From positions 1,550,001 through 1,614,000 of the forward strand of contig NZ_JANUGV010000001.1 of assembly GCF_024753215.1 (NCBI RefSeq): 64,000 bases of DNA. Direction: 5' to 3'. The position numbers and the translations under genes were made by a program. The DNA comes from Massilia solisilvae (GTDB lineage Bacteria > Pseudomonadota > Gammaproteobacteria > Burkholderiales > Burkholderiaceae_D). This document shows, one piece after another, positions 1 through 64,000 of this stretch (positions are counted from its first letter, which is position 1; every line of letters begins with the position of its first letter). Under the pieces are notes generated by a model. That model searched no databases, was not told where the DNA came from, and saw nothing but the letters and a program-made list of their open reading frames with translations.

Positions 1-514
1 GCTCGTCGCCGCACACGTACGCGAGCGCCGGATTGATGTCGAAGCGCTTGCGCAGCGCGCGGAACTGGTCGGTCTTGGTTTCGCTCAGGGGGACGTGGGC
101 GATGAAGTCGAGCGCCTCGAGGTCGACATCGTGCCGCCGGAACAGCTGCCCAAGCGTTTGCAGCGGCTGCCGGGTAATGTTGCGGGTGACGAGGCCCACC
201 ATGACGTCCGGCGCCGCGATCAGCGCACGGATCAAGTCGGCAATGCCATCGTACAGGCGCGCTTCGGAACGATAAACCTCGGTCAGGGTATCGACGATCT
301 TCGCGCGGCTGCCCGGGCGGATGTTTTTCCTGACGATCGACGGGAACTCCTTCACCCCGCCCAGGTACTTGAACAGATGGTGGCGCTTCTGGAAATTGAT
401 CTCGTCACCGAGCGTCAGCCCGTGCTGGGAGAAGGCGGCTTCGATCGCGGGAAAGGCGTCGATTGTGGTGCCGTCCGCATCCAGGATGACAAGGCGTTTG
501 CGGCTGTTGAACAT
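1..514 (-). CDS. HAD-superfamily hydrolase (partial, 3' end cut by window edge)
   Basis: Translation from the ATG at 514 begins MFNSRKRLVILDADGTT, so the HAD nucleophile motif DxDGT(T) lies at residues 12-17 (Asp12 nucleophile, Asp14 acid/base). A helical cap follows, then the motif II region VGLVTRN. The protein runs off the window with an unfinished YVCGDE, which looks like the start of the C-terminal metal-binding motif. Family knowledge: such proteins are phosphatases or phosphoglycolate-phosphatase-like enzymes; the substrate cannot be read from sequence. About 171 residues are visible. There is no clear Shine-Dalgarno, but the DxD motif sits at the usual distance from this start. The neighbour upstream is a lipoprotein gene on the same strand, 102 bp away. 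Confidence 0.8.
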   Translation of the reverse strand, partial: MFNSRKRLVILDADGTTIDAFPAIEAAFSQHGLTLGDEINFQKRHHLFKYLGGVKEFPSIVRKNIRPGSRAKIVDTLTEVYRSEARLYDGIADLIRALIAAPDVMVGLVTRNITRQPLQTLGQLFRRHDVDLEALDFIAHVPLSETKTDQFRALRKRFDINPALAYVCGDE

Positions 515-616
515 GGCCTGATCCGTGCTTGTTGTTGTCGAATCGCTGCGGGTGCAACCCGCCTGGTATCGATCATGGAGCACGGCTGTTACAGGCGTAT
601 GACAAAGCGCCGGCAA

Positions 617-1330
617 TCAGAACCGGCGCGCGTTGCTTTTCCTGTGTTCGGCTGCCTCCTGCAACAGCGCGGCGGCCTCGGCGCTGTCCCTGGCGGTCAG
701 GCTGTCGCCCGTTTGCTTGACCAGGGCCAGCTGCTGGATCGCGGCCGGATATTCCAGGTCGGCCGACCGCTCGAGCAATTGGCGCGCCTTTTTCGGATCG
801 GCCGGGACGCCGTCGCCGTCGGCGTACACGTTCGAGAGCAGGAACATCGCGTGCGCGTTGCCCCCGTTTGCCGCGACTTCGAGCCAGCGAATGGCCTGAT
901 GCTTGTCCAGCGCGACGCCGTTGCCGTTCTTGTACATCAAAGCCAGGGCAAGCGCGGCCTTGGGGTGGCCGGTGGCGCCCGCGGCACGGTACCATTGCGC
1001 GGCCATGTCCAGCCCATTGCGGGACCGTTCCAGCTCGCCCATCTGGAAGGCGGCTTCGGCGTCTCCGCTTTGCGCCGCCTGGCGCAGCAGGCCCACCGCC
1101 GCCTCGGCCATCTCGGGGCGGTTGCGGTACAACAGCGCCAGTTCGCGCTGCGCGACCGGCAGGCCCTGGCTGGCCCAGTTGGCAAGGCGCTGCTCGGCCT
1201 GGTAGTCGCCGCGCTGGCTGGCGCCCATTGCCAGCAATTCGATCTGGGCGGCCGAGGGCTTGCCGGCGCAGCCCGCAAGCGCGAGCTGAAGCGAGCAGGC
1301 CGCAAGCAAAAGGCCGGTTCGGATTCTCAT
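617..1330 (-). CDS. Sel1/TPR-repeat lipoprotein
   Basis: 237 residues. The N-terminus is a lipoprotein signal peptide (MRIRTGLLLAACSLQLALAGC), with lipobox LAGC and Cys21 as the probable lipidated residue. The rest is helical with Sel1-like repeats. Recognisable units are AEAAFQMGELERSRNGLDMAAQ, HPKAALALALMYKNGNGVA and NAHAMFLLSNVYADGDGVP, the last followed by DPKKARQLLERSA. Sel1 proteins are protein-interaction scaffolds, here predicted on the periplasmic face of a membrane. It sits 51 bp downstream of the phosphoesterase gene on the same strand and could be co-transcribed with it. No catalytic motif is seen. Confidence 0.8.
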   Translation of the reverse strand: MRIRTGLLLAACSLQLALAGCAGKPSAAQIELLAMGASQRGDYQAEQRLANWASQGLPVAQRELALLYRNRPEMAEAAVGLLRQAAQSGDAEAAFQMGELERSRNGLDMAAQWYRAAGATGHPKAALALALMYKNGNGVALDKHQAIRWLEVAANGGNAHAMFLLSNVYADGDGVPADPKKARQLLERSADLEYPAAIQQLALVKQTGDSLTARDSAEAAALLQEAAEHRKSNARRF

Positions 1331-1381
1331 CAGGTTTTCCTTGGGAATGAGGCGGGGAGCGACGGCTCCCCGCCGTGAGCC

Positions 1382-3484
1382 TTACTTGCTCAGGTCGATG
1401 GCGTACTTCGCAAAGCCATTCGCATCCAGGCCGCCTTCAGCCGTCACGAGCGCCAGGCCCGCCGCCCTGGCCAGGCCCAGGTGGCCAGGCGCCGAGCGCA
1501 GGACCACCGGGCCGGCGGTCGCCACCTTGACGAAGCTCCAGCTGCGCGCGCTGCCGTTGGCGCCCAGGGTCACCTTGCCGCTGGTCTTGCCCAGCTGTTG
1601 CAGGTAGTTGCTCACCACCGACTGGTTCGCGTCCGGCGACTTGATGATGGTCTTGCTGCCGTCGATGCCCGGGAAGTTGCCGCCACCGCCGGCGCGGTAG
1701 TCGTTGGTGGCGACCACAAAGTCGTCGCCATCCTGTACCGGCTTGCCCTGGTAGGTGAGGTTGACGATGCGGCTGCCGGCCGGCTTGGTCACGTCGATCT
1801 GGTATTGCAGGGCGTTGTTCTCGGCGTAGAACACGTCGTAGTTGTAGATCGTGCCGTACGAGGAAACCAGGTCCTGCTCGGCGGCCTTGGCCGGGTCGAT
1901 TTGGGCGAACTGCTTGGCCGCGGTCTCCAGCCAGGCTTTCAGGTCCGCGCCCTTGATCTTCACCGCCTGCAGGTTGTTGTTGCTGTACAGGTAAAGGTCG
2001 CCCGGGTTACGCACCTGCAGCCCGACCGGCGATGCCGGGGTCGCGCCCGGGGCCACGTCGGTGAAGTCCGACGGTCCGTTGCGGCCGGCCTTGAACGGGG
2101 CGCTGCACGAGATCACCGGGATGTTCCGGTAGCTCGCCAGCTCGGCGCTGGTCGCGATCATGTTCTTCACGTAGTCGAGCTGGGCCTGGTTCACGAGCTC
2201 GATGGCGGTCACGTCACCGACCAGCGAGAAGTACGACGACATCTCGAAGTCGGTGGACACGCCGAGCGGCTGCCTGGCGTAGGCGATGGTGGCGGCGTGT
2301 TCGGCCGAAACGGTGTTGGCGATGACCGGGTCCGCAGCCACGCTGGTGGTGCCGTCCTTGTACTTGTAGCCGCGCGACTCGACCGTGGTCTGGCCCTGCT
2401 GCACCACCCACTTGCCGCCCTGGTAGGTGAGGGTCATCCTGATGATGCCCAGGCGCCGGCCCCAGCTTTGCGCCATCACGGTCGGCACGCCGTTGACGAA
2501 GCCCTTGATGGCGTCGATGTTGGCCGACGCCGGCAGCGCCGCGAACGACGGGTCGAGCGCGGGTGCGCCTGGTTCTTTACCCTTGGGGAAGACCAGGTGC
2601 GAGTGACCGATCAGCAGCGCGTCGATGCCGGTGCCGGCCAGGTGATAGCTCTGGTTCTCCATCTTGGGGCTGTACGGGCTGGGGTCCAGGCCGCCGTGCG
2701 ACAGCGCCACCACCAGGTCGGCGCCCCTGGAGCGCATTTCGGGGATGTACTGCTGGGCGGCTTCCTTCGAGCCGGTGACGGCCACCTTGCCGGCCAGGTT
2801 TTTCTGGTCCCAGTCCATGATCTGGGGCGGCACGAAGCTCATCACGCCAACGTTGATCTTCACGGTGGTCGTGGTGCCGTCCGGCTTGGTGGCGGTGAAG
2901 TCGCGCGGCAGGATGGTGTAGGGCTGGAAGATCGGCTTGTTGCTGGCCGCGCCGGTCACGTTGGTCAGCACCAGCGGATACGACGGGGCGCCGCAGGTGC
3001 CGGCCGGCTTGGTCACGCCCGGAATGCCGAAGTCGGTGTTGGTGACCTGGCTCAGGAACGGCAGGCCATAGTTGAATTCGTGGTTGCCCAGACCGCCGGC
3101 GTCGTACTTGATCGCGTTCATGGCCTTGTGCACGGCCAGCGTCTGCGAGCAGGTCACCGGCGAGGCCACCGCTTGCAAGTCGGCCAGCAGCGTGCCCTGG
3201 ATGACGTCGCCGTCGTCGAGCAGCAGGTTGTTCGGGTTCTCGGCGCGCGCCTGCTGGATCAGGGTCGCGGCACGGTCCAGGCCAAGGGTTGCGTCGTCGT
3301 TCAGCGAATAGTAGTTGTAGCCGAGGACGTTCGAGTGAATGTCGGTGGTCTCGAGCAGCGCGAGGGTGACGGTCGTACCTTCCGCGATCGCGGGCGGCTG
3401 GTTGGGCGAGGACGAGTCGCCGCAGCCGGCAAGGCCAGCGGCGGCCAGTGCCGCGAGCAGGACGTGATTCGTTTTCAAGTGCAA
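1382..3484 (-). CDS. Secreted 5'-nucleotidase / 2',3'-cyclic-nucleotide phosphodiesterase family lipoprotein
   Basis: 700 residues. A lipoprotein-type signal peptide ends in LAGCGDSSS (Cys21). The metallophosphoesterase core follows: LLETTDIHSN (motif I, metal-binding Asp and His), LLDDGDVIQGT, GNHEFNYG (motif III) and, further on, ALSHGG and IGHSHLVFP. The C-terminal 5'-nucleotidase domain carries NDYRAGGGGNFPG, the substrate-binding loop typical of CpdB/UshA relatives. Expected role: release of phosphate and nucleosides from extracellular nucleotides in the periplasm. CpdB usually has a cleaved signal peptide, whereas this copy looks lipid-anchored. A PHO box with a -10 lies about 30-60 bp upstream, consistent with induction by phosphate starvation. 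CpdB-like is preferred over UshA, but substrate preference is not certain. Confidence 0.88.
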   Translation of the reverse strand: MHLKTNHVLLAALAAAGLAGCGDSSSPNQPPAIAEGTTVTLALLETTDIHSNVLGYNYYSLNDDATLGLDRAATLIQQARAENPNNLLLDDGDVIQGTLLADLQAVASPVTCSQTLAVHKAMNAIKYDAGGLGNHEFNYGLPFLSQVTNTDFGIPGVTKPAGTCGAPSYPLVLTNVTGAASNKPIFQPYTILPRDFTATKPDGTTTTVKINVGVMSFVPPQIMDWDQKNLAGKVAVTGSKEAAQQYIPEMRSRGADLVVALSHGGLDPSPYSPKMENQSYHLAGTGIDALLIGHSHLVFPKGKEPGAPALDPSFAALPASANIDAIKGFVNGVPTVMAQSWGRRLGIIRMTLTYQGGKWVVQQGQTTVESRGYKYKDGTTSVAADPVIANTVSAEHAATIAYARQPLGVSTDFEMSSYFSLVGDVTAIELVNQAQLDYVKNMIATSAELASYRNIPVISCSAPFKAGRNGPSDFTDVAPGATPASPVGLQVRNPGDLYLYSNNNLQAVKIKGADLKAWLETAAKQFAQIDPAKAAEQDLVSSYGTIYNYDVFYAENNALQYQIDVTKPAGSRIVNLTYQGKPVQDGDDFVVATNDYRAGGGGNFPGIDGSKTIIKSPDANQSVVSNYLQQLGKTSGKVTLGANGSARSWSFVKVATAGPVVLRSAPGHLGLARAAGLALVTAEGGLDANGFAKYAIDLSK

Positions 3485-3513
3485 TCCCTGTGGTGTTGTT
3501 AAGAACGGCAGGG

Positions 3514-3547
3514 ACTGTAGCTTCGCTCTGTGACGATGTGATGACGA
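3514..3547 (-). promoter_or_regulatory. PHO box and -10 for the phosphoesterase gene
   Basis: Read on the minus strand, GTCAT (3545-3541) and GTCAC (3534-3530) form two half-sites with an 11-bp period, as in the PhoB box. Exactly 10 bp further is TACAGT (3519-3514), a -10 match. The same geometry (half-site end, 10 bp, TATAGT) is known for E. coli phoA. The predicted transcript starts near 3507, about 23 nt before the ATG at 3484, with CAGGGA as Shine-Dalgarno. Confidence 0.65.
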
Positions 3548-3572
3548 AATGCAATGTCATTTGGAGAACCTC

Positions 3573-3606
3573 AGGTCACGGCGGTGTCATATTCCGGGGC
3601 TACAGT
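3573..3606 (+). promoter_or_regulatory. PHO box and -10 for ppk
   Basis: GTCAC (3575-3579) and GTCAT (3586-3590) are 11 bp apart. After exactly 10 bp comes TACAGT (3601-3606), the same hexamer and spacing as the divergent promoter on the other strand. Transcription would begin at about 3612-3614, essentially at the ppk ATG (3614), so the message would be leaderless or nearly so. Confidence 0.55.
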
Positions 3607-3613
3607 CCGGCGC

Positions 3614-5731
3614 ATGGAACACGCGACAGTACTGAAAACGTCATCGATTTCCCCCGCGATCGCTCGCCCCGGGCAGCGGGCCGAGGCCTATTTGAATCGC
3701 GAGCTGTCGATGCTCGAATTTAACCGGCGCGTGCTGGCCCAGGCCGAGGACCCGGCAACGCCGGCGCTGGAGCGGCTGCGCTTCCTGTGCATCGTCAGCA
3801 GCAACCTGGATGAATTCTTCGAGGTGCGCGTGGCCAGCCTGCTGGCCCAGCACCGGATGGAGGGCGCCGGCCCCGTGCCGCCGGAACTGGTCGCCACCAT
3901 CGAGCGTGCCGCCGCGGAGTGCCGCGCGCTGATCGAGCGCCAGTACGCGTTGCTCAACCAGGACATCCTGCCGACCTTGGCAGGCGAGGGCATCCAGCTG
4001 CTCAACCGCAGCGCACGCAATCCCGCGCAGCGGGCCTGGGTCAAGCAGTTCTTCGACAAGGAGGTGCGGCCGTTGCTCACACCGGTGGGGCTCGATCCGG
4101 CCCACCCGTTCCCGCGCGTGATCAACAAGAGCCTGAACTTCATCGTCGAGCTCTCGGGCAAGGACGCCTTCGGCCGCGGTACGGGCATTGCGATCATGAA
4201 GGCGCCGCGCGTGCTGCCGCGGGTGATCCGGTTGCCGGACGAGCTGTCGTCCACGCCCGGCGCCAGCTACTGCCTGCTGTCGTCGGTGATCCAGGCGCAC
4301 ATCGCGGAACTGTTTACCGGGCGCGAGGTGCTGTCCTGTTCCCAGTTCCGCGTCACCCGCAACAGCGACCTGTGGGTGGACGAGGAAGAGGTCAAGAACC
4401 TGCGCCAGGCGCTGCAGGGCGAGCTGCACGGCCGGCAGTACGGGTTTGCGGTGCGGCTGGAGGTGGGACGCACCTGCCTGCCGCACCTGGCCGATTTCCT
4501 GCTCGAGCAATTTGGCATCGACCGCTCGCGGCTGTTCATTGCGGACGGCCCGGTGAACATGGTGCGCCTGCTCGAAATCGTCAACGGCCCGGCCAAGCCG
4601 GCGCTGAAGTACCCGCCGTTCGTGCCGGGTTTTCCGGCCAAGCTGGGCAGCCGCGACATCTTCACGCTGCTGGACAAGCAGGACGTGCTGCTGCATCACC
4701 CGTTCCAGTCGTTCCAGCCGGTGATCGATTTCATCCACAGCGCGGCGCTGGACCCGAACGTGGCGGCGATCAAGCAGACGGTGTACCGCGCCGGCATGAA
4801 CTCGGAGCTGATGGAATCGCTGATCGGCGCAGCGTTGCGCGGCAAGGAGGTCACCGTGATCGTGGAGCTGATGGCGCGCTTTGACGAGGAGGCCAACATC
4901 AACTGGGCCGAGCGGCTGGAGCAGGCCGGCGCGCAGGTGGTGTACGGCGTGGTGGGCCTGAAGACCCACGCCAAGATGGCGCTGGTGATGCGGCGCGAGG
5001 CGGGCGGCCTGCGCAAGTACGCGCACCTTGGCACCGGCAACTACAACCCGGCCACCGCCCGGCACTACACCGATTTCGGCCTGCTGACCGCCGATGCGGC
5101 CGTCACCGACGAAGTGAACGAGGTATTCCTGCACCTGACCAGCATGACGCGGCCGCGTCAGCTGTCCAGCCTGTGGCTGGCGCCGTTCTCGCTGCACAAG
5201 GAACTGCTGCGCGCGATCCGGAACGAAGCGGCCATCGCGCGCGATGGCGGACGCGGGCACATCATCGCAAAGATGAATTCGCTGACCGATGAAACGGTCA
5301 TCCGGGCGCTGTACGCCGCGTCCGGCGACGGCGTGAAGATCGACCTGATCGTGCGCGGCGCCTGCGCGCTGCGGCCGGGTGTGCCCGGGCTGTCGGAGAA
5401 CATCCGGGTACGCTCGATCGTGGGCCGCTTTCTCGAGCATAGCCGCGTGTACTACTTCCGCAACAACCTGGCGCACGACGTGTACCTGAGCAGTGCGGAC
5501 TGGATGAACCGCAACCTGTTCCGGCGCGTCGAAGTCGCCTTCCCGGTGCGCGCGCCGGCGCTCAAGCGGCGCGTGATCCGCGAGGGCTTGCAGCCGTACC
5601 TGAAGGACAACGTGAATGCATGGGACCTTGGCGCCGATGGCCAGTACCGGCGCCGCAAGCCGCGCGCCAAGCAGGCGCGCTACAGCGCCCAGCTGGTACT
5701 GGCGGAACTGCTCGGCAACCCGGGCACGTAA
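3614..5731 (+). CDS. ppk: Polyphosphate kinase 1
   Basis: Reversible transfer of the ATP gamma-phosphate to polyphosphate. 705 residues from the ATG at 3614; an in-frame ATG at 3554 would add 20 unconserved residues and overlap the PHO box. The N-terminal domain starts at YLNRELSMLEFNRRVL, followed by the head domain. The two PLD-like C-terminal domains hold the family histidines in VGLKTHAKMALVMRR (autophosphorylated His) and KYAHLGTGNYNPATARHYTDFG. The length matches PPK1 (about 690-710). sixA follows after 18 bp and ppx/gppA is convergent beyond it, forming a polyphosphate/phosphate-signalling cluster. A PHO box lies just upstream. Confidence 0.97.
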   Translation: MEHATVLKTSSISPAIARPGQRAEAYLNRELSMLEFNRRVLAQAEDPATPALERLRFLCIVSSNLDEFFEVRVASLLAQHRMEGAGPVPPELVATIERAAAECRALIERQYALLNQDILPTLAGEGIQLLNRSARNPAQRAWVKQFFDKEVRPLLTPVGLDPAHPFPRVINKSLNFIVELSGKDAFGRGTGIAIMKAPRVLPRVIRLPDELSSTPGASYCLLSSVIQAHIAELFTGREVLSCSQFRVTRNSDLWVDEEEVKNLRQALQGELHGRQYGFAVRLEVGRTCLPHLADFLLEQFGIDRSRLFIADGPVNMVRLLEIVNGPAKPALKYPPFVPGFPAKLGSRDIFTLLDKQDVLLHHPFQSFQPVIDFIHSAALDPNVAAIKQTVYRAGMNSELMESLIGAALRGKEVTVIVELMARFDEEANINWAERLEQAGAQVVYGVVGLKTHAKMALVMRREAGGLRKYAHLGTGNYNPATARHYTDFGLLTADAAVTDEVNEVFLHLTSMTRPRQLSSLWLAPFSLHKELLRAIRNEAAIARDGGRGHIIAKMNSLTDETVIRALYAASGDGVKIDLIVRGACALRPGVPGLSENIRVRSIVGRFLEHSRVYYFRNNLAHDVYLSSADWMNRNLFRRVEVAFPVRAPALKRRVIREGLQPYLKDNVNAWDLGADGQYRRRKPRAKQARYSAQLVLAELLGNPGT

Positions 5732-5749
5732 GTTGGCGAAAGGGGCGGC

Positions 5750-6217
5750 ATGGAACTGATCTTGTGGCGTCACGCGGAAGCCGAGTTGGCCGCCGCCGGG
5801 CAGCAGGACGCGCAGCGCGCGCTGACGGCAAAGGGCCGGCGCAACGCCGCGCGCGTCGGCGCCTGGCTGGACCGCCAGCTGCCGGCGCACTGCCGTATCC
5901 TCTCCAGCCCGGCCGTGCGCTGCCGCCAGACCGCACAGGCGCTGGGGCGCAAGTTCAGTTGCGACCATGCGCTCGCGCTGGACTCGAGCGCTGAGCAGAT
6001 CCTCGCCGCGAGCGGGTGGCCGGCGCACCGGTTGCCGGTAGTCGTGGTGGGACACCAGCCGCTGCTGGGGCAACTGGCGGCGCTCATTCTCACCGGCCAG
6101 GAGCACGACTGGAAGATCCGCAAGGGCAGCGTGTTATGGCTGAGCCGCAAAGGGGAGGCCCAGGCGCCGTACATTCGCTTGTCTGCCGGCCCCGACCTGA
6201 TCGGCCGGCTGCGCTAG
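5750..6217 (+). CDS. sixA: Phosphohistidine phosphatase SixA
   Basis: 155 residues, histidine-phosphatase (phosphoglycerate mutase-like) fold. It opens MELILWRHAEAE, so the catalytic RH motif is at residues 7-8. A second family motif is ILSSPAVRCRQTAQAL, and the second catalytic His lies in VVVGHQPLLGQLAALIL. SixA proteins dephosphorylate phosphohistidine on signalling proteins. It lies 18 bp after ppk with a GGCGAAAGGGG stretch upstream of the ATG and is probably co-transcribed with it. Its TAG stop overlaps the stop of the convergent ppx/gppA gene within the palindrome CTAG. Confidence 0.9.
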   Translation: MELILWRHAEAELAAAGQQDAQRALTAKGRRNAARVGAWLDRQLPAHCRILSSPAVRCRQTAQALGRKFSCDHALALDSSAEQILAASGWPAHRLPVVVVGHQPLLGQLAALILTGQEHDWKIRKGSVLWLSRKGEAQAPYIRLSAGPDLIGRLR

Positions 6218-7671
6218 ACCATCCGCACGGAACAGGGACGACCGACCTCGTTCCACGCCGCGCGCTCCTTGCCGAGCCAGGTTTCAACGGTCGGGTGGCG
6301 CGCCGACCAGCTGGCCGGCGCGCAGATCTCGATGTCCGCTTCCATGCGCAGCTTGAGCTCCGCAAGCTCGCGCTTGTCGACGTGGGCGTGCATCAGCATG
6401 GTGGCCAGGCGCAGCGCCAGCACCGCGCGCGCGGTTTCCGGGGCCGCCAGTTCGGCGCGGATCTTGCGCAGGTTGCCTTTCTGGCCGAGGACCAGGGTCG
6501 CCATCGCGCGCTGCTCGCTGGTCGTAAAGCCCGGCAGGTCGGCGTGCTCGACGATATAGGCAGCGTGCTTGTGGGCGCCGCTGTGCGAGACGGCCAGGCC
6601 CACTTCGTGCAGCATGGCGCTCCAGGCCAGCTGGCGTTGCAGGTGTGCCTCGCGCGGCCCCAGCCTGGCATGCAGTTCGCAGGCGAGGGTGGCTGCACGC
6701 GCGGCGCGCTCCTCGTCCACGCCAAAGCGCCGCATGCACGCAAGTACGGCCTGGTCGCGGCGGTCATGCTGGTTGGCGCGCAGTTCAAGGTCGGACAGCA
6801 CGCCAAGCCGCAAGCCGGCGTTGATCGCGTTGACCCGTTCGATGCCCAGTTCCTGCATCACCCCGATGAGCACGGTCAGGCCGCCCACCATCACCGGCAC
6901 GCGCTCCTGCTTGATGCCGGGCAGGTCGAACGCGGCCACATGGCCCAGCTCCACCAGCACGTCGCGCAGGGCCTTCAGGCTGGGCATGCTCATGGTGCCG
7001 TCGCCCATGCCGTTGCGGGCGATGACCTCGGCGATCGCGCGCATCGTGCCGGACGAGCCATACACGGCATCGCGCGGCTGGGCACGGTACCAGTCGGCGG
7101 CGTCCTCGAAGCGCGCGCGCGCTGCCAGCACGGCGGCCTTGAAGGCGGCGGCGGTGATGCGGCCGTCCGGGAAGTACGCGGCGCTCTGGTCATGGGTGCC
7201 GACGGTGAACGATTCCACCGCCTGCACCTGGGCACCCTGGCCCAGCACGACCTCGGTGGAGCCGCCGCCGATATCGACGACGAGGCGGCGCTCGGCGGCG
7301 TCGTCCAGTGCGCGCGCCACGCCCATGTAGATCAGGCGGCCTTCCTCTTCGCCGGAAATGATCTCGATCGGGTGGCCGATCGCCTGCTCAGCGCGCGGCA
7401 GGATGTCGGCGGCATTGCGCGCCAGCCGCAGCGTGTTGGTGGCCACCACGCGCACGGCGTCGAGCCGGTATTCGCGCAGGATGGCGCCGAAGTCGGTCAG
7501 GCAGCGCAGCGCGCGCGCAATGGCCGCGTCGTCGAGCATGCCTTGTGCGTCCAGGCCGGAAGCGAGGCGGATCGGGTCGCGCGCGCTGCGCACGATACGC
7601 ATCCGGGAGCCGTCGGGCTCGCCGATATGCAAGCGAAAACTGTTGGATCCAAGGTCAACTGCAGCAAACAT
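6214..7671 (-). CDS. ppx: Exopolyphosphatase / guanosine pentaphosphatase (Ppx/GppA)
   Basis: 485 residues from the ATG at 7671 (MFAAVDLGSNSFRLHI), preceded by GAAAGAG. A longer in-frame start at 7845 adds 58 residues with no family resemblance. ASKHA-fold motifs are visible: phosphate 1 loop AVDLGSNSFRL near residue 4, the ISGEEEGRLIYMGV loop, and phosphate 2 loop DIGGGSTEVVLG. The C-terminal half is HD-like helical (WSAMLHEVGLAVSHSGAHKHAAY). It degrades polyphosphate and/or pppGpp, opposing the neighbouring ppk. Ppx and GppA cannot be separated by eye; the polyphosphate context favours Ppx. Confidence 0.92.
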   Translation of the reverse strand: MFAAVDLGSNSFRLHIGEPDGSRMRIVRSARDPIRLASGLDAQGMLDDAAIARALRCLTDFGAILREYRLDAVRVVATNTLRLARNAADILPRAEQAIGHPIEIISGEEEGRLIYMGVARALDDAAERRLVVDIGGGSTEVVLGQGAQVQAVESFTVGTHDQSAAYFPDGRITAAAFKAAVLAARARFEDAADWYRAQPRDAVYGSSGTMRAIAEVIARNGMGDGTMSMPSLKALRDVLVELGHVAAFDLPGIKQERVPVMVGGLTVLIGVMQELGIERVNAINAGLRLGVLSDLELRANQHDRRDQAVLACMRRFGVDEERAARAATLACELHARLGPREAHLQRQLAWSAMLHEVGLAVSHSGAHKHAAYIVEHADLPGFTTSEQRAMATLVLGQKGNLRKIRAELAAPETARAVLALRLATMLMHAHVDKRELAELKLRMEADIEICAPASWSARHPTVETWLGKERAAWNEVGRPCSVRMV

Positions 7672-8047
7672 GAGTACTCTTTCTTTATCGGCGCAACCGT
7701 CGCGCCGGGGACAGCGATGGGGCTCGCCGCCAGTATGACATCGGAATATGACAGGAATGCGCCGCCGCCCGGCCCCGGACGAATGCGACCGGCCGGGCCA
7801 TATGTGTCGCGACAGCGGGCCGGTTTCATACTCTGTCGTTTGCATGCCACTAAGTCAACGCTGTTTGCATCCTTACAATTTCCAAAATGCATTCAAATTG
7901 ACTACAATCGGCAGCCGTATCATCCATGTGCACGGCGCTGGGTGTTGTTCGAGCGCTCAATCCGCATGTCGCCGGCTCTCCCACGCGGCCGGGCGACGCC
8001 AACGCAAGGTTCCGCCGGACGACCTTTTCTCACCGTTCTTTGGTGTC
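7672..8047. other. Intergenic region between ppx and a GGDEF gene
   Basis: 376 bp between divergent genes. Both promoters should lie here. The stretch 7858-7910 is clearly AT-richer than its surroundings and includes TACAAT (7903-7908) as a possible -10 towards the GGDEF gene, but no convincing -35 partner. No RNA gene, repeat or small ORF is supported. Confidence 0.4.
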
Positions 8048-9271
8048 ATGCTTAGTACCCAGGTCATTTTCCTCATCGCTGCGCTGTTATGCTTCATGAC
8101 CTTCCTGGTCTTGCTGGGCGTGTCGACCAATCGCATCGACGGCATGCGGCAGATCCGGCTGGCGGCGTTGCTTGGGATTGTCGGCAATATCCTGTATGCA
8201 TTTGGCAGGGAATTGCCGCCCTTGCTGGCGTACGAGGCAGCCAATGCGGTTTATGCCGCAGCCTCGGCCTCGCTGTTCGTGGGGTATCGGCTGCTGTTCA
8301 AGCGGCGGGCCTACGCGCGGGCGGCAGCCGTATCGGTGCTGGTGTTCACGGCGCTGATCGCCATCTTTCACTACTGGTTCGATTCGTTCGTGGCGCGCAG
8401 CTCCGTGGTGTCGCTCTACCACGCGGCCGTCGGCGCCGGGATCGCGCTGACCCTGATCCGGTGCCGGTCGCAGTGGGACAGGCCGTTCTACGTGAAGCGG
8501 TTCATCCTGTTCGTCTGCAGCATGAAGGTGCTCGGCCACGTCACGCGCGTGGCCTGGCAACTCCTGGGGCCGGCACAACCGACATCGTTACTGCAGCCGA
8601 GCCCCGGGGCGATCTTTTTTCTCAGCGTGGCAACCGTCGGCTTGCCGGCACTGGCCTTCGGCGGCATGCTGCTCGCGCATCGCAGGATCGTCGAATTCGC
8701 CCAGGAGGCCGCCGACCACGACTACCTGACCGGTGTCCTGTCGCGCCGCGCGTTTTCCAAAATCGGCGAGCGCGAGCTGGGCCGGGCGGCGCGGACCGGG
8801 CGCCCGTTGGCGCTGCTGCTGATCGACCTGGACCACTTCAAGCCGATCAACGACAACTACGGGCATGACGCGGGTGACCGGGCCCTGGTCGCGTTCACGC
8901 TCAATGCAGAAAAAGTCTTGAGGGGCATGGATTTCCTCGGGCGCATCGGCGGCGACGAGTTTGCCGTCTGGATGCCAGAGACGGACCTCGCGGCGGCCAC
9001 CGTTGCAGCGCATCGCCTGCGGCGGCGCGTGGCTGCCTTGGGCCGGACAGGCGCGCTTCCAGGTGTCACGCTCAGTATTGGCGTGTCGGTGCTGCACGAC
9101 GGCGACTCGCTGGAATCGGTGATGAAGCGCGCCGACGTGGCGCTTTACGAAGCCAAACGAAATGGCCGCGACCAGGTGGTGACCGAGCCGGAAGGCGGAC
9201 AGCCCGCTGGCATCGGCGAATGCGCGACACTGCAAATGACGCGCACGAAAACCGGGTCAACGGCCACTTGA
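8048..9271 (+). CDS. Membrane-bound diguanylate cyclase (GGDEF)
   Basis: 407 residues. The N-terminal ~210 residues form about six or seven hydrophobic helices (first MLSTQVIFLIAALLCFMTFL). The GGDEF domain starts at DHDYLTGVLSRRAF; DLDHFKPINDNYGHDAGD holds the metal and substrate residues, and RIGGDEFAVWMPE near residue 300 is the intact active-site loop. It should make cyclic-di-GMP from two GTP. No EAL domain and no clear RxxD inhibitory site was recognised. The start at 8048 is chosen because it begins directly with the first membrane helix; an in-frame ATG 300 nt upstream adds low-quality sequence. A second protein of the same architecture is at 45997-47235. Confidence 0.88.
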   Translation: MLSTQVIFLIAALLCFMTFLVLLGVSTNRIDGMRQIRLAALLGIVGNILYAFGRELPPLLAYEAANAVYAAASASLFVGYRLLFKRRAYARAAAVSVLVFTALIAIFHYWFDSFVARSSVVSLYHAAVGAGIALTLIRCRSQWDRPFYVKRFILFVCSMKVLGHVTRVAWQLLGPAQPTSLLQPSPGAIFFLSVATVGLPALAFGGMLLAHRRIVEFAQEAADHDYLTGVLSRRAFSKIGERELGRAARTGRPLALLLIDLDHFKPINDNYGHDAGDRALVAFTLNAEKVLRGMDFLGRIGGDEFAVWMPETDLAAATVAAHRLRRRVAALGRTGALPGVTLSIGVSVLHDGDSLESVMKRADVALYEAKRNGRDQVVTEPEGGQPAGIGECATLQMTRTKTGSTAT

Positions 9272-9362
9272 GTGCTCCCTGCCCCAAGCGGGCCCGATGC
9301 GCGTTCGCCGTGGCAGCAAACAGGGCCGCCATCGACCGCCGGTTTGCTGATGTGTGATAATC

Positions 9363-9398
9363 AAAAAGTCCGGCCGTTGGTGCTTGCGGCGACTTTTT
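9363..9398 (+). promoter_or_regulatory. 5'-leader hairpin abutting the usp ribosome binding site
   Basis: AAAAAGTC (9363-9370) pairs with GACTTTTT (9391-9398). Inside it GCCG (9373-9376) pairs with CGGC (9387-9390), leaving a 2-nt bulge and a 10-nt loop. The Shine-Dalgarno GGAG follows immediately, 7 nt before the ATG. The structure could be a leader attenuator or could modulate access to the ribosome binding site. Only the pairing is seen; any function is inference. Confidence 0.4.
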
Positions 9399-9407
9399 GG
9401 AGAACCT

Positions 9408-9893
9408 ATGTATTCACGAATTCTTGTACCGCTCGATCGCAGTGCGACAGCGCTTTGCGCGCTGGAGCAGGCGGCCGTGCTGGCGCGCCTGAGTGGCGGT
9501 ACGATCGTCCTGTTGCACGTCGTCGAGGAGCTAGATCACGCCACCGGCTTCGAGTCCGCCAAGGTGTACACCGAGGATGTGGAGCCCACTTTCCTGGCGG
9601 CCGGACAGGCGATGCTCGAGCAAGCCGCGGCCCCCCTGCGCAAGGATGGCGTGACCGTGGAGACGCTTCTGCGGCAGAGCAGGGGTGAACGCGTGGCGAC
9701 CCTGATCGTCAAGGAGACCGCTGCCGCCAACTGTGACATCGTCATCATGGGCACCCATGGCCGTCATGGCATTGGCCGCGTGCTGCTGGGCAGCGATGCG
9801 GAGCAGGTGGCGCGCCTGTCTCCCGTGCCCGTGATGCTGGTGCGGCATGCGCAGGCGGGGGGCGCGCGGCCCGACTCGGGCGCAGGCGGCTGA
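9408..9893 (+). CDS. Universal stress protein (UspA family)
   Basis: 161 residues, a single Usp domain: MYSRILVPLDRSATALCAL at the start, IVLLHVVEEL as strand 2, and the ATP-binding signature MGTHGRHGIGRVLLGSDAEQVA (G-2x-G-9x-G-S) near the end, followed by the closing strand PVPVMLVRHA. The ATP-binding type is predicted. The start is fixed by TTTTTGGAGAACCTATG; an upstream ATG at 9354 would put the leader hairpin inside the coding region. Usp proteins of this type are often under low-oxygen control in proteobacteria; no clear FNR site was seen here. Confidence 0.93.
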   Translation: MYSRILVPLDRSATALCALEQAAVLARLSGGTIVLLHVVEELDHATGFESAKVYTEDVEPTFLAAGQAMLEQAAAPLRKDGVTVETLLRQSRGERVATLIVKETAAANCDIVIMGTHGRHGIGRVLLGSDAEQVARLSPVPVMLVRHAQAGGARPDSGAGG

Positions 9894-9935
9894 CACACCA
9901 GCGCGCAGCAGCCCGCCCAACTGACCGCTGCGCCC

Positions 9936-9951
9936 GGCCAGCGCGCTGGCC
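9936..9951. terminator. Perfect 16-bp palindrome between convergent genes
   Basis: GGCCAGCGCGCTGGCC lies between the usp stop (9893) and the stop of the convergent permease gene (9960). It could act as a bidirectional hairpin, but there is no T-tract on either side. Confidence 0.3.
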
Positions 9952-9959
9952 AAAGAGAC

Positions 9960-11084
9960 TCACACCATCTGCACGATCGTCTTGCGGAACCGCGCCAGCG
10001 ACAGCCCGAACAGCACCGAACCGATCGCCGCCAGCGCCAGCATCGAGGGCCAGGCGATCGCGAAGCCGGCGCCGCGGAACAGGATGGCCTGGCTCAGGCT
10101 GACGAAATGGGTGGTGGGCGCGAGCGACATCAGGTAGCGCACCGCGTCGGGCATGCTTTCGCGCGGGGTGATCGCGCCGGACAGCAGTTCCAGCGGAATC
10201 AGTGTCAGCATCAGCAGCAGGCCAAACTGCGGCATGCTGCGCGCGAGCGTGGCCATGAAGATGCCCATCGACGTGGTGGCAAACAGGTGCAGCGCCGCGC
10301 AGCACAGGAACAAGCCCAGCGACCCCTCGATGCGGACCCCGAGCGCGCCTTTTATCACCACCGTGAGCGACACCAGGGTGGCGAGCATGACGATCAGTCC
10401 CATTGCCCAGACCTTGGACAGCATGATCTCGGTGGGCGTGACCGGCATGACCAGCAGGTGTTCCACCGTGCCGTGTTCGCGCTCGCGGATCAGCGCCGCC
10501 CCGGTCAGGATGATCGACAGCATGGTGATGTTGTTCGCCAGTTCACTGATGGAGCCGAACCAGGTCGGATCGAGGGCCTGGTTGAAGCGCTGGCGCACCG
10601 TCACCTCGACCGGACTGGCCGCGCTGCCGCGGTAACGCTGCAGGAATTCGCCGACTTCCCCCAGCACGATCTGCTGGATCCAGCCGCTGCCGGTGAAGGC
10701 CTGGCTCATCCGGGTTGCGTCCACTGCCAGTTGCACCTGCGGCCCTCTTCCGGCCAGCACGTCGCGCTGGAAGTCCGGCGGAATATCGAGCACGAAGGTG
10801 TAGGTGCCGGCGTCAAGCGTGGCGTCGACCTCGGCCGGCGTGATGCGCGCGGGCGGCGCGAACTGGGGCGGGTAGAACGCGGTCACGATGCGCGCCGACA
10901 GCGCCGAATCGTCCTCGTCCACGATCGCGATCGCGGCGCGGTGCAGTCCCTCGGGCGCGGCCGTGGCGGCGATGTACAGGGCCGCCGTGAAGGTATAGAC
11001 GATCAGCAGCAGCAGCCCGGGGTCGCGCCACAGGCTCCACAGTTCCTTCACGCCCAGGCGGTAAATGTTGGAAAGGCGCGGCAT
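9960..11084 (-). CDS. ABC-2 type transport permease (YhhJ-like)
   Basis: 374 residues from the ATG at 11084, one base after the TGA of the upstream ABC gene. The layout is ABC2 permease-like: one N-terminal membrane helix (LLLIVYTFTAALYIAATA), a large periplasmic loop with IVDEDDSALSARIV and YTFVLDIPPDFQRDVLAG, then five hydrophobic helices with LIREREHGTVEHLLVMPVTPTEIMLSKVW between them. E. coli yhhJ-rbbA-yhiI has the same gene set. Last gene of the operon; partner of the fused ATPase/permease. Confidence 0.88.
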   Translation of the reverse strand: MPRLSNIYRLGVKELWSLWRDPGLLLLIVYTFTAALYIAATAAPEGLHRAAIAIVDEDDSALSARIVTAFYPPQFAPPARITPAEVDATLDAGTYTFVLDIPPDFQRDVLAGRGPQVQLAVDATRMSQAFTGSGWIQQIVLGEVGEFLQRYRGSAASPVEVTVRQRFNQALDPTWFGSISELANNITMLSIILTGAALIREREHGTVEHLLVMPVTPTEIMLSKVWAMGLIVMLATLVSLTVVIKGALGVRIEGSLGLFLCCAALHLFATTSMGIFMATLARSMPQFGLLLMLTLIPLELLSGAITPRESMPDAVRYLMSLAPTTHFVSLSQAILFRGAGFAIAWPSMLALAAIGSVLFGLSLARFRKTIVQMV

Positions 11085-11085
11085 C

Positions 11086-13827
11086 TCACTTCTCCTGCTT
11101 CTTGAGCAGCGCAATCGCGGCGGCCAGCACCACCGGATAGGCCAGCGCCATCGGCCACATCGCGTGGTACAGGTCGGCCAATCCGAGCGCTTTGTTGAAC
11201 ACCCCGCGGCTAATGTTGAACATGTGGCTGGCCGGGTACAGCTCGCCGATCACCCGCCCCGCGCCCTCGAGCGAGGAAACGGGGTTGATCAGGCCGGAGA
11301 ACTGAATCGCCGGCAGCATGGTGCCGATCAGGGTAAAGAACATGGCGGCAATCTGGCTGCGTGTCAGTGCCGAGGCGAGCAGGCCGATCGCGGTGGTGCC
11401 CAGCACGTACAGCAGCGTGGCCAGCGTCAGCGCGCCGAAGCTGCCGCTGACGGGCACGCCGAACACGGTCACCGCGGCTGCGCACATCAGCAAAAAATTC
11501 AGCATGGCCAGGGCGACGTAGGGCATCTGCTTGCCGATCAAGAATTCGGTGCGCGTGGCCGGCGTGACGTACAGGTTGATGATGGAACCGAGCTCCTTCT
11601 CGCGCACCACGGCCAGCGCGGTCAGCATCGCGGGCAGCATCAGCAGGAGCAGGGGGATGACGGCGGGGACGATCGCAGGCAGGCTGCGCACGTCCGGGTT
11701 GTAGCGAAAGCGCGTCTCCACGGTCGCTGGCATGGCCGGCGTGGGCATGCCGCGTTCGAGCGCCTGTCGCATCAGCCAGTGCTGGTGCAGGCCCTGCACG
11801 TAGCCGGTGATGGTCTCGGCCCGCTGCGGCATGGCGCCATCGACCCAGATCCCGACCTGTGCCTGGCGGCCGTGGGTGAGGTCGCGCGCAAAGCCGGGCG
11901 GGATTTCGACTGCGAGCGACACGTCGCCGCTGCGCATGCGGTGGTCAAGGTCGGCATAGTCGCGCAGCGGCGGGGTTTGTGTGAAGTAGCGCGAACCGGC
12001 GATGTTGAGCACGTAGTCGCGGCTCAATGCGGTCGCGTCGCGGTCCAGTACCGCAAAGCGCAGGTTTTCCACGTCCATGTTGATGCCGTAGCCGATCACG
12101 AACATCAGCAGCAGTGAACCGACCAGCGCCAGGGCGCGGCGGATTTTGTCGCGCTTGAGTTCGAGCGCCTCGCGCCACAGGTAGCTGACCATGCGGCCAA
12201 AGCTGCGCTGCGCTGCGCCATGCCTGGGCGGGGCGGCCGGGGCGACGACGCTTTCCGTCGGGGCCTCCGGCGTGTCGGGTGCGCCGCCAGCCTCGCGCAG
12301 GAAGGCGATGAAAGCATCTTCGAGCGTGGCGGTGCCGCGCGCTGCGACCAGCGCGGACGGCGCATCGCAGGCCAGCACGCGGCCAGCGTGCATCAGCGAG
12401 ATGCGGTCGCAGCGCTCGGCCTCGTTCATGAAGTGGGTGGAAATGAAGATCGTGACCCGGTCCTTGCGCGCCAGGTCGATCATCAGGCGCCAGAAGGCGT
12501 CGCGCGCCAGCGGGTCAACGCCGGAGGTCGGTTCGTCCAGGATCAGCAGTTCGGGCTTGTGCACCATCGCCACCGCCAGCGACAGGCGCTGGCGGATGCC
12601 GAGCGGAACGCGGTCGGGGAGTGCATCGAGCACGTCCTGCAGGTCGAAGCGCTCGGCCATCTCGGCCACCCGCGCGTCGATCTGCGCTTCCGGAACGTGG
12701 AACAGGCGCGCGTGCAGCACCAGGTTCTGGTGCACCGTCAGTTCGCCATACAGCGAGAACGACTGCGACATGTAGCCGACGCGGCGCCGCGTTTCCAGGT
12801 CGCGCGCGTCCACCGGCTGGCCGAACAACAGGGCCTGGCCGCCGCTGGCCGGCAGCAGGCCGGTCAGCATTTTCATGGTGGTGGTCTTGCCGCAGCCGTT
12901 GGAGCCGAGGAAGCCGAAGATCTCGCCGCGCCGGATGCGAAAGCTCACGTGGTCCACGGCGGTGAAGTCGCCGAAACGCATCGTCAGCTCCTTCGCTTCG
13001 ATGGCGATTTCATCCTCGCCGCCGGCAACCATCGGCGGCACGTGCAGCGGCGCGTAGCCGGCGCGCTCCTCTTCCGGCAGCAGGGCGATGAAGGCCTGCT
13101 CCAGCGTGGCGCTGCCGGTGCGCTCGAGCAGTTCGGCGGGCGTGCCGGTCGCCAGCACGCGGCCCGCGTCCATCGCGACCAGCCAGTCGAAACGCATGGC
13201 CTCGTCCATGTAGGCAGTTGCCACCATCACGCTCATGCCCGGGCGCTCGGCGCGGATGCGCGCGATCAGGTCCCAGAACTGGGTGCGCGCCAGCGGATCC
13301 ACCCCGGTGGTCGGCTCGTCCAGGATGAGCAGGTCGGGGTCGTGGATCAGCGCGCAGCACAGGCCGAGCTTCTGCTTCATCCCGCCCGAGAGTTTGCCCG
13401 CCGGCCGGTCGAGGAAGGGGAACAGGCCGGTGCTGCGCGTGAGCTGGTCGATGCGGCGCCGTCGCTCGGGGCCGTCGTGCCCGAACAGGCGCCCGAAGAA
13501 CTGCAGGTTTTCTTCCACCGACAGGGTGGGGTACAGGTTTTTGCCCAGCCCCTGCGGCATGTAGGCGATGCGCGGGCAAACCTGTTCGCGGTGGCGCCGC
13601 TCGGCCATGTCGCCGCCCAGCACCTCGATCCTGCCGTGCTGCATGCGGCGCGCTCCCGACAGCAGGGCGAGCAGGGTGGACTTGCCGACGCCGTCAGGCC
13701 CGATCAGTCCGACCACGCAGCCGGACGGCACCTCCAGCGTCAGCCGGTCCAGCGCCCGGGTCTTGCCGTACTCGATGCTGACGTCTTCCAGCCTGGCGAC
13801 GCAAGCAGGCTGGTTGGCGTGCGTCAT
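11086..13827 (-). CDS. Fused double ABC ATPase and permease, RbbA/YhiH-like
   Basis: 913 residues, matching RbbA (about 910). Two complete ATPase domains: the first has Walker [11 protein letters not shown] (~43-52), signature [11 protein letters not shown] and Walker [13 protein letters not shown]; the second has Walker [15 protein letters not shown] (~300), a degenerate signature ([10 protein letters not shown]) and [12 protein letters not shown]. From ~540 an ABC-2 permease domain follows, with an N-terminal helix, a periplasmic loop containing [14 protein letters not shown] and [26 protein letters not shown]. Likely an inner-membrane exporter of drugs or lipophilic compounds working with the adjacent HlyD and NodT proteins. 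Its start overlaps the hlyD stop (ATGA), indicating translational coupling. Confidence 0.92.
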
Positions 13828-14921
13828 GGCGTTACCTTGGCCGCCACTTCAGCAGGCCATGGTGCTTTCGGGTCCAGGCGGACCCAGGCTACGCCCGGCA
13901 GGCCGGTTTTCACCTGCTGCAGGTGTGCTTCGAGCAGCTTGCGGTCGATCCGGGCCTTGACCCGGAACATCAGCTTCTGGCGTTCGCTGGCGGTTTCCAC
14001 CGTCTTGGGCGTGAACTGGGCGGTGCTGGCTACGTACGATACCCTGGCCGGGATCGCGTATTGGGGCACGGCGTCGAGCACCACGCGCACCTCGGCGCCA
14101 AGGCCCACCCGGCCGGCCACGGTTTCGGGCAGGAAGAAGGTCATGTACACGTCGGCCAGGTCGACGAGGTTGAGCACCTTGCCGCCGGCGCCGAGCACTT
14201 CGCCCGGCTGGGCCACGCGGTACTGCACCCGGCCGGCGCGCGGCGCGATCAGCACCGTATCGGCCAGTTCGGCGTCGATGCGCGCGATGGTTGCGGCGGC
14301 GGCCTTTTCGTTGGCCTGTGCGCTGAGCACCTGGGTACGGGTGGCGTTCACCGCGGCCTGGGCAGCGCGCACCTGGGCCCGCGCGGCGGCCAGCGCGGCC
14401 AGCGTGCCGTTCACCCGGGCGCGGTCGTCGTCCAGCTCCTGGCGCGACGATGCGCCTTCGTTGGCCAGCGTCTCGGAGCGGGCCAGGCGGCGGCGTGCGG
14501 CGTCCAGGTCGCTTTCGCGCTGGCCCACCAGCGCCTGCGCGGCCAGCTGGTCGCTTTCGCGCAGCGTCACTTCGGCGCGCGCGCCTGCCAGCGCGGCGGC
14601 CGCCTGCTGCTGGCGCGCCACCGCTTCCTCGCGCTGGGCCTGCATGCTGCGGGTATCCATCCTGGCGAGGACTTGCCCGGCCTTGACGAACTCGCCTTCC
14701 TGCGCGGTGATCTCGCTGATCCTTCCCGGCACCTTGGTGGCGACGTCAACCTCGGTGGCTTCGATGCGGCCGTTGCCCTTGGCGAAGCCGTCGGTCTTGT
14801 CGCGCTGCGAGAACGGCCCCCAGTTCACGAAGGCCCACGCGGCCAGTGCGGCGACCAGCGCTACCGGCACCCACAACTTCAGTTCTTTTTTCATGGTGTT
14901 GTATTGTAGAAGACTAGTCAT
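13824..14921 (-). CDS. HlyD/EmrA-family membrane fusion protein (YhiI-like)
   Basis: 365 residues. One N-terminal membrane helix ([17 protein letters not shown]), then the barrel-sandwich halves: [18 protein letters not shown] and the closing [20 protein letters not shown]. They flank a long alpha-helical hairpin rich in Ala, Gln and Arg (~80-190), then a beta-barrel domain. It bridges the inner-membrane transporter to the outer-membrane NodT channel. The ATG at 14921 overlaps the stop of the NodT gene (ATGA), so it is preferred; a second ATG at 14894 (MKKELKLW) starts directly before the membrane helix and is the alternative. Confidence 0.9.
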
Positions 14922-16408
14922 CGGATGGCGCCAGCGTCAGTGCCTGGCAAGCGCCGCGCACCGCCGCCGAGCGCGCGGTACAGCGCCACCTGCGCCGACA
15001 GTTGCTGCCTGCGCAGCTGCACCAACTGCTGCTCGGCGCCAAAGCGCTCGCGCTCTGCATCTAGCACCTCGAGGTAGGCGGCGGCGCCGCTCTCGTAGCG
15101 CAGCTGTGCCAGGCGGGCGCGCTCGGCCTGCAGCACCAGCGTGGCGCGGGTTGCCTCGGCCTGGGCGGCCAGTCCGCGCCGCGCGGCGAGCGCGTCGGCC
15201 ACGTCGCGGAAGGCGCCCTGGATCGCCCGCTCGTATTGGGCCACCGCCTCTTCGCTGCGCAGCTGGGCCACCGACAGTTGACCCTTCAGGCGCCCGCCAT
15301 TGAAGATCGGCAGCGCGAGCGAGGGCGCAAAGTTCCAGGCGCGGCTGTCATCGTTGAACAGCTCGTTGAGCGAGGTGCTGGCCGCGCCCGCGGTGGCGGT
15401 GAGCGCGATGCGCGGGAAGAACGCGGCGCGCGCGGCCTGCACGTTGGCGTGGGCGGCACGCAGTTGCTGTTCGGCGGCGGCGATGTCGGCGCGCTCGAGC
15501 AGCAGGTCCGACGGCAGGCCGGTTGCGGGCTCGCGTGCCAACGGCACGGTGCCCAAGCCATCCAGTGCCGGCGCGAGCGTGACCGGGGCGCCGGCCAGCA
15601 GGTCGAGCACCGCACCTTGTTGCGCGCGCGCCTGCTCCAGCTGGGCCACCTGGGCAATCGCCTGCTGTTGCAGCAGCTCGACCTGGGTCAGGTTCAGGCG
15701 CGAGGCGGCGCCCAGTTGGTAGCGGCGCCGGAAGATGCGCACCGTCTCGTCGCGCAGTTCGCGCGTGCGCCGGGCCAGCGCCAGCCGTTCGTCGATCTCG
15801 CGCAGGCCGAGGTAAGCGTCGGCCACCTGAGCGATCAGGCTGACCGTAATGGAACGGCGCGCCTCGTCGCTGGACAGCCAGCTTGCGAGCGCGGATTCGT
15901 TCAGGCTGCGCAGGCGCCCCCACACATCCAGTTCCCATTGCGAGAAGCCGATGCCCGCCTGGAACTGGTTGCCCATGATGGGGCGGCCGATGAAGCTCTG
16001 CGCCGGCGGCACCAGCGCGCGGGTGGCCTGCAGGCTGCCGTTCACCACCGGCAGCTGTTCGGCGCGCTGGATGCCGTAGGCGGCCGCCGCCTCCTGCACG
16101 CGCAGTGCCGCTGTGCGCAGCTCGCGGCTGTTCTCCAGCGCCACGCCAATCACCCGACGCAGCTCGGGGTCGAGGAAGAAGTCCTGCCAGCCGGGCTGCG
16201 CAGCGGCGGCCGTGGCGTCGCTGGCCTGCCCCGGATAGGCGGCGGGCACGGGAAAGCCCGCCGTCGGCGTGGCGCGTGGCAGCGGCGCACACGCGGCAAG
16301 GCTCAGGCAGACCGGCAGGGCCGCCATGGCCGCACGCAAGCGCCGGCGCGACTGGCGGTGCGCCAGGCTCTGTTTTGTTATTTGATCCATCTGTTTTTGT
16401 TCAATCAT
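14918..16408 (-). CDS. Outer-membrane efflux lipoprotein, NodT/OprM family
   Basis: 496 residues. The lipoprotein signal peptide ends LSLAAC, preceded by an Arg-rich n-region. The TolC-like fold appears as two repeats with long helices: QPGWQDFFLDPELRRVIGVALENSRELRTAALRVQEAAAAYGIQRAEQLP and a second half containing LPSDLLLERADIAAAEQQLRAAHANVQAARAAFFPRIALTA, a strongly conserved NodT segment. First gene of the four-gene export operon. The start is uncertain: ATG at 16408, or ATG at 16390 (MDQITKQ); neither has a good Shine-Dalgarno. It lies only 16 bp after the ackA stop, so read-through from the phaC operon is possible. Confidence 0.92.
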   Translation of the reverse strand: MIEQKQMDQITKQSLAHRQSRRRLRAAMAALPVCLSLAACAPLPRATPTAGFPVPAAYPGQASDATAAAAQPGWQDFFLDPELRRVIGVALENSRELRTAALRVQEAAAAYGIQRAEQLPVVNGSLQATRALVPPAQSFIGRPIMGNQFQAGIGFSQWELDVWGRLRSLNESALASWLSSDEARRSITVSLIAQVADAYLGLREIDERLALARRTRELRDETVRIFRRRYQLGAASRLNLTQVELLQQQAIAQVAQLEQARAQQGAVLDLLAGAPVTLAPALDGLGTVPLAREPATGLPSDLLLERADIAAAEQQLRAAHANVQAARAAFFPRIALTATAGAASTSLNELFNDDSRAWNFAPSLALPIFNGGRLKGQLSVAQLRSEEAVAQYERAIQGAFRDVADALAARRGLAAQAEATRATLVLQAERARLAQLRYESGAAAYLEVLDAERERFGAEQQLVQLRRQQLSAQVALYRALGGGARRLPGTDAGAIR

Positions 16409-16424
16409 GGGTGTGTGGCAGCGC

Positions 16425-17603
16425 TCAGGATTTGAGCTCGTCCGCCGCAGCGCGGGTTTGCTGCGCGATCACTGCTTCTTCGTCGGCCGGCAGTACCCAG
16501 ACCGAAACCGCGCTGTCCGCCGCATGCAGCCGCGGACCGCCGGCCGCGTTGGCGGCGGGGTCGAGGCGCACGCCAAGCCAGGCCGCCTGCTCGCAGACGC
16601 GCGCGCGGATCTCGGGCGCGTGTTCGCCGATGCCGCCGGTGAAGACCAGCACGTCGAGCCCGCCGGCGGCAGCGGCAAGCGAACCGAGTTCGCGCCCGAT
16701 GCGATACACGAACACGTCCAGCGCCTCGCGCGCGGCCGGCTCCTGGCTGGCCGTCAGCTCGCGCATGTCGCCGCTGATCCCGGACAGGCCCAGCAGGCCC
16801 GACTCCTGGTACAGCAAGCGCTGCATTGCCGCCGGCGTCATGCGCTTGTCCTGCAGCAGGTACAGCAGCAGGCCGGGGTCGATGCTGCCGCAGCGCGTGG
16901 CCATGGGCAGGCCGTCGAGGGCGGAAAAGCCCATCGTGCTGGCCACGCTCCTGCCGCCCACCATGGCGCACATGCTGGCGCCGCTGCCCAGGTGCGCGGC
17001 GACGACGCGGCCGCCGGCGCGCGGTTCCAGCGCCGGCAAGGTATTGGCCACGTGCTGGTACGACAGGCCGTGGAAGCCGTAGCGCAGCACCTGCTGCTCG
17101 GCCAGCGCGCGCGGCAGCGCGTACAGGCGCGACACGCGCGGGTTGTCCAGGTGGAAGGCGGTGTCGAAGCAGGCCACTTGCGGCAGGTCCGGATGCAGTT
17201 TGGCCATGGCCTGCATCGCCGCCAGGTTGTGCGGCTGGTGCAGTGGCGCGAGCGGGTTCAGCGCGGCCAGTTCGGCCAGCAGGGCCGGCGTCACCAGCGC
17301 AGGGCCGGCGTGCGCGTTACCGCCGTGGACCACGCGGTGGCCGATGGCGGCCAGCCGCGCCGGGGCAAGGTGGCCCTCCACCCAGGCGATCACCGCCGCC
17401 AGCTGGTCGGCATAGCCGTTGATCCCTTCCAGCGGCCGGTCTTCGGTAAGCTCTCCTTGCGGCGACCAGGCGAGAAGGCGGTGCTGGTGGCCGCCGCTGT
17501 CGATCTCGCCGCGGCTGGAAAGCGCGAGCGCATCGCCGCGCTCCACGAACACCGCGAACTTGATGCTGGACGAACCGGCGTTGAAGCAGGCGTAACCCTT
17601 CAT
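16425..17603 (-). CDS. ackA: Acetate kinase
   Basis: 392 residues. It starts MKGYACFNAGSSSIKFAVF, the acetate kinase N-signature (NxGSSSxK). Further motifs: GHRVVHGGNAHAGPALV, CFDTAFHLDNPRVSRLYALP, RYGFHGLSYQHVA, AHLGSGASMCAMVGGRSVASTMGFSALDGLPMATRCGSIDPGLLLYL, and VFTGGIGEHAPEIR for the adenosine pocket. It interconverts acetyl-phosphate plus ADP with acetate plus ATP. Its start overlaps the stop of the MaoC-phosphotransacetylase gene (ATGA), so the two enzymes are translationally coupled and together form an acyl-CoA to ATP route. Third gene of the phaC operon. Confidence 0.96.
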   Translation of the reverse strand: MKGYACFNAGSSSIKFAVFVERGDALALSSRGEIDSGGHQHRLLAWSPQGELTEDRPLEGINGYADQLAAVIAWVEGHLAPARLAAIGHRVVHGGNAHAGPALVTPALLAELAALNPLAPLHQPHNLAAMQAMAKLHPDLPQVACFDTAFHLDNPRVSRLYALPRALAEQQVLRYGFHGLSYQHVANTLPALEPRAGGRVVAAHLGSGASMCAMVGGRSVASTMGFSALDGLPMATRCGSIDPGLLLYLLQDKRMTPAAMQRLLYQESGLLGLSGISGDMRELTASQEPAAREALDVFVYRIGRELGSLAAAAGGLDVLVFTGGIGEHAPEIRARVCEQAAWLGVRLDPAANAAGGPRLHAADSAVSVWVLPADEEAVIAQQTRAAADELKS

Positions 17604-19006
17604 GGCGTACCGATCATGCCCGGCGTGGCCTGGTGGCGCGCGAGCAGCGCCGCCAGTGCGCACGAGGCCAGGCGCGCCAGCGGCCCGTCGGCGCGGCTGG
17701 TGAGCATGATGGGCACGCGCGCGCCGAGCACGATGCCGGCAATCTGGGCGTCCGCCAGGTATTCGAGCTGCTTGGCGAGCATGTTGCCCGCTTCGAGATC
17801 GGGCACGACCAGGATGTCGGCGCGCCCGGCCACCGGCGACACGAAGCCCTTGGTGGCCGCCGCTTCGGCCGACACCGCCAGGTCGAACGCCATCGGCCCG
17901 TCCACGATCGCGCCGCTGATCTGGCCGCGTTCGGCCATCTTGCACAGCGCCGCCGCCTCGATGGTGGACGCGATCTTGGGATACACGGTCTCCAGCGCCG
18001 ACAGGATGGCCACGCGCGGCGCCGCGATCCCGAGTGCGTGCGCCAGGTCGATGGCGTTCTGCACGATGTCGCGCTTGTCCTCCAGCGTGGGATAGACGTT
18101 GATTGCGGCGTCGGTGATCAACAACGGGCGCGGATAGGTGGGCACATCCATGGCGAACACGTGGCTGATGCGGCGCGCCGTGCGCAGCCCGCTGTCCTTG
18201 GCGACCACGGCGCGCATCAGCTCGTCCGTGTGGAGCGCGCCCTTCATCAGGGCCTGCACTTCGCCGGCGCGCGCCATGGCGACCGCGGCCTCGGCCGCCG
18301 CGTGACTGTGTTCGGTCGACACGATGCGCAGGCTCGCCAGGTCGATGCCAGCGTCGGCCGCGGCGCGCCGGATCTTCGCTTCAGGACCAACCAGCACCGG
18401 CTCGATCAGGCCCTCGCGCGCCGCCTCCACCGCGCCCAGCAGCGAGACTGCGTCAACCGGATGCACGACCGCGGTGCGCACGCGCGGCGCATTGCGCGCT
18501 GCCGCCAGCAGCTCGAGGTAGCGTCCGCCGCGCTCGTGCACCCGCACCTCGGGCAGCGCCACGCGCGCGCGCGCGACCTTGTCGGCGGGGGCAATGACCT
18601 CGGCGGTGCCGGTGACCACCGGGTCGTGATGCTGGTTGGTCACCACGCAATCGAGCGTGACGCGGCGCCTGGCTGGATCGAGCGCGGTCACGGTGACGGT
18701 GACGGTGACGCTGTCGCCCAGCCCGACCGGCTTGAGGAAGCGCAGCGACTGCCCGAGATAGATCGTACCCGGTCCCGGCAGCTGCGTGCCCAGCACGGCC
18801 GAGACCAGCGCGCCGCTCCACATGCCATGCGCGACCACCTTGTGGAAGGTGTCGCCGCGCGCGTATTCGTCGTCCAGGTGGGCCGGGTTGACGTCGCCCG
18901 ACATCACGGCGAACAGTTCGATGTCCCTGCGGGTGAGGGTGCGCGTCAGGCTGGCGCTGTCGCCAACCGCCAGCTCGTCGAAGGTGCGGTTTTCGATCAT
19001 GTCCAT
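17600..19006 (-). CDS. Bifunctional MaoC-type enoyl-CoA hydratase / phosphate acetyltransferase
   Basis: 468 residues. The N-terminal ~140 residues are a MaoC hotdog domain: RTFDELAVGDSASLTRTLTRRDIELFAVMSGDVNPAHLDDEYA contains the hydratase Asp and His, and GMWSGALVSAVLGTQLPGPGTIYL follows. From ~150 to the end comes a phosphotransacetylase/phosphotransbutyrylase domain (AVVHPVDAVSLLGAVEAAREGLIEPVLVGPEAKIR, ALMKGALHTDELMRAVV, VDGPMAFDLAVS). The same fusion is known in other proteobacteria, commonly beside acetate kinase and a PHA synthase. The start at 19006 has GGAG 12 nt upstream and lies 4 bp after the phaC stop; ATG at 19000 is the alternative. It probably links acyl-CoA pools to acyl-phosphate for the adjacent kinase. 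Confidence 0.93.
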   Translation of the reverse strand: MDMIENRTFDELAVGDSASLTRTLTRRDIELFAVMSGDVNPAHLDDEYARGDTFHKVVAHGMWSGALVSAVLGTQLPGPGTIYLGQSLRFLKPVGLGDSVTVTVTVTALDPARRRVTLDCVVTNQHHDPVVTGTAEVIAPADKVARARVALPEVRVHERGGRYLELLAAARNAPRVRTAVVHPVDAVSLLGAVEAAREGLIEPVLVGPEAKIRRAAADAGIDLASLRIVSTEHSHAAAEAAVAMARAGEVQALMKGALHTDELMRAVVAKDSGLRTARRISHVFAMDVPTYPRPLLITDAAINVYPTLEDKRDIVQNAIDLAHALGIAAPRVAILSALETVYPKIASTIEAAALCKMAERGQISGAIVDGPMAFDLAVSAEAAATKGFVSPVAGRADILVVPDLEAGNMLAKQLEYLADAQIAGIVLGARVPIMLTSRADGPLARLASCALAALLARHQATPGMIGTP

Positions 19007-19010
19007 GGTT

Positions 19011-20819
19011 TCAGCGCTCCAGCACGTACTGGCCGGGCGCGGCGCAGATCGGCACATAGCCCAGGCCAGCGGCCCCCATGGTCGGCGGCGCGATCCGGCC
19101 GCTGGAGGACGATTCCAGCCAGTCGGTCCAGGCCGGCCACCACGAGCCGTCGCGCTGGGCGGTTGCGGCCACCCAGTCGTCCGGCGCCAGGTAGGTGTCG
19201 CCATTGGTGCGGCGAGCAAGCCGGTAGTGGCGGTTGCGGTGGCCCGGCTCGCTGACGATGCCCGCATTGTGGCCGCCGCTGGTCAGCACGAAGGTCACGT
19301 CGGCGCCTGCCACCAGGTTAATCTTGTACACCGACTTCCACGGCGCCACGTGGTCGGTCTCGGTCGCGACCACGAACATGGGAACGTGGATGTCGGCCAG
19401 CGCCACCGGGGCGTCGTCGATGCGGTAGCGTCCTTCGAACAGGTCGTTCTTCAGGAACAAGCGGCGCAGGTATTCGCTGTGCATGCGGTAGGGCATGCGC
19501 GTGGCGTCGGCATTCCATGCCATCAGGTCGTTCATCGGCTGGCGCTTGCCGAGCAGGTATTCGTTGACCACGCGCGACCACACCAGGTCGTTCGAGCGCA
19601 GCAGCTGGAAGGCGCCTGCCATCTGGCGCGTCTGCAGGTAGCCCTGGCGCCACATGATGTCCTCGAGGTAGTTCAGCTGGCTGTCGTCGATGAACAGGCG
19701 CAGTTCGCCGGCCTCGGTGAAATCGGTTTGCGCGGCGAGCAGCGTCATCGAATGGATGCGCTGGTCGCGCCGGCCGGCCAGCCAGGCCGCGGCGATCGCG
19801 AGCAGCGTGCCGCCCAGGCAGTAGCCGACTGTGTTGATGCCGCGGTCCGGCACGATGGCGGCCACCGCATCGAGCGCGGCCAGCACGCCCATGCGCAGGT
19901 AGTCGTCCATGCCCAGGTCGCGGTCGGCTTCGACCGGGTTGTGCCACGAGATCATGAAGACTGTGTGGCCCCGGTCCGCCAGGTATTTCACCAGCGAGTT
20001 CTGCGGCGACAGGTCGAGGATGTAGTACTTCATGATCCAGGCCGGCACGATCAGGATCGGTTCGGCGTGCACGTCGGGCGTGGTGGGCGAGTACTGGATC
20101 AGCTCGATCAGGCGATTGCGCAGCACGACCTGTCCGGGCGTGACCGCCACCTGCTGTCCCGGGACGAATTGGTCGGCCCCGGCCGGCGGCTGGTTGAGCA
20201 GCATGCGGCGCCAGTCGTCGGCCAGGTGGGTGGCGCCGCGCACCAGGTTCTGGCCGCCTTCCTGCAGCGTGGCCTCGAGCACTTCCGGGTTCGTGGCGAT
20301 GTAGTTCACCGGCGAGAACATGTCGAGCGCCTGGCGGGCGACGAAGGAAACGACCTGCTCGTGGTGCGGCGACACGCCGCCTATACCGGTGGTCACGTTG
20401 TACCACCACTGCTGGTTCAGCAGGAATCCCTGCTGCATCACATTGAACGGCCAGCGCTGCCAGGCCGGGCCGCTGAAACGGTGGTCCTGCGGCAGCGGCG
20501 CAATGCACGGCTCGGTACCGCCGATGGCCGCACGGACGGCATACTCGCCGAAGCGGCCGGCCTTGGTGGTGGCCTTTTCGCACAGGCGCGCCCATTTGCC
20601 GGGCGACTGCGACAGGTGCAGCGCCCAGTCGGTCCAGGCCAGCGCCATGGCGGCCGGCGAAATGCCGGAGGTGAGCCGGCCGAGCGCGGCATGCAGCACG
20701 CGATCGGTACGGCTGGGCGTTTCGATGTCGTCACCGGAGCCCGTGTGGGGCGCGGTGGCGGGGAGGGCGGTGTGAGCGGGCGGGAGTACGGCAGCGAGAT
20801 TCAGCTTGAGCTTGTCCAT
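19011..20819 (-). CDS. phaC: Class I poly(3-hydroxyalkanoate) synthase
   Basis: 602 residues. The PHA synthase N-terminal region begins near RTDRVLHAALGRLTSGISPAAMALAWTDWALHLSQSPGKW; the lipase-like box GYCLGG holds the catalytic Cys, and GGHNAGIVSEPG the catalytic His; WAWIMKYYILDLSPQNSLV-type sequence lies before the active site (ILIVPAWIMKYYILDL). It polymerises 3-hydroxyacyl-CoA into carbon-storage granules. AAGG lies about 9 nt before the ATG at 20819. It leads a phaC / MaoC-Pta / ackA operon, with two FNR/Anr-like sites upstream suggesting oxygen control. No phaA, phaB or phasin gene is in the window. The first ~45 residues are low-conservation and might start later. Confidence 0.93.
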   Translation of the reverse strand: MDKLKLNLAAVLPPAHTALPATAPHTGSGDDIETPSRTDRVLHAALGRLTSGISPAAMALAWTDWALHLSQSPGKWARLCEKATTKAGRFGEYAVRAAIGGTEPCIAPLPQDHRFSGPAWQRWPFNVMQQGFLLNQQWWYNVTTGIGGVSPHHEQVVSFVARQALDMFSPVNYIATNPEVLEATLQEGGQNLVRGATHLADDWRRMLLNQPPAGADQFVPGQQVAVTPGQVVLRNRLIELIQYSPTTPDVHAEPILIVPAWIMKYYILDLSPQNSLVKYLADRGHTVFMISWHNPVEADRDLGMDDYLRMGVLAALDAVAAIVPDRGINTVGYCLGGTLLAIAAAWLAGRRDQRIHSMTLLAAQTDFTEAGELRLFIDDSQLNYLEDIMWRQGYLQTRQMAGAFQLLRSNDLVWSRVVNEYLLGKRQPMNDLMAWNADATRMPYRMHSEYLRRLFLKNDLFEGRYRIDDAPVALADIHVPMFVVATETDHVAPWKSVYKINLVAGADVTFVLTSGGHNAGIVSEPGHRNRHYRLARRTNGDTYLAPDDWVAATAQRDGSWWPAWTDWLESSSSGRIAPPTMGAAGLGYVPICAAPGQYVLER

Positions 20820-20836
20820 GCGTGTACCTTACGTTC

Positions 20837-20868
20837 TTGATCCGCGTCAAATCATTGACATGGATCAA
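20837..20868 (-). promoter_or_regulatory. Two tandem FNR/Anr-like boxes upstream of phaC
   Basis: Read on the minus strand, TTGATCCATGTCAA (20868-20855) and TTGACGCGGATCAA (20850-20837) each match 9 of 10 conserved positions of TTGAT-N4-ATCAA. Their centres are 18 bp apart. They lie 18-49 bp before the phaC ATG. Only phaC reads out of this 100-bp gap, because purU ends on its other side. Confidence 0.6.
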
Positions 20869-20919
20869 GATCCTACCACTTACAGTATTAATGCCTAGAA
20901 AAAGTCCTCTAAATTGCGC

Positions 20920-21807
20920 CTAACTGCCGCGAAAAACGATGGTCTTGTTCCCATCGACGAAAACGCGGCGCTCGATGTGGAACTTGACGGCGGCGGCCAG
21001 CGCCAGGCATTCGTTGTCGCGGCCCACCCGCACCAGCTGTTCCGGCTTGTAGCTGTGATCGACGCGGGTGACGACCTGTTCGATGATCGGGCCTTCGTCC
21101 AGGTCCGGGGTGGCGTAGTGGGCGGTGGCGCCGATCAGCTTCACGCCGCGGTCGTAGGCCTGGTGGTAAGGCTTGGCGCCCTTGAAGCCAGGCAGGAAAG
21201 AGTGGTGGATGTTGATGCAGCGGCCGGCCAGCTTGCGCGACAAATCGTCGGACAGGATCTGCATGTAGCGCGCCAGGACCACCAGTTCCGCGCCGGTTTC
21301 CTCCAGCAGTTCAAGAATGCGCGCCTCCTGCCGCTGCTTGGTTTCGCGGGTGACAGGCAGGTGCACGAAACGGATGCCCTCGCGCTCCACCATCGGCCGC
21401 AGGTCCTGGTGGTTGGACACCACCGCCGTGATTTCCATGTTCAGCTCGCCATTGCGGCGGCGGTACAGCAGGTCGTCCAGGCAGTGGTCGTATTTCGAAA
21501 CCATGATGACGGTCTTGACCGGCTCGGACGGGTCGTAGATGGCCCATTCCATCTCGAGCCTGCCGGCCACTTCGGCCGGGAACTCGGCGCGGATGCGCTC
21601 GATGCCGATGTCGGCGGACATCGGCCGGAAGACCGCGCGCATGAAAAAGCGCTGGGTCGAATCGTCGTCGAACTGCTCCAGCGCGCAGATGTAGCAGTCG
21701 CGCCGGGCCAGAAAGCCCGATACGGCGGCGACGATGCCAATGGCCGCCGTGCAGCTGGCGGTAAGGATGTATTGCTTCTGTGTCGGTTGTTGCTCGATGG
21801 TGCTCAT
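20920..21807 (-). CDS. purU: Formyltetrahydrofolate deformylase
   Basis: 295 residues. An N-terminal ACT domain (YILTASCTAAIGIVAAVSGFLARRDCYICALEQF) is followed by a formyltransferase-fold domain: VSKYDHCLDDLLYRRRNGEL, AVVSNHQDLRPMVEREGI, LARYMQILSDDLSRKLAGRCINIHHSFLPGFKGAKPYHQAYDRGVKLIGATAHYATPDLDEGPIIEQ. The last stretch carries the catalytic Asn-His-Asp set of the family. It hydrolyses 10-formyl-THF to formate and THF, supplying formate for PurT and balancing one-carbon units. The length is typical. It stands alone between phaC and the peptidase gene. Confidence 0.96.
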   Translation of the reverse strand: MSTIEQQPTQKQYILTASCTAAIGIVAAVSGFLARRDCYICALEQFDDDSTQRFFMRAVFRPMSADIGIERIRAEFPAEVAGRLEMEWAIYDPSEPVKTVIMVSKYDHCLDDLLYRRRNGELNMEITAVVSNHQDLRPMVEREGIRFVHLPVTRETKQRQEARILELLEETGAELVVLARYMQILSDDLSRKLAGRCINIHHSFLPGFKGAKPYHQAYDRGVKLIGATAHYATPDLDEGPIIEQVVTRVDHSYKPEQLVRVGRDNECLALAAAVKFHIERRVFVDGNKTIVFRGS

Positions 21808-21890
21808 GCTCGGTCCAGGGTCCAGGTGTCTTTACTGCAATGCAGCAAGATTACCATGACGCCTGCCGAGCATGCTTCCCAGTTGCGATC

Positions 21891-23210
21891 TCAGCGTCCG
21901 AGCGTCCCCAGCACAGCCAGGCTCATCGCCTGCGCGGCGGTCTTGATCGAGGGCTCGGGCACCGGCGCATAGTAGGGCGAGTGGTTGAACGCGACGGGCT
22001 TGCCGTCGGACCGTTGCGCCTCTGCCACTGCCTGCGGGTCATAGATGCCGGTGAAGAAGAACATCGAGGGCACGCCTTCGTTGACGAACTGGGAGAAGTC
22101 CTCGCTTGCGGTCATCGGCGGCATGCGCTGCGCCTTGTCGCCGAACGCGGCCTTGAACACCGCCTCGGTCTTTTGTACCAGCGCTTCGTTGTTGACGACG
22201 GCATCGCCGCCGCGGCCTTGCAGCGACACCTCGGGCGCGGGTGCGCCGGCCATGGCCGCCGATGCATTGGCGACGCGGCGCACGCCATCGAGCAGTCTGG
22301 CGCGCACCTCGGGCTTGTACGAGCGGATCGTGCCGCGGACCACGACGGTATCGGGAATGATGTTGCCGACGGTGCCGCCCTGGATCGCGCCGATCGTCAC
22401 CACGCCGAACTCCTTCGGGTCCTTCTCGCGGCTGATCACGGTCTGCACGTCGGTCACGAAGCGCGCCGCGATCGCGATCGGGTCGATCGTCTTGTCCGGC
22501 GCCGAGCCGTGCCCGCCGCGGCCCTTGAACACGATTTCCAGCGCGTCCGAGTTGGACGAGACCGGGCCCGCGTTATAGCCCACGGTGCCATAAGCGAGTG
22601 GCCAGGAATGCAGCGCAAACGCGTAGTCCGGCTTGCCGAAGCGCTTGAACAGGCCATCGTCCAGCATGGCGCGCGCGCCGGACACGATCTCCTCGGCCGG
22701 CTGGCCCACGAACATCAGCGTGCCGCTCCATTGCGACTTCAGTTCGACCAGCGTGCGCGCGGCGCCCAGCCAGCTGGCCATGTGGATGTCGTGGCCGCAG
22801 CTGTGCGCCACAAAGGTGTCGCGGCCGTCGCTTTGCGCGCGCGCGTGGCTGGCGTAGGAAAGCCCGGTCTTTTCTTCCATCGGCAAGCCATCCAGTTCGG
22901 TACGCACCAGCACCAGCGGGCCCGGGCCGTTGCGGTAGATTGCGACCACGCCGGTCTTGCCGACCTTCTCGGTCACCTCGAAGCCCAGCTTGCGCATCTC
23001 GGCCGCCAGCTTGCCGGCCGTGCGCGCTTCCTGGAACGCGATCTCCGGATGCGCGTGCAGGTCCTTGTACACCCCGTCCAGCCAGGGGTACATGGCGTCG
23101 ATGCGGGACGTGACCTGGGCGGAGAGCGCCGCGGGAGCCGCTGCATGGGCGGCGGGAAGGGCGGAAAGCAGGATGGCTGCGATGGCGAGGCGGGAGAGTC
23201 GCGTTTTCAA
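21891..23210 (-). CDS. Secreted M20-family amidohydrolase / aminoacylase
   Basis: 439 residues with a Sec signal peptide (MKTRLSRLAIAAILLSALPAAHA). M20D carboxypeptidase/hippurate hydrolase features: DLHAHPEIAFQEARTAGKLAAEMRKLGFEVTEKVGKTGVVAIY, ELDGLPMEEKTGL, HSCGHDIHMASWLGAARTL (metal ligands), QPAEEIVSGARAMLDDGLF, the dimerisation domain with GRGGHGSAPDKTIDPIAIAA, and MTASEDFSQFVNEGVPSMFFFTG. Predicted periplasmic hydrolysis of N-acyl amino acids or related amides, with divalent metals. An AAGGAGG-like sequence before the ATG supports the start. Confidence 0.9.
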   Translation of the reverse strand: MKTRLSRLAIAAILLSALPAAHAAAPAALSAQVTSRIDAMYPWLDGVYKDLHAHPEIAFQEARTAGKLAAEMRKLGFEVTEKVGKTGVVAIYRNGPGPLVLVRTELDGLPMEEKTGLSYASHARAQSDGRDTFVAHSCGHDIHMASWLGAARTLVELKSQWSGTLMFVGQPAEEIVSGARAMLDDGLFKRFGKPDYAFALHSWPLAYGTVGYNAGPVSSNSDALEIVFKGRGGHGSAPDKTIDPIAIAARFVTDVQTVISREKDPKEFGVVTIGAIQGGTVGNIIPDTVVVRGTIRSYKPEVRARLLDGVRRVANASAAMAGAPAPEVSLQGRGGDAVVNNEALVQKTEAVFKAAFGDKAQRMPPMTASEDFSQFVNEGVPSMFFFTGIYDPQAVAEAQRSDGKPVAFNHSPYYAPVPEPSIKTAAQAMSLAVLGTLGR

Positions 23211-23289
23211 GGAGGTCCCTTTCTGTGTTGGCTGGCTGCGGATCGAGCAGCGGTTAGCCTAACACAGCAGGACAGGGAATTGCCGCTGC

Positions 23290-24522
23290 TCAGAATCGCA
23301 GCTCGCGTTCGGCCAGCGCGCGCCCCCAGTCGCGGATGATGCGCCGGTACTCGACCCCGACCTTGCGGATGCGCCGCTCCAGGTCGAACAGGCCGCAGCT
23401 GTTGACATGGCCCAGCTGCTCGCGCAGGTCCATGTCCCAGTCCACCTGGTCGGTCAGGCTGTACCAGGTGAAGCCGATGATCGGAAAGCCCTCCTGGCGC
23501 AGGCGCAGCACGTTGCCCCATTGGCGCTCGAGCCAGTGGGCCGCGTTCAGCAGCTGGAAGTGGTTGGTCTCGGTGTGCATGATCGGCAGCCGGAACCGGC
23601 TGTAGTACTGGCGTGTCAGCCCGTAGTAGCCCAGCACGTTGACGCGCCGGGTGCTGCCGTCCGCGAACACGGCCATTTCGCTGGTCTCGTAGTAGTCTGT
23701 GCCCATCACGCACCAGGGACGAATGGTGCGGTTCATGAAGTAGTCGAACTTGTCCAGCGATAGCCCGTTCTCGACCAGGTAGCGCAGCATGACCGCGGAC
23801 GGGGGATGGCTGTAGTTCAGGTCCAGCGACAGAAAGCGGCGCTCGTTCAGGTGGGCGGTGCGCTCGACGGCCGTAGGGTCGTGCGGGTGGTAGTAGCGCG
23901 TCGATTCGCTCTGCACGAACCACACGGTGCGCACCGCGCGGATCGCCTCGCTGGCGCGGATGTTCGCCTCCACGCAGTTGGACAGCGCCGTGACGAACGC
24001 GCGGTGGTCGCGCAGCTGCTCGTTCCAGTAGCCGAACAGGGCCGAGTACTCGGCGGTGATGAGCATCTCGTTGACCGGCGTGTACATCCACACCCACGGG
24101 TAGCGGCGCGCGAACGCCTCGGCGTATTCCGCGAAGTAGCGCGGGAAGTCCGGGTTCTGGAAGTTGCCGAGCCAGTCGGGCAGGCCGAAGTGGCACAGGT
24201 CGGCGATCGGCTCGATGCCGAGCCGGCTCAACTCGGCAAAGGCTTCGTCCGCAAATGACCAGTCGTACTGCCCGGGCGCGACGTGGGTGCGGTAGTAGGG
24301 CGGACCGAAGCGCAGGCAGCGCAGGCCCATGTCATGCACGAGCCGGAAGTCCTCGCGCCAGCGCTGGTAGTGGCCGCAGGCGGCCATTTCATCCACCCGG
24401 CGCGGCTTGCCGTCGTGGCCGGTGACGATGGGGGCGCTGTTCTCGATGCCTGTACTGAACGAGAACGAACGCGTCAGGTTGTCGGGGTTGGGATGCGCAG
24501 GCAGGCGCGACGTGCTGGACAT
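23290..24522 (-). CDS. Divergent glycoside hydrolase family 1-like protein
   Basis: 410 residues from the ATG at 24522 (an in-frame ATG 6 nt upstream is equally possible). TIM-barrel GH1-like motifs: FRLVHDMGLRCLRFGPPYYRTH, DEAFAELSRLGIEPIADLCHFGLPDWLGNF, RYPWVWMYTPVNEM (acid/base Glu; Met replaces the usual Pro of NEP), and LPIMHTETNHFQ (putative nucleophile Glu in TETN instead of the usual TENG). C-terminal WYSLTDQVDWDMDLREQLGHVNSCGLFDL fits the GH1 end region. About 40-60 residues shorter than typical beta-glucosidases, and cytoplasmic. The substrate is unknown; it could also be assigned to a neighbouring GH-A clan group. Confidence 0.75.
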   Translation of the reverse strand: MSSTSRLPAHPNPDNLTRSFSFSTGIENSAPIVTGHDGKPRRVDEMAACGHYQRWREDFRLVHDMGLRCLRFGPPYYRTHVAPGQYDWSFADEAFAELSRLGIEPIADLCHFGLPDWLGNFQNPDFPRYFAEYAEAFARRYPWVWMYTPVNEMLITAEYSALFGYWNEQLRDHRAFVTALSNCVEANIRASEAIRAVRTVWFVQSESTRYYHPHDPTAVERTAHLNERRFLSLDLNYSHPPSAVMLRYLVENGLSLDKFDYFMNRTIRPWCVMGTDYYETSEMAVFADGSTRRVNVLGYYGLTRQYYSRFRLPIMHTETNHFQLLNAAHWLERQWGNVLRLRQEGFPIIGFTWYSLTDQVDWDMDLREQLGHVNSCGLFDLERRIRKVGVEYRRIIRDWGRALAERELRF

Positions 24523-24620
24523 GGGCACACCTCGGAGTCGTTTCGTCAGACCGCTTGTGGCCGCAGTGGTTCAGCCGGCGTGATTTGGTACACTGCCGCT
24601 TTTGTTGGGCGGGACTGAAC

Positions 24621-25421
24621 ATGGCGGTATCTAGCGAGCTGCGCGCACGCGCGCTTGAATGTCTGGTGGAGACGGACCCTGCTGCAAAGACGGCGGGCGT
24701 GGCGGCGCTGGCTGCGGCCAGCGCGAGCGGCGCGGCGCGCCTCGACAGCGCGGCCGTCCTGCAGAGCGGCGCCGCCATTCCTGGGCGGCCGGCGCGCCCT
24801 GAGCTGGTGCCGCCGCGGCTGGTGGGGCGCCGCTCGATGGCAACCGTCGAAGGCCGCGCCATGCTCATCCATGCTCTGGCGCACATTGAATTCAATGCAG
24901 TGAACCTGGCGCTGGACGCGATGTGGCGCTTCCCCGGCATGCCGCCGCGCTTTTACACGGACTGGCTGCGTGTGGCCAAGGAAGAGTCCGCGCATTTTTC
25001 AATGCTGGCCGCGCACCTGCAAACGCTGGGCCACCGGTACGGCGACTTTCCCGCGCACGACAGCCTGTGGGAGATGGCCGAGAAGACCCGCGGCGACATT
25101 CTCGCCCGCATGGCGCTGGTGCCGCGCACGCTCGAGGCGCGCGGGCTGGACGCGATTCCGCCGGTGCGCGCCAAGCTGGCCCAGGCCGGCGACCTGGCGG
25201 CCGCCGCAATCCTGGACGTGATCCTGCGCGAGGAGGTTGGTCATGTCGAGATCGGCAACCGCTGGTACGGCCACCTGTGCGCGCTGCGCGGGCTGGACCC
25301 GGTGCCGACCTACACAGAGCTGGCCGCGCGCTACGAGGCGCCCGTGCTCAAGGGCCCTTTCAATATCGAAGCGCGCCGTCAGGCGGGCTTTACCGAAGCC
25401 GAGCTGGCGCGCTTCGCGTAA
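24621..25421 (+). CDS. DUF455 ferritin-like-fold protein
   Basis: 266 residues. Its core strongly resembles the DUF455 family: GRAMLIHALAHIEFNAVNLALDAMWRFPGMPPRFYTDWLRVAKEESAHFSMLAAHLQTLGHRYGDFPAHDSLWEMAEKT, then EARGLDAIPP and VILREEVGHVEIGNRWY. The repeated Glu-xx-His pairs (HIEFN, EESAHF, EEVGHVEIG) resemble di-metal ligands of ferritin-like proteins. The function is not established in the family; some relatives are described as tRNA-modification-like diiron proteins. The start at 24621 follows a GGGCGGGACTGAAC leader; TACACT about 30 nt upstream may be a -10. polB follows 32 bp downstream on the same strand. Confidence 0.85.
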   Translation: MAVSSELRARALECLVETDPAAKTAGVAALAAASASGAARLDSAAVLQSGAAIPGRPARPELVPPRLVGRRSMATVEGRAMLIHALAHIEFNAVNLALDAMWRFPGMPPRFYTDWLRVAKEESAHFSMLAAHLQTLGHRYGDFPAHDSLWEMAEKTRGDILARMALVPRTLEARGLDAIPPVRAKLAQAGDLAAAAILDVILREEVGHVEIGNRWYGHLCALRGLDPVPTYTELAARYEAPVLKGPFNIEARRQAGFTEAELARFA

Positions 25422-25453
25422 GGGCGGCTGCTTTGCGATAAGCTGTCGCAACG

Positions 25454-27838
25454 ATGAGCGAACAAGCAGACGCGAATGGCAGCGGCGCCGGCTTCCTGCT
25501 GACCCGGCACTGGCGCGACCTGGACGATGGCGTGCAGGTCGAATTCTGGCTCGCGACCGACGAGGGGCCGCGCCTGGTCCGGCTTGCGCCGCAGGCCGCG
25601 GTCGCATTCATCCCACAGGAGCAGCGCGCAACGGCCGAACTGCTGCTGGCGCGCGAGCGCGGCTGGGAGCTGCGCGAGCTGGCGCTGTCCGACTTCCGGC
25701 ACCGCCCCGTGGCAGGCCTGTACTGCCGCCAGTACCGCCAACTGCTGCGGCTTGAAAAGCGCCTGCGCCAGCACGGCATCGACGTGTACGAAGCTGACGT
25801 GCGCCCGCCCGAGCGCTACCTGATGGAGCGCTTCATCACCGCGCCGGTCGAGTATTCCGGTCAGGCCGTCCCCGCCGATACTGCGCTGCGGGACGCCGGC
25901 CAGTTGAAGCCCGTTGCCGGCTACCGGCCGCGCCTGCGCACTGTGTCGCTCGACATCGAGACCACATTTCAGGGCGAGCTCTATTCGATCGCGCTGGAAG
26001 GGTGCGGCCAGCGCCAGGTGTACATGCTTGGCCCGCCGAACGGGGATCACGGCGCGCTCGACTTCACGCTTGACTACTGCGAGACCCGGCGCGACCTGCT
26101 GGTCCGCCTGGAGGAGTGGATGGAGCGGCACGACCCGGATGCGATCATCGGCTGGAACCTGGTGCAGTTCGACCTGCGCGTGCTGCAGCAGAACGCCGAG
26201 CGCGTGCAGCACACGCTGCGCCTTGGCCGCGGCGGCGCGCCGGTCGAGTGGCGCGAGCACAGCAGGCAGGAGCACTTCTTCGTGTCGATCCCGGGCCGGC
26301 TGGTCATCGACGGCATCGAGGCGCTGCGTTCGGCGACCTGGAGCTTTCCCTCGTTTAGCCTGGAGCACGTGGCGCAGACCCTGCTGGGCGAAGGCAAGGC
26401 GATCGACAACGCCTACGACCGCATGGACGAGATCGACCGCATGTTCGCCGAGGACAAGCCGGCGCTGGCGCGCTACAACCTCAAGGACTGCGAACTGGTC
26501 ACCCGCATCTTCGACAAGACCGGGCTGATGGCCTTTTTGCTCGAACGCGCGAGCGTGACCGGCCTTGCGGCCGACCGCAGCGGCGGGTCGGTGGCCGCGT
26601 TCGAGCACCTGTACATGCCGGTGATGCACCGCCAGGGCTACGTGGCGCCGAATATCGGCGACGTGGTGGGCGGCGAGAGCCCGGGCGGGTTCGTGATGGA
26701 TTCACGCTCCGGGCTGTACGATTCGGTGCTGGTGCTCGACTACAAGAGCCTGTACCCGTCGATCATCCGCACCTTCCTGATCGACCCGGTGGGCCTGGTC
26801 GAAGGCTTGTGCGAGGACGAAGCCGGCACCGTGCCCGGCTTTCGCAACGCGCGCTTCTCGCGTACCAAACACTGCCTGCCCGCGATCGTGCGCCAGGTGT
26901 GGGAGGGCAGGGACGCCGCCAAGCGCGAGCGCAACGCGCACCTGTCGCAGGCGCTCAAGATCATCATGAACTCGTTTTACGGGGTGCTCGGTTCGCCCGG
27001 CTGCCGTTTCTTCGACCCGCGGCTGGCCTCGTCGATCACCCTGCGCGGCCACCAGATCATGCACCGCACGCGCGAGCTGATCGAGGAGCAGGGCTACCAG
27101 GTGATCTATGGCGACACCGATTCGACCTTTGTCTGGCTCGGGCGCGCGCACGAGAACGAGCACGCCGCACGGATCGGGCGCGCACTGGTCGCGCACGTGA
27201 ACGACTGGTGGCGGCGCCACCTGCGCGAGGAATATGGCCTGGACTGCGCGCTCGAGCTGCAGTTCGAGCGGCACTTCCGCCGCTTCCTGATGCCCACCGT
27301 GCGCGGTTCCGAAGAAGGCAGCAAAAAGCGCTACGCCGGACTGGTGACCAGGCCCGACGGGCTGGAGGAGGTGGTGTACAAAGGGCTGGAGACCGTGCGC
27401 ACCGACTGGACGCCGCTGGCCCAGCAGTTCCAGCAGGGGCTGTACGAGCGCATCTTCAAGGGCGAGCCATATCAGGACTTCGTGCGCGACTATGCCCAGC
27501 GCACGCTGCGCGGCGAACTGGACGAGCTGCTGGTGTACCGCAAGCGGCTGCGCCGTAAGCTCGACGATTACGAGCGCAACGTGCCGCCCCACGTGCGCGC
27601 CGCGCGTGCCGCCGACGAGTTCCACCTCAGCCAGGGGCGACCGGCGCAGTATCGCAACGGCGGCTGGATTCGCTACGTGGTCACCACCGCCGGGCCGGAG
27701 CCGCTGGAGACGCGCCGCTCACCGATCGATTACGAGCACTACCTGAGCCGCCAGCTCGAGCCGGTGGCCGACGCCATCCTGCCCTTCCTGGGCGACTCGT
27801 TCGCGCGCCTGACCAGCCGGCAGCAGGAGCTGTTCTGA
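25454..27838 (+). CDS. polB: DNA polymerase II (family B)
   Basis: 794 residues, matching E. coli Pol II (783). The 3'-5' exonuclease motifs are [20 protein letters not shown] (ExoI, Asp and Glu), [17 protein letters not shown] (ExoII) and [14 protein letters not shown] (ExoIII). The polymerase motifs are [18 protein letters not shown] (A), [28 protein letters not shown] (B) and [12 protein letters not shown] (C, catalytic Asp pair). Role: translesion and repair synthesis, in E. coli part of the SOS response; no LexA box was recognised here. It ends 5 bp before the stop of the convergent hypothetical gene. Confidence 0.97.
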
Positions 27839-27843
27839 GCCGA

Positions 27844-28572
27844 CTATCGCTTCCACCACTCGCCAAAATTAGGCCAAGCTTTGCGTGCCGCGGCGTTGCA
27901 GGTCCTCGAGCGTTCAAATTCGGCCTGCGAGATTCGCGTTCCCGTGGCCGTCTCGGTCGTGAGCGCGGCCACGTGAAACCCATATCCATGGCGGAACGTG
28001 ATTGGCTTGGCGCCTTTGGGAGTGACAACCAGCGGGTGCAGGCCGGGCGCATCGGTGTACGCGGCAAAGCAGTGCCCTGACTTGAAGAAGCTTCCTGTTG
28101 CGCCGTCGGCCCAAGCCACCGAAAAATCCTCGGCCGGTTCGTAGTTTGGGCCTGCGTATTGGACGGTGCCGACAATGCCCTGCTGCGGATGCGCCGGCGG
28201 CGTGATCGGACAGACCCCGTCGCTCTGGCAGCTGCTGTCGCCGCGGGTGAACTGCGCAGTGCCGTCCACGTCGACCATGACAATCTCTTCCGGCAGCCGC
28301 ACCTGGTAGCGGGTGAGGCCGAACAGCTTTTCCAGCAGGCCGTTCTCCACGTCCCACGACCAGCTGCCCCAGTACCGCACTTCCGGGTTGAAGTTCGGGT
28401 AGTCGGCGCGGAACTCGTCGAGCCCGGAATAGACGCGGCCATAGACATGCCCGATGGCGGCGTCGACGATCTCGCGCCGGTCCACCCACTTCATCCGCGT
28501 CCACGAAAAGCCGGTGAGGTTGGCGCTTTCGATGAGCAGGATGGGGAGCAACAGCATTGTCCGGATGCGCAT
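27844..28572 (-). CDS. Hypothetical secreted protein
   Basis: 242 residues, family not recognised. The N-terminus MRIRTMLLLPILLIESANLTGFSW looks like a signal peptide or single membrane anchor. The remainder is soluble, with GSWSWDVENGLLEKLFG, EEIVMVDVDGTAQFTRG, four Cys (SSCQSDGVCPI, SGHCFAAY, SRTCNAA) compatible with two disulfides in the periplasm, and a Trp-rich end (FGEWWKR). It stands alone, convergent to polB and 70 bp downstream of the CapK-like gene on the same strand. No function can be assigned. Confidence 0.65.
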   Translation of the reverse strand: MRIRTMLLLPILLIESANLTGFSWTRMKWVDRREIVDAAIGHVYGRVYSGLDEFRADYPNFNPEVRYWGSWSWDVENGLLEKLFGLTRYQVRLPEEIVMVDVDGTAQFTRGDSSCQSDGVCPITPPAHPQQGIVGTVQYAGPNYEPAEDFSVAWADGATGSFFKSGHCFAAYTDAPGLHPLVVTPKGAKPITFRHGYGFHVAALTTETATGTRISQAEFERSRTCNAAARKAWPNFGEWWKR

Positions 28573-28642
28573 TGCGGGCCTGGGGGCATGGATGACCTGT
28601 CCAGTCTAGATAAGAACCGCGGCGCGAGCAATGAATGTCGCT

Positions 28643-30025
28643 TCAGCCGGCGGCCCGGAAGTCGTTGATCACGAACTGGCGCTTGCCGCCCGGCGCACGC
28701 GCCAGCTCCGGCACCTCGGCCACGTCCATCTCGAAGCGCGTGCCCCAGTGCTCCAGGGGCGCGGCGAGCAGCTCGGCCTTTTGCTCCGGTGTCAGCGGGC
28801 CGTTGCGCGGCACCACGGCAATGGTCAGCTTGCCCGGCTCGCGCTGGCGGATCTGGCACGACCGCACAAAGTCCCAGGTGCCCGCCTCCAGCGCAATGGT
28901 CAGGCCGGGCAGGCGGTTGCCGTCGCGGTCGAGCACGAACTCGTGCACGCGCCCCAGGATTTCGGGGCACTGGCCGTGCTCGTCGATGTCGGCAAAGTCG
29001 CCGGTGCAGTAGCGGATCAAGGGCATCACCTCGTTCCATGCAGAGGTGCCAACGATCTCGGGCTGGCCGTCGCTGGAGTGCCGGGTCTCGGTCCAGCCGT
29101 AAAGGGACTCGAACTGATAGGCGCTGGTGTGGCCGCGCTGGTGGTGCGCGAACGCGAGGTTGGTGCGTTCGGTCAGGCCGTAGCTGATCGAGACCGGGCA
29201 ATCGAACACGCGGCCGATGAGCGCGAGCTGTACCGGCGTGGCCGGCTCGGAAGCGAGCAGCACGCCCTTCAGCCGGAACTGCAGGTCGCCGGGCGCAAGC
29301 AGTTCGGCGAGCGACAGGGCCGCGCTTGGGTAGGCGTGGATGAATTCAGGGCGAAACCGGTTCAGCGCCTCGACGATGCTCGCCTTGTGCGCCGCCTGCA
29401 GGTGGTTGGGCGAGACCATCAGCCGGTTGCCGAAGCGGTAGCAGGGCGCGTCGTCCAGCGGCCGCGCCGAATCGGCGCCCAGGCGGGCGTAGCGCGATTT
29501 GTCGAAACTGAAGCCGAGCCGCCCCCAGGCGTGGAAGTAGAACGCCTTTTCGATATCGCCCTGGCGCTTGTCGCGCCACACGCCAATGCCCGTGCCGGAC
29601 GAGCCGTGGCTCTGCGCGTACACAAGGAAGCGCGGGTTCACGCGGTCGTCCACGAAGTCGCGCTGGCATTCCATCACGTCCTGCTTGCCGATGTAGGGGA
29701 AGCGTTCCAGCAGTTCCCCCACCGGCGCATGCGCCAGCTCGACCGGCCGCAGCGCCACGCGGCGGCGGTACCACGGCACGTGGGCCACCGCGCTGCCCAG
29801 CACGTGGCGCAGCCGGTGTTCGGCCGCCGCGCGCTGCACTTCGGGCGGCGCGGCAAGCAGGCGCCGCACCGCGAAATGGTCGGAGTGGTACAGCAGCGTG
29901 GCCGGCACCACGCCGCGCCAGCGATGGTAGAGACGAAGCAGTGTTCCCTTCGCGCGCTCGTAATCCATGCCGTCCACCTCTCCCGCAAAAGCCAAAGTCG
30001 GTCCAAGCTCAGTCGTCGAAATCAT
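28643..30025 (-). CDS. CapK/phenylacetate-CoA-ligase-like adenylate-forming enzyme
   Basis: 460 residues from the ATG at 30025. Family features: HVPWYRRRV near the N-terminus, the phosphate-binding motif YAQSHGSSGTGIGVWRDKRQGD (SSGTG), LMVSPNHLQAAHKASIVEALNRFRPEFIHAYPSAALSLAELL, ISYGLTERTNLAFAHHQRG (motif around YG-TE) and CTGDFADIDEHGQCPEILGRVHEFVLDRDGNRLPG (the CxGD hinge seen in PaaK/CapK proteins). It activates an unknown carboxylate as acyl-AMP. There is no carrier protein or acyltransferase next to it; upstream, 54 bp away, is the SpvB-like gene on the same strand. An alternative start is the ATG at 29968. Confidence 0.75.
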   Translation of the reverse strand: MISTTELGPTLAFAGEVDGMDYERAKGTLLRLYHRWRGVVPATLLYHSDHFAVRRLLAAPPEVQRAAAEHRLRHVLGSAVAHVPWYRRRVALRPVELAHAPVGELLERFPYIGKQDVMECQRDFVDDRVNPRFLVYAQSHGSSGTGIGVWRDKRQGDIEKAFYFHAWGRLGFSFDKSRYARLGADSARPLDDAPCYRFGNRLMVSPNHLQAAHKASIVEALNRFRPEFIHAYPSAALSLAELLAPGDLQFRLKGVLLASEPATPVQLALIGRVFDCPVSISYGLTERTNLAFAHHQRGHTSAYQFESLYGWTETRHSSDGQPEIVGTSAWNEVMPLIRYCTGDFADIDEHGQCPEILGRVHEFVLDRDGNRLPGLTIALEAGTWDFVRSCQIRQREPGKLTIAVVPRNGPLTPEQKAELLAAPLEHWGTRFEMDVAEVPELARAPGGKRQFVINDFRAAG

Positions 30026-30079
30026 GGTAGTGCCTGTCTTGTTTGCGTGTCGCACGAATGGCCGAGTCCGCTTGAAGCA

Positions 30080-32542
30080 TCAAGGAATCAGCATCGTCAT
30101 CTCGGCAAAGCCGAGCCAGCCGCGGTCGAGCAGGTCGTCGACGCGGGCATCCGAATAGGTAAAGCTGAACTGCTGGGTATGGGTGCGGTTGTGCGGTTCG
30201 GTTCCGCTGCGCTGGGTGTACTGCGCCACCACGTACACGGCCTGTCCCAGCACCGCCTCGACCGGGAACTGCGCCGGCGACAGCGCGTTCGGGTAGCGCC
30301 GCGCCGCGCTTTCGGGATAGCTGTGCGGCTGCTGGACCCTGTACACACCAGGATCGGACAGCGGTGCATAGTCGATGTCCGTCACGCCGCCGAGCTGGTC
30401 GGACACGCGGCTGACCAGGTCAGGATACGGGCCGCGCGACAGGTAGGTGTGCACGACCGGCACGCCATCGCCGTCCGGCGCGATGCGCACCAGGTCGCCC
30501 TTGCCATCGCCGTTGACGTCGCCCACCAGCACCAGTCCCGCGTCGCCCATCATGCCGGCGCCGTTTTCGCTGTGCCGCCTGAACAGGCCCGTTGCGGAAG
30601 CGGCGTACACGGTAAACATGAGTTCACCGTCACCGGCGCGCCAGGCGTTGAGCAACTGGGTCTGGCCGCCGCCGGTAAAACCGATCGGATGGAACTGGCC
30701 CGGCGCGAAGCCCTGGCCGTGAAAGCTGCTGTCGGGGCCTGCGACGAAGCCACCCGCGCCGTCGGCGAAAAAGGTCCGCAGGTGCAGCAGCGGGCCGTCC
30801 TCCGTTTGCTCCTGCCACGCCTGGACCAGATCCATCATGCCGTCGCCATTGACGTCCAGCGGCAGGAAGGCGAGGTGGCTGGCCAGATCGATCGTGGCCA
30901 GCACGGTGTCGCGTCGCGCCGTGAAGTGCACCCGGTCCACCGCGCTGGAGACGGAGAGGTAGGCGGTGAGGTGCGTCCTGCCTTGCTCGTCGGCCCAGGC
31001 GCGCACCAGGTCGACCATGCCGTCGCCGTTCACGTCCATCGGCCACAGCGCGAGCTGGCGCGCGGGCTGGGCCGGGTCATCAGTGGCGCTCACCAGTGCC
31101 TGGCTGAACACCGCGGTGCCGGCTGCGCCAGGCAGGGAGAGGTAGCTGCGGAAGTAGAGCAGCTGGCCGCGCCGCGGGTCGGCGTGGCCGTAGGCTTCCA
31201 CCAGGTCGAGGCGTCCGTCGCCGTTCACGTCCATCACGAAGAAGCCGAGGTGGTGCTCGCTCCATGCGTCGCCCGTATCGTGCACGGCCAGCGCATCGAA
31301 CGACGCGCCGTTGGACGCAAAGGACGCCAGCACCAGGTTGCCGTTGTGCGGGTCGCGGTAGGCCACCAACAGGTCGGCGCGGCCGTCGCCGTCCAGGTCC
31401 GCCGCCAGGATCCGGTGCTCGTTCGGGAACACGCCGAGCGGACAGATCGCGCCGCAGTCGTAGGCGCCGTTGCCATCGGCCAGCCAGGTGGTGGCGTTGA
31501 GCCGGCCGCGTCCGTCGATCCAGAGCTGGACCAGGTCGGTGCAGCCGTTCCCGCTCACGTCCATCGGCAGGAACCCGGTTGTCTGCGCATGGCGGCCGAG
31601 CGTCACCAGCGCGGCGGCGTCGAAACCGGGGGCTGGCGTGTCCTGCCAATCGATGGTGATGAGCTGCTCGAAGCGGCGCGCGCCATCGGACGAGCTGCGC
31701 TCGGTGACGCTGCACAGGCGGCTCTGGCGCGTGGCGGCGCTGCAGCCGTAGTCCAGGTCGTAGCTGTGCACCAGGGTCGAGGCGTCGAGCCAGGTGTTGA
31801 TCTGGGCGAGGCGATACAGGGTGGCTACGCCACAGCCGGCGGCAAACGCCGTGATCGGGTCCGGCCGCTCCTCGTAGGTGAAGGTGATGATGCTGCCTGG
31901 CGCCGCCTCGTCGGATGCACGGTAGCTGATGCGGTCCAGGTAGTACTGCCCGCAGTCCGCCGCACCCTCCACCGGCGTGGTGGTGTAGTGGTACTCGACC
32001 CGGTTGCCGTGCAGGTCTTCCACCGAATGCAGCGCCCACACGCGCACCTGAGCGCCGCCGTGGGCCTTGATGCGGCTGTCCGCCGACGCCCCGTAGGTCC
32101 AGATTTCGCCATCCATCATGACGGTAATGAACCCGTCCTCCACGGTGCCGCCGGCGCGGATCTGCTTCCACTCGTGCATCTGCGTGTGGTACAGCGTGCC
32201 GGGCTGGCCGTAGTCGCCGTCCACGCTGATCAGGCGCTGGCCGTCCAGCGCCAGGCGGTCGCGCGCGTCGTAGTTGACCGAACCGTTGAACCCGTCCACG
32301 GCGTACGTGGCCTTGGTGCGGGTGATGGACGACAGACCGCCAATGCTCCAGCCCACACCCAGCGCCCCATTCGGCTGGCGGTGGCTGTACACCAGTTCGA
32401 GCCCGGGCCGCATGCCGGTCAGGCTGGCCGGAGTTGGCAGCACCAGGCGGTAGGTGGCCTGGCCGCTCGCATCGACATTGAAGACGCCTTGCGGCAGGGC
32501 GCGGCCGGACAGGGGAAAGTCGGAGTGCATGTTGGTGGACAC
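30080..32542 (-). CDS. SpvB / TcB N-terminal-like protein with FG-GAP repeats, ending before the RHS region
   Basis: About 820 residues. The GTG at 32542 (GTG TCC ACC AAC ATG, AGGT upstream, 2 bp after the previous stop) or the ATG at 32530 is the start; longer in-frame reading overlaps the previous gene and is Arg/Pro-rich shadow. Residues ~1-300 are SpvB-like: LPQGVFNVDASGQATYRL, GMRPGLELVYSH and NGALGVGWSIGGLSSITR. Six FG-GAP/VCBS-like Ca-loop repeats follow (DLDGDGRADLL, four of the DVNGDG type, DVSGNGCTDLV). The end, SDARVDDLLDRGWLGFAEMTMLIP, stops where TcB and insecticidal RHS proteins normally continue into the YD-repeat shell. No signal peptide. No toxin domain and no remnant of one downstream. 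Confidence 0.82.
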   Translation of the reverse strand: MSTNMHSDFPLSGRALPQGVFNVDASGQATYRLVLPTPASLTGMRPGLELVYSHRQPNGALGVGWSIGGLSSITRTKATYAVDGFNGSVNYDARDRLALDGQRLISVDGDYGQPGTLYHTQMHEWKQIRAGGTVEDGFITVMMDGEIWTYGASADSRIKAHGGAQVRVWALHSVEDLHGNRVEYHYTTTPVEGAADCGQYYLDRISYRASDEAAPGSIITFTYEERPDPITAFAAGCGVATLYRLAQINTWLDASTLVHSYDLDYGCSAATRQSRLCSVTERSSSDGARRFEQLITIDWQDTPAPGFDAAALVTLGRHAQTTGFLPMDVSGNGCTDLVQLWIDGRGRLNATTWLADGNGAYDCGAICPLGVFPNEHRILAADLDGDGRADLLVAYRDPHNGNLVLASFASNGASFDALAVHDTGDAWSEHHLGFFVMDVNGDGRLDLVEAYGHADPRRGQLLYFRSYLSLPGAAGTAVFSQALVSATDDPAQPARQLALWPMDVNGDGMVDLVRAWADEQGRTHLTAYLSVSSAVDRVHFTARRDTVLATIDLASHLAFLPLDVNGDGMMDLVQAWQEQTEDGPLLHLRTFFADGAGGFVAGPDSSFHGQGFAPGQFHPIGFTGGGQTQLLNAWRAGDGELMFTVYAASATGLFRRHSENGAGMMGDAGLVLVGDVNGDGKGDLVRIAPDGDGVPVVHTYLSRGPYPDLVSRVSDQLGGVTDIDYAPLSDPGVYRVQQPHSYPESAARRYPNALSPAQFPVEAVLGQAVYVVAQYTQRSGTEPHNRTHTQQFSFTYSDARVDDLLDRGWLGFAEMTMLIP

Positions 32543-32544
32543 GA

Positions 32545-33207
32545 TTACCTGAGCGAGAAGTGGTTCTGGATGGCGCGGCAGATCGAGAGCGCCAGAAATT
32601 CCTGCTGCGCGATGCCGAACGGGAGACCGGCGTCGAATTGCTCGGACAGGGGGATGCACAGGGACAGCCGGTCCACCAGCCGCACGGTCGTTCGCAGCCG
32701 GTCGCCATCGACGCGCAGGCAGGCTTCGATCACGTGGGTCGCGCCCGCGGCGGCGGGACCGTAGGGAACGACCTGGGCGCCGAAGACGCCATGCAGGCGG
32801 TGCTCCAGTTCGGCCTGCAGGGCCTGGGCGCACTCGGTCGCGGCGCGGTCCGAACCCACGCTGCGCAGCGGCGCCACGGCCAGGCGGCGCACGTTCAGCG
32901 GTGTCGCGGGGAACTGGTCGTGGCTGGCGGGCAGGGCTTGCAGGGTGTCGGCGAACGGGGTGCCCGCCGGCGGGCAAAGGGTACGCAGGCGCTCGCGCAG
33001 GCGCTCGGCCAGGGCGCTCTGCCCGGCATCGGGCCGATTGGGCCGGCCGCCGTTTGCACGCTCGACTGGAAATGGGGACACGGTGGCGCCTCCCGGCGGG
33101 ACGTCCAGTGCTTGCGGTCGCCTGGCCGTGGGACGCCGCGCATCCAGCGCGACGACAGCGCTCTCAGGCTCAAGCGAACCGTGACTAAAATTCAATGTTT
33201 TGTGCAT
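32545..33207 (-). CDS. Small TolB/FlgO-like domain protein
   Basis: 220 residues. The N-terminal ~100 residues are Arg/Pro/Ala-rich and probably disordered. The C-terminal ~120 resemble the TolB/FlgO-like domain often attached to CadC-type regulators: VRRLAVAPLRSVGSDRAATECAQALQAELEHRLHG, ATHVIEACLRVDGDRLRTTVRLVD, SLCIPLSEQFDAG and EFLALSICRAIQNHF. No membrane helix or DNA-binding domain. It is 2 bp upstream of the SpvB-like gene (probably co-translated) and divergent from the STAND regulator, whose winged-helix class often carries this domain. It may be a split-off sensory module; that is inference. Confidence 0.6.
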   Translation of the reverse strand: MHKTLNFSHGSLEPESAVVALDARRPTARRPQALDVPPGGATVSPFPVERANGGRPNRPDAGQSALAERLRERLRTLCPPAGTPFADTLQALPASHDQFPATPLNVRRLAVAPLRSVGSDRAATECAQALQAELEHRLHGVFGAQVVPYGPAAAGATHVIEACLRVDGDRLRTTVRLVDRLSLCIPLSEQFDAGLPFGIAQQEFLALSICRAIQNHFSLR

Positions 33208-33360
33208 TTTGGAAATTATTTTGTTGGCAAGCTGTCTGATGCCGGATAAACTCTAGCCCTAAAGAAATAAATTAACCTTCCGGTTTCCTTCCGGTTTTTA
33301 AGTCCTTGATTTGCTTGGGTTTCTCGCCACGCTGCGCAGGCTTCCAGGCGTTCGGAGAAG
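33208..33360. promoter_or_regulatory. AT-rich divergent promoter region of the accessory cluster
   Basis: 153 bp, markedly AT-rich against neighbours, between the TolB-like gene (minus) and the winged-helix STAND gene (plus). It holds the 11-bp direct repeats described separately at 33276-33297. Both transcription units must start here. Confidence 0.6.
33276..33297 (+). repeat. Two head-to-tail copies of an 11-bp repeat (possible operator)
   Basis: CCTTCCGGTTT occurs twice without a gap (33276-33286 and 33287-33297), 64 bp before the STAND gene ATG. OmpR/CadC-type winged helices typically bind direct repeats with a 10-11 bp period, so this is a candidate autoregulatory site for the DNA-binding domain encoded next to it. 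Confidence 0.5.
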
Positions 33361-36300
33361 ATGACGACAGAGCAGTTCCGCTTCGGGGAATGGGACGTCA
33401 GTCGCGCCGGCAACAGCCTGCAGCGCGGCGACGAACGGTTCCAGATCGAGCCGCGTGCGATGGACGTGCTGTTCGCGTTATGCGCTCGTGCGAACGAAGT
33501 GATCAGCACCGAAGAGCTCCTGCTCGAATGCTGGGGCAGCACGGTCTACGGCGACAATCCGGTCCACAAGACCATCACCCAGCTGCGCCGGGTGCTGGCG
33601 GACAGCGCGGCCAATCCCTCTTATATACAAACCATTCGCAAGCGCGGGTACCGGGCAATCGCGCCGGTCAGTTTCGGCGATCCTGCGGCCCAGGTGCAGC
33701 CCGGGAGCTGGCGCGATGGTTCCCCGTTCCGCGGCCTGCAGCCGTTCGACGCGGACCATGCGGCCATCTTTTTTGGCCGGGACACCGCGGTCAATGCGCT
33801 GCGCTCCTCGCTGGCCGGGCAGGCGCGCGCGGGGCGGCCGCTGGTGGTGGTGCTGGGGCCGAGCGGCTCGGGCAAGACGTCGCTGATCCTGGCCGGGCTG
33901 GTGCCGGCGCTCATGCGCGAACAACGGGCGGGGGAGCCGCATGCGCTGTCTTCGGCCTTCATCGACCTGGGCGAATTGCACGATGGGCAGGTGTTCGCAG
34001 GGCTGGCCTCGGCCATGCTGGACTGGCAGTTGGGGGACGATGCTGTGTTCGGCGGCGAGAGCGGGGTGTCGCTCGGGCGCTTGTTGCAGGCCGACCCCGA
34101 CGAGGTGGCCGCGCGCATCGACAGGGCGCTGGACGCCCATGGCGCAGGACGGGACGACCGGCTCGTTCTGGTCATCGACCGCTTCGAGGCCTTGTTCACC
34201 CATCCCCAGGTGACCGCAGCCCAGCGCGAGGCGGCGGTGTCGGCGCTCGATACGCTGGCGCGCGCGGGCCGGGTGATGGTGATCATCGCCTGCCGCAACG
34301 ACTTCTATCCGCGTATTGCCGAATTCCCGGCGCTGCTGGAAGGGAAGGCGCAAGGCGCCCATTTCGACGTCGAGCGCCCAAGTCTTGCCGAAATCACGCA
34401 GATGATCCGGCTGCCCGCACTGGCCGCCAACCTGACCTACGGCGTCGATCCGCAAACGCAGGAACGCTGCGACGAGCTGCTGGCGCGCGGCGCCGCCGCA
34501 AGTCCCGATTCGCTGCCGCTGCTGCAGTACACGCTGCAGGAACTGTATCGCCTGCGCAGCCCGGAGGGCGAGCTGTCGGTGGAGGCATACCACCGCATCG
34601 GCGGGCTGGAGGGCGCGATCGGCGCGCGTGCCGAGGAAGTGATTGCCGGGCTGACGGCGGCACAGGTGGCGGCGCTGCCGCGCGTGCTGTCGCTGGTGGT
34701 GACGGTATCTGCGGACAGCGACACGGTGACCAGCCGGCGCGCGCCATGGTCCGCGCTCAGGTCCGACACCGAGCGTGAGCTGGTCAATGCGCTGGTCGAT
34801 GCGCGGCTGTTCCAGAGCGAGCTGGTCGACGGCGAAGGGGGCTTTGGCGTGGCGCATGAGGCGCTGCTGCGGCGCTGGCCGCGCGCGGCCAACTGGATCG
34901 CCTCGCACCGTGGCGGCCTGCAGGTGCGCTCGCGCATTGCGCAGTGGACGGCGCGCTGGGCGGTCGAGGGGCGCAGTTCGGACCTGCTGCTCCCGCCCGG
35001 CAAGCAGCTGGACGAGGCGCGGGAGCTGCTCAGCATGAGCGAATTGTCGCTGTCGGCGCTGGAGCGCGAGCTGATCGACGCTTCAGCGAGGAAAGCCAGG
35101 CGGCGCGATCAGGTCAGGCTGATGGTCATGGTGGCGATCGTCATGCTCGCAATAATCGCCGGCGCCGCGTCACTCGTCGCATATTCCTCAAAGCGTGTCG
35201 CGCAACAGCGACGGGCGGAGGCCGAAGGGCTGATGGGCTTCATGCTTGGCGATTTCGCGGACAAGCTGCGGCCGCTGGGGCGCCTTGATCTGTTGGATTC
35301 GGTGAGCGGGAAAGCGCTCGAATACCTTGCGATCAATGACGACAGCAACGCCGCCTCGCTGACCAACCGAGCGAAGGCACTTCAAGTTATCGCGGAAGTG
35401 AGCTTTGCGCGAAGTGACTCGAAGGCCGCGTTATCGGCGCTTGATTCCGCGCGCGCGATTTTGCTGCATCAATTAGGAGCGAGTCCCCAGAACTGGGAGG
35501 TCGTCAAGGGACTTGGTGCCAACGCGTTCTGGCGCGGGCGAATATATTTGAGCCAGGGGGACCTGGCGCGGGCAGAGGAGCAAATCAAGCTATATCAGCA
35601 GTACAGTGAACGCCTCTACAAGATCGATCCAGAGAACGTCGAAGGCTGGATCGAGCAGTCATATGCGCACACCAATTTGGGGCAGTTCCGTCTCAAGCGC
35701 GGTGACGCTGTTGCTGCCGCCAGCGACTTTGCGGCGTCAATTGCGTTGAAGCAGCGGGCGCTCCTGCGGAGGCCGAGCGATAAAGTGTTGTCCGCGGAAC
35801 TGGCCAACAGTCTTTCGTGGCTGGCGAGCACGCGTGAGTCCTTGGGGGCACTGGATGATGCTCTGAAGCTGTATGACAAAGAAGTCAAGGTCGTGTCCCA
35901 GCTTTATGAGAGCTCCCCAAGTGATTCGTTGTGGGCTAAGAACACCGCAGTCGCCCTGCAGCGCCGAGGCTGGCTCAAGGCGATGATGGGGCAGACCAAA
36001 GAAGGGGAAGCTGACCTCGCGCAGGCCGAACAATTGTTAAGCGCCGTGGTGATACGGGAGCCGAACCACCGGGTGTGGAAGGTTCTTCTGGCGGGCGTTG
36101 AGCTGAACCGTCTGCGTCTTCAGTTAACTCACGCAGGCCGCTTAGTGCTTCCTGCATTGCAAACAGCTGTCGAGAACGCCAGCAAACTTGTTGTGCTGAG
36201 TCCGGACTCGCGTGAGTCGGCCCTAGCTCTTGCAAGTGCGTATCAATACATTGGTATCGTACTACTAGAGGTCGGGCGGGATGAAGAGGCGCGTACAGTC

Positions 36301-36663
36301 CTTTCCAAGAGTTTAGAGAGGCTGCAAGCGCTTTTCGCTAACAACCCTGGCGAAGTCCGTTATGCCGGCGATCTAGCGCAAACAATGGTGCTCCTTAGTC
36401 AAGCATATGCCGGGCTCGGCAATCCTGTTGATGCAAAGCGAAGCTGCTCCTCCGCACTGGACGTACTTGGACAGATATCCGTGCGCTCGGACTACCGTCT
36501 GTTGGACCCTTTTGTCCGGGCACACCTTTGTCTCGGTAATGTCTCGGCAGCAGTTGCTGGGCACGCTCGCCTCGCGTCGATCGGTTACCACGAGGCTTCG
36601 TACAGCCGTTTTTTTTCAAGCCACCAGAAGATGAGGGAGTCATTAGCTAATGTCCGACACTAA
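33361..36663 (+). CDS. Winged-helix (OmpR/CadC-type) nSTAND NTPase with membrane helix and TPR region
   Basis: 1100 residues; GGAGAAG lies directly before the ATG. Residues 1-105 are a trans_reg_C winged helix (FRFGEWDVSRAGNSL, IEPRAMDVLFALCARANEVISTEEL, GDNPVHKTITQLRRVLADS, YIQTIRKRGYRAIA). About 120-470 form an nSTAND1-type NTPase: SPFRGLQPFDADHAAIFFGRD, Walker A LGPSGSGKTSL (~178), Walker B-like LVLVIDRFEALFT, and GVAHEALLRRWPRA. About 580-605 is a membrane helix (VRLMVMVAIVMLAIIAGAASLVAYS). About 620-1100 is TPR-like. The 3' third is visibly lower in GC and uses codons rare in the first half. Predicted role: a signal-gated, membrane-tethered transcription regulator. The 134-residue gene overlaps its end by 14 nt. 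Confidence 0.85.
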   Translation: MTTEQFRFGEWDVSRAGNSLQRGDERFQIEPRAMDVLFALCARANEVISTEELLLECWGSTVYGDNPVHKTITQLRRVLADSAANPSYIQTIRKRGYRAIAPVSFGDPAAQVQPGSWRDGSPFRGLQPFDADHAAIFFGRDTAVNALRSSLAGQARAGRPLVVVLGPSGSGKTSLILAGLVPALMREQRAGEPHALSSAFIDLGELHDGQVFAGLASAMLDWQLGDDAVFGGESGVSLGRLLQADPDEVAARIDRALDAHGAGRDDRLVLVIDRFEALFTHPQVTAAQREAAVSALDTLARAGRVMVIIACRNDFYPRIAEFPALLEGKAQGAHFDVERPSLAEITQMIRLPALAANLTYGVDPQTQERCDELLARGAAASPDSLPLLQYTLQELYRLRSPEGELSVEAYHRIGGLEGAIGARAEEVIAGLTAAQVAALPRVLSLVVTVSADSDTVTSRRAPWSALRSDTERELVNALVDARLFQSELVDGEGGFGVAHEALLRRWPRAANWIASHRGGLQVRSRIAQWTARWAVEGRSSDLLLPPGKQLDEARELLSMSELSLSALERELIDASARKARRRDQVRLMVMVAIVMLAIIAGAASLVAYSSKRVAQQRRAEAEGLMGFMLGDFADKLRPLGRLDLLDSVSGKALEYLAINDDSNAASLTNRAKALQVIAEVSFARSDSKAALSALDSARAILLHQLGASPQNWEVVKGLGANAFWRGRIYLSQGDLARAEEQIKLYQQYSERLYKIDPENVEGWIEQSYAHTNLGQFRLKRGDAVAAASDFAASIALKQRALLRRPSDKVLSAELANSLSWLASTRESLGALDDALKLYDKEVKVVSQLYESSPSDSLWAKNTAVALQRRGWLKAMMGQTKEGEADLAQAEQLLSAVVIREPNHRVWKVLLAGVELNRLRLQLTHAGRLVLPALQTAVENASKLVVLSPDSRESALALASAYQYIGIVLLEVGRDEEARTVLSKSLERLQALFANNPGEVRYAGDLAQTMVLLSQAYAGLGNPVDAKRSCSSALDVLGQISVRSDYRLLDPFVRAHLCLGNVSAAVAGHARLASIGYHEASYSRFFSSHQKMRESLANVRH

Positions 36664-37054
36664 CAATCCGAATTCGACCTCCACGGTCGCGGCACCATCA
36701 TTTCACAATATTACTGTGGTCGTTGTGCCGACGCCTGATGGCAGCGGTAATGCCGGCGGCGGTAAGTGGAAAGTAACCTGTTCACCGTACTCCTGTCCCG
36801 TGTTCACCGGCGATGCCATTCTGAACTACCAGCTGGTGGCACCGACACCCTCGGGTATTGTGTTCGCGGGTTATGAGGCTTGCGCACCGCTCCCAGGGCG
36901 TGAGTTAAGCCGCCCGTCAATTTCCGTCGACGGCAAAATGATGACCTTTAGCGACCGAAACTCAAAGGGCGAGACGATCCTTGTGACGCTTCGCTTTAAG
37001 GATATCATGGAAATTCTATATGATCCTGAGATTCCAAACGATGGCATTCGTTGA
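36650..37054 (+). CDS. 134-residue protein coupled to the STAND regulator; tail matches the peptide N-termini
   Basis: 134 residues, starting inside the last codons of the STAND gene, with GAGGGAG upstream. A Ser/Asn/Thr-rich N-terminus is followed by a beta-rich domain (FHNITVVVVPTP, GKWKVTCSPYSCPVFTGDAILNYQLV, PSISVDGKMMTFSDRNSKGETILVTLRFKDIMEI). It ends DPEIPNDGIR. No signal peptide, no membrane helix, no catalytic motif. It vaguely recalls the small DP-EP proteins, but I cannot confirm this. Its C-terminal PEIPNDG is nearly the same as residues 2-8 of the first two 55-residue peptides (PEVPNDG). Base composition is clearly lower in GC than housekeeping neighbours. Confidence 0.7.
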   Translation: MSDTNNPNSTSTVAAPSFHNITVVVVPTPDGSGNAGGGKWKVTCSPYSCPVFTGDAILNYQLVAPTPSGIVFAGYEACAPLPGRELSRPSISVDGKMMTFSDRNSKGETILVTLRFKDIMEILYDPEIPNDGIR

Positions 37055-37125
37055 TCTGTACGAGCGAGTGTTTAAACAATCTGAGAGCAGCAAGAAAAGC
37101 AGTCCAAAACTGAGAGGAGAAGAAT

Positions 37126-37293
37126 ATGCCAGAAGTTCCGAACGATGGAACGCATTTGACTAGCGAAACTGCGCCGGTGATCGACGTGACAGATAGCGCG
37201 TCGGTGTTTGCCGCACAACCCACCGAAATACAAACAGACCCGACCGAGGCTGAGCTGATAGGCGTGCCGATCGCGCCGGCGGCAGCCGGCTAA
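37126..37293 (+). CDS. 55-residue acidic peptide 1 of a tandem family
   Basis: Starts MPEVPNDGTHLTS, ends EAELIGVPIAPAAAG; exactly 55 residues. A strong ribosome binding site GAGAGGAGAAGAAT precedes the ATG. No Lys, Arg, Cys or Trp; many Asp, Glu, Thr, Ala and Pro. Most similar to peptide 2: both share N-terminal PEVPNDG, LTS at 11-13, AP.I at 16-19, and TDP.EAELIG / ADP.EAELIG near the end. No signal peptide or GG leader cleavage site. 71 bp after the 134-residue gene. Function unknown. Confidence 0.75.
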   Translation: MPEVPNDGTHLTSETAPVIDVTDSASVFAAQPTEIQTDPTEAELIGVPIAPAAAG

Positions 37294-37416
37294 GTGAACA
37301 GGGCCAAGTTATCGGTGAGTGCAGGTGGCGCTGTGGGTACCTACGTTTGAGGCTAGCCGCAGCCTGCCCCCTTGAATGATTGGGCGGTAAGAAAAGTAAC
37401 TTAAAGGGAGAAGAAG

Positions 37417-37584
37417 ATGCCAGAAGTGCCAAATGATGGAGTGCTTTTGACTAGTGCAGCTGCGCCAGTGATCGCGGCGACAGTTAGCGCACCAGCGCTT
37501 GCCGTGCAAGCCGTCGAAACGCAGGCAGATCCGATTGAGGCTGAGCTAATCGGCCTTTCGCTTGTTCCACTCGCAGGCGGATAA
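37417..37584 (+). CDS. 55-residue acidic peptide 2 of the tandem family
   Basis: Starts MPEVPNDGVLLTS, ends EAELIGLSLVPLAGG; exactly 55 residues, no Lys or Arg. AAAGGGAGAAGAAG precedes the ATG. The first 24 nt of coding sequence are nearly the same as in peptide 1, differing mostly at third positions (GTTCCGAACGATGGA versus GTGCCAAATGATGGA), the pattern expected under protein-level selection. More hydrophobic than peptide 1 in its middle (APVIAATVSAPALAVQAVE). It is separated from peptide 1 by 123 bp, the largest gap in the array, in which I see no further ORF of the family. Confidence 0.75.
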   Translation: MPEVPNDGVLLTSAAAPVIAATVSAPALAVQAVETQADPIEAELIGLSLVPLAGG

Positions 37585-37659
37585 GCACTGCGGTAGTTAT
37601 CTCGGCGTCAGGCATGTAACGCTATGCAGCACTAACCAATTGTTTTAAGGAGAAATGAA

Positions 37660-37827
37660 ATGCCGGAATTACCAAACGACCCTCAGCCTGGCATCATCAG
37701 CCCAACTACAACTGTCCAGGAAGCAGTAGTGCAGGATGCAATTTTGCAGTTCGTGCCGGTTTGGGAGGGGGGGGCAGCCAGCGTCGACTGCTCCGATGCA
37801 ACACTTGTCGGGGTACCGACCAGTTAG
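37660..37827 (+). CDS. 55-residue acidic peptide 3 of the tandem family
   Basis: Starts MPELPNDPQPGIISP, ends SDATLVGVPTS; exactly 55 residues, no Lys or Arg. TAAGGAGAAATGAA lies before the ATG. It belongs with peptides 4 and 5: the N-terminus is MP(E/D)(L/V)PN(D/E)P.PGI(I/V)SP and the C-terminus (A)(T/V)LVGVPT(S/T). The middle is variable (TTTVQEAVVQDAILQFVPVWEGGAASVDC). It contains the only Cys and the only Trp of the five peptides, and a run of eight or more G in the DNA (GGAGGGGGGGG region) that could be prone to slippage. Confidence 0.75.
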   Translation: MPELPNDPQPGIISPTTTVQEAVVQDAILQFVPVWEGGAASVDCSDATLVGVPTS

Positions 37828-37883
37828 TGCGCCAGTTGGGAAGTATTTTCTATCTTGTCTATATTTCACTAAGGAGAACTTAA

Positions 37884-38051
37884 ATGCCAGAAGTGCCAAA
37901 TGAACCGATCCCGGGAATCGTGAGTCCGGTTTCCACGGTCTCGGAAGCAGCCATTTATGACACCACTCTGGTGTCGGCTCCCCTTGATGGCGGCCAAACG
38001 ATTGACACTGAGGCCGTTGCTGCCACGCTAGTCGGAGTGCCGACCACTTAG
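37884..38051 (+). CDS. 55-residue acidic peptide 4 of the tandem family
   Basis: Starts MPEVPNEPIPGIVSP, ends VAATLVGVPTT; exactly 55 residues, no Lys or Arg. TAAGGAGAACTTAA precedes the ATG. It has the PEVPN start of peptides 1-2 and the PGIVSP and LVGVP motifs of peptides 3 and 5, so it bridges the two subtypes. Variable middle: VSTVSEAAIYDTTLVSAPLDGGQTIDTE. Gap of 56 bp to peptide 3 and 68 bp to peptide 5. Confidence 0.75.
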   Translation: MPEVPNEPIPGIVSPVSTVSEAAIYDTTLVSAPLDGGQTIDTEAVAATLVGVPTT

Positions 38052-38119
38052 CAAGGCGGAGGCTGCGACCTGGTGCAGTTTTTCTAACAATATTCACGAA
38101 TATAAGGGTGAAACACATA

Positions 38120-38287
38120 ATGCCAGACCTACCAAACGATCCGATACCGGGCATCGTTAGCCCGGATGTCACGATCGCGGACGCAAGTAGCGCGAACCCT
38201 GCCTTCGGATCCGATCTCATCATTGAGCAGTTGATGACACCCGGCGAAGATTCCGCTGTGGTACTTGTCGGCGTGCCGACCAGCTAA
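38120..38287 (+). CDS. 55-residue acidic peptide 5 of the tandem family
   Basis: Starts MPDLPNDPIPGIVSP, ends VVLVGVPTS; exactly 55 residues, no Lys or Arg. TAAGGGTGAAACACATA lies before the ATG, a weaker ribosome site than those of the other four. Last member; the following 183 bp up to rnz contain no sixth copy. Variable middle: VTIADASSANPAFGSDLIIEQLMTPGEDS. Confidence 0.72.
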   Translation: MPDLPNDPIPGIVSPDVTIADASSANPAFGSDLIIEQLMTPGEDSAVVLVGVPTS

Positions 38288-38470
38288 GATGCATTGCGCT
38301 GTGCGTCCGGTTTTGTGAGCAGTACCACCTCATCGACGTGGACGCAAAAGTGAACCAGCACTGTTGGTTGCACAGCAGTGCTGATTCCTCGGTAATATCC
38401 TACCCCTCCCGCTGCGCCGGTTCGCGCCGTGTTTTCAGCCTTCACGCGTCGGATCGTCGATAATCCCCGG

Positions 38471-39442
38471 ATGGAACTCGAATTCCTCGGCACCTCATCC
38501 GGCACGCCCACCAAGACCCGCAACGTCTCCGCGCTCGCGCTGCGTTCGCCGCTGGCGGCCCGCTGGTACCTGGTCGATTGCGGCGAAGGGACGCAGCACC
38601 GCCTGCTGCACACCAGCCTGTCGTTGATGGGCCTGCGTGCCATTTTCATCACGCATGTGCACGGCGACCATTGCTACGGCCTGCCGGGTTTGCTGGCGAG
38701 CGCTGGCTTGCTCAACCGCACGGACGAACTGCTGCTGGTCGGGCCCGCAGCCATTGCTGCTTTCGTCCAGGGCGTGATGGAAACGACGCAGCTCGCGCTG
38801 CCGTACCCAGTCGCCTTCCTGCCGGTCGAACAGGGCATCCCGGACGGCCTGCTGCCGGACTTCGAGGTGCGCGTCACGGCGCTGTCGCACCGCGTTCCCT
38901 CGTACGCCTATACCTTTATCGAATCCAAACTTGAGCGCAAACTCGACGCGGGCCGGCTCAGGGCCGATGGCGTGCCGCGCGGACCCGCATGGGGCGAGTT
39001 GCAGCGCGGGGGCGATGTGATGCTGCCCGACGGGCGAGTTCTGCGTGCGCAGGACTACCTTCAAGCGCCGCGCAAGCCGCGCAAGATCATCGTCGGCGGC
39101 GACAACGACACGCCTGAACTACTGGCGGACCAAGCTGGCGGCGCCGACGTGCTGGTACACGAGGCGACCTACACCGAGGACATCCTGGAAAAGGTGGGGC
39201 CGGCACCGCAGCACAGCACGGCGCGCCGAACAGCGCGTTTCGCTGCCGACGCGAACATTCCGAACCTCGTCCTGACCCATTTCAGCCCCCGCTACCAACA
39301 GCACAACGGGCCGCAGACGATCGCCGACGTCGAGCGCGAGGCGCGCGCGGCCTATCGCGGCAACCTGTTCCTGGCAAACGACCTGGACAGGTTCAGCCTG
39401 GACCGGCAAGGGCGCCTGTCGCGTATTGCCCCAGCCGGATGA
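38471..39442 (+). CDS. rnz: Ribonuclease Z
   Basis: 323 residues, starting MELEFLGTSSGTPTKTRNVSALAL, the conserved RNase Z N-terminus. Metallo-beta-lactamase motif THVHGDHCYGLPGLLASA carries the zinc ligands; later IIVGGDNDTPEL and DVLVHEATYTEDI (Asp and His ligands), and NLVLTHFSPRYQ. It is the tRNA 3'-end endonuclease. The short form (~320 residues) is normal for bacteria. The ATG at 38471 is chosen over the upstream in-frame ATG at 38429 because the family begins there. It returns to the high-GC codon use of the core genome, marking the right edge of the accessory region. Confidence 0.95.
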   Translation: MELEFLGTSSGTPTKTRNVSALALRSPLAARWYLVDCGEGTQHRLLHTSLSLMGLRAIFITHVHGDHCYGLPGLLASAGLLNRTDELLLVGPAAIAAFVQGVMETTQLALPYPVAFLPVEQGIPDGLLPDFEVRVTALSHRVPSYAYTFIESKLERKLDAGRLRADGVPRGPAWGELQRGGDVMLPDGRVLRAQDYLQAPRKPRKIIVGGDNDTPELLADQAGGADVLVHEATYTEDILEKVGPAPQHSTARRTARFAADANIPNLVLTHFSPRYQQHNGPQTIADVEREARAAYRGNLFLANDLDRFSLDRQGRLSRIAPAG

Positions 39443-39910
39443 TTACTGGACCCGGCGCACCTTCGGCGACTGGTTGGTGCCTTCGATCTCCAGGAAAATG
39501 GTGCCGAAGAAGTTGCGCGACACCTTGACCTTGGGGTTTTGCAGCGGCGCCAGCACGGCTTCGCTGCCATCGACCACTTTCCAGACCTGCCCGTTGGCCA
39601 GTTTGATCTGGGAACCGGGGCGCCAGCCGTCGAAGGTGCCGGCGATGGCGCTCTCGATCGACTTGGGCTGTTCGTCGGCCTGCTTCTTCACCGCTTCCAT
39701 GCCAAAGGCTTGCTCGGGCGTCCTTGCCGGCACGGCAGCCGGCGCTGCGGCCACGCCGGCGGCAGCCGGGGTTGCCTGGCCAATCGGGATCGCGTCATAG
39801 CAGCTCAGGCGGCTGGCGGCGTCGGCCAGCAGGCGGCATTTCTGCAGCGCGGCGTCATCGGCAAACGCGGCGCCGGATACGAGCAGGAGCAGGTACAGGG
39901 CTTTTTTCAT
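39443..39910 (-). CDS. Hypothetical secreted protein with CYD motif
   Basis: 155 residues from the ATG at 39910 with a signal peptide (MKKALYLLLLVSGAAFA). The mature N-terminus has LQKCRLLADAASRLSCYDAIPIG, a motif (C..L.D...RL.CYD) shared by many small periplasmic proteins of unknown function in beta- and gammaproteobacteria. A C-terminal beta-rich domain follows (TFDGWRPGSQIKLANGQVWKVVDGSEAVL and KVSRNFFGTIFLEIEGTNQSPKVRRVQ). The stop adjoins the rnz stop (convergent, 0 bp). Function unknown. Confidence 0.75.
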   Translation of the reverse strand: MKKALYLLLLVSGAAFADDAALQKCRLLADAASRLSCYDAIPIGQATPAAAGVAAAPAAVPARTPEQAFGMEAVKKQADEQPKSIESAIAGTFDGWRPGSQIKLANGQVWKVVDGSEAVLAPLQNPKVKVSRNFFGTIFLEIEGTNQSPKVRRVQ

Positions 39911-39966
39911 CGTCTTTCCAACCAGATGCGCGTGCCACCTTGGCACGGCTGGGGACGATTATAGCG

Positions 39967-40320
39967 TCAAGGCAACCTGTCGTTGGCGAGGAAGGCCCAG
40001 GCGACCGTGATGACGATGGTCCCGGTGAGCGTGACGCAGGACCAGGTGAAGAACCACGCCGATACCATGCTGGCCTGCAGCGCGCGCTCGAACAGGCAAC
40101 CCATGCCGAAATCGAACGCGGTCAGGATCGACCAGCGCCGCAGGTACACGGGCAGAAACTTGCACATGCGCCGGTTGTGCTGGCGCGCGGCATGTCGCTC
40201 GATGCGGTTGCGCGCGGCGCTGACGTCCGCGAACAACCAGTCGAAGAACATGAAACGGTAGAGGAGCCGCCAGAACGGCAACTCCGGCTTTTCTGCGGTG
40301 GGTGTCGGCTTGTCGGTCAT
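39967..40320 (-). CDS. Hypothetical membrane protein (two helices)
   Basis: 117 residues. The N-terminal half is basic and cytoplasmic (FFDWLFADVSAARNRIERHAARQHNRRMCKFLPVYLRRW). Two hydrophobic helices follow (ILTAFDFGMGCLFERALQASMVSAWFF and CVTLTGTIVITVAWAFLAN). No family recognised. It lies 89 bp from the metallophosphoesterase gene on the same strand. No functional clue. Confidence 0.6.
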   Translation of the reverse strand: MTDKPTPTAEKPELPFWRLLYRFMFFDWLFADVSAARNRIERHAARQHNRRMCKFLPVYLRRWSILTAFDFGMGCLFERALQASMVSAWFFTWSCVTLTGTIVITVAWAFLANDRLP

Positions 40321-40409
40321 CGTGCTGCGCCTGAATGCTTTTCCTGCATACTAAGCCGAAGCCGCGCCCAGCACGATGACAAATGGCCAATCGTGCGTTG
40401 CGCGCGGCA

Positions 40410-41261
40410 TCATTGCAGTGTGCACAGCACCAGTTCGGGATCGGCGTTGATGCGCAGTGGCAACGCGCTGCAGCCGATGCCGCGGCTGACGATCAGCGGG
40501 CCGTTGGCGAACTCGTACTTGCCGTAGCAATGGTTGCGCGACAAGGGGCCGCGCGGGCGCCTGACCGGGGTGCCGTTCGCGAATGCGATCTGGCCGCCAT
40601 GGGTGTGGCCGGCAAAGCCGACATTGAAGGTCTCTGCCAGGTTGCACAGGCCGTCGGGGGAATGCATCAGGTAGATACGTACCGGCCTGGCCCCTGCGAA
40701 CGCGGCGCGCGGAGAGGGCGCGCCGGTCCAGGGATCGTCCACGCCGCAGATGCTGACCATGTCGAATGGGGCCGGCAGCGCAAGGTTGCGGTTCACCAGC
40801 AGGTGCACGCCGGCGTCCTGCAGCGCGGCCTCGATCGGCTCGCGGCCGTGCCAGATGTCGTGGTTGCCGATGACCGCGTACGCGCCAAGGGGCGCCAGTT
40901 CGGCGGCGCGGGCGAACAGGCCGCCCAGCTGGCCGATGTGGCGCGCGCCGAGCGAGACATAGTCGCCACCCAGCAGCACCACGTCCGGACGCGCTGCTTC
41001 GAGCTGGCGCGCGAGTGCGTCGAACAGGGCCGGGTGCGTGGTCGGGCCGGCGTGCAGGTCCGATGCGAACGCGATGACCAGCGGCGCAGGCAGGCGTTGT
41101 GCCGGGTCCAGCGCCAGTGTGTGCCGGGTGATGCCGAGGTTCCCGTGCCAGCCGCGGCGGTAGCTCCACGCGGCTACCTTGCCGTCCATCAGCAACTTGT
41201 CGATCAAGCGCTCGACGCCGTAACGAATCGGACGGCGACGTTGGCGGCCGGGCGCGCTCAT
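40410..41261 (-). CDS. Membrane-associated metallophosphoesterase (YaeI/YkoQ-like)
   Basis: 283 residues from the ATG at 41261, which overlaps the upstream stop (ATGA). All calcineurin-like motifs are present: FASDLHAGPTTH (D, H), VLLGGDYVS (GGD), VIGNHDIW (GNHD), and VGFAGHTHGGQI (GHTHGGQ). Family members hydrolyse phosphodiester or phosphomonoester bonds, for example UDP-diacylglucosamine-type or lipid substrates; the substrate here is unknown. No signal peptide; the N-terminal segment is basic. The in-frame extension to 41801 is shadow of the MaoC-like gene. Confidence 0.88.
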   Translation of the reverse strand: MSAPGRQRRRPIRYGVERLIDKLLMDGKVAAWSYRRGWHGNLGITRHTLALDPAQRLPAPLVIAFASDLHAGPTTHPALFDALARQLEAARPDVVLLGGDYVSLGARHIGQLGGLFARAAELAPLGAYAVIGNHDIWHGREPIEAALQDAGVHLLVNRNLALPAPFDMVSICGVDDPWTGAPSPRAAFAGARPVRIYLMHSPDGLCNLAETFNVGFAGHTHGGQIAFANGTPVRRPRGPLSRNHCYGKYEFANGPLIVSRGIGCSALPLRINADPELVLCTLQ

Positions 41262-42106
41262 GGCGGTTGCACCGTGAACGCGCCTTCGACGGCGACGCGG
41301 CCAGCGCAGAGCGCGGTGTAGGCGCTGCCCGCGGGATTGGCGAACAGACGCACCTCGCTCTGCAGCGGCACCGGCGCGCGGAAGCGGGCAGAGATGGCGG
41401 TGAGCCTTGCGCCACGGTCTTGCTCCAGCGCGGCACAGGCCCGGGCGACCGTGTGCATGCCGTGGATGATCGGTGAGCGCAACCCCATCAGGCGGGCTGA
41501 CCAGGGCCACAGGTGGATCGGGTTCCAGTCGCCGGAAATGGCCGCATAGGCGCGGCCGGCGGATGCGTCGACGGTCCAGCTGGCAATCTGCGTGCCGTGG
41601 ACGGGTTCCTCGTGCCGGGTGCCATTGCGCGTGACGCGCGCGCCGCGCACGGCCACGTAGTCGCTGCGGCAGGTGAACATCGTCTTGCCTTCTTGTTCGC
41701 CGGCTGTGTCGAGCACGACGTGAATGGCGCCGCTGGGCTTGGGCGGCTGGATTGCGACGCTGGTGGTGATGACGAGCGGCCTGCCGGCATCGACCCGGCA
41801 TTGCTCGGTGATATCGTTACCGGCGTGGATCATGCCCGCAATGCGGAAAGGAAAGCGCGGGTCGAGCATGGTCGCCATGTGTGCGCGCTGGGCGACCAGG
41901 TAGTAGAACGTCACCGGCAAGGCGTTCGCGGCAAAGCCGAGGGCGGCGTTGTAGCGCTGCAGGCGGGCGGTGTCCAGGTGCCCCGCGTCGTAGCGCGTGC
42001 GCAGTGCGCCAGCCGCCCGTTGCGAACCGGCGCGCTTGAACAGCGCACGCGCCAGCAGCAGGGCGTTCAGCGGTGGAAGCGGGGTGGTCTGTGTCGGCGT
42101 GGTCAT
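41258..42106 (-). CDS. MaoC-like dehydratase domain protein
   Basis: 282 residues from the ATG at 42106; in-frame ATGs at 42136 and 42187 are alternatives and none has a clear ribosome site. A double hotdog arrangement is likely: the N-terminal half has YNAALGFAANALPVTFYYLVAQRAHMATML, and the C-terminal half carries WTVDASAGRAYAAISGDWNPIHLWPWSARLMGLRSPIIHGMHTVARACAALE, where GDWNPIH contains the hydratase Asp/Asn and His. C-terminal ARFRAPVPLQSEVRLFA is also typical. Hydration of a 2-enoyl thioester is expected. Translationally coupled to the metallophosphoesterase gene by a 4-bp overlap. Confidence 0.82.
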   Translation of the reverse strand: MTTPTQTTPLPPLNALLLARALFKRAGSQRAAGALRTRYDAGHLDTARLQRYNAALGFAANALPVTFYYLVAQRAHMATMLDPRFPFRIAGMIHAGNDITEQCRVDAGRPLVITTSVAIQPPKPSGAIHVVLDTAGEQEGKTMFTCRSDYVAVRGARVTRNGTRHEEPVHGTQIASWTVDASAGRAYAAISGDWNPIHLWPWSARLMGLRSPIIHGMHTVARACAALEQDRGARLTAISARFRAPVPLQSEVRLFANPAGSAYTALCAGRVAVEGAFTVQPP

Positions 42107-42183
42107 CCCGGGCAAAAGAGGTGCGGACAACCGCATCGTACCCGACCCGGCTGCGAACCTCCAGTTTGCCCGGGCATACCGGA

Positions 42184-42588
42184 TCAACGCGAGCGCGTCC
42201 CGCCCTGGATGTTGGGGTTGGCCGCGGTCTGGTTGTCCTCGCGCTGCTGCTCGGCCTCGCTCTGGCCGGACAGCGATCCGCCCTGGCCGCTCTGCTGGCT
42301 TTGCTGCCCGCCCTGGCGACCCTGCGCGTTTTGCTGTCCCTGCTGGCCGCCCTGGCGGCCGTGCGGTCCGCGTACCCGGCTGCCCAGCGCCGGCGTGTCG
42401 CCGTGTTCACCCAGGTCCGCGTTCTGCAGGTTGCCCGCGTCGTTACGGCTCGGCATGCCTACGCCGCCATCACGACCGCCCGTGTTCAGGTTGCCCGTGG
42501 TCCCGGTGACGCCCGCCTCGCTGGTGCCAATCCCGCTCAGCTCGTCATAGTTGGCGCCCTTGACGCCCCTGCCTTTGTTCTCAGCCAT
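42184..42588 (-). CDS. Gly/Gln-rich low-complexity protein
   Basis: 134 residues, almost certainly disordered. The start is fixed by a perfect Shine-Dalgarno (CAGGAGGTCACCATG), suggesting strong translation. The N-terminal half is Gly/Thr/Asn-rich (GTSEAGVTGTTGNLNTGGRDGG); residues ~80-120 are QGG/QQ repeats (GRQGGQQGQQNAQGRQGGQQ and similar). No hydrophobic segment. Similar in style to the protein at 55574-55960, which also has an ideal ribosome site. Possibly a hydrophilin/stress protein; inference only. Confidence 0.65.
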   Translation of the reverse strand: MAENKGRGVKGANYDELSGIGTSEAGVTGTTGNLNTGGRDGGVGMPSRNDAGNLQNADLGEHGDTPALGSRVRGPHGRQGGQQGQQNAQGRQGGQQSQQSGQGGSLSGQSEAEQQREDNQTAANPNIQGGTRSR

Positions 42589-42764
42589 GGTGACCTCCTG
42601 TGGTGAAACGGACAAACCTTGATAGTAGTCCCGTGGGCGCCGGGGCCAATCGGAAAATGGACGTGGGCTTTGTGGGACCGGTCCTACAAATTCTTCTCCT
42701 GGTCTATTTCCCTTGTGACAAAAGGGGATTATTATTGCCGCATGGAATTTCTCAACGGAGCATC

Positions 42765-43679
42765 ATGACCGGCCAGCCCACCGCCAAGGAACGCATCCTC
42801 GCCCGTGCCAACGCCGACTACCAGCCCGAGCTGGTGGCCGTCGATGCCGACGCCATTGCCCGCATGCCCGCGCGGGCCGACCGCTTCAGCCACATGGCCG
42901 TTGGCCTGTTCGGCAAGCCGGCCGGCCAGACGCCGGAAGGCGCGGCTGCCTACAGCATTGCATTGAACAGCCTGAACTTCATGTTCTGGACGCCGACCAC
43001 CGACGGCATCACGCGCTACCACTGGGGCGATGAAGGCGGTGCGCACGGCCTGAAGGCGGCGCTGGACTACGCATGGGGCGAGGAGCCGACGCCGGCGCGG
43101 CTGCGCGAGCTGCTGGGATCGGGGCAGGAGCAGGCGGTGCTCGACGTGCTGGGCGAGATCTCGCTGGCACGGCGCCGGGCCCAGTTCCTGCGCGAGGTGT
43201 TGGCGGGCGATCGCCTGGAGGAGGCTGCGGCCGAGCTGGTGCAGGCAGCTGGCAGTGGCAGCCTGACCAGCGATGATGCCGAGCGGCTGGCCCGGCGCTT
43301 CCCGATGGCGTACGGCCAGGATCCGTATCTGGTGCGGGCACAGCTGGCGGTGATGTGGTACGCCGGCTTCCTGCGCGAGCAGGGTAGCGACATCGATTGC
43401 GACATCACGGTGGCAGCCAGCTACCAGATGCCGCGTGTGATGCGCTCGATTAAGGTGCTCAAGTTCGCGCCCGCGCTGGCGGCCAAGATCGACAGCCACA
43501 CCCTGATCATGCGCGAAAGCGACGAAGAGCGCGCGATCCGCGCCGCCACCGTGCTCGGGTGCCAGATGCTGGCGCGGCATGTGGGCGTGTCCGAACATGC
43601 GATGGTCAATGTGCTGTGGCAGAACCGGCATGCGTGCGGCACGATTCCTTACCATCTCACGATCACGACGGATTACTGA
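42765..43679 (+). CDS. Probable queuosine salvage protein (DUF2419 / Qng1-like)
   Basis: 304 residues from the ATG at 42765 (MTGQPTAKERILARANADY). Features fitting the DUF2419 queuosine-5'-phosphate N-glycosylase family: AAYSIALNSLNFMFWTP (the family has NF.FW), ARRRAQFLREVL, and near the C-terminus SYQMPRVMRSIKVLKFAPALAAKID with DEERAIRAATVLGCQMLAR (cf. DYRVPQ..R..GVL and E..IRA.T). It would release queuine from queuosine-5'-phosphate for reuse. The call rests on remembered motif patterns and is moderate. It stands alone; no tgt or que genes are in the window. Confidence 0.5.
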   Translation: MTGQPTAKERILARANADYQPELVAVDADAIARMPARADRFSHMAVGLFGKPAGQTPEGAAAYSIALNSLNFMFWTPTTDGITRYHWGDEGGAHGLKAALDYAWGEEPTPARLRELLGSGQEQAVLDVLGEISLARRRAQFLREVLAGDRLEEAAAELVQAAGSGSLTSDDAERLARRFPMAYGQDPYLVRAQLAVMWYAGFLREQGSDIDCDITVAASYQMPRVMRSIKVLKFAPALAAKIDSHTLIMRESDEERAIRAATVLGCQMLARHVGVSEHAMVNVLWQNRHACGTIPYHLTITTDY

Positions 43680-43719
43680 TCGAGGCCAGCTCGCGAGGCG
43701 CTGGCGACGATCGCACCGT

Positions 43720-43750
43720 TTGGACGCGTGGGCAGAATCTGCCCGCGCCA
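43720..43750. repeat. Palindromic extragenic repeat, copy C (partial)
   Basis: TTGGACGCGTGGGCAG followed by AAT and CTGCCCGCGCC: a hairpin of the same family as the copies at 52981-53082 and 63487-63563. It lies between two convergent genes and may stop transcription from both sides. Confidence 0.6.
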
Positions 43751-43771
43751 GCTCAGTGGGTGCGGGCGGCG

Positions 43772-44845
43772 TCAGTCGCGCGCCAGCGGTCGCACGTATT
43801 CGAGCAGGCTGACCAGCAGCTTGCCCGGTTCCTCGAACTGCACCAGGTGCGACGAGCGCTCGAACCACACGCCTTTCTTGTACGGCGCCTTCACCTTGTC
43901 GAGCCAGGCAGCGGTCGGTTGGGACGGGGTCGAATAGTCGTGGCGCCCCATGAACATCAGCACCGGGATCGGGAACCGGGTCACGCCCTTGAAATCCACC
44001 TCGAGCATTTCGTCGATGACGCTGCCCAGCGTGAGCAGGCTGCCCTTGTCGATCGCGTCCACGGCGGCCTTGTCGTATTCCGGCGAGAGCGCTGCCGCGT
44101 TGAAGTAGTAGCCCGATTCGCTGCGGAAGGCCGACAGGCCGCCGTAATACTGCGCCCACTTGCGCGCGATGATGATGCGTTCGCGTGTGATCGGCTGATT
44201 GCCGGGGTAGGGCGCGATGGTGGCCAGTTCGTCCAGCGCCGCCTGGTTGTGCGCGGCGCGCGCCTGCTGCAGCCCGTAGTCGAAGCTGATCCGCTCGTTG
44301 TCGTGCGCGTTGATGATCTGGCCGATGCCCACATAGGCGTAGAACAGGTCGGGGCGCGCGAGCGCCGCCTTCATCGCCACAATGGTGCCCCAGCTGTGGC
44401 CGACCAGGATCACCTTGCGCTTGCCGTAGCGCTGGGCTACCTGCTGGGCGATCTCGACGGCGTCCTGCACGTAGCGATCGATTTTCAGGGTCGGCTTGAC
44501 CGCGGCCGGGTCGCTTTCAAGGTAAGTCTTGCCGGCGCCGCGCTGGTCGTAGTTGACGACGGTGAAGTACTCTTCCAGCGGACGCTGGTAGGTCCACATC
44601 ACCGGCGCCGCCGGCGAGGCCGGGCCGCCGTGGACGAACAGGATCACCGGGTTGGCCTTGTCCTGGCCGCGCACGTACAGCCATTGGTCGATGCCGCCGA
44701 TGCGCAGCTTGAAGTTCTCTTGTATGCCCGAAGGGCTCACGATGCGCCCGAGGTCGCCGATGACGTCGCGCGGCGGCGGTTCGGCGGCGAGCGCAAACAG
44801 GGGCAGGGCAAGGAGCAGCAGGCAGCGGTACAGCGTGCGGATCAT
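43772..44845 (-). CDS. Secreted alpha/beta hydrolase, proline iminopeptidase-like
   Basis: 357 residues with a Sec signal peptide (MIRTLYRCLLLLALPLFALA). S33-like motifs: NPVILFVHGGPASPA (HGGP, oxyanion hole), VNYDQRGAGKT, VILVGHSWGTIVAMKAALARP (GHSWG, nucleophile Ser), VLMFMGRHDYSTPS (Asp) and FERSSHLVQFEEPGKL (His). Expected to be a periplasmic aminopeptidase or esterase. The in-frame extension to 45829 overlaps the PLP synthase gene and is rejected. Divergent from that gene with 138 bp between. Confidence 0.88.
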   Translation of the reverse strand: MIRTLYRCLLLLALPLFALAAEPPPRDVIGDLGRIVSPSGIQENFKLRIGGIDQWLYVRGQDKANPVILFVHGGPASPAAPVMWTYQRPLEEYFTVVNYDQRGAGKTYLESDPAAVKPTLKIDRYVQDAVEIAQQVAQRYGKRKVILVGHSWGTIVAMKAALARPDLFYAYVGIGQIINAHDNERISFDYGLQQARAAHNQAALDELATIAPYPGNQPITRERIIIARKWAQYYGGLSAFRSESGYYFNAAALSPEYDKAAVDAIDKGSLLTLGSVIDEMLEVDFKGVTRFPIPVLMFMGRHDYSTPSQPTAAWLDKVKAPYKKGVWFERSSHLVQFEEPGKLLVSLLEYVRPLARD

Positions 44846-44983
44846 GGGGGCCTCGTCGGACAGGATGGGGCTGCTAGTGTAGCAGAGCAATATTGACAAG
44901 GCAGGAGCGCGCGGATCGTGCGCCACGATAAAACTTGCCGTGTTAGCGTTATTTCCTTGTGGAAACTTTGCGAGGAAGAGCGC

Positions 44984-45892
44984 ATGGAAAACGAGATCAG
45001 GGAATCGGTCATGGATGCAATCGGCAATACGCCGGTGGTACGGCTGGAAAGGCTGTTTCCGGCTGCCGACGTGGTCGCCAAGCTCGAATACATGAACCCA
45101 GGCGGCAGCATCAAGGATCGGATGGTGCGCTACATGTTGCGGCACATGCCGGAGGGCACGACGCGGCTGGTCGAGAGCTCGTCCGGCAACACGGGCGCGG
45201 CGCTGGCGATGGCCAGTGCCGTGCTTGGGCTGGAGTGCGAGGTTGCGGTGCCGGAGTGCACCAGCGTCGAAAAGGTCCGGCGCATTGGGGCCTACGGCGC
45301 GCGCGTTCATCTGTGCGCGCAGGAGAGCGGCGAGGGGGATTATCACGCCGTGGCGCGCCGCATCGCGGCCGCGCGCGGCGCCTTTCACCTGGACCAGTAC
45401 GCGTCCGAGCTCAATCGGCTGGCGCACTATCACGACACCGCGCCGGAGCTGTGGCGGCAGCTCGGTGGCGAGCTCGACGTGTTCGTGTGCGGCATCGGCT
45501 CGGGCGGCACCATTTCCGGCATCGGCCGCTACCTCAAGGAGCGCAATCCGAACGTGCGCGTGATTGGCGTGGAGCCGCTCAACTCGTCGTATCGCAAGCT
45601 GGTGACCGACCGCCCGGCCGCGGGCGAGTTCGACACCGTGATCGAGGGCGTGGGCAAGCGCGCGCCCTCGCGCAGTTTCGATCCGGCGGTCGTGGACGAC
45701 GTGGTGCAGGTGCCGGACGGCCAGGCGCTCGCCTGGTGCCGGGCGCTGGCAACCGAGGAGGGCATCCTGGCCGGTGGCTCGAGCGGTTGCGTGGTGGCCG
45801 GCATCGCCGAGGTCCTGCCGCGCTTTCATGGGGCGCGGGTGGCGGCGGTGTTGCCCGATTCGGGTGCCTACTACTTGTCGAAGTACTTCTGA
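44984..45892 (+). CDS. PLP-dependent cysteine synthase / cystathionine beta-synthase family enzyme
   Basis: 302 residues; GAGGAAGAG before the ATG. Motifs: DAIGNTPVVRLERLF, MNPGGSIKDRM (PLP Lys in SIKDR), ESSSGNTGAALAMA (substrate loop), and GIGSGGTISGIGRYLKE (phosphate-binding Gly loop), ending EEGILAGGSSG. Beta-replacement on O-acetylserine-type substrates is expected. It is close in length to CysK/CysM and to SbnA-type enzymes; there is no sulfur, siderophore or SbnB-like gene nearby, so the precise substrate is open. Confidence 0.88.
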   Translation: MENEIRESVMDAIGNTPVVRLERLFPAADVVAKLEYMNPGGSIKDRMVRYMLRHMPEGTTRLVESSSGNTGAALAMASAVLGLECEVAVPECTSVEKVRRIGAYGARVHLCAQESGEGDYHAVARRIAAARGAFHLDQYASELNRLAHYHDTAPELWRQLGGELDVFVCGIGSGGTISGIGRYLKERNPNVRVIGVEPLNSSYRKLVTDRPAAGEFDTVIEGVGKRAPSRSFDPAVVDDVVQVPDGQALAWCRALATEEGILAGGSSGCVVAGIAEVLPRFHGARVAAVLPDSGAYYLSKYF

Positions 45893-45996
45893 GGCCAGGG
45901 GGCGTTGCGCAATAAAGTTGAGCTATTAATACTTTTTCGTGTTTCGGAGAAACTATTGTGTAAGATAGCCGGCTGTACCGCACTCCCGGTTTTCCC

Positions 45997-47235
45997 TTGA
46001 GCACACTGAGCCTCCTTCTTGTCACGGCCGCCATGTCGGCCGTCATGCTGCTGGTCCTGTCGTCGCTGTCGCGCAGCGAGGTGAAGGGCATCCGCTGCTG
46101 GGCGCGCGCCAACTGGCTGGCGGTGCTGGCGCTGCCGCTGTTCGCCGGGCGTGGCGTGCTGCCCGACCTGATTTCGATCGAGCTGGCCAACGGGCTGTAC
46201 CTGTGGGCCATTGCGACGATGCTGGTGGGCTTTCGCAGCCACCTGGGAGTGCCCACCGGCGCGCGCGCCCTGGCTGCCTGCGCCGTGCTTGCGCTGGGCG
46301 CGCTCACCATTTTGCACTATGTGATCGAGTCATTCCCGCTGCGCGTGGTGGTGGCCTCGCTGTTCCACGGCGGGTCCACGCTCGCCATCGGGCTGGCGGT
46401 CAGGCGCGCGCTGGGCAAGGCGCCGGCGCGCTATCCCTACGTGTTCACCAGTGTGGCGGCGTTCGGACTGGCGAGCGGCCATGCGGTGCGGGCGGCCGTG
46501 TCGCTGGCCCAGCATGCGGGCGTGGCGCCGCTGTTCGACGCGGCGACCTGGACCCTGATCTTCTTTTCGCTCGGTACGCTCGCCATGCCGCTCCTGACGC
46601 TGGGCGCGGTGATGATGGCAAATGCCGACATCGTGGCCAGGGCCAGGTATGCGGCGGACCACGATTACCTGACTGGCGCCTGGTCGCGGCGCGCGTTCTT
46701 CAACCTGGCCGAGCACGAGCGCGCGCGCGCGACGCGAAGCGGCGCCGAGCTGTCGGTGCTGCTGTTCGACGTGGACCACTTCAAGCGCATCAACGACACC
46801 TTCGGCCATGCGGTCGGCGACCGGGTGCTGGAGGATATCGTACGGCGCACCGCGAGCGTCATCCGCGAGGCCGACTGCTGCGCGCGCCTGGGCGGTGAGG
46901 AGTTCGCCGTGCTGCTGCCGGACGCATCGATCGAAACGGCGAGCGCCGTGGCCGAGCGCCTGCGCGACGCGCTGGCCCATTCGCCGCTGCTGCTGCAGCC
47001 CGCCGTGGTGGTGGCATACACGGTGAGCATCGGCGTGGCGCGGCTGGAGCCGGGCGAAAGCATCACCGCGCTGCTGTGCCGCGCCGACCGCGCGCTGTAC
47101 CTGGCCAAGGCCGCGGGCCGCAACGTGGCCGTGTGCGCCGCCGCGGCGTGCGATGCCGAGGACGCGTTGTGCGAGCACCCGGCGCCAATGACGCTGGCGG
47201 TGAGCCAGGTGTTAGCGGGCGACCAGCAGCTTTAG
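45997..47235 (+). CDS. Membrane-bound diguanylate cyclase (GGDEF), second copy of this architecture
   Basis: 412 residues from TTG at 45997; ATG at 46033 is the alternative. About six or seven N-terminal hydrophobic helices, then DHDYLTGAWSRRAFF, DVDHFKRINDTFGHAVGD and RLGGEEFAVLLPD (active-site loop GGEEF). It also has ARLEPGESITALLCRADRALYLAKAAGRN, a typical end of the domain. A segment before the cyclase (LHYVIESFPLRVVVASLFHGG) resembles that of the protein at 8048-9271 (FHYWFDSF...SVVSLYHAA), so the two share a sensor-type membrane domain. Ligand unknown. Confidence 0.87.
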   Translation: MSTLSLLLVTAAMSAVMLLVLSSLSRSEVKGIRCWARANWLAVLALPLFAGRGVLPDLISIELANGLYLWAIATMLVGFRSHLGVPTGARALAACAVLALGALTILHYVIESFPLRVVVASLFHGGSTLAIGLAVRRALGKAPARYPYVFTSVAAFGLASGHAVRAAVSLAQHAGVAPLFDAATWTLIFFSLGTLAMPLLTLGAVMMANADIVARARYAADHDYLTGAWSRRAFFNLAEHERARATRSGAELSVLLFDVDHFKRINDTFGHAVGDRVLEDIVRRTASVIREADCCARLGGEEFAVLLPDASIETASAVAERLRDALAHSPLLLQPAVVVAYTVSIGVARLEPGESITALLCRADRALYLAKAAGRNVAVCAAAACDAEDALCEHPAPMTLAVSQVLAGDQQL

Positions 47236-47835
47236 GCCGAGCGCAACGAAGATGCCGCCGGCCAGGCGGTCGAGCCACATGCCGGCGCTGGGCCGCCTGG
47301 CCAGCCATGCGCCAACCGATCCCGAAAAGAACCCGAGCAGTCCGAACAGCAGGGCCGCCTGCACCGTGAAGATGAGGCCCAGCGCCGCCGTCTGCAGGTT
47401 GGCATGGCCGTGCGCGGCAACCACGAACTGCGGCAGGAAGGACAGGAAGAACAGCACCACCTTGGGGTTGATCGCGTTGGCCAGCAGCCCCTTGGCGAAC
47501 AGCGTGGACAGCGGCTCGCTGGCGGTGACGGTGGCCGCCCTGGCGCCGCCACGGCTGCGCAGCGCCTGCAGGCCGAGCCAGACCAGGTACAGGCCGCCGG
47601 CCACCTTGAGCAGCGTGAATGCGGCGGGCGAAGCGGCGATCAGCGCACTCACGCCGAGCGTGGCCAGCACGGTGTGGCTCAGGCAGCCGAGCGCGCAGCC
47701 CAGGCCAAAGGCCATGCCGCGCGCGCGGCCCTTGGCCATGCCGATGCCAAGCACCATCATGTTGTCCGGTCCCGGCGACAGGGTGATCAGGACCGCGGCG
47801 GTGAGAAAGCCAAGGACTTGTTCGATCGAGAGCAT
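47212..47835 (-). CDS. LysE/RhtB-family amino-acid exporter
   Basis: 207 residues with six hydrophobic helices. The N-terminal signature is LTAAVLITLSPGPDNMMVLGIGMAKGRARGMAFGLGCALG; LKVAGGLYLVWLGLQALR and KGLLANAINPKVVLFFLSFLPQFV are the other two conserved LysE/RhtB segments. Export of neutral or basic amino acids or homoserine lactones is typical. The 3' end overlaps the end of the convergent GGDEF gene by 24 bp. A dehydrogenase-like gene lies just upstream on the same strand (9-bp gap). Confidence 0.93.
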   Translation of the reverse strand: MLSIEQVLGFLTAAVLITLSPGPDNMMVLGIGMAKGRARGMAFGLGCALGCLSHTVLATLGVSALIAASPAAFTLLKVAGGLYLVWLGLQALRSRGGARAATVTASEPLSTLFAKGLLANAINPKVVLFFLSFLPQFVVAAHGHANLQTAALGLIFTVQAALLFGLLGFFSGSVGAWLARRPSAGMWLDRLAGGIFVALGLKLLVAR

Positions 47836-47844
47836 CTGGTGGCT

Positions 47845-48963
47845 TCAGGCGGCAAACGGCAGCAGCAGGGCGTGCTGGGTGGCGGTGTGCAGGTCGCGCC
47901 ATACGCGGCCGATCTCGCTGCGGCTGTCGCAGGCGGACAGGCCGCACAGCGGGTACAGCTCGTCCACGGCGCGGCGTGCGGCCTGCACCATCTGCAGCGC
48001 CACCTCGTGCAGCGCGCGGATATCCTCGCCTGGCACCTGCTCGCGGCGGCACACCTGGTCCCACATCCGGTCCAGCAGTGCGTAGAAGCGCACGCGCAGC
48101 CGTGCCAGTTCGGCCGGGCCGTCCGCCAGTGCGCTGGCCACCTGCGGCAGTTCGGCCAGCGGCTGCCGGGTCACGTGGTGGCGCCGCTGGCCGATGACCT
48201 CGCGCGCAAGGCCGATGAAGTTGGCGGCCATGCCGGCCATGTTGGCGCCCAGCGTGACGAAGGCGAGCGACAGGAACGGGAAGCGGTACAGCGGGCCGTC
48301 GGCCACCGCGCTCTCGGGCGTCAGGTCGAATGCCTGATGCGCGCCGGCGAACACGCCGTCCAGGCTGAAGGTGTGCGATGCCGTGGCCTTCTGACCGATG
48401 GTGTGCCAGTTTTCGTGCACCGTCACGTCGGATGCGGGCACGATGAAGGCCCGCATGCGCGGCGTACCCGCCTCGTCCAGCAACGGCTGGCCGTCGCGGC
48501 GCAGGATCGCGTTCATCGTGAAGTGCGTGGTCATGGGCGCGCCGGTGGCGAAGTCCCAGCGGCCGGTCAGGCGATAGCCCTCGCCCTCGATGTCGGCGTG
48601 GCCCGAGGGCGCGCCGCTACCGCCCAGGCACAGGCCGCGCGTGGCCATCACCTCGCTGGCGTAGGCCGGCGGCAGGAAGCCGGCGAACCAGCCGGCGCCG
48701 GCGCACAGCGTGACGGTCCAGCCGGTGCTGCCGTCGGCGGCGGCAATGGCTTCTTCGAGCCGCACGGCCTGCGGCAGGGGCAGCTCGGCGCCGCCGACGG
48801 AGCGGGGCGCCAGCATGCGCAGCCAGTCGCGCGCGTGAATCAGTTCCTGCACCGGCGCGGTCAGCATGCCGGCTTGCTCGGACGGGTGGGCCTGGCCGCG
48901 GATCAGGGCGGCGTCGGCGGGGGAAAGGGTGTAGTCGGTGTTGGGTACTGCTTGGTCGGGCAT
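47845..48963 (-). CDS. Acyl-CoA dehydrogenase-like flavoprotein
   Basis: 372 residues. N-terminal helical domain (LIHARDWLRMLAPRSVGGAELPLPQAVRLEEAIAAADGSTGWTVTLCAGAGWFAGFLP), central beta domain (GEGYRLTGRWDFATGAPMTTHF) and C-terminal helical domain (GLAREVIGQRRHHVTRQPLAELPQVASALADGPAELARLRVRFYALLDRMW). The catalytic Glu of canonical acyl-CoA dehydrogenases is not evident; the layout is nearer to the DszC/HsaA-type flavin hydroxylases of the same fold. Substrate unknown. The short gap to the LysE gene suggests one transcript. Confidence 0.8.
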   Translation of the reverse strand: MPDQAVPNTDYTLSPADAALIRGQAHPSEQAGMLTAPVQELIHARDWLRMLAPRSVGGAELPLPQAVRLEEAIAAADGSTGWTVTLCAGAGWFAGFLPPAYASEVMATRGLCLGGSGAPSGHADIEGEGYRLTGRWDFATGAPMTTHFTMNAILRRDGQPLLDEAGTPRMRAFIVPASDVTVHENWHTIGQKATASHTFSLDGVFAGAHQAFDLTPESAVADGPLYRFPFLSLAFVTLGANMAGMAANFIGLAREVIGQRRHHVTRQPLAELPQVASALADGPAELARLRVRFYALLDRMWDQVCRREQVPGEDIRALHEVALQMVQAARRAVDELYPLCGLSACDSRSEIGRVWRDLHTATQHALLLPFAA

Positions 48964-48982
48964 CTTCAGGTCCGGTGATGAG

Positions 48983-49588
48983 TTACGAGACCGACAGCGC
49001 GGTCATGCCATGTTCGCCCAGCCGCACCGCGACCGCGCCGCGCGCCACCATGCGGTCGATGGCGCGTGAGCCGTCGCCCGGGTGCACGTCCACGGCGCGC
49101 ATCGCTTCGGGCACGATCAGGGTCTCGAAGCCTTCTTCCAGCGCGTCGGTGACGGTGTTGAGCACGCAGTAGTCGGTGGCCAGGCCGCACACGGCCACGC
49201 GCGTCACGCCGCGCGCGCGCAGCTGGCTGGCCAGCGTCGTGCCGTTGAAGGCCGAATAGGCGTCGGCTTGTGCGGTGTCGGCCTTGGAAATGACGATGGT
49301 GTCGTCGGGGAAGGCCAATTCGGCGGAGAATTCGGCGCCGTGGGTGCCGGCCACGCAATGCGGGGGCCACGGCCCGCCCTGCTCGCGGAACGAGCAGTGG
49401 TCGGCGGGGTGCCAGTCGCGCGAGGCAAAGATCGGCAGCTTGCAGTCGCTGTACAGTGCGAGCAGGTGGTTGATCGGGGCAATCACCTCGTGCCCTGCCG
49501 GCACGCCCAGGCTGCCGCCGGGCAGGAAGTCATACTGCATGTCGACGACGATCAGGGCGTCTCCCTTGCCGAGTTTTATCGCGCTCAT
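48983..49588 (-). CDS. pncA: Nicotinamidase
   Basis: 201 residues from the ATG at 49588. Cysteine-hydrolase fold with the full triad: DMQYDFLPGGSLGVP (Asp), ISKADT (Lys) and VCGLATDYCVLNTVTDAL (Cys). The metal site is in SRDWHPADHCSF (D, H, H). It deamidates nicotinamide to nicotinate for NAD salvage. Normal family length. It lies 19 bp downstream of nothing else on its strand except the dehydrogenase-like gene that follows, with which it may be co-transcribed. Confidence 0.93.
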   Translation of the reverse strand: MSAIKLGKGDALIVVDMQYDFLPGGSLGVPAGHEVIAPINHLLALYSDCKLPIFASRDWHPADHCSFREQGGPWPPHCVAGTHGAEFSAELAFPDDTIVISKADTAQADAYSAFNGTTLASQLRARGVTRVAVCGLATDYCVLNTVTDALEEGFETLIVPEAMRAVDVHPGDGSRAIDRMVARGAVAVRLGEHGMTALSVS

Positions 49589-49657
49589 GGTGGTTCCGGT
49601 CAAATGGTTGGCGGGCAGGTTGCCATTGTAATCGTTCCGGCATCCCGGCCCGGAAAG

Positions 49658-50431
49658 TCAGGCGTCGAGCTCGACCCACGTGGGCGCATGGTCGCTCGGC
49701 TTTTCGCGCGCACGCACATGGCGGTCCACCTCGGCAGCGCGCAGCGCGGGGGCCAGTGCGGGGCTGAGCAGCAGGTGGTCGATGCGCAGGCCCGCGTCGC
49801 GCCCGAAGGCGTTGCGGAAGTAGTCCCAGAAAGTGTAGATCGTTTCGTCCGGGTGCATGGTGCGCAGGGCGTCGGTCCAGCCCTGGTCCACCAGGCGACG
49901 GAAGGCGGCGCGCGTCTCGGGCCGGAACAGGGCGTCGTTTACCCAGCGCTCGGGCTTGTACACGTCCAGTTCGGTGGGCATCACGTTGAAGTCGCCGGCC
50001 AGGATCACCTTCTCGCCGCTGGCGATCAGCTCGGCGCCGCGCGCGATCAGGCGTTCGAACCAGGCCAGCTTGTAGTCGAACTTGGGACCGGGCGCCGGGT
50101 TCCCGTTGGGCAGGTAGAGGCAGGCGATGCGGATGCCGTTCACGATCGCCTCGATGTAGCGGCTCTGTTCGTCGGACGGGTCGCCCGGCAGGCCGCGTCC
50201 CGCCTCCTGCGGCTGGCAGCCGCGCGCCAGGATCGCCACGCCGTTCCAGCTCTTCTGGCCATGCCAGATCGCGCCGTAGCCGGCCTCGCGGATCGCGTCC
50301 AGCGGGAACTTCTCCTGCGGCGCCTTGAGCTCCTGCAGGCAGGCCACGTCGGGCTGGGTTTCGTCCAGCCATTGCAGCAGGGCGGGCAGGCGGCTGCCGA
50401 TGCCGTTGACGTTGAAGGTGGCGACACGCAT
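49658..50431 (-). CDS. xthA: Exodeoxyribonuclease III
   Basis: 257 residues. AP-endonuclease/exonuclease fold motifs: MRVATFNVNGIGSRLPALLQWLDE (Asn), VACLQELKAPQEKFP (Glu metal ligand), IACLYLPNGN, VILAGDFNVMPTELDVY (GDFN), YTFWDYFRNAFGRDAGLRIDHLLLSP (DH) and KPSDHAPTWVEL (catalytic His). A DNA repair AP endonuclease and 3' exonuclease. Typical length. Divergent from the livJ-like gene with 141 bp between. Confidence 0.94.
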   Translation of the reverse strand: MRVATFNVNGIGSRLPALLQWLDETQPDVACLQELKAPQEKFPLDAIREAGYGAIWHGQKSWNGVAILARGCQPQEAGRGLPGDPSDEQSRYIEAIVNGIRIACLYLPNGNPAPGPKFDYKLAWFERLIARGAELIASGEKVILAGDFNVMPTELDVYKPERWVNDALFRPETRAAFRRLVDQGWTDALRTMHPDETIYTFWDYFRNAFGRDAGLRIDHLLLSPALAPALRAAEVDRHVRAREKPSDHAPTWVELDA

Positions 50432-50510
50432 GTTTACTCCGGGATGTTATTGATTCTCCAATTTTGCCTGCAGGTTGCACTGTCGTGACGCACGCGTCAA
50501 GCGACCGTTC

Positions 50511-50539
50511 TTGTTGGCCGGTTGGCAATTGCCTATACT
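50511..50539 (+). promoter_or_regulatory. Promoter of the first livJ-like gene
   Basis: TATACT (50534-50539) with TTGTTG (50511-50516) 17 bp upstream. The block GCCTATACTCGAC is repeated identically upstream of the second livJ-like gene at about the same distance from the ATG (34 versus 35 nt). Confidence 0.5.
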
Positions 50540-50572
50540 CGACAGCTCAATCGACTCTGCATTGGGATCAAG

Positions 50573-51718
50573 ATGCCTGCCTGCCGCAAACTCATCGTGT
50601 CCGCCGTTTTGCTGGCTGCGCAGGTGGCCGCGCATGCCGCCGAGCCGCTGCTGGTCCGCATCGGCCTGGCCGACGCGCTGACCGGCCCGTTGTCGCATTT
50701 CGGCAAGGACGACGAAAACGGCGCGCGCATGGCCATCGACGAGCTCAACGCGCGCGGCGTGACGATCGGCGCTCGCAAGGCGCGCTTCGAGCTGCTGGTG
50801 GAGGACGACGCCAGCGAGCCGCGCATCGCAACCACGGTGGCGCAAAAGCTGGTGGATGCAAAGGTGAACGCGGTGATCGGGCACGAGACCTCGGGCACCA
50901 GCATCCCGGCTTCCCGGATCTATTTCGATGCCGGCATACCGCAAATCTCGACCTCGGCCACGAGCCCGAAGTACACCGAGCAGGGCTTCAGCACCACCTT
51001 TCGCACCGTGAACAACGACAAGCAGCTGGGGCGCGCACTGGGACGTTATGCGGGCAAGAACATGGGCGTGAAGCGCCTGGCGCTGATCGATGACCGCACC
51101 GCGTACGGCCAGGGCGTGGCGACCGAATTCCTCAAGGGCTTCCAGGAAGCCGGCGGTACGGTCGTGGCCCGGGAGTTCACCAACGACAAAGCCACCGAGT
51201 TCAGCGCCATCCTCACGAAGATCCGCGCCGCGCGGCCCGACATGGTGTTCTTTGGCGGCATGACCCCGGTGGCGGCGCCGATGCTGCGGCAGATGAAGTT
51301 GCTCGGCATGGGCAGCGTACGCTTCATGGGCGGCGACGGCATCTGCACGGACGAGATGACCAGCCTGGCGCAAGGCGCGATGGGAGAGGGGCAGGTGATG
51401 TGCGCCGGCTCGGGCGGCGTGGAGGACGCGCAGCAGGCCGGCTTGCAGCGCTTTCGCGCGGCGTACCGCAAGCGCTACGGCATCGACAGCCTGATCTATT
51501 CGCCCTACGTGTACGACTCGGTGATGACGCTTGCCGCCGCCATGGAGAAGGCGGGCTCGGCGCAGCCCGCGCGCTACCTGCGGGTGCTGGCGAAAATCGA
51601 ACACCAGGGCATCACCGGCGCGATCGCGTTCGACCAGCACGGCGACATCCGCAACGGCACGCTGACGCTGTACACATTCAGGAACGGGCAGCGTGCGAGC
51701 GTGGGCGTGATCCGGTAA
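50573..51718 (+). CDS. Branched-chain amino-acid ABC transporter substrate-binding protein (LivJ-like), copy 1
   Basis: 381 residues from the ATG at 50573 with a signal peptide (MPACRKLIVSAVLLAAQVAAHA). Type I periplasmic binding fold: VRIGLADALTGPLSHFGKDDENGARMAIDELNARG, VIGHETSGTSIPASRIYFDAGIPQIS, and RLALIDDRTAYGQGVATEFLKGFQEAGG. About two thirds identical by eye to the next gene, with the same length. No permease or ATPase genes accompany either copy, so they would need transport components encoded elsewhere. An in-frame ATG at 50522 would overlap the promoter and is rejected. Confidence 0.92.
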   Translation: MPACRKLIVSAVLLAAQVAAHAAEPLLVRIGLADALTGPLSHFGKDDENGARMAIDELNARGVTIGARKARFELLVEDDASEPRIATTVAQKLVDAKVNAVIGHETSGTSIPASRIYFDAGIPQISTSATSPKYTEQGFSTTFRTVNNDKQLGRALGRYAGKNMGVKRLALIDDRTAYGQGVATEFLKGFQEAGGTVVAREFTNDKATEFSAILTKIRAARPDMVFFGGMTPVAAPMLRQMKLLGMGSVRFMGGDGICTDEMTSLAQGAMGEGQVMCAGSGGVEDAQQAGLQRFRAAYRKRYGIDSLIYSPYVYDSVMTLAAAMEKAGSAQPARYLRVLAKIEHQGITGAIAFDQHGDIRNGTLTLYTFRNGQRASVGVIR

Positions 51719-51793
51719 ATACGGCTGTTGCTTTATAGCAGGCGCGTCTTTCGATATTGCCAATCGATACTTCTGGCGCCCCTGCGCATCGCC

Positions 51794-51806
51794 TATACTC
51801 GACGGT
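51794..51806 (+). promoter_or_regulatory. Promoter -10 block of the second livJ-like gene
   Basis: TATACT at 51794-51799 within GCCTATACTCGAC, the same block as before copy 1. The -35 (TTCTGG, 51771-51776, 17-bp spacer) is poorer than that of copy 1. Confidence 0.45.
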
Positions 51807-51833
51807 TCGATTCATCAGCCGTCTGGAGCAACC

Positions 51834-52979
51834 ATGGTCATTCGTCGTAAAGTTTTTGTATCCGCCGTCGCACTCACCCTCGCCGCGGGGGGCGCGCAGG
51901 CCCAGCAGCAAGTGGTCAAGATCGGCCACGTCGCCGCCGTGTCGGGGCCGCTGTCGTACTTCGGCAAGGACAACGAGAACGGCGCGCGCATCGCCATCGA
52001 CGAACTGAACGCGAAGGGCGTGACCATCGGCGGCAAGAAGGTCAAGTTCGTGCTGATGGCAGAGGACGATGCGGGCGAGCCGCGCAACGCCACCGTGGTC
52101 GCGCAAAAGCTGGTCGATGCCAGGGTCAACGCGGTCATCGGCCACGAGACCTCGGGCACCACGATCCCGGCGTCGAAGATTTACCACGATGCCGGCATTC
52201 CGGAAATCTCGGCCGCCACCACCAGCCCGAAGTACACCGAACAAGGCTTCAATACCGCGTTTCGCGTCGTGGTAAACGACAAGCAGCTCGGCCGCACGCT
52301 GGGGCGCTACGCGGTGAAGAACATGGGCGTCAAGCGCGTGGCGCTGATCGATGACCGCACCGCGTACGGCCAGGGCATCGCTACCGAATTCGTCAAGGGG
52401 TTGCAGGAAGCGGGTGGCCTTGTCGTGACCAAGGAGTTCACCAACGACAAGGCCACCGAGTTCGGCGCGATTCTCACCAAGATTCGCGCTTCGCGCCCGG
52501 ACATGATCTTTTTTGGCGGGATGAGCGCGGTGGCCGGGCCGATGCTGCACCAGATGAAGGCGCTCGGCATGGGCAATTTGCGCCTGATGGGCGGCGACGG
52601 CATCTGTTCGGACGAAATCGGCACGCTGGCGCAAGGTGCGATGTCGGACGGCCAGGTCGTGTGCGCCGAGGCGGGTGGCATCGAGGATTCGGCCAAGACC
52701 GCGCTCGAGAAGTTCAATGCCGGCTACAAGAAGCGCTTCGGCATCGACGTGCAGATCTACGCGCCCTACGTGTACGACTCGATCATGACGATTGTGGATG
52801 CGATGGTGAAGGCCGGTTCGGCCGAGCCGGCCAAGTATCTGCCGGTGCTGGCGAAGATCGAACACAAGGGCATTACCGGCACCATCGCCTTCGATGCGCG
52901 CGGCGACATCCGCGACGGGACGCTGACCCTGTACACGTTCAAGAAGGGGCACCGCACCACGATCGCGGTCACGAAGTGA
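51834..52979 (+). CDS. Branched-chain amino-acid ABC transporter substrate-binding protein (LivJ-like), copy 2
   Basis: 381 residues; GGAGCAACC before the ATG. Signal peptide MVIRRKVFVSAVALTLAAGGAQA. Same fold and motifs as copy 1: VKIGHVAAVSGPLSYFGKDNENGARIAIDELNAKG, VIGHETSGTTIPASKIYHDAGIPEIS, RVALIDDRTAYGQGIATEFVKGLQEAGG. Mature sequences align without visible gaps, so the pair arose by tandem duplication including the promoter. It is Lys-richer than copy 1 at equivalent sites. A palindromic repeat begins 1 bp after its stop. Confidence 0.93.
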   Translation: MVIRRKVFVSAVALTLAAGGAQAQQQVVKIGHVAAVSGPLSYFGKDNENGARIAIDELNAKGVTIGGKKVKFVLMAEDDAGEPRNATVVAQKLVDARVNAVIGHETSGTTIPASKIYHDAGIPEISAATTSPKYTEQGFNTAFRVVVNDKQLGRTLGRYAVKNMGVKRVALIDDRTAYGQGIATEFVKGLQEAGGLVVTKEFTNDKATEFGAILTKIRASRPDMIFFGGMSAVAGPMLHQMKALGMGNLRLMGGDGICSDEIGTLAQGAMSDGQVVCAEAGGIEDSAKTALEKFNAGYKKRFGIDVQIYAPYVYDSIMTIVDAMVKAGSAEPAKYLPVLAKIEHKGITGTIAFDARGDIRDGTLTLYTFKKGHRTTIAVTK

Positions 52980-52980
52980 G

Positions 52981-53082
52981 CGTAGGGTGGGCGGGTTTCC
53001 GCCCACGCGTTCAGCCGGGGCGCGCGCCGTCGTGATGCCTGCCCTTGTTGGACGCGTGGGCAGGGAACCTGCCCACCCTACG
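52981..53082. repeat. Palindromic extragenic repeat, copy A (inverted pair)
   Basis: Two hairpins in opposite orientation. The first (52981-53012) has GTGGGCGG-gttt-CCGCCCAC. The second (53047-53082) has TTGGACGCGTGGGCAGG-gaa-CCTGCCCACC followed by CTACG. The second is close to the reverse complement of the first, as in BIME/REP pairs. It lies between the convergent livJ-like and merP genes and is a plausible bidirectional terminator. Confidence 0.7.
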
Positions 53083-53096
53083 GGGACCGTTCGTGG

Positions 53097-53381
53097 TTAT
53101 CTTGCCGGAGCTTTGAGCATCGACGGGTAGCCCGCGTCCTCGGTCGCCTTCTTCAGGTCGTCCACGGTCGCCTTGCTGTCGTCGTACACGATCACGGCTT
53201 CGCGCCGCTCGTAGCTCACCTTCACCTTGGACACGCCAGGCACCTTGTTCAGCGATGCCTTGATCGTGATCGGGCAGGTGGCGCAGTCCATGGTGGGGAT
53301 ATTCAGCGAAACGGTCTGCTGCTTGGCCAGCGCGAGGCCGGGCATGAGCAGGAGGGCAGCGATAAGCAGTTTGGCCTTCAT
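53097..53381 (-). CDS. merP: Periplasmic mercuric-ion-binding protein (MerP-like)
   Basis: 94 residues with a signal peptide (MKAKLLIAALLLMPGLALA). One HMA domain with the metal motif TMDCATCPITIKASLNKVPGVSKVKVSYERREAVIVYDD and the end ATEDAGYPSMLKAPAR, closely matching MerP. It binds Hg(II) through the CxxC pair and passes it to MerT. It follows merT by 8 bp. The longer in-frame reading up to 54212 is rejected as shadow. Confidence 0.88.
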   Translation of the reverse strand: MKAKLLIAALLLMPGLALAKQQTVSLNIPTMDCATCPITIKASLNKVPGVSKVKVSYERREAVIVYDDSKATVDDLKKATEDAGYPSMLKAPAR

Positions 53382-53389
53382 GGTTCGGG

Positions 53390-53764
53390 TCAGTAGAAAA
53401 GTGGTGCGATCAGCGGAAAGCCCAGCAGCAGCGCGACAAACACGGCGCAGGCGATGAAGATGCGGCGCGTGGCCGGCCGCGTGGTGGCGCAGGCGTCGGT
53501 GCCGCATTCGCCGGCGGGACGCAGCACCAGGTAGCCGGCCCAGCCCATCGCGCCAAGCGCCAGCGCGATGAACAGCGGCGTGACCGGCTTGAGCGCGACC
53601 AGGTTGGCCATCCACGCGCCCGTCACGCCCAGCAGCACCAGCACCAGCGGCAGCACGCAGCAGGTGGAGGCGAGCAGGGTCGAGACCACCGCGAGTCCCA
53701 TCAGCCGCAGGCCGAGATGCTCGCGCGAGGGTGCCGCTTTGGCCGGTGCCGCTTGCAGGTTCAT
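53390..53764 (-). CDS. merT: Mercuric transport protein (MerT-like)
   Basis: 124 residues, three hydrophobic helices. First-helix Cys pair in TLLASTCCVLPLVLVLLGVTGAWMANL and a second pair in GECGTDACATT on the loop before the third helix, as in MerT. It imports Hg(II) delivered by MerP. No merR, merA or merB is visible in the window, so detoxification would depend on genes elsewhere, or the pair handles another thiophilic metal. It starts 6 bp after the stop of the transglutaminase gene. Confidence 0.85.
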   Translation of the reverse strand: MNLQAAPAKAAPSREHLGLRLMGLAVVSTLLASTCCVLPLVLVLLGVTGAWMANLVALKPVTPLFIALALGAMGWAGYLVLRPAGECGTDACATTRPATRRIFIACAVFVALLLGFPLIAPLFY

Positions 53765-53770
53765 GCTGAT

Positions 53771-54889
53771 TTACGCCTTGATTTCGCGGGCGGTGATGGT
53801 GTACTTGAACGAGTCCGGGTCGAGCGGGTCGTAGGCTTCGCCACCGGTCTGGGCCTGCGGGTACATCAGGAAGCCGAGCTTGGCGCCATGCGCGCCTTGC
53901 AGCTTCACGTCGTGCGCGAAGTTGTAGCCCATCCAGTTGCCTTCCCAGCCGCCGAACAGGCCGGCCTTGACCGGCGCGACCAGCGCGTTGTCCGGGTCCT
54001 TGATCCAGGTGTCGGTTTCCAGGCGCATCACCTTGCCCACGTCCGCCGGGTCCATTGCAACCCAGCCGTGCTTCTTCAGGTACACCTCGGCGCGGCAGTG
54101 CTGCGCGCCCTGCAGCGCGGCGCTGTTGCCGCCCAGTTGCTTGTAGCCGAACGCGGACGGCGCCACGCGCAAGCCGTACACGTCGCGCGCGGGCACGCCG
54201 GCGGCGCGGCACAGGCCGACGAACAGACCGTTGATGTCACCGCACTTGCCGCCGAAGTTGCCGGTTTCGAGCATCGTCTTGATGTCGCCGGTGCCGCAGC
54301 CGCGCACCTTGGGCTCGCGGAAGGTGTTCAGCACGATCCAGTCGTAGATGCGCTGGACCTTTTCGTCATCGCCGCGGGCGCCCGCCACGATCTGGCGCGC
54401 CGTCTTGCGCACGATGCCGTCGGTGGGCATCAGGTCGGTCGGCTGCAGCCACATGCGCAGGTCGGCGGCCGATTCGGTCGCGCCGGGCGCGGCCTTCCAG
54501 TCTTGCGCGCGGTCGCGCGTCTGCACGCGGCTGGCCACTTCGAGCACCGGCTTGCTGCTGCCGTCGAATTCGGCGACGAGGTAGCGCGCGCCAAAGCGCG
54601 GGTCGGCCGCCAAGCGCATTGCGGTGGCGTTGCCGGACCAGTTGTTCGACAGCGAACGCTGCCAGTCGGTGTCGATCGACGGCAGCGGCACCCACACGGT
54701 GGAGGGCGCGGTGCCGTGCGTGAGCTCGACGCGGGTGACGACTTCGAAAGTACGCCAGTCGCCCGGGCGCGGCTCGAAGCGGCGCGCGGCTTCCTTGGCC
54801 AGCAGTGTGGTCGGCAGCGCGCCGAACAGCATCGCGCCGGAGGCGGCCTTGAGCACTGCGCGGCGGGTCATATTGCTTGAGTCTTGCAT
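53771..54889 (-). CDS. Tat-exported transglutaminase-like protein
   Basis: 372 residues (or 366 from the ATG at 54871, MTRRAVLK). The N-terminus TRRAVLKAASGAMLFGALPTTLLA is a Tat-type signal (RR followed by a hydrophobic stretch). The transglutaminase core has FGGKCGDINGLFVGLCRAAGVPARDVYGLRV (Cys), HCRAEVYLKKHGWVAMDPADVG (His, Asp), and upstream RIYDWIVLNTFREP. An N-terminal beta domain precedes it (TFEVVTRVELTHGTAPSTVWVPLP). Such proteins are often peptidases or cross-linking enzymes in the periplasm. It sits between a TlpA-like gene and merT-merP. Confidence 0.85.
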   Translation of the reverse strand: MQDSSNMTRRAVLKAASGAMLFGALPTTLLAKEAARRFEPRPGDWRTFEVVTRVELTHGTAPSTVWVPLPSIDTDWQRSLSNNWSGNATAMRLAADPRFGARYLVAEFDGSSKPVLEVASRVQTRDRAQDWKAAPGATESAADLRMWLQPTDLMPTDGIVRKTARQIVAGARGDDEKVQRIYDWIVLNTFREPKVRGCGTGDIKTMLETGNFGGKCGDINGLFVGLCRAAGVPARDVYGLRVAPSAFGYKQLGGNSAALQGAQHCRAEVYLKKHGWVAMDPADVGKVMRLETDTWIKDPDNALVAPVKAGLFGGWEGNWMGYNFAHDVKLQGAHGAKLGFLMYPQAQTGGEAYDPLDPDSFKYTITAREIKA

Positions 54890-54919
54890 GGTTTAACCTT
54901 TCCCTGTTTTTGGTTGTTT

Positions 54920-55444
54920 TTATTGCGCGAGCATCTGGTCAAGCGCCTCGCGCACCCGCTTGTCGTTCGGGGCGATCGCACCGATCACGCGCCAGCGCGG
55001 CTTGCCGTCGCGGCCGATCAGCACGGTGGTCGGCATCACGCCGCCGGTCCAGCGCTTGAAATGCTCGCCGGTCTTGTCCAGTAGCGCCGGGTAGCCGAAC
55101 TGGTGTTCGCGCGAAAAGCGTTCGACTGTCCAGCTGGGCTCTTTGTAGTTGACGCCGAGCACGACCAGCCGGTCGCCGGATGTGGCCGCAATCGTGTTCA
55201 GCACGGGTACTTCTTCAATGCACGGCCCGCACCAGCCGGCCCAGAAGTTCAGCACCACCACCTTGCCGCGCAAGTCGGCCAGGTTCCATTGCTTTCCGTT
55301 CAGGTCGGTCAGGGCCAGCGGCGCCGCCGCCAGCTTCGCCGGCCATGGGCGCAGTACGCTGTCGGGGGCGGCAGTCGCGATCGAGCAGGCCAGCAGCAGC
55401 GGGACGATGCCGCATGCGGCGCGGCGCAAGAACTTGACGCGCAT
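54920..55444 (-). CDS. TlpA-like thiol-disulfide oxidoreductase
   Basis: 174 residues from the ATG at 55444. Signal peptide (MRVKFLRRAACGIVPLLLACSIATA). Thioredoxin fold: ADLRGKVVVLNFWAGWCGPCIEEVPVLNTI (WCGPC active site), VLGVNYKE and VMPTTVLIGRDGKPRW (cis-Pro). It probably keeps periplasmic Cys reduced, which would suit the CxxC MerP and MerT proteins and the Cys-dependent transglutaminase encoded downstream (gaps 30, 6 and 8 bp). A poor ribosome site; the in-frame ATG at 55471 is possible but unlikely before a signal peptide. Confidence 0.88.
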   Translation of the reverse strand: MRVKFLRRAACGIVPLLLACSIATAAPDSVLRPWPAKLAAAPLALTDLNGKQWNLADLRGKVVVLNFWAGWCGPCIEEVPVLNTIAATSGDRLVVLGVNYKEPSWTVERFSREHQFGYPALLDKTGEHFKRWTGGVMPTTVLIGRDGKPRWRVIGAIAPNDKRVREALDQMLAQ

Positions 55445-55573
55445 TGAACTCAGAGACTCCGGCTGTGCCACGAAAAATGCCCGCTATTTTAGCAGATCAG
55501 CGGGCTGCCCGGCCCTTGTGGGGCGGCCCGCCGGACGCATATCCCACAATGCAACCGAGACAAGGAGGAGATC

Positions 55574-55960
55574 ATGGCAACTGGAAACGAACGCAAGGAC
55601 AAGCCGGGACGGCCTTTCGACCAGATCACGCACGATGGCACCAGCAGCGCCGGCAGCGTCGGCCCTGGCGGCACGGGAGACTTGGGTGGCGCCGCAGGCG
55701 GGCAGGGCGGATCGCTGCAGTCGGACACGCGCACGGATGACCTGCTGGCGGGCGACGCCGGCACGCAGGGATTCCGGCCAGAGCACGCGGGCGAATTGCA
55801 GATTGGCATGGGTGGCATCGGCGGCGCCAGCCAGAGCAACCGCCAGTCGGCTCCGGTTGGGCCGCCGGGCTCGGCGCAGGGCGAGCGCGACCGCGAGAAC
55901 GAGCGGGCGGTGCCGCGCAGCTCGGCGCGCATCTCCGAAAGGCACGGCCGCAAGGGCTGA
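55574..55960 (+). CDS. Low-complexity Gly-rich hydrophilic protein
   Basis: 128 residues; AAGGAGGAGATC immediately before the ATG gives an excellent ribosome site. No signal or membrane segment. Lys/Asp-rich start (MATGNERKDKPGRPFDQITHD), then Gly/Ser/Ala-rich (SAGSVGPGGTGDLGGAAGGQGG), then a charged tail (ERDRENERAVPRSSARISERHGRKG). Disorder is predicted. Same type as the protein at 42184-42588. Function unknown; a desiccation or stress hydrophilin is one possibility. Confidence 0.65.
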   Translation: MATGNERKDKPGRPFDQITHDGTSSAGSVGPGGTGDLGGAAGGQGGSLQSDTRTDDLLAGDAGTQGFRPEHAGELQIGMGGIGGASQSNRQSAPVGPPGSAQGERDRENERAVPRSSARISERHGRKG

Positions 55961-55974
55961 GCGAGCTGGCCGGC

Positions 55975-56949
55975 TTAGCGCAGCGCCTGCCGGGCCGCGG
56001 CGCCGTATTGCGCGACCGCGGCCTCGCGAATGAACTGGGCGGTCGCCTCGGGCTGGGTGATCGGCAGCATGTGGCCGGCATCGAGCAGGCTGAGGGTGGC
56101 CCCCGGCACCTTGTCGACCAGCGCCTGGCCGTTGTCGCGCCAGTCGAGGATCTTGTCGTTCAGGCCGTACAGCACGCGCACCGGCAAGCGCAGCTGGCTG
56201 TAGCGCGCTCCCAGCGCCGGCAGCGTGTGCTCGAGCGCCAGCAGGTCGGCCGACGAGGACAGGAAGGCGCCCGGGCGCAGGCTGAGCAGGCCGCCGCCGC
56301 GGGTGGCGAAGTCGGCCGGCACCGCCTCTGGGCCGAACACGTCGGCCAGCAGGCGCGCGCTCTTTGCGATCGACATGGGCGTGGCGAGCGTCCAGGCGAC
56401 GAACTTGCGCGCCAGCGCCGAGCGGATGGTGAGCCCCTTGAACGCGGGCGGCACGTCGTCAGGCGCGTGGGTCAGCGGGGCGATCAGCGCCAGCGCACCA
56501 ACCTGGTCCGGGTGGTCGAGCGCCAGCGTCAGCGCCACGGTGCCGCCGAACGAATGGCCGACCACCAGCGGCCGGTCAAGCTCGAGCGTGTCGATCAGCG
56601 CGGAGATCGCGTTGGCCTGCGCGCTTGCGCTTGCACTCGCTGCGGCGTCGCGCGTGGAGTAGCCGGAGCCGGGGCGGTCGACCATGATGACGCGGTAGTC
56701 CGCAGCCAGCCGGTCAAGCAGCGCGTAGCTGAAGTGCGCCATCTGGCCGGCCAGGCCGTGGATCATCAACAGTGGCGGCCCGTTGCCGGCTTCGCGCACA
56801 TGCAGGCGCGCACCGGGCACGTCGATGAAGCGGCCGGCCGGGCGCAGGTAGGCCTCGATCCTTTTGGCCGTGCGCCAGGTGAACAGCGCGCTGGCCGCCA
56901 GCACCAGCGCAATGGCGCCGGCAACGAAGAGCAGCAGGTGTGTGGTCAT
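55975..56949 (-). CDS. Alpha/beta hydrolase of the monooxygenase operon
   Basis: 324 residues from the ATG at 56949, overlapping the SDR stop (ATGA). One N-terminal membrane helix (LLLFVAGAIALVLAASALFTW), then a hydrolase fold: PPLLMIHGLAGQM (HG), IMVDRPGSGYSTR, LVVGHSFGGTVALTLALDHP (GHSFGG, Ser), LPVRVLYGLNDKILDW (Asp) and LLDAGHMLPITQ (His). Expected esterase or lactonase, membrane-anchored. With a Baeyer-Villiger monooxygenase and an SDR upstream, it fits as the ester/lactone-cleaving step of one pathway. Confidence 0.88.
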   Translation of the reverse strand: MTTHLLLFVAGAIALVLAASALFTWRTAKRIEAYLRPAGRFIDVPGARLHVREAGNGPPLLMIHGLAGQMAHFSYALLDRLAADYRVIMVDRPGSGYSTRDAAASASASAQANAISALIDTLELDRPLVVGHSFGGTVALTLALDHPDQVGALALIAPLTHAPDDVPPAFKGLTIRSALARKFVAWTLATPMSIAKSARLLADVFGPEAVPADFATRGGGLLSLRPGAFLSSSADLLALEHTLPALGARYSQLRLPVRVLYGLNDKILDWRDNGQALVDKVPGATLSLLDAGHMLPITQPEATAQFIREAAVAQYGAAARQALR

Positions 56950-57755
56950 GCCCTGATCGCTTTCCTGAGAAGGTTCCAGTAGCTCACCGGTGCAAAGCGC
57001 TCCAGCAGCGACACGATTTTCGCATCGTTTCCGACCAGGATGCGAGCGCGATCGCGTTCGATGCCCTGGACGATGATTTCGCCGGCCTGGTCGGCCGGCA
57101 TGCGCAGCATCGCCTGTGCGATCTTGCGGCCGCGTTCCACTTCCGCGGGCGGCGCACCCGCCGGAAGGCGCGCGTTCTGCGCGATCGCCGTGTTGACCCC
57201 GCCCGGGTGCACAACCGTCACGCCGACGTTGGTGCCGGCCAGTTCGTGGCGCAGCGCATTGGAAAAGCCGCGCACCGCGAACTTGCTGGCCGAGTAGGCC
57301 GCCTGGCCGGGGGGCGAAATGATGCCGTAGATGCTGGACAGGTTGACGATGCGTGCCTGCTGGCTGCCTTTCAGGACCGGCAGGAAGGCACGGGTCATGC
57401 GCACCACGCCATGGAAGTTGATCTCCATGAGCCAGTCGAAGTCTTCCTCGCTGACCTGCTCGAACATGCCCCCAAGGGCCACGCCGGCGTTGTTGATGAG
57501 GATATCCACGCCACCGTGGGCGGCGCGCACCGTGTCGGGAAAGGCGCGCACGGCGTCGCGGCTGGCGACATCGAGCTGGTGCCAGGTAGCGCGCACGCCG
57601 AACTCGCGCGCCTGCAAGGCGGTGAACTTCGCCCCCGATTCGTCGATGTCGGCCAGGGCGAGATGGCATCCGCGCCGTGCCAGCGATATGGCGATGGCGC
57701 GTCCGATGCCGCCGCCCGCGCCGGTGATGACTGCTACGCGTTGGGCCAGTTTCAA
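56946..57755 (-). CDS. Short-chain dehydrogenase/reductase
   Basis: 269 residues starting at TTG 57755 (TTGAAACTGGCC), with AAGGAA upstream; the TTG overlaps the monooxygenase stop (TTGA). Motifs: VAVITGAGGGIGRAIAISLARRG (TGxxxGIG, cofactor), LADIDESG (Asp after strand 2, suggesting NAD), INNAGVALGG (NNAG), VNLSSIYGIISPPGQAAYSASKFAVRGF (S, YSASK catalytic). It would oxidise an alcohol or reduce a ketone beside the monooxygenase. An ATG further upstream in frame would lie inside the monooxygenase gene. Confidence 0.9.
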   Translation of the reverse strand: MKLAQRVAVITGAGGGIGRAIAISLARRGCHLALADIDESGAKFTALQAREFGVRATWHQLDVASRDAVRAFPDTVRAAHGGVDILINNAGVALGGMFEQVSEEDFDWLMEINFHGVVRMTRAFLPVLKGSQQARIVNLSSIYGIISPPGQAAYSASKFAVRGFSNALRHELAGTNVGVTVVHPGGVNTAIAQNARLPAGAPPAEVERGRKIAQAMLRMPADQAGEIIVQGIERDRARILVGNDAKIVSLLERFAPVSYWNLLRKAIRA

Positions 57756-59239
57756 GGCATGGTTCCTTTCCGTCCAAAGTGCATGACGCCGTCGGCCAGG
57801 CGGCCGAAGCGGATCATCAAGAGGTCCTGCAGGTAGTTCTGGTACACCTGCCAGGGTTTGCGGTCGCCCTGCTTGGGCAGCATGTCGATCGCGCGCTGCA
57901 CGTACCCGGAGGTGAAGCTGACGAAGGGCTGCGCCCCGGCTTCGTGGCCGCGCCGAGGTACCGCGATGGCGAGCTTGCGGCGGTCCATGTAGCGCAGCAG
58001 GCGGCACACCCAGGCGGCGGTCAGGTCGGCCTTGAGCGTCCAGGATGCGTTGGTATAGCCGAAAGCGAGCGCCAGGTTCGGCACGTCCGACAGCATCATG
58101 CCCTTGTACGACAGCGCCTGGCCGGGCTTGAACGGCTGGCCGTCGATGCTGATGGCGGCGTCGCCCAGCACGTTCAGCTGCAGGCCGGTGGCCATCACCA
58201 CGATGTCCGCCGCGAGCTCCTGGCCACAGGCGAGGCGGATGCCGGTTGGCGTGAAGCGTTCGATGGTGTCGGTGACGACCGAGGCGCGGCCCTCGCGGAT
58301 TGCGCGGAACATGTCGCCGTCCGGGACCACGCACACGCGCTGGTCCCAAGGCTTGTAGCGCGGGGTGAAGTGGGTTGCCACGTCGTAGTCGCGGCCCAGG
58401 TCCTTGCGCGCCAGCGCGACGATGCGGCGCTTGACCTCCTCCGGATACTTGCGCGCCATCCGGTACAGGAACATGCTCTCGGCGATCACGCGCCAGCGGG
58501 TGACCGCATAGGCGAGCTTCTCCGGCAGCAGGCGGCGCCAGCGCGCGGCGAATTCATACTCGGACGGGCGCGACACCACGTAGGTGGGCGAGCGCTGCAG
58601 CATGGTCACGTGGGAAGCGCGTTCGGCCATCGCGGGCACCAGGGTCACGGCGGTGGCGCCGCTGCCGATGACGACCACGCGCTTGCCGCTGTAGTCGAGG
58701 TCCTGCGGCCAGAACTGCGGCTGCACGATGGTGCCGGCGAAGCTGTCTTCGCCTTCGAATTGCGGCCGGTAGGCCTTGTCGTAGCTGTAGTAGCCGCTGC
58801 ACATGTAGAGAAAGCGAGTGCGCAGCAGCCTGCTTTCGCCGGTCTTGCTGTCGCGCGCCTCGACGCTCCAGCAGGCGTCCGCGCTCGACCAGCTCGCGGC
58901 AACCACCTTGTGGCCGAAGCGGATGTGCTTGGCGACGCCGTATTCGCGCGCGGTCTCGCGCACGTAGTTCAGTATCGACGGCCCGTCTGCAATCGCCTTG
59001 GACGCCAGCCAGGGCTTGAACGCGTAGCCGAGCGTGTACATGTCCGAGTCGGAGCGGATGCCCGGATAGCGGAACAGGTCCCAGGTGCCGCCGATGGCGT
59101 CGCGCGCTTCGAGGATCGCGTAACGCTTGCCCGGACAGCGTTTGTGCAGGTGAACCGCCGCGCCGATGCCGGACAGGCCGGCGCCGACGATCAGGACGTC
59201 GAGGAGTGGCTCCTCGGGTGGAGAGGATACGGCTGTCAT
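57752..59239 (-). CDS. Flavin-dependent Baeyer-Villiger-type monooxygenase
   Basis: 495 residues from the ATG at 59239. FAD motif VLIVGAGLSGIGAAVHL (GxGxxG), GGTWDLFRYPGIRSDSDMYTLGYAF (the BVMO R-Y-PG region), the central NADPH motif VVVIGSGATAVTLVPAMAE, and a partial BVMO fingerprint in the region FEGEDSFAGTIVQPQFWPQDLDYSGKRV. It inserts oxygen into ketones to give esters or lactones, or hydroxylates. First gene of a three-gene operon (monooxygenase, SDR, hydrolase), all with overlapping stops and starts, divergent from a TetR gene. Confidence 0.92.
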   Translation of the reverse strand: MTAVSSPPEEPLLDVLIVGAGLSGIGAAVHLHKRCPGKRYAILEARDAIGGTWDLFRYPGIRSDSDMYTLGYAFKPWLASKAIADGPSILNYVRETAREYGVAKHIRFGHKVVAASWSSADACWSVEARDSKTGESRLLRTRFLYMCSGYYSYDKAYRPQFEGEDSFAGTIVQPQFWPQDLDYSGKRVVVIGSGATAVTLVPAMAERASHVTMLQRSPTYVVSRPSEYEFAARWRRLLPEKLAYAVTRWRVIAESMFLYRMARKYPEEVKRRIVALARKDLGRDYDVATHFTPRYKPWDQRVCVVPDGDMFRAIREGRASVVTDTIERFTPTGIRLACGQELAADIVVMATGLQLNVLGDAAISIDGQPFKPGQALSYKGMMLSDVPNLALAFGYTNASWTLKADLTAAWVCRLLRYMDRRKLAIAVPRRGHEAGAQPFVSFTSGYVQRAIDMLPKQGDRKPWQVYQNYLQDLLMIRFGRLADGVMHFGRKGTMP

Positions 59240-59268
59240 GTGGTGTCTCTTGTTGTAATTATCGTGTG

Positions 59269-59286
59269 TGACACTGTACATTGTCA
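59269..59286. promoter_or_regulatory. 18-bp palindrome, probable TetR operator
   Basis: TGACACTGTACATTGTCA: 16 of 18 positions are symmetrical around the central TGTACA. It lies in the 84-bp gap between the TetR gene (ATG 59324) and the monooxygenase gene (ATG 59239), where both promoters must be. Symmetry and size fit a TetR dimer site. Confidence 0.65.
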
Positions 59287-59323
59287 GAAATCCGGTTGCA
59301 ACAACCTGTGCCAAAATAGAGGG

Positions 59324-59947
59324 ATGACTCCAGACTCCTTACCATCGCGCCCGTACCGCGGCGTGGCCCCGGACGAGCGGCGTGCGCAGCGGCGCCGGCG
59401 CCTGATCGAGGCTGCGGTGGCGGTGTACGGCGAGCGCGGCTACCGGCAGGCCACCGTCAAGGCGGTATGCGAGGCGGCCGGGCTCACGGAACGCTATTTT
59501 TACGAATCGTTCGCCAACAGCGACGAGCTCCTGATCGCCGGCTTTAACGCGGTGACGTTCTCGGTCGTCGGCGAGGTGCTGGCGGCGGCGCAGGCCGCGG
59601 GACGCAGCCGCAGGGAGCGTGCGCGCGCGCTGCTGGGCACCTATTTCGCGGCACTGCAGCGCGACCCGCGTTCGGCGCGCGTGTTCCTGGTGGAGATGCG
59701 CGGCGTGAGCCGTGAGGTGGACAAGGCCTTCGATGCGGCGCTGCGCGATGTCGGGCGCCAGGTCGCGCGCGTGGTGGCGCCGCCGGGCAGCCAGGACGAC
59801 GAGCTGCTGCAGGCTGGCGTGATCGGCGGGGTGATCCACATCGCGCTGCGCTGGATCGAGCAGGGCTATTGGCCGCCGCTGGAAGAGGTCACGGAAACGG
59901 CCCTCCGCCTGGGCATGGTGCTCGCGCGCGCGTCCAGCCCTGCCTGA
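59324..59947 (+). CDS. TetR-family transcriptional regulator
   Basis: 207 residues from the ATG at 59324; GAGGG lies 3 nt upstream. The HTH domain is RRRRLIEAAVAVYGERGYRQATVKAVCEAAGLTERYFYESFANSDELL (helix-turn-helix with the YFY.SF motif). The C-terminal ligand domain is helical (LGTYFAALQRDPRSARVFLVEM, GVIGGVIHIALRWIEQGYW). Divergent to the monooxygenase-SDR-hydrolase operon and very likely its repressor, relieved by a ketone, fatty acid or related compound. The longer in-frame reading from 57779 is antisense shadow. Confidence 0.93.
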   Translation: MTPDSLPSRPYRGVAPDERRAQRRRRLIEAAVAVYGERGYRQATVKAVCEAAGLTERYFYESFANSDELLIAGFNAVTFSVVGEVLAAAQAAGRSRRERARALLGTYFAALQRDPRSARVFLVEMRGVSREVDKAFDAALRDVGRQVARVVAPPGSQDDELLQAGVIGGVIHIALRWIEQGYWPPLEEVTETALRLGMVLARASSPA

Positions 59948-59952
59948 GCCGG

Positions 59953-60822
59953 TCAGAAGTTACAGTAGCCCGCGCCCGGCACGCCGCGAAAATCCATCCG
60001 CCCCACGAAGTTGTTGTGGAACGCGTCCCAGGTACTGCGGTTGCCGTTGGCAACCAGGGCGGCATTGAGCGCGCCCAGCGTGGCCTGGTGCAGCCTGGTC
60101 TCTTCCTGGGTGTAGGTCGGCGCAAAGTTCTGGATCACGTAACCCCGGTAGAACAACAGGTTCACGCAGCGCATCTGCGGCGACTCGGTGATCGCGGCGT
60201 TCACGATCATGCCGGTTGCGACGTGGTCGGTATGGTCGCCGGGGTTCCAGCGCGTGTCCGGGTCCTGCGTGTTCAGGTTGACCATGGCGGCGGCGCGGTT
60301 GTTGATCCGGACGATCTCGCGCATCACTTCCTTCAGCTCTGCCAACGTGTAGGTGTTGACCGGGTTCAGACTCGTCACCATCCCTAGCCGGCCGGTGGCG
60401 AGCTGCTGCAAGCTCATGTCGTCGGGCAGGTTCAGGTGGTACATCACCACGTTGCCCATGTGGACAGTCTCGATGGCCTTGCCTGCGATGAGTTCGGTCG
60501 TCCTGAGCGGCACCGGCGCTGGCACGTCCGGGTTCAGGCCCTGCCAGAAATGGACGATGGACTCGAACGCCCTGAGCCGCGCCCGGTAGTAGGGAATGCG
60601 CATCGTGTTGTTGGCGTAGCCGGTGCCGTTGGCGGCGTCGCCGGCCGTGGTCAGCACGAATACGGTCGGGTAGCCGGTGGCCACGTCGGTTGCCGCGTTC
60701 TTGTGCATCATCAGCGGCACGTCGTCGGGATGGGCGGCGATGAACAGGGCACAGCGGGCGGGAGCGATGAGGATTGCCGCGAGGGCGAGGAATGCGGCCG
60801 CGCTACGTTTGAGGGAGATCAT
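59953..60822 (-). CDS. Secreted PIG-L/LmbE-family deacetylase
   Basis: 289 residues with a signal peptide (MISLKRSAAAFLALAAILIAPARC). Metal-binding motif AHPDDVPLMM, then TTAGDAANGTG (the family loop), RLRAFESIVHFW, and GDHTDHVATGMIV (HxxH-type third ligand). It removes acetyl groups from N-acetylglucosamine-type sugars; export suggests an extracellular or periplasmic glycan or glycoconjugate. It ends 5 bp after the stop of the convergent TetR gene. Confidence 0.88.
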   Translation of the reverse strand: MISLKRSAAAFLALAAILIAPARCALFIAAHPDDVPLMMHKNAATDVATGYPTVFVLTTAGDAANGTGYANNTMRIPYYRARLRAFESIVHFWQGLNPDVPAPVPLRTTELIAGKAIETVHMGNVVMYHLNLPDDMSLQQLATGRLGMVTSLNPVNTYTLAELKEVMREIVRINNRAAAMVNLNTQDPDTRWNPGDHTDHVATGMIVNAAITESPQMRCVNLLFYRGYVIQNFAPTYTQEETRLHQATLGALNAALVANGNRSTWDAFHNNFVGRMDFRGVPGAGYCNF

Positions 60823-61125
60823 GGGAACCTCCGGAAGCGGGAACTGGTTGTAAAGTTGCTAATCCAGTCTAGGGTTCCGCAGGAGGCCGGCTATTGTGCG
60901 AGATCGAGCCGCACTGTGCACCTGATCAAACGTGTTGACCAAAGTGCAGGATTCGTTTTCGTAAGGAAAATGCGGCCGCGCAGTTGGGGCCGCGCGCGCG
61001 AAAAAACACCGTCATTCCGGCGAAGGCCGGAAATCCATGCTGAGCGTGCGTCCGGGCGGTCGGTGACCTGCCGCGACGGTTCACGTTCAGCATGGGTCCC
61101 GGCTTGCGCCGGGACGACGGGTGCT
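60823..61125. other. Intergenic region between the PIG-L and lpd genes
   Basis: 303 bp between the lpd stop (minus strand, 61126) and the PIG-L start (60822). It holds the promoter of the PIG-L gene and the 113-bp palindromic repeat pair at 61010-61122. No small ORF or RNA is supported. Confidence 0.5.
61010..61122. repeat. Inverted pair of extragenic palindromes (second repeat family)
   Basis: The left unit is CCGTCATTCCGGCGAAGGCC, running on to CATGCTGAGCGTG. The right unit, read in reverse complement, is GTCGTCCCGGCGCAAGCC, running on to CATGCTGAACGTG. The two ends match at most positions, and each contains a GC hairpin (CCGGCGAAGGCCGG; CCCGGCTTGCGCCGGG). It lies just after the lpd stop. 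It is the widespread proteobacterial GTCATTCC-type palindrome, different from the GGACGCGTGGGCAG family. Confidence 0.6.
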
Positions 61126-62532
61126 TCAGATGTGCAAGGCGTGGCCCAGGGCGCGCAGCGCGGCTTCCTGCACCGCTTCGCCCAGGGTCGGGTGCGCGTG
61201 GATCGTGCCCGCGACATCCTCGAGCTGCGCGCCCAGCTCGATCGACTGCGAGAACGCGGCCGACAGTTCGGACACGCCGCGACCTACCGCCTGCCAGCCG
61301 ACGATCAGGTGGTTGTCCTTGCGCGCGACCACGCGCACGAAGCCGTCCGTGCTTTCGATCGTCATCGCCCGGCCGTTGGCGGCGAACGGGAAGTTGGCAG
61401 TCACGCATTCAAGGCCGTTGCGCTCGGCTTCCTGCGGCGTGAGGCCGACCACCACCACCTCGGGGTCGGTGTAGCACACCGCGGGAATCGCGCTGGGAGC
61501 GAAGTGGCGGCGCTTGCCGGCGATGATCTCGGCCACCATCTCGCCCTGCGCCATCGCGCGGTGCGCCAGCATCGGCTCGCCGGTGATGTCGCCGATGGCC
61601 CAGACGTTGCGCATCGAGGTGCGGCACTGGTTGTCGATGCGGACCGCGCGACCGTTCATGTCCAGCAGCAGGCTTTCCAGGCCATAGCCCTTGGTGCGCG
61701 GCTTGCGGCCGACCGCCACCAGCACGCGGTCCGCTTCCAGCTGCGATTCGTAGCCGCCGGCAGCGCCACGCACGCGCACCGCGTCGCCGGCTTCGGTCAT
61801 GCCCAGCACGCTGGTGTTCAGGTGCACCTCGATGCCCAGGCGCTTGAGCGATGCCGCAACCGGCTTGACCAGCTCTTCGTCGTAGGCCGGCAGGATGCGG
61901 TCCATCGCCTCCACCACGGACACCTGCGCGCCCAGCTTGCGGTAGGCGATGCCCAGTTCCAGGCCGATGTAGCCGGCGCCCACCACCACCAGGCGTTGCG
62001 GCAGCGTCTCGGGCGAAAGCGCCTCGGTGCTGGAGATGACCGCGCCGCCGAACGGCATGAACGGCAGCTCCACGGCCTGCGAGCCGGTTGCCAGCAGAAG
62101 GTGCTCGCAACGGATGCGCATGCTGCCCTCCGCAGCGCCAGGTTCGGTCACCTCGACGGTCTTGCCGTCCACGATGCGCGCCCAGCCCTTGATGACTTGC
62201 ACGCCGTGCTTGCGCAGCAGGGCGCCCACGCCGCCGGTCAGGCGCCTGACGATGCCGTCCTTCCATTCAACGGTGCGGGCGACGTCGATCTTCACGCCGG
62301 ACACCGCGATGCCGAGCGGCGAATTGTCGGCGTAGTGGCGGGCCTTCTCGAATTCCTCGGCCGCGTGGATCAGGGCCTTGGACGGGATGCAGCCGATGTT
62401 CAGGCAGGTGCCGCCCAGGTGCTCGGCCTCGACCAGGATGGTGGGGATGCCGAGCTGACCGGCGCGGATCGCGGCCACGTAGCCACCGGGGCCGCCGCCG
62501 ATCACGAGCAGGGTCGTCGAAACAGAATTCAT
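61126..62532 (-). CDS. lpdA: Dihydrolipoamide dehydrogenase (E3)
   Basis: 468 residues from the ATG at 62532. FAD motif [21 protein letters not shown], redox disulfide [18 protein letters not shown] (CxxxxC), NAD motif [17 protein letters not shown], and C-terminal dimer-interface region [24 protein letters not shown], where His and Glu form the catalytic pair. It reoxidises dihydrolipoyl groups on the E2 encoded 4 bp upstream. Third known gene of the bkd-type operon, together with E2 and E1-beta. Confidence 0.95.
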
Positions 62533-62536
62533 ATGC

Positions 62537-63919
62537 TCATTCCACAAACAGAGTTGCCGGGCACTCGAGATAGCCACGGATGGTTTGCACGAACTCGGCG
62601 GCCACCATGCCGTCGATGACGCGGTGGTCGAACGAGGACGACAGGTTCATCGTCTTGCGCGCCACCATGCCGCCGTTCCTGATCACCGGCTTTTCGACGA
62701 TGCGGTTCACGCCGATGATCGCCACCTCCGGCCAGTTGATGACCGGTGTGGTGACGATACCGCCCAGGGGGCCAAGGCTGGTGATGGTGATGGTCGAACC
62801 GGAGAGCTCTTCGCGCAGCGCCTTGCCGTTACGAGCCGCGTCCGCCAGGCGCACGATTTCGGAGGCGCTGGACCACGGGTCGCGCGCCTCGGCATTGCGC
62901 ACCACGGGCACCATCAGGCCGGTGTCGGTCTGGGTCGCGATGCCGAGGTGGACCGGGTTGTAGCGGGTGACCACGCCAGCGTCGTCGTCGTAGCGCGCGT
63001 TCACCTCGGGGAACTTGCGGATCGCGAGCACCACCGCGCGCATCAGCAGCGGCAGCAGGGTGAGCTTGCCGCGCTCTTCGCCGTAGCGGCTGTTCAGTTG
63101 CGTGCGCAGCAGTTCCAGTTCGGTGACGTCGACCTCTTCCACATACGTGAAGTGCGGGATGCGGCGTTTCGCTTCCTGCATCTTCTCGGCGATCTTGCGG
63201 CGCAGGCCGATCACCGGCACCGCCTGTTCGCCCTGCAGCTCGGCGTAGCGCGTGTCCGCGCCGCCCATGCCGCCACCGCCGCGCTGGCGCGTTTCGACGT
63301 AGGCGTCCAGGTCGGCGTGCGTGATGCGGCCGGCCGGGCCGCTGCCCATCACGTATTGCAGCTCGATGCCCATGTCCCAGGCGCGCTGGCGAACCGCGGG
63401 CGCGGCCAGCGGTTTTTCGCCAGCGGGGCGCAGGGCGACCACGGGGGCGACAGGGCGCGGTGCGGTTGCGGGGCGTGCCTGCGCATGGGCATGAGTGCCC
63501 ACGCTACCGGTCTGCGTGCCTGTGTTGGACGCGTGGGCAGCGGAGCTGCCCACCCTACCGGTTGGCTTGCCTTCCGCGTTCACCGCAACGGGCTCGCCGG
63601 CCTGTTGTTCGGCCACCGCGTCCTGCGCCGAGACCGGGGCCGGGACCTTGTCCTTGTCGGCCGAGTGGTTGCCGGCGCCTTCCACTTCCAGGCGAATCAG
63701 CTCGGCGCCAACTGCCATCGACTGGCCCACGGCGCAGCCGAGCGAAGTGACCGTGCCGTGCACCGGCGACGGGATTTCGACGGTGGCCTTGTCGGTCATC
63801 ACGTCGGCCAGCACCTGGTCTTCCTTGATCGTGTCGCCGGGCTTGACGTGCCATTCGACGACTTCAACTTCTGCAATGCCTTCGCCCAGGTCGGGCATTT
63901 TGATTACATGAATGCCCAT
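62537..63919 (-). CDS. bkdB: Dihydrolipoamide acyltransferase E2 (branched-chain 2-oxoacid dehydrogenase type)
   Basis: 460 residues from the ATG at 63919, with GGAGAGGTGAT upstream. One lipoyl domain (residues 1-80, lipoyl Lys44 in TDKATVEI), a linker (~85-160), an E3-binding domain ([38 protein letters not shown]) and the catalytic domain ending [34 protein letters not shown] (HRxxDG). [18 protein letters not shown] and a single lipoyl domain fit BCKDH rather than PDH. Residues 119-145 of the linker are encoded by a palindromic extragenic repeat. Confidence 0.93.
63487..63563. repeat. Palindromic repeat copy B, inside the E2 coding sequence
   Basis: TTGGACGCGTGGGCAG (63525-63540) with the CTGCCCACCCTAC arm and a 5-nt loop matches copy A (53047-53082). 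The adjacent GGGCATGAGTGCCCACG (63487-63503) corresponds to the first hairpin. Read in the gene direction it encodes [20 protein letters not shown] and a few more residues of the flexible linker, in frame and without stops. Confidence 0.7.
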
Positions 63920-63920
63920 A

Positions 63921-64000
63921 TCACCTCTCCATCGCACGTTTGAATGCCGCGCCCACGCGGTCGGGGCCCGGGAAGTACGCCCACTCCTGCGCGTGCGGGT
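63921..64000 (-). CDS. 2-oxoacid dehydrogenase E1-beta subunit, C-terminal end (partial)
   Basis: Only the last 26 residues are in the window: PHAQEWAYFPGPDRVGAAFKR followed by AMER and TGA, one base before the E2 ATG. This fits the C-terminus of TPP-dependent E1-beta (E.FYFP...RV..A....). The gene order E1-beta, E2, E3 is that of bkd operons; E1-alpha should lie beyond the window. Confidence 0.7.
   Translation of the reverse strand, partial: PHAQEWAYFPGPDRVGAAFKRAMER

What the first reader, a model, noticed from the sequence alone, without database searches (positions are those of the whole stretch)
37126..38287. Tandem array of five paralogous 55-residue peptide genes
Five consecutive ORFs at 37126, 37417, 37660, 37884 and 38120 each encode a peptide of exactly 55 residues with its own ribosome binding site. 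The ends are conserved: MP(E/D)(V/L)PN(D/E)(G/P) at the start and (L)(I/V)G(V/L)... or LVGVPT(S/T) at the end. The middles diverge. Two subtypes are visible (1-2 and 3-5), with peptide 4 intermediate. Fixed length, conserved ends and synonymous changes argue for real, selected genes. They follow a STAND-type regulator. I know of no described family like this; they could be signal peptides, modified-peptide precursors or ligands of the STAND protein.
Basis: partly seen in the sequence, partly recalled or inferred. Interest (0 to 1): 0.92.

Follow-up and report, generated by a model that had tools for sequence, protein, structure and literature searches.

The report
Peptide genes mimicking a self-cleaved tail
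Five small neighbouring genes in a Massilia bacterium encode peptides that begin with nearly the same few residues as the tail of the protein made by the gene just before them, a relative of a protein known to cut off its own tail, which points to an undescribed bacterial peptide-signalling system that could be tested directly.

Summary
In detail: five 55-codon ORFs with ribosome sites, dN/dS 0.19-0.50 and no Lys/Arg in 275 residues. It ends D|PEIPNDGIR; the peptides start M|PEVPNDG or similar, so Met removal would leave nearly the N-terminus that tail release would. In relatives the motif instead follows a double-glycine leader (GG|PQVQNDPQ), with a C39 peptidase exporter nearby in 6 of 8 such loci and 0 of 72 others. 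Peptide cores resemble the tail of their own locus, also in a parallel system with a Ser/Thr kinase (0 of 100,000 permutations; 79 within regulator type). The regulators have a predicted transmembrane helix (81/81), a Cys pair (79/81) and, in the window, a TPR superhelix, suggesting a periplasmic receptor. Best reading: free copies of the self-released tail serving as ligand for this regulator. Tail mimicry is well supported; cleavage, binding and signalling are inferred. Against it: catalytic residues of SO1698 are not conserved, and neither DP protein nor window peptides show an export signal.

The parts
33361..36663 (+). Regulator: winged-helix DNA-binding domain (Trans_reg_C), nSTAND1 NTPase, predicted transmembrane helix (res. 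about 588-606), C-terminal TPR superhelix with Cys1029/Cys1057
   Evidence: Pfam; hydropathy; AlphaFold of res. 621-1100 pLDDT 88.7 and Foldseek to TPR superhelices
36650..37054 (+). 134-aa DP-EP-like beta-sandwich protein, predicted (not shown) to self-cleave at Asp125-Pro126
   Evidence: Profile A3 hits PDB SO1698 chains (E 3.3e-5); Foldseek's 12 hits at E<=0.001 are all SO1698 entries; D125, P126, N130 invariant in 25 of 25
37025..37051 (+). C-terminal tail PEIPNDGIR, the 9-residue fragment that D|P cleavage would release
   Evidence: Sequence and alignment; cleavage itself inferred from SO1698
37126..37293 (+). Peptide 1 (55 aa), starts M|PEVPNDG
37417..37584 (+). Peptide 2 (55 aa), starts M|PEVPNDG
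37660..37827 (+). Peptide 3 (55 aa), starts M|PELPNDP
37884..38051 (+). Peptide 4 (55 aa), starts M|PEVPNEP
38120..38287 (+). Peptide 5 (55 aa), starts M|PDLPNDP
38288..38307 (+). Terminator-like hairpin after peptide 5 (weak; 3 such sites found in the region against 1.8 expected)

Best explanation
The peptides are gene-encoded near-copies of the C-terminal tail that the neighbouring DP-EP-like protein would release by cutting its own Asp-Pro bond. After removal of the start Met each would present an N-terminal Pro-(Glu/Asp)-(Val/Leu)-Pro-Asn, nearly the N-terminus of the tail PEIPNDGIR. In relatives the same kind of end would be made by double-Gly cleavage in a C39 peptidase exporter. The free N-Pro peptide most likely is the ligand of the C-terminal TPR superhelix of the membrane-spanning wHTH-nSTAND1 regulator encoded upstream (a Ser/Thr kinase in a parallel version), so that peptide dose sets transcription. 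Shown by computation: genes under selection, operon linkage, tail/peptide likeness, covariation, C39 linkage, TPR fold, predicted transmembrane helix. Inferred: self-cleavage in this subfamily, Met removal, topology, binding, signalling.
For: (1) Tail DPEIPNDGIR against five starts M-P[ED][VL]PN[DE][GP]; in G301 tail DPEVPNDGVH against M-PEVPNDG twice. (2) The 134-aa protein matches SO1698 by profile (E 3.3e-5) and fold (12 of 12 PDB hits at E<=0.001). (3) A regulator of this type is adjacent upstream, same strand, in 59 of 59 loci found with the DP protein or PF08985; conversely an automatic rule finds a DP..N protein next to the regulator in 70 of 80 named loci from alpha-, beta- and gammaproteobacteria (classes recalled from the titles), tail median 9 aa. 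(4) In relatives, short ORFs end in leader-G[GAS]|P[EQD][VIL]xN.. and are linked to a C39 exporter: 6 of 8 such loci against 0 of 72 (Fisher 9e-8); the regex gives 20 hits and 0 in reversed ORFs. (5) Cores resemble their own locus's tail: 2.56 of 4 identities against 1.16 permuted (0 of 100,000 reach it), 79 of 100,000 within regulator type. (6) The parallel kinase-TPR loci have the same layout with other motifs, e.g. L145: tail DPEVDVEIGGG, cores GG|PEVDVESGG. (7) In three loci a precursor follows the regulator where the DP gene would be (L172, L174, L188).
Against: No protein or binding data. SO1698 residues D37, K98 and S114 are not conserved in the window protein by alignment; D37A and S114A are among the entries with an uncut chain, so self-cleavage here is assumed. 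The receptor domain looks periplasmic, yet a crude rule finds only 2 of 70 DP proteins with a signal-like start, and the window has neither leader nor C39 gene nearby. The N-terminal M|P layout was found in only 2 of 392 genomes. Own tail is the best match for the cores in 7 of 11 clusters; kinase-type-only permutation p is 0.08. In G290 two residues separate GG from the motif. Most loci have no array (6 of 59). The conserved C-terminal L[IV]G block is unexplained.
Confidence: 0.55

Rival explanations
1. Strand-mimic / trans-ligation partners: the peptides bind the DP-EP protein itself, replacing its cleaved C-terminal strand, or their N-terminal Pro attacks the activated Asp125 so that a 54-residue peptide is ligated in place of the 9-residue tail.
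For: The shared motif is the leaving group. FrpC-type Asp-Pro cleavage goes through an Asp anhydride that amines can attack (PMC7078468 passages). The five peptides have no Lys, so after Met removal the N-terminal Pro would be their only amine.
Against: Does not explain why GG-type precursors with an exporter exist, why precursors stand in place of the DP gene in three loci, or the fixed regulator linkage.
Confidence: 0.2
2. Competition or defence peptides: arrays encode diversified secreted effectors and the DP protein is a decoy or immunity protein.
For: Multi-copy diversified arrays with GG leaders and C39/HlyD exporters resemble bacteriocin clusters. The kinase of the parallel system resembles kinases in PADLOC defence models (mad6 E 5.8e-70, PD-T4-6).
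Against: The predicted mature parts are mostly about 8-14 residues and copy a neighbour protein's tail; most DP loci have no array; the window peptides have no leader; kinase domains hit such models easily.
Confidence: 0.12
3. The 55-aa proteins are independent small proteins; the shared N-terminus only marks an origin by duplication of the DP gene's 3' end, and the diverging middles carry the function.
For: Several DP proteins carry a second tail copy about 20 residues after the first, some reading L-M-PEIGNEPPP, an evident route to such ORFs. A conserved C-terminal block is unexplained.
Against: The motif is kept while the middle diverges, and otherwise dissimilar GG-precursors carry a like motif.
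Confidence: 0.13

Closest known systems
DP-EP family PF08985 (formerly DUF1888, recalled), Shewanella SO1698
   Same: The upstream 134-aa protein shares fold, size and C-terminal DPx[VI]xN; PF08985 members in six genomes of other orders also sit behind a wHTH-nSTAND1-TPR gene.
   Different: SO1698's D37, K98 and S114 are not conserved here. No peptide array was seen in those six loci. Paper searches found no text linking the family to peptide genes or to this regulator.
RRNPP (Rap/Rgg/PlcR/NprR/PrgX) peptide-TPR signalling (recalled)
   Same: Short linear peptides and a regulator with a TPR domain as the putative receptor.
   Different: Proteobacteria; wHTH-STAND-TM-TPR or kinase-TM-TPR instead of cytosolic HTH-TPR; receptor apparently periplasmic; ligand proposed to arise also by Asp-Pro self-cleavage.
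Double-glycine peptides with C39 (PCAT) exporters, including NHLP-type
   Same: Related loci have a leader L..E...V.G[GAS], a C39 ABC transporter and HlyD.
   Different: Core is mostly 8-14 residues and copies the tail of a neighbouring protein; the window peptides have no such leader. NHLM transporter models match below their cut-offs.
FrpC self-processing module (clip-and-link, NeissLock)
   Same: Chemistry proposed for Asp-Pro self-cleavage (passages of PMC7078468).
   Different: Different fold (recalled) and Ca2+ trigger; no free tail-copy peptides known to me.

Membership tests
DP-EP family (PF08985) for the 134-aa protein | Profile match | tested here: inconclusive
   Window protein: no Pfam hit at E<=5. 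Relatives L045 and L057: E 5.8e-5 and 2.7e-4, below gathering. Profile A3 vs SO1698 E 3.3e-5.
DP-EP family (PF08985) for the 134-aa protein | SO1698 beta-sandwich fold | tested here: met
   Foldseek: all 12 PDB matches at E<=0.001 are SO1698, TM-score 0.57-0.62 by query; model pLDDT 75.8.
DP-EP family (PF08985) for the 134-aa protein | Asp-Pro near the C-terminus followed by [VI]xN | tested here: met
   D125, P126, N130 invariant in 25 of 25.
DP-EP family (PF08985) for the 134-aa protein | Asp and Ser at the D37 and S114 positions (both mutants deposited with the full chain) | tested here: not met
   Aligned to other residues in the window protein; an Asp stands at the D37 place in one of the seven PF08985 proteins aligned. 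Alignments at 17% identity are uncertain.
DP-EP family (PF08985) for the 134-aa protein | Self-cleavage at D|P | not testable with these tools
   Known for SO1698 only: deposited chain 119 aa for wild type, Y26F, K98A, P115A, Q118A vs 128 aa for D37A, S114A, D116A, P117A; mechanism recalled.
RRNPP signalling | HTH-TPR receptor plus cognate short peptide encoded next to it | tested here: inconclusive
   TPR superhelix and wHTH present but with STAND and TM between; receptor-peptide binding untested.
Double-Gly / C39 peptide family (for the window peptides) | Leader ending in GG, GA or GS before the motif | tested here: not met
   Window peptides have the motif at the N-terminus; the leader regex finds none in 36601-38400.
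Double-Gly / C39 peptide family (for the window peptides) | C39 exporter nearby | tested here: not met
   None of the five C39 matches in G000 is near the window; none in the G301 locus L153, regulator +-9 kb.

The most novel reading that the evidence does not exclude
A new class of proteobacterial peptide signalling in which the signal is a protein's own C-terminal tail, freed by Asp-Pro self-cleavage, with extra copies supplied by dedicated genes through two other routes (Met removal; double-Gly cleavage and export), all read by membrane-spanning TPR receptors with either a STAND transcription factor or a Ser/Thr kinase as output.
Probability: 0.4. Interest if true: 0.93.

Novelty: categorically new. 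Interest (0 to 1): 0.83.

Why it matters
If true, it gives a self-cleaving protein of unknown purpose a testable role, proposes ligands and receptors for a conserved STAND-TPR regulator found in alpha-, beta- and gammaproteobacteria, and suggests that Gram-negative bacteria have a peptide-TPR language built on autoproteolysis. The steps can be tested with short synthetic peptides and one reporter.

Tried and rejected
Rejected or empty: chance ORFs; plasmid or phage origin (no match for window 36650-38290 in plasmids by blastn, nor for the 134-aa protein in phages); PHROG families; PADLOC (weak P-loop hits mad3/mad8, E about 1e-4, for the STAND gene; nothing for the DP protein or the two peptides tested; but the kinase of L145 hits mad6 at 5.8e-70 and many PD-T4-6 models, which could hint at defence and is told as such); a GG-precursor with PEVPN core in the 3-kb loci around the five C39 matches of G000 (none seen); a DPE[LIMFV]GHD stretch in G390, where a precursor stands in the DP gene's place (no exact match). 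Search with peptide 4 in 392 genomes: own copies plus four hits at E 0.02-0.04, not examined. Search with peptide 2 in 62 genomes: own copies, G301 (1.9e-14), two hits at E 0.017-0.037, not examined. Profile A7 in 392 genomes: G000, G301 and three hits at E 0.0016-0.016, two starting at model position 5, the third (G107, 2-34) with two stops; not examined. A4 also gave weak hits in G102, G142, G203 (E 0.017-0.039), taken as chance.

Covariation: 11 clusters, 69 cores. A first version used hand-picked cores. One search used those found by a regular expression, residue 2 limited to E/Q/D and left out of the score; two evident chance ORFs (PDHVPP, PDCIIE) stayed in. The seven M|P starts were entered by hand: the expression for them found six of the seven and ten chance ORFs, two of which start P[EQD] (PDAEIT, PEMVPP); these were left out. 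Also left out: G289 (odd cores), L172/L174/L188 (no tail), the second-contig precursors of G366, one G106 ORF with core AEIAND. G301+window and three g32 genomes were merged. Anchoring on P[EQD] favours likeness; relatedness of loci is not corrected. One search read minus-strand loci on the wrong strand; one search took a wrong 'tail' for L184 (right one).

Full report
What is there. Five ORFs of exactly 55 codons lie head to tail on the + strand, each with a purine-rich ribosome site (weakest for the fifth), 56-123 nt apart. They look coding: 0 of 275 residues are Lys/Arg (37 Asp/Glu), against 56, 56 and 48 in two other forward frames and one antisense frame; dN/dS is 0.19-0.50 for eight of nine peptide pairs, the ninth saturated. 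No model in Pfam, NCBIfam or PHROGs matches any of them significantly.

The missed gene. Between the regulator (33361-36663) and the peptides lies a 134-aa ORF, 36650-37054, overlapping the regulator's end. A profile of 25 relatives (A3) hits PDB chains of Shewanella SO1698 (E 3.3e-5), the AlphaFold model (pLDDT 75.8) matches only SO1698 entries at E<=0.001 (12 of 12), and two relatives hit Pfam DP-EP below the gathering score; the window protein itself does not. SO1698 is said to cut itself between Asp116 and Pro117: the reference (Osipiuk 2012, PMC3365983) is not held and I recall its content. What I saw is its citation for a self-cleaving endopeptidase from S. oneidensis, which worked poorly as a release sequence in that study (passages and reference list of PMC11655445), PDB titles naming SO1698 mutants, and chain lengths of 119 aa for wild type, Y26F, K98A, P115A and Q118A but 128 aa for D37A, S114A, D116A and P117A; wild type and Q118A share one 119-aa sequence, so that chain ends before residue 118. 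This is as expected if the last 9 residues are cut off. In A3 the Asp, the Pro and the Asn of DPx[VI]xN are invariant in 25 of 25. SO1698's D37, K98 and S114 are not conserved in the window protein, so its cleavage is an inference.

The link. The tail after the Asp is PEIPNDGIR. Met before Pro is normally removed (recalled), so tail and peptides would share nearly the same N-terminus.

Relatives. Of 392 genomes of the family, 53 (own included) match the 134-aa protein. A regulator of the window's type is adjacent upstream, same strand, in 59 of 59 loci read: 53 from this family (52 other genomes) and 6 from other orders of the class, found with PF08985 in 6 of 349 phylum genomes; a few gaps look large only because frames run on. 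From the regulator side I got the best 80 of 299 loci, with names (alpha-, beta-, gammaproteobacteria); a DP..N protein comes next in 70, tail median 9 residues. Motif-bearing small ORFs are the exception: 6 of the 59 loci and 9 of the 80, counting L153. Outside the window and G301 the motif sits at the C-terminus of short ORFs (47-64 aa in the 13 aligned) behind an L..E...V.G[GAS] leader, e.g. VAGG|PQVQNDPQV in G353 and VVGA|PEVQNEPEPD in G106, near a C39 peptidase-ABC exporter and HlyD. Among the 80 loci C39 occurs in 6 of 8 with at least one such precursor (four have just one) and 0 of 72 without (Fisher 9e-8); the regex gave 20 hits, 0 in reversed ORFs. G366, one of the two without, has motif precursors beside a C39 gene on another contig. 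After GG cleavage the array core would start with the same kind of N-terminal Pro peptide as the tail.

Covariation. In Pseudoduganella namucuonensis (L163) the unusual tail DPDVNNDPEPQ goes with cores PDVNNDPQPV, PDVENEPDPR, PDLDNDPPPT and PEVVNDPDPV. A parallel system (G187, G241, G313, G390, G290, G089) has a Ser/Thr kinase-TPR protein (Pfam run for G187's only; the others judged by sequence), then a different DP protein, then one or more precursors: DPEVDVEIGGG with GG|PEVDVESGG; DPECEVGAGA with GG|PEVEVDNG and GG|PEFEVGNGQ; DPESSVGGSIGLG with PESSVGG; DPETEVGGPGTTPK with GG|PEAEVGGTGTIPK. Over 11 locus clusters and 69 cores, own-locus identity at motif positions 3-6 is 2.56 of 4 against 1.16 after shuffling (reached in 0 of 100,000); within regulator type 1.88 (79 of 100,000); STAND type alone 899, kinase type alone 8,405 of 100,000. 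Own tail is the best match in 7 of 11 clusters; G353, G106, G366 and D. radicis match another tail better. In G290 two residues separate GG from PE, and relatedness is not corrected for. In L172, L174 and L188 a precursor G[GA]|PE[LI]GHD plus HlyD/C39 follows the regulator with no DP gene found in between, as if the precursor could replace it.

The receptor candidate. The regulator carries Trans_reg_C, nSTAND1 and TPRs. A hydrophobic 19-mer (Kyte-Doolittle >=1.6) lies between NTPase and TPR part in 81 of 81 regulators; a Cys pair (window C1029, C1057) is kept in 79 of 81. In the 12 checked more closely, 11 had a peak and the N-side flank was more positive in 10 and equal in one, favouring a cytosolic N-terminus. 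Residues 621-1100 fold confidently as an all-helical superhelix (pLDDT 88.7) whose best PDB matches are mostly TPR proteins such as O-GlcNAc transferase and LGN in partner complexes, with TM-scores of 0.17-0.51 by query. The four kinases checked also have one modest TM peak (1.7-1.9). This suggests cytosolic output and a periplasmic, perhaps disulfide-bonded TPR receptor.

Model and its gaps. I propose that N-Pro tail peptides are ligands of this TPR domain. The basic module makes the ligand from the DP protein; extra genes add copies, by the M|P route in the window and G301 and by the GG route elsewhere. Not explained: how a DP protein without signal peptide (2 of 70 signal-like by a crude rule) or leaderless 55-aa peptides reach a periplasmic domain; what the conserved C-terminal L[IV]G block does; why the window peptides are Lys/Arg-free (it would avoid side reactions with an activated Asp: speculation). 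A rival in which the peptides bind or are ligated to the DP protein fits the leaving-group likeness equally well; FrpC-type Asp-Pro cleavage makes an anhydride open to amines (passages of PMC7078468).

Novelty. Searches for 'DP-EP family', DUF1888, SO1698, the Osipiuk title phrase and PF08985 gave one paper, on vesicles; two term combinations on TPR/double-Gly signalling gave 31 and 1 papers, seen as listings only, none of whose titles names this arrangement. The library holds open-licence papers only. Self-cleaving DP-EP proteins and C39 peptides are known kinds; peptide genes copying a self-cleaved tail, tied to a TPR regulator, are not described as far as these searches show.

Noticed in passing
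L145, L146, L147, L148, L150, L152: Parallel loci with a Ser/Thr kinase-TPR protein, a DP-ending protein of other sequence (no significant Pfam hit in the four tested) and one or more double-Gly precursors, with C39/HlyD in L145-L147 and L150; core copies the tail.
   Followed up: partly
L145:12774-14942: The kinase matches PADLOC kinase models strongly (mad6 E 5.8e-70, PD-T4-6), a possible hint at defence.
   Followed up: no
L172, L174 (same contig as L151), L188: Regulator followed directly by a precursor with core PE[LI]GHD and HlyD/C39, with no DP gene found in between.
   Followed up: partly
L045, L046, L047, L048, L051: DP proteins with a second copy of the tail motif about 20 residues after the first (e.g. 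..DPEISNEPPPQLMLHATLMPEIGNEPPPGN).
   Followed up: no
L110:7309-8233; L221, L227, L232: Two DP-EP-like proteins behind one regulator; the second one in L110 starts with a Sec-like signal sequence (by eye).
   Followed up: no
window:37126-38284: All five peptides lack Lys and Arg completely (0 of 275 residues).
   Followed up: yes
window:38429-39442: Next gene downstream looks like a ribonuclease Z / metallo-beta-lactamase-fold protein (recognised by eye); not part of the system.
   Followed up: no
L108:4999-5362: G289 has double-Gly-like ORFs where a motif-like stretch (YPIVDNNPPG, FPQIENDPPG) comes 13-16 residues after GG.
   Followed up: no
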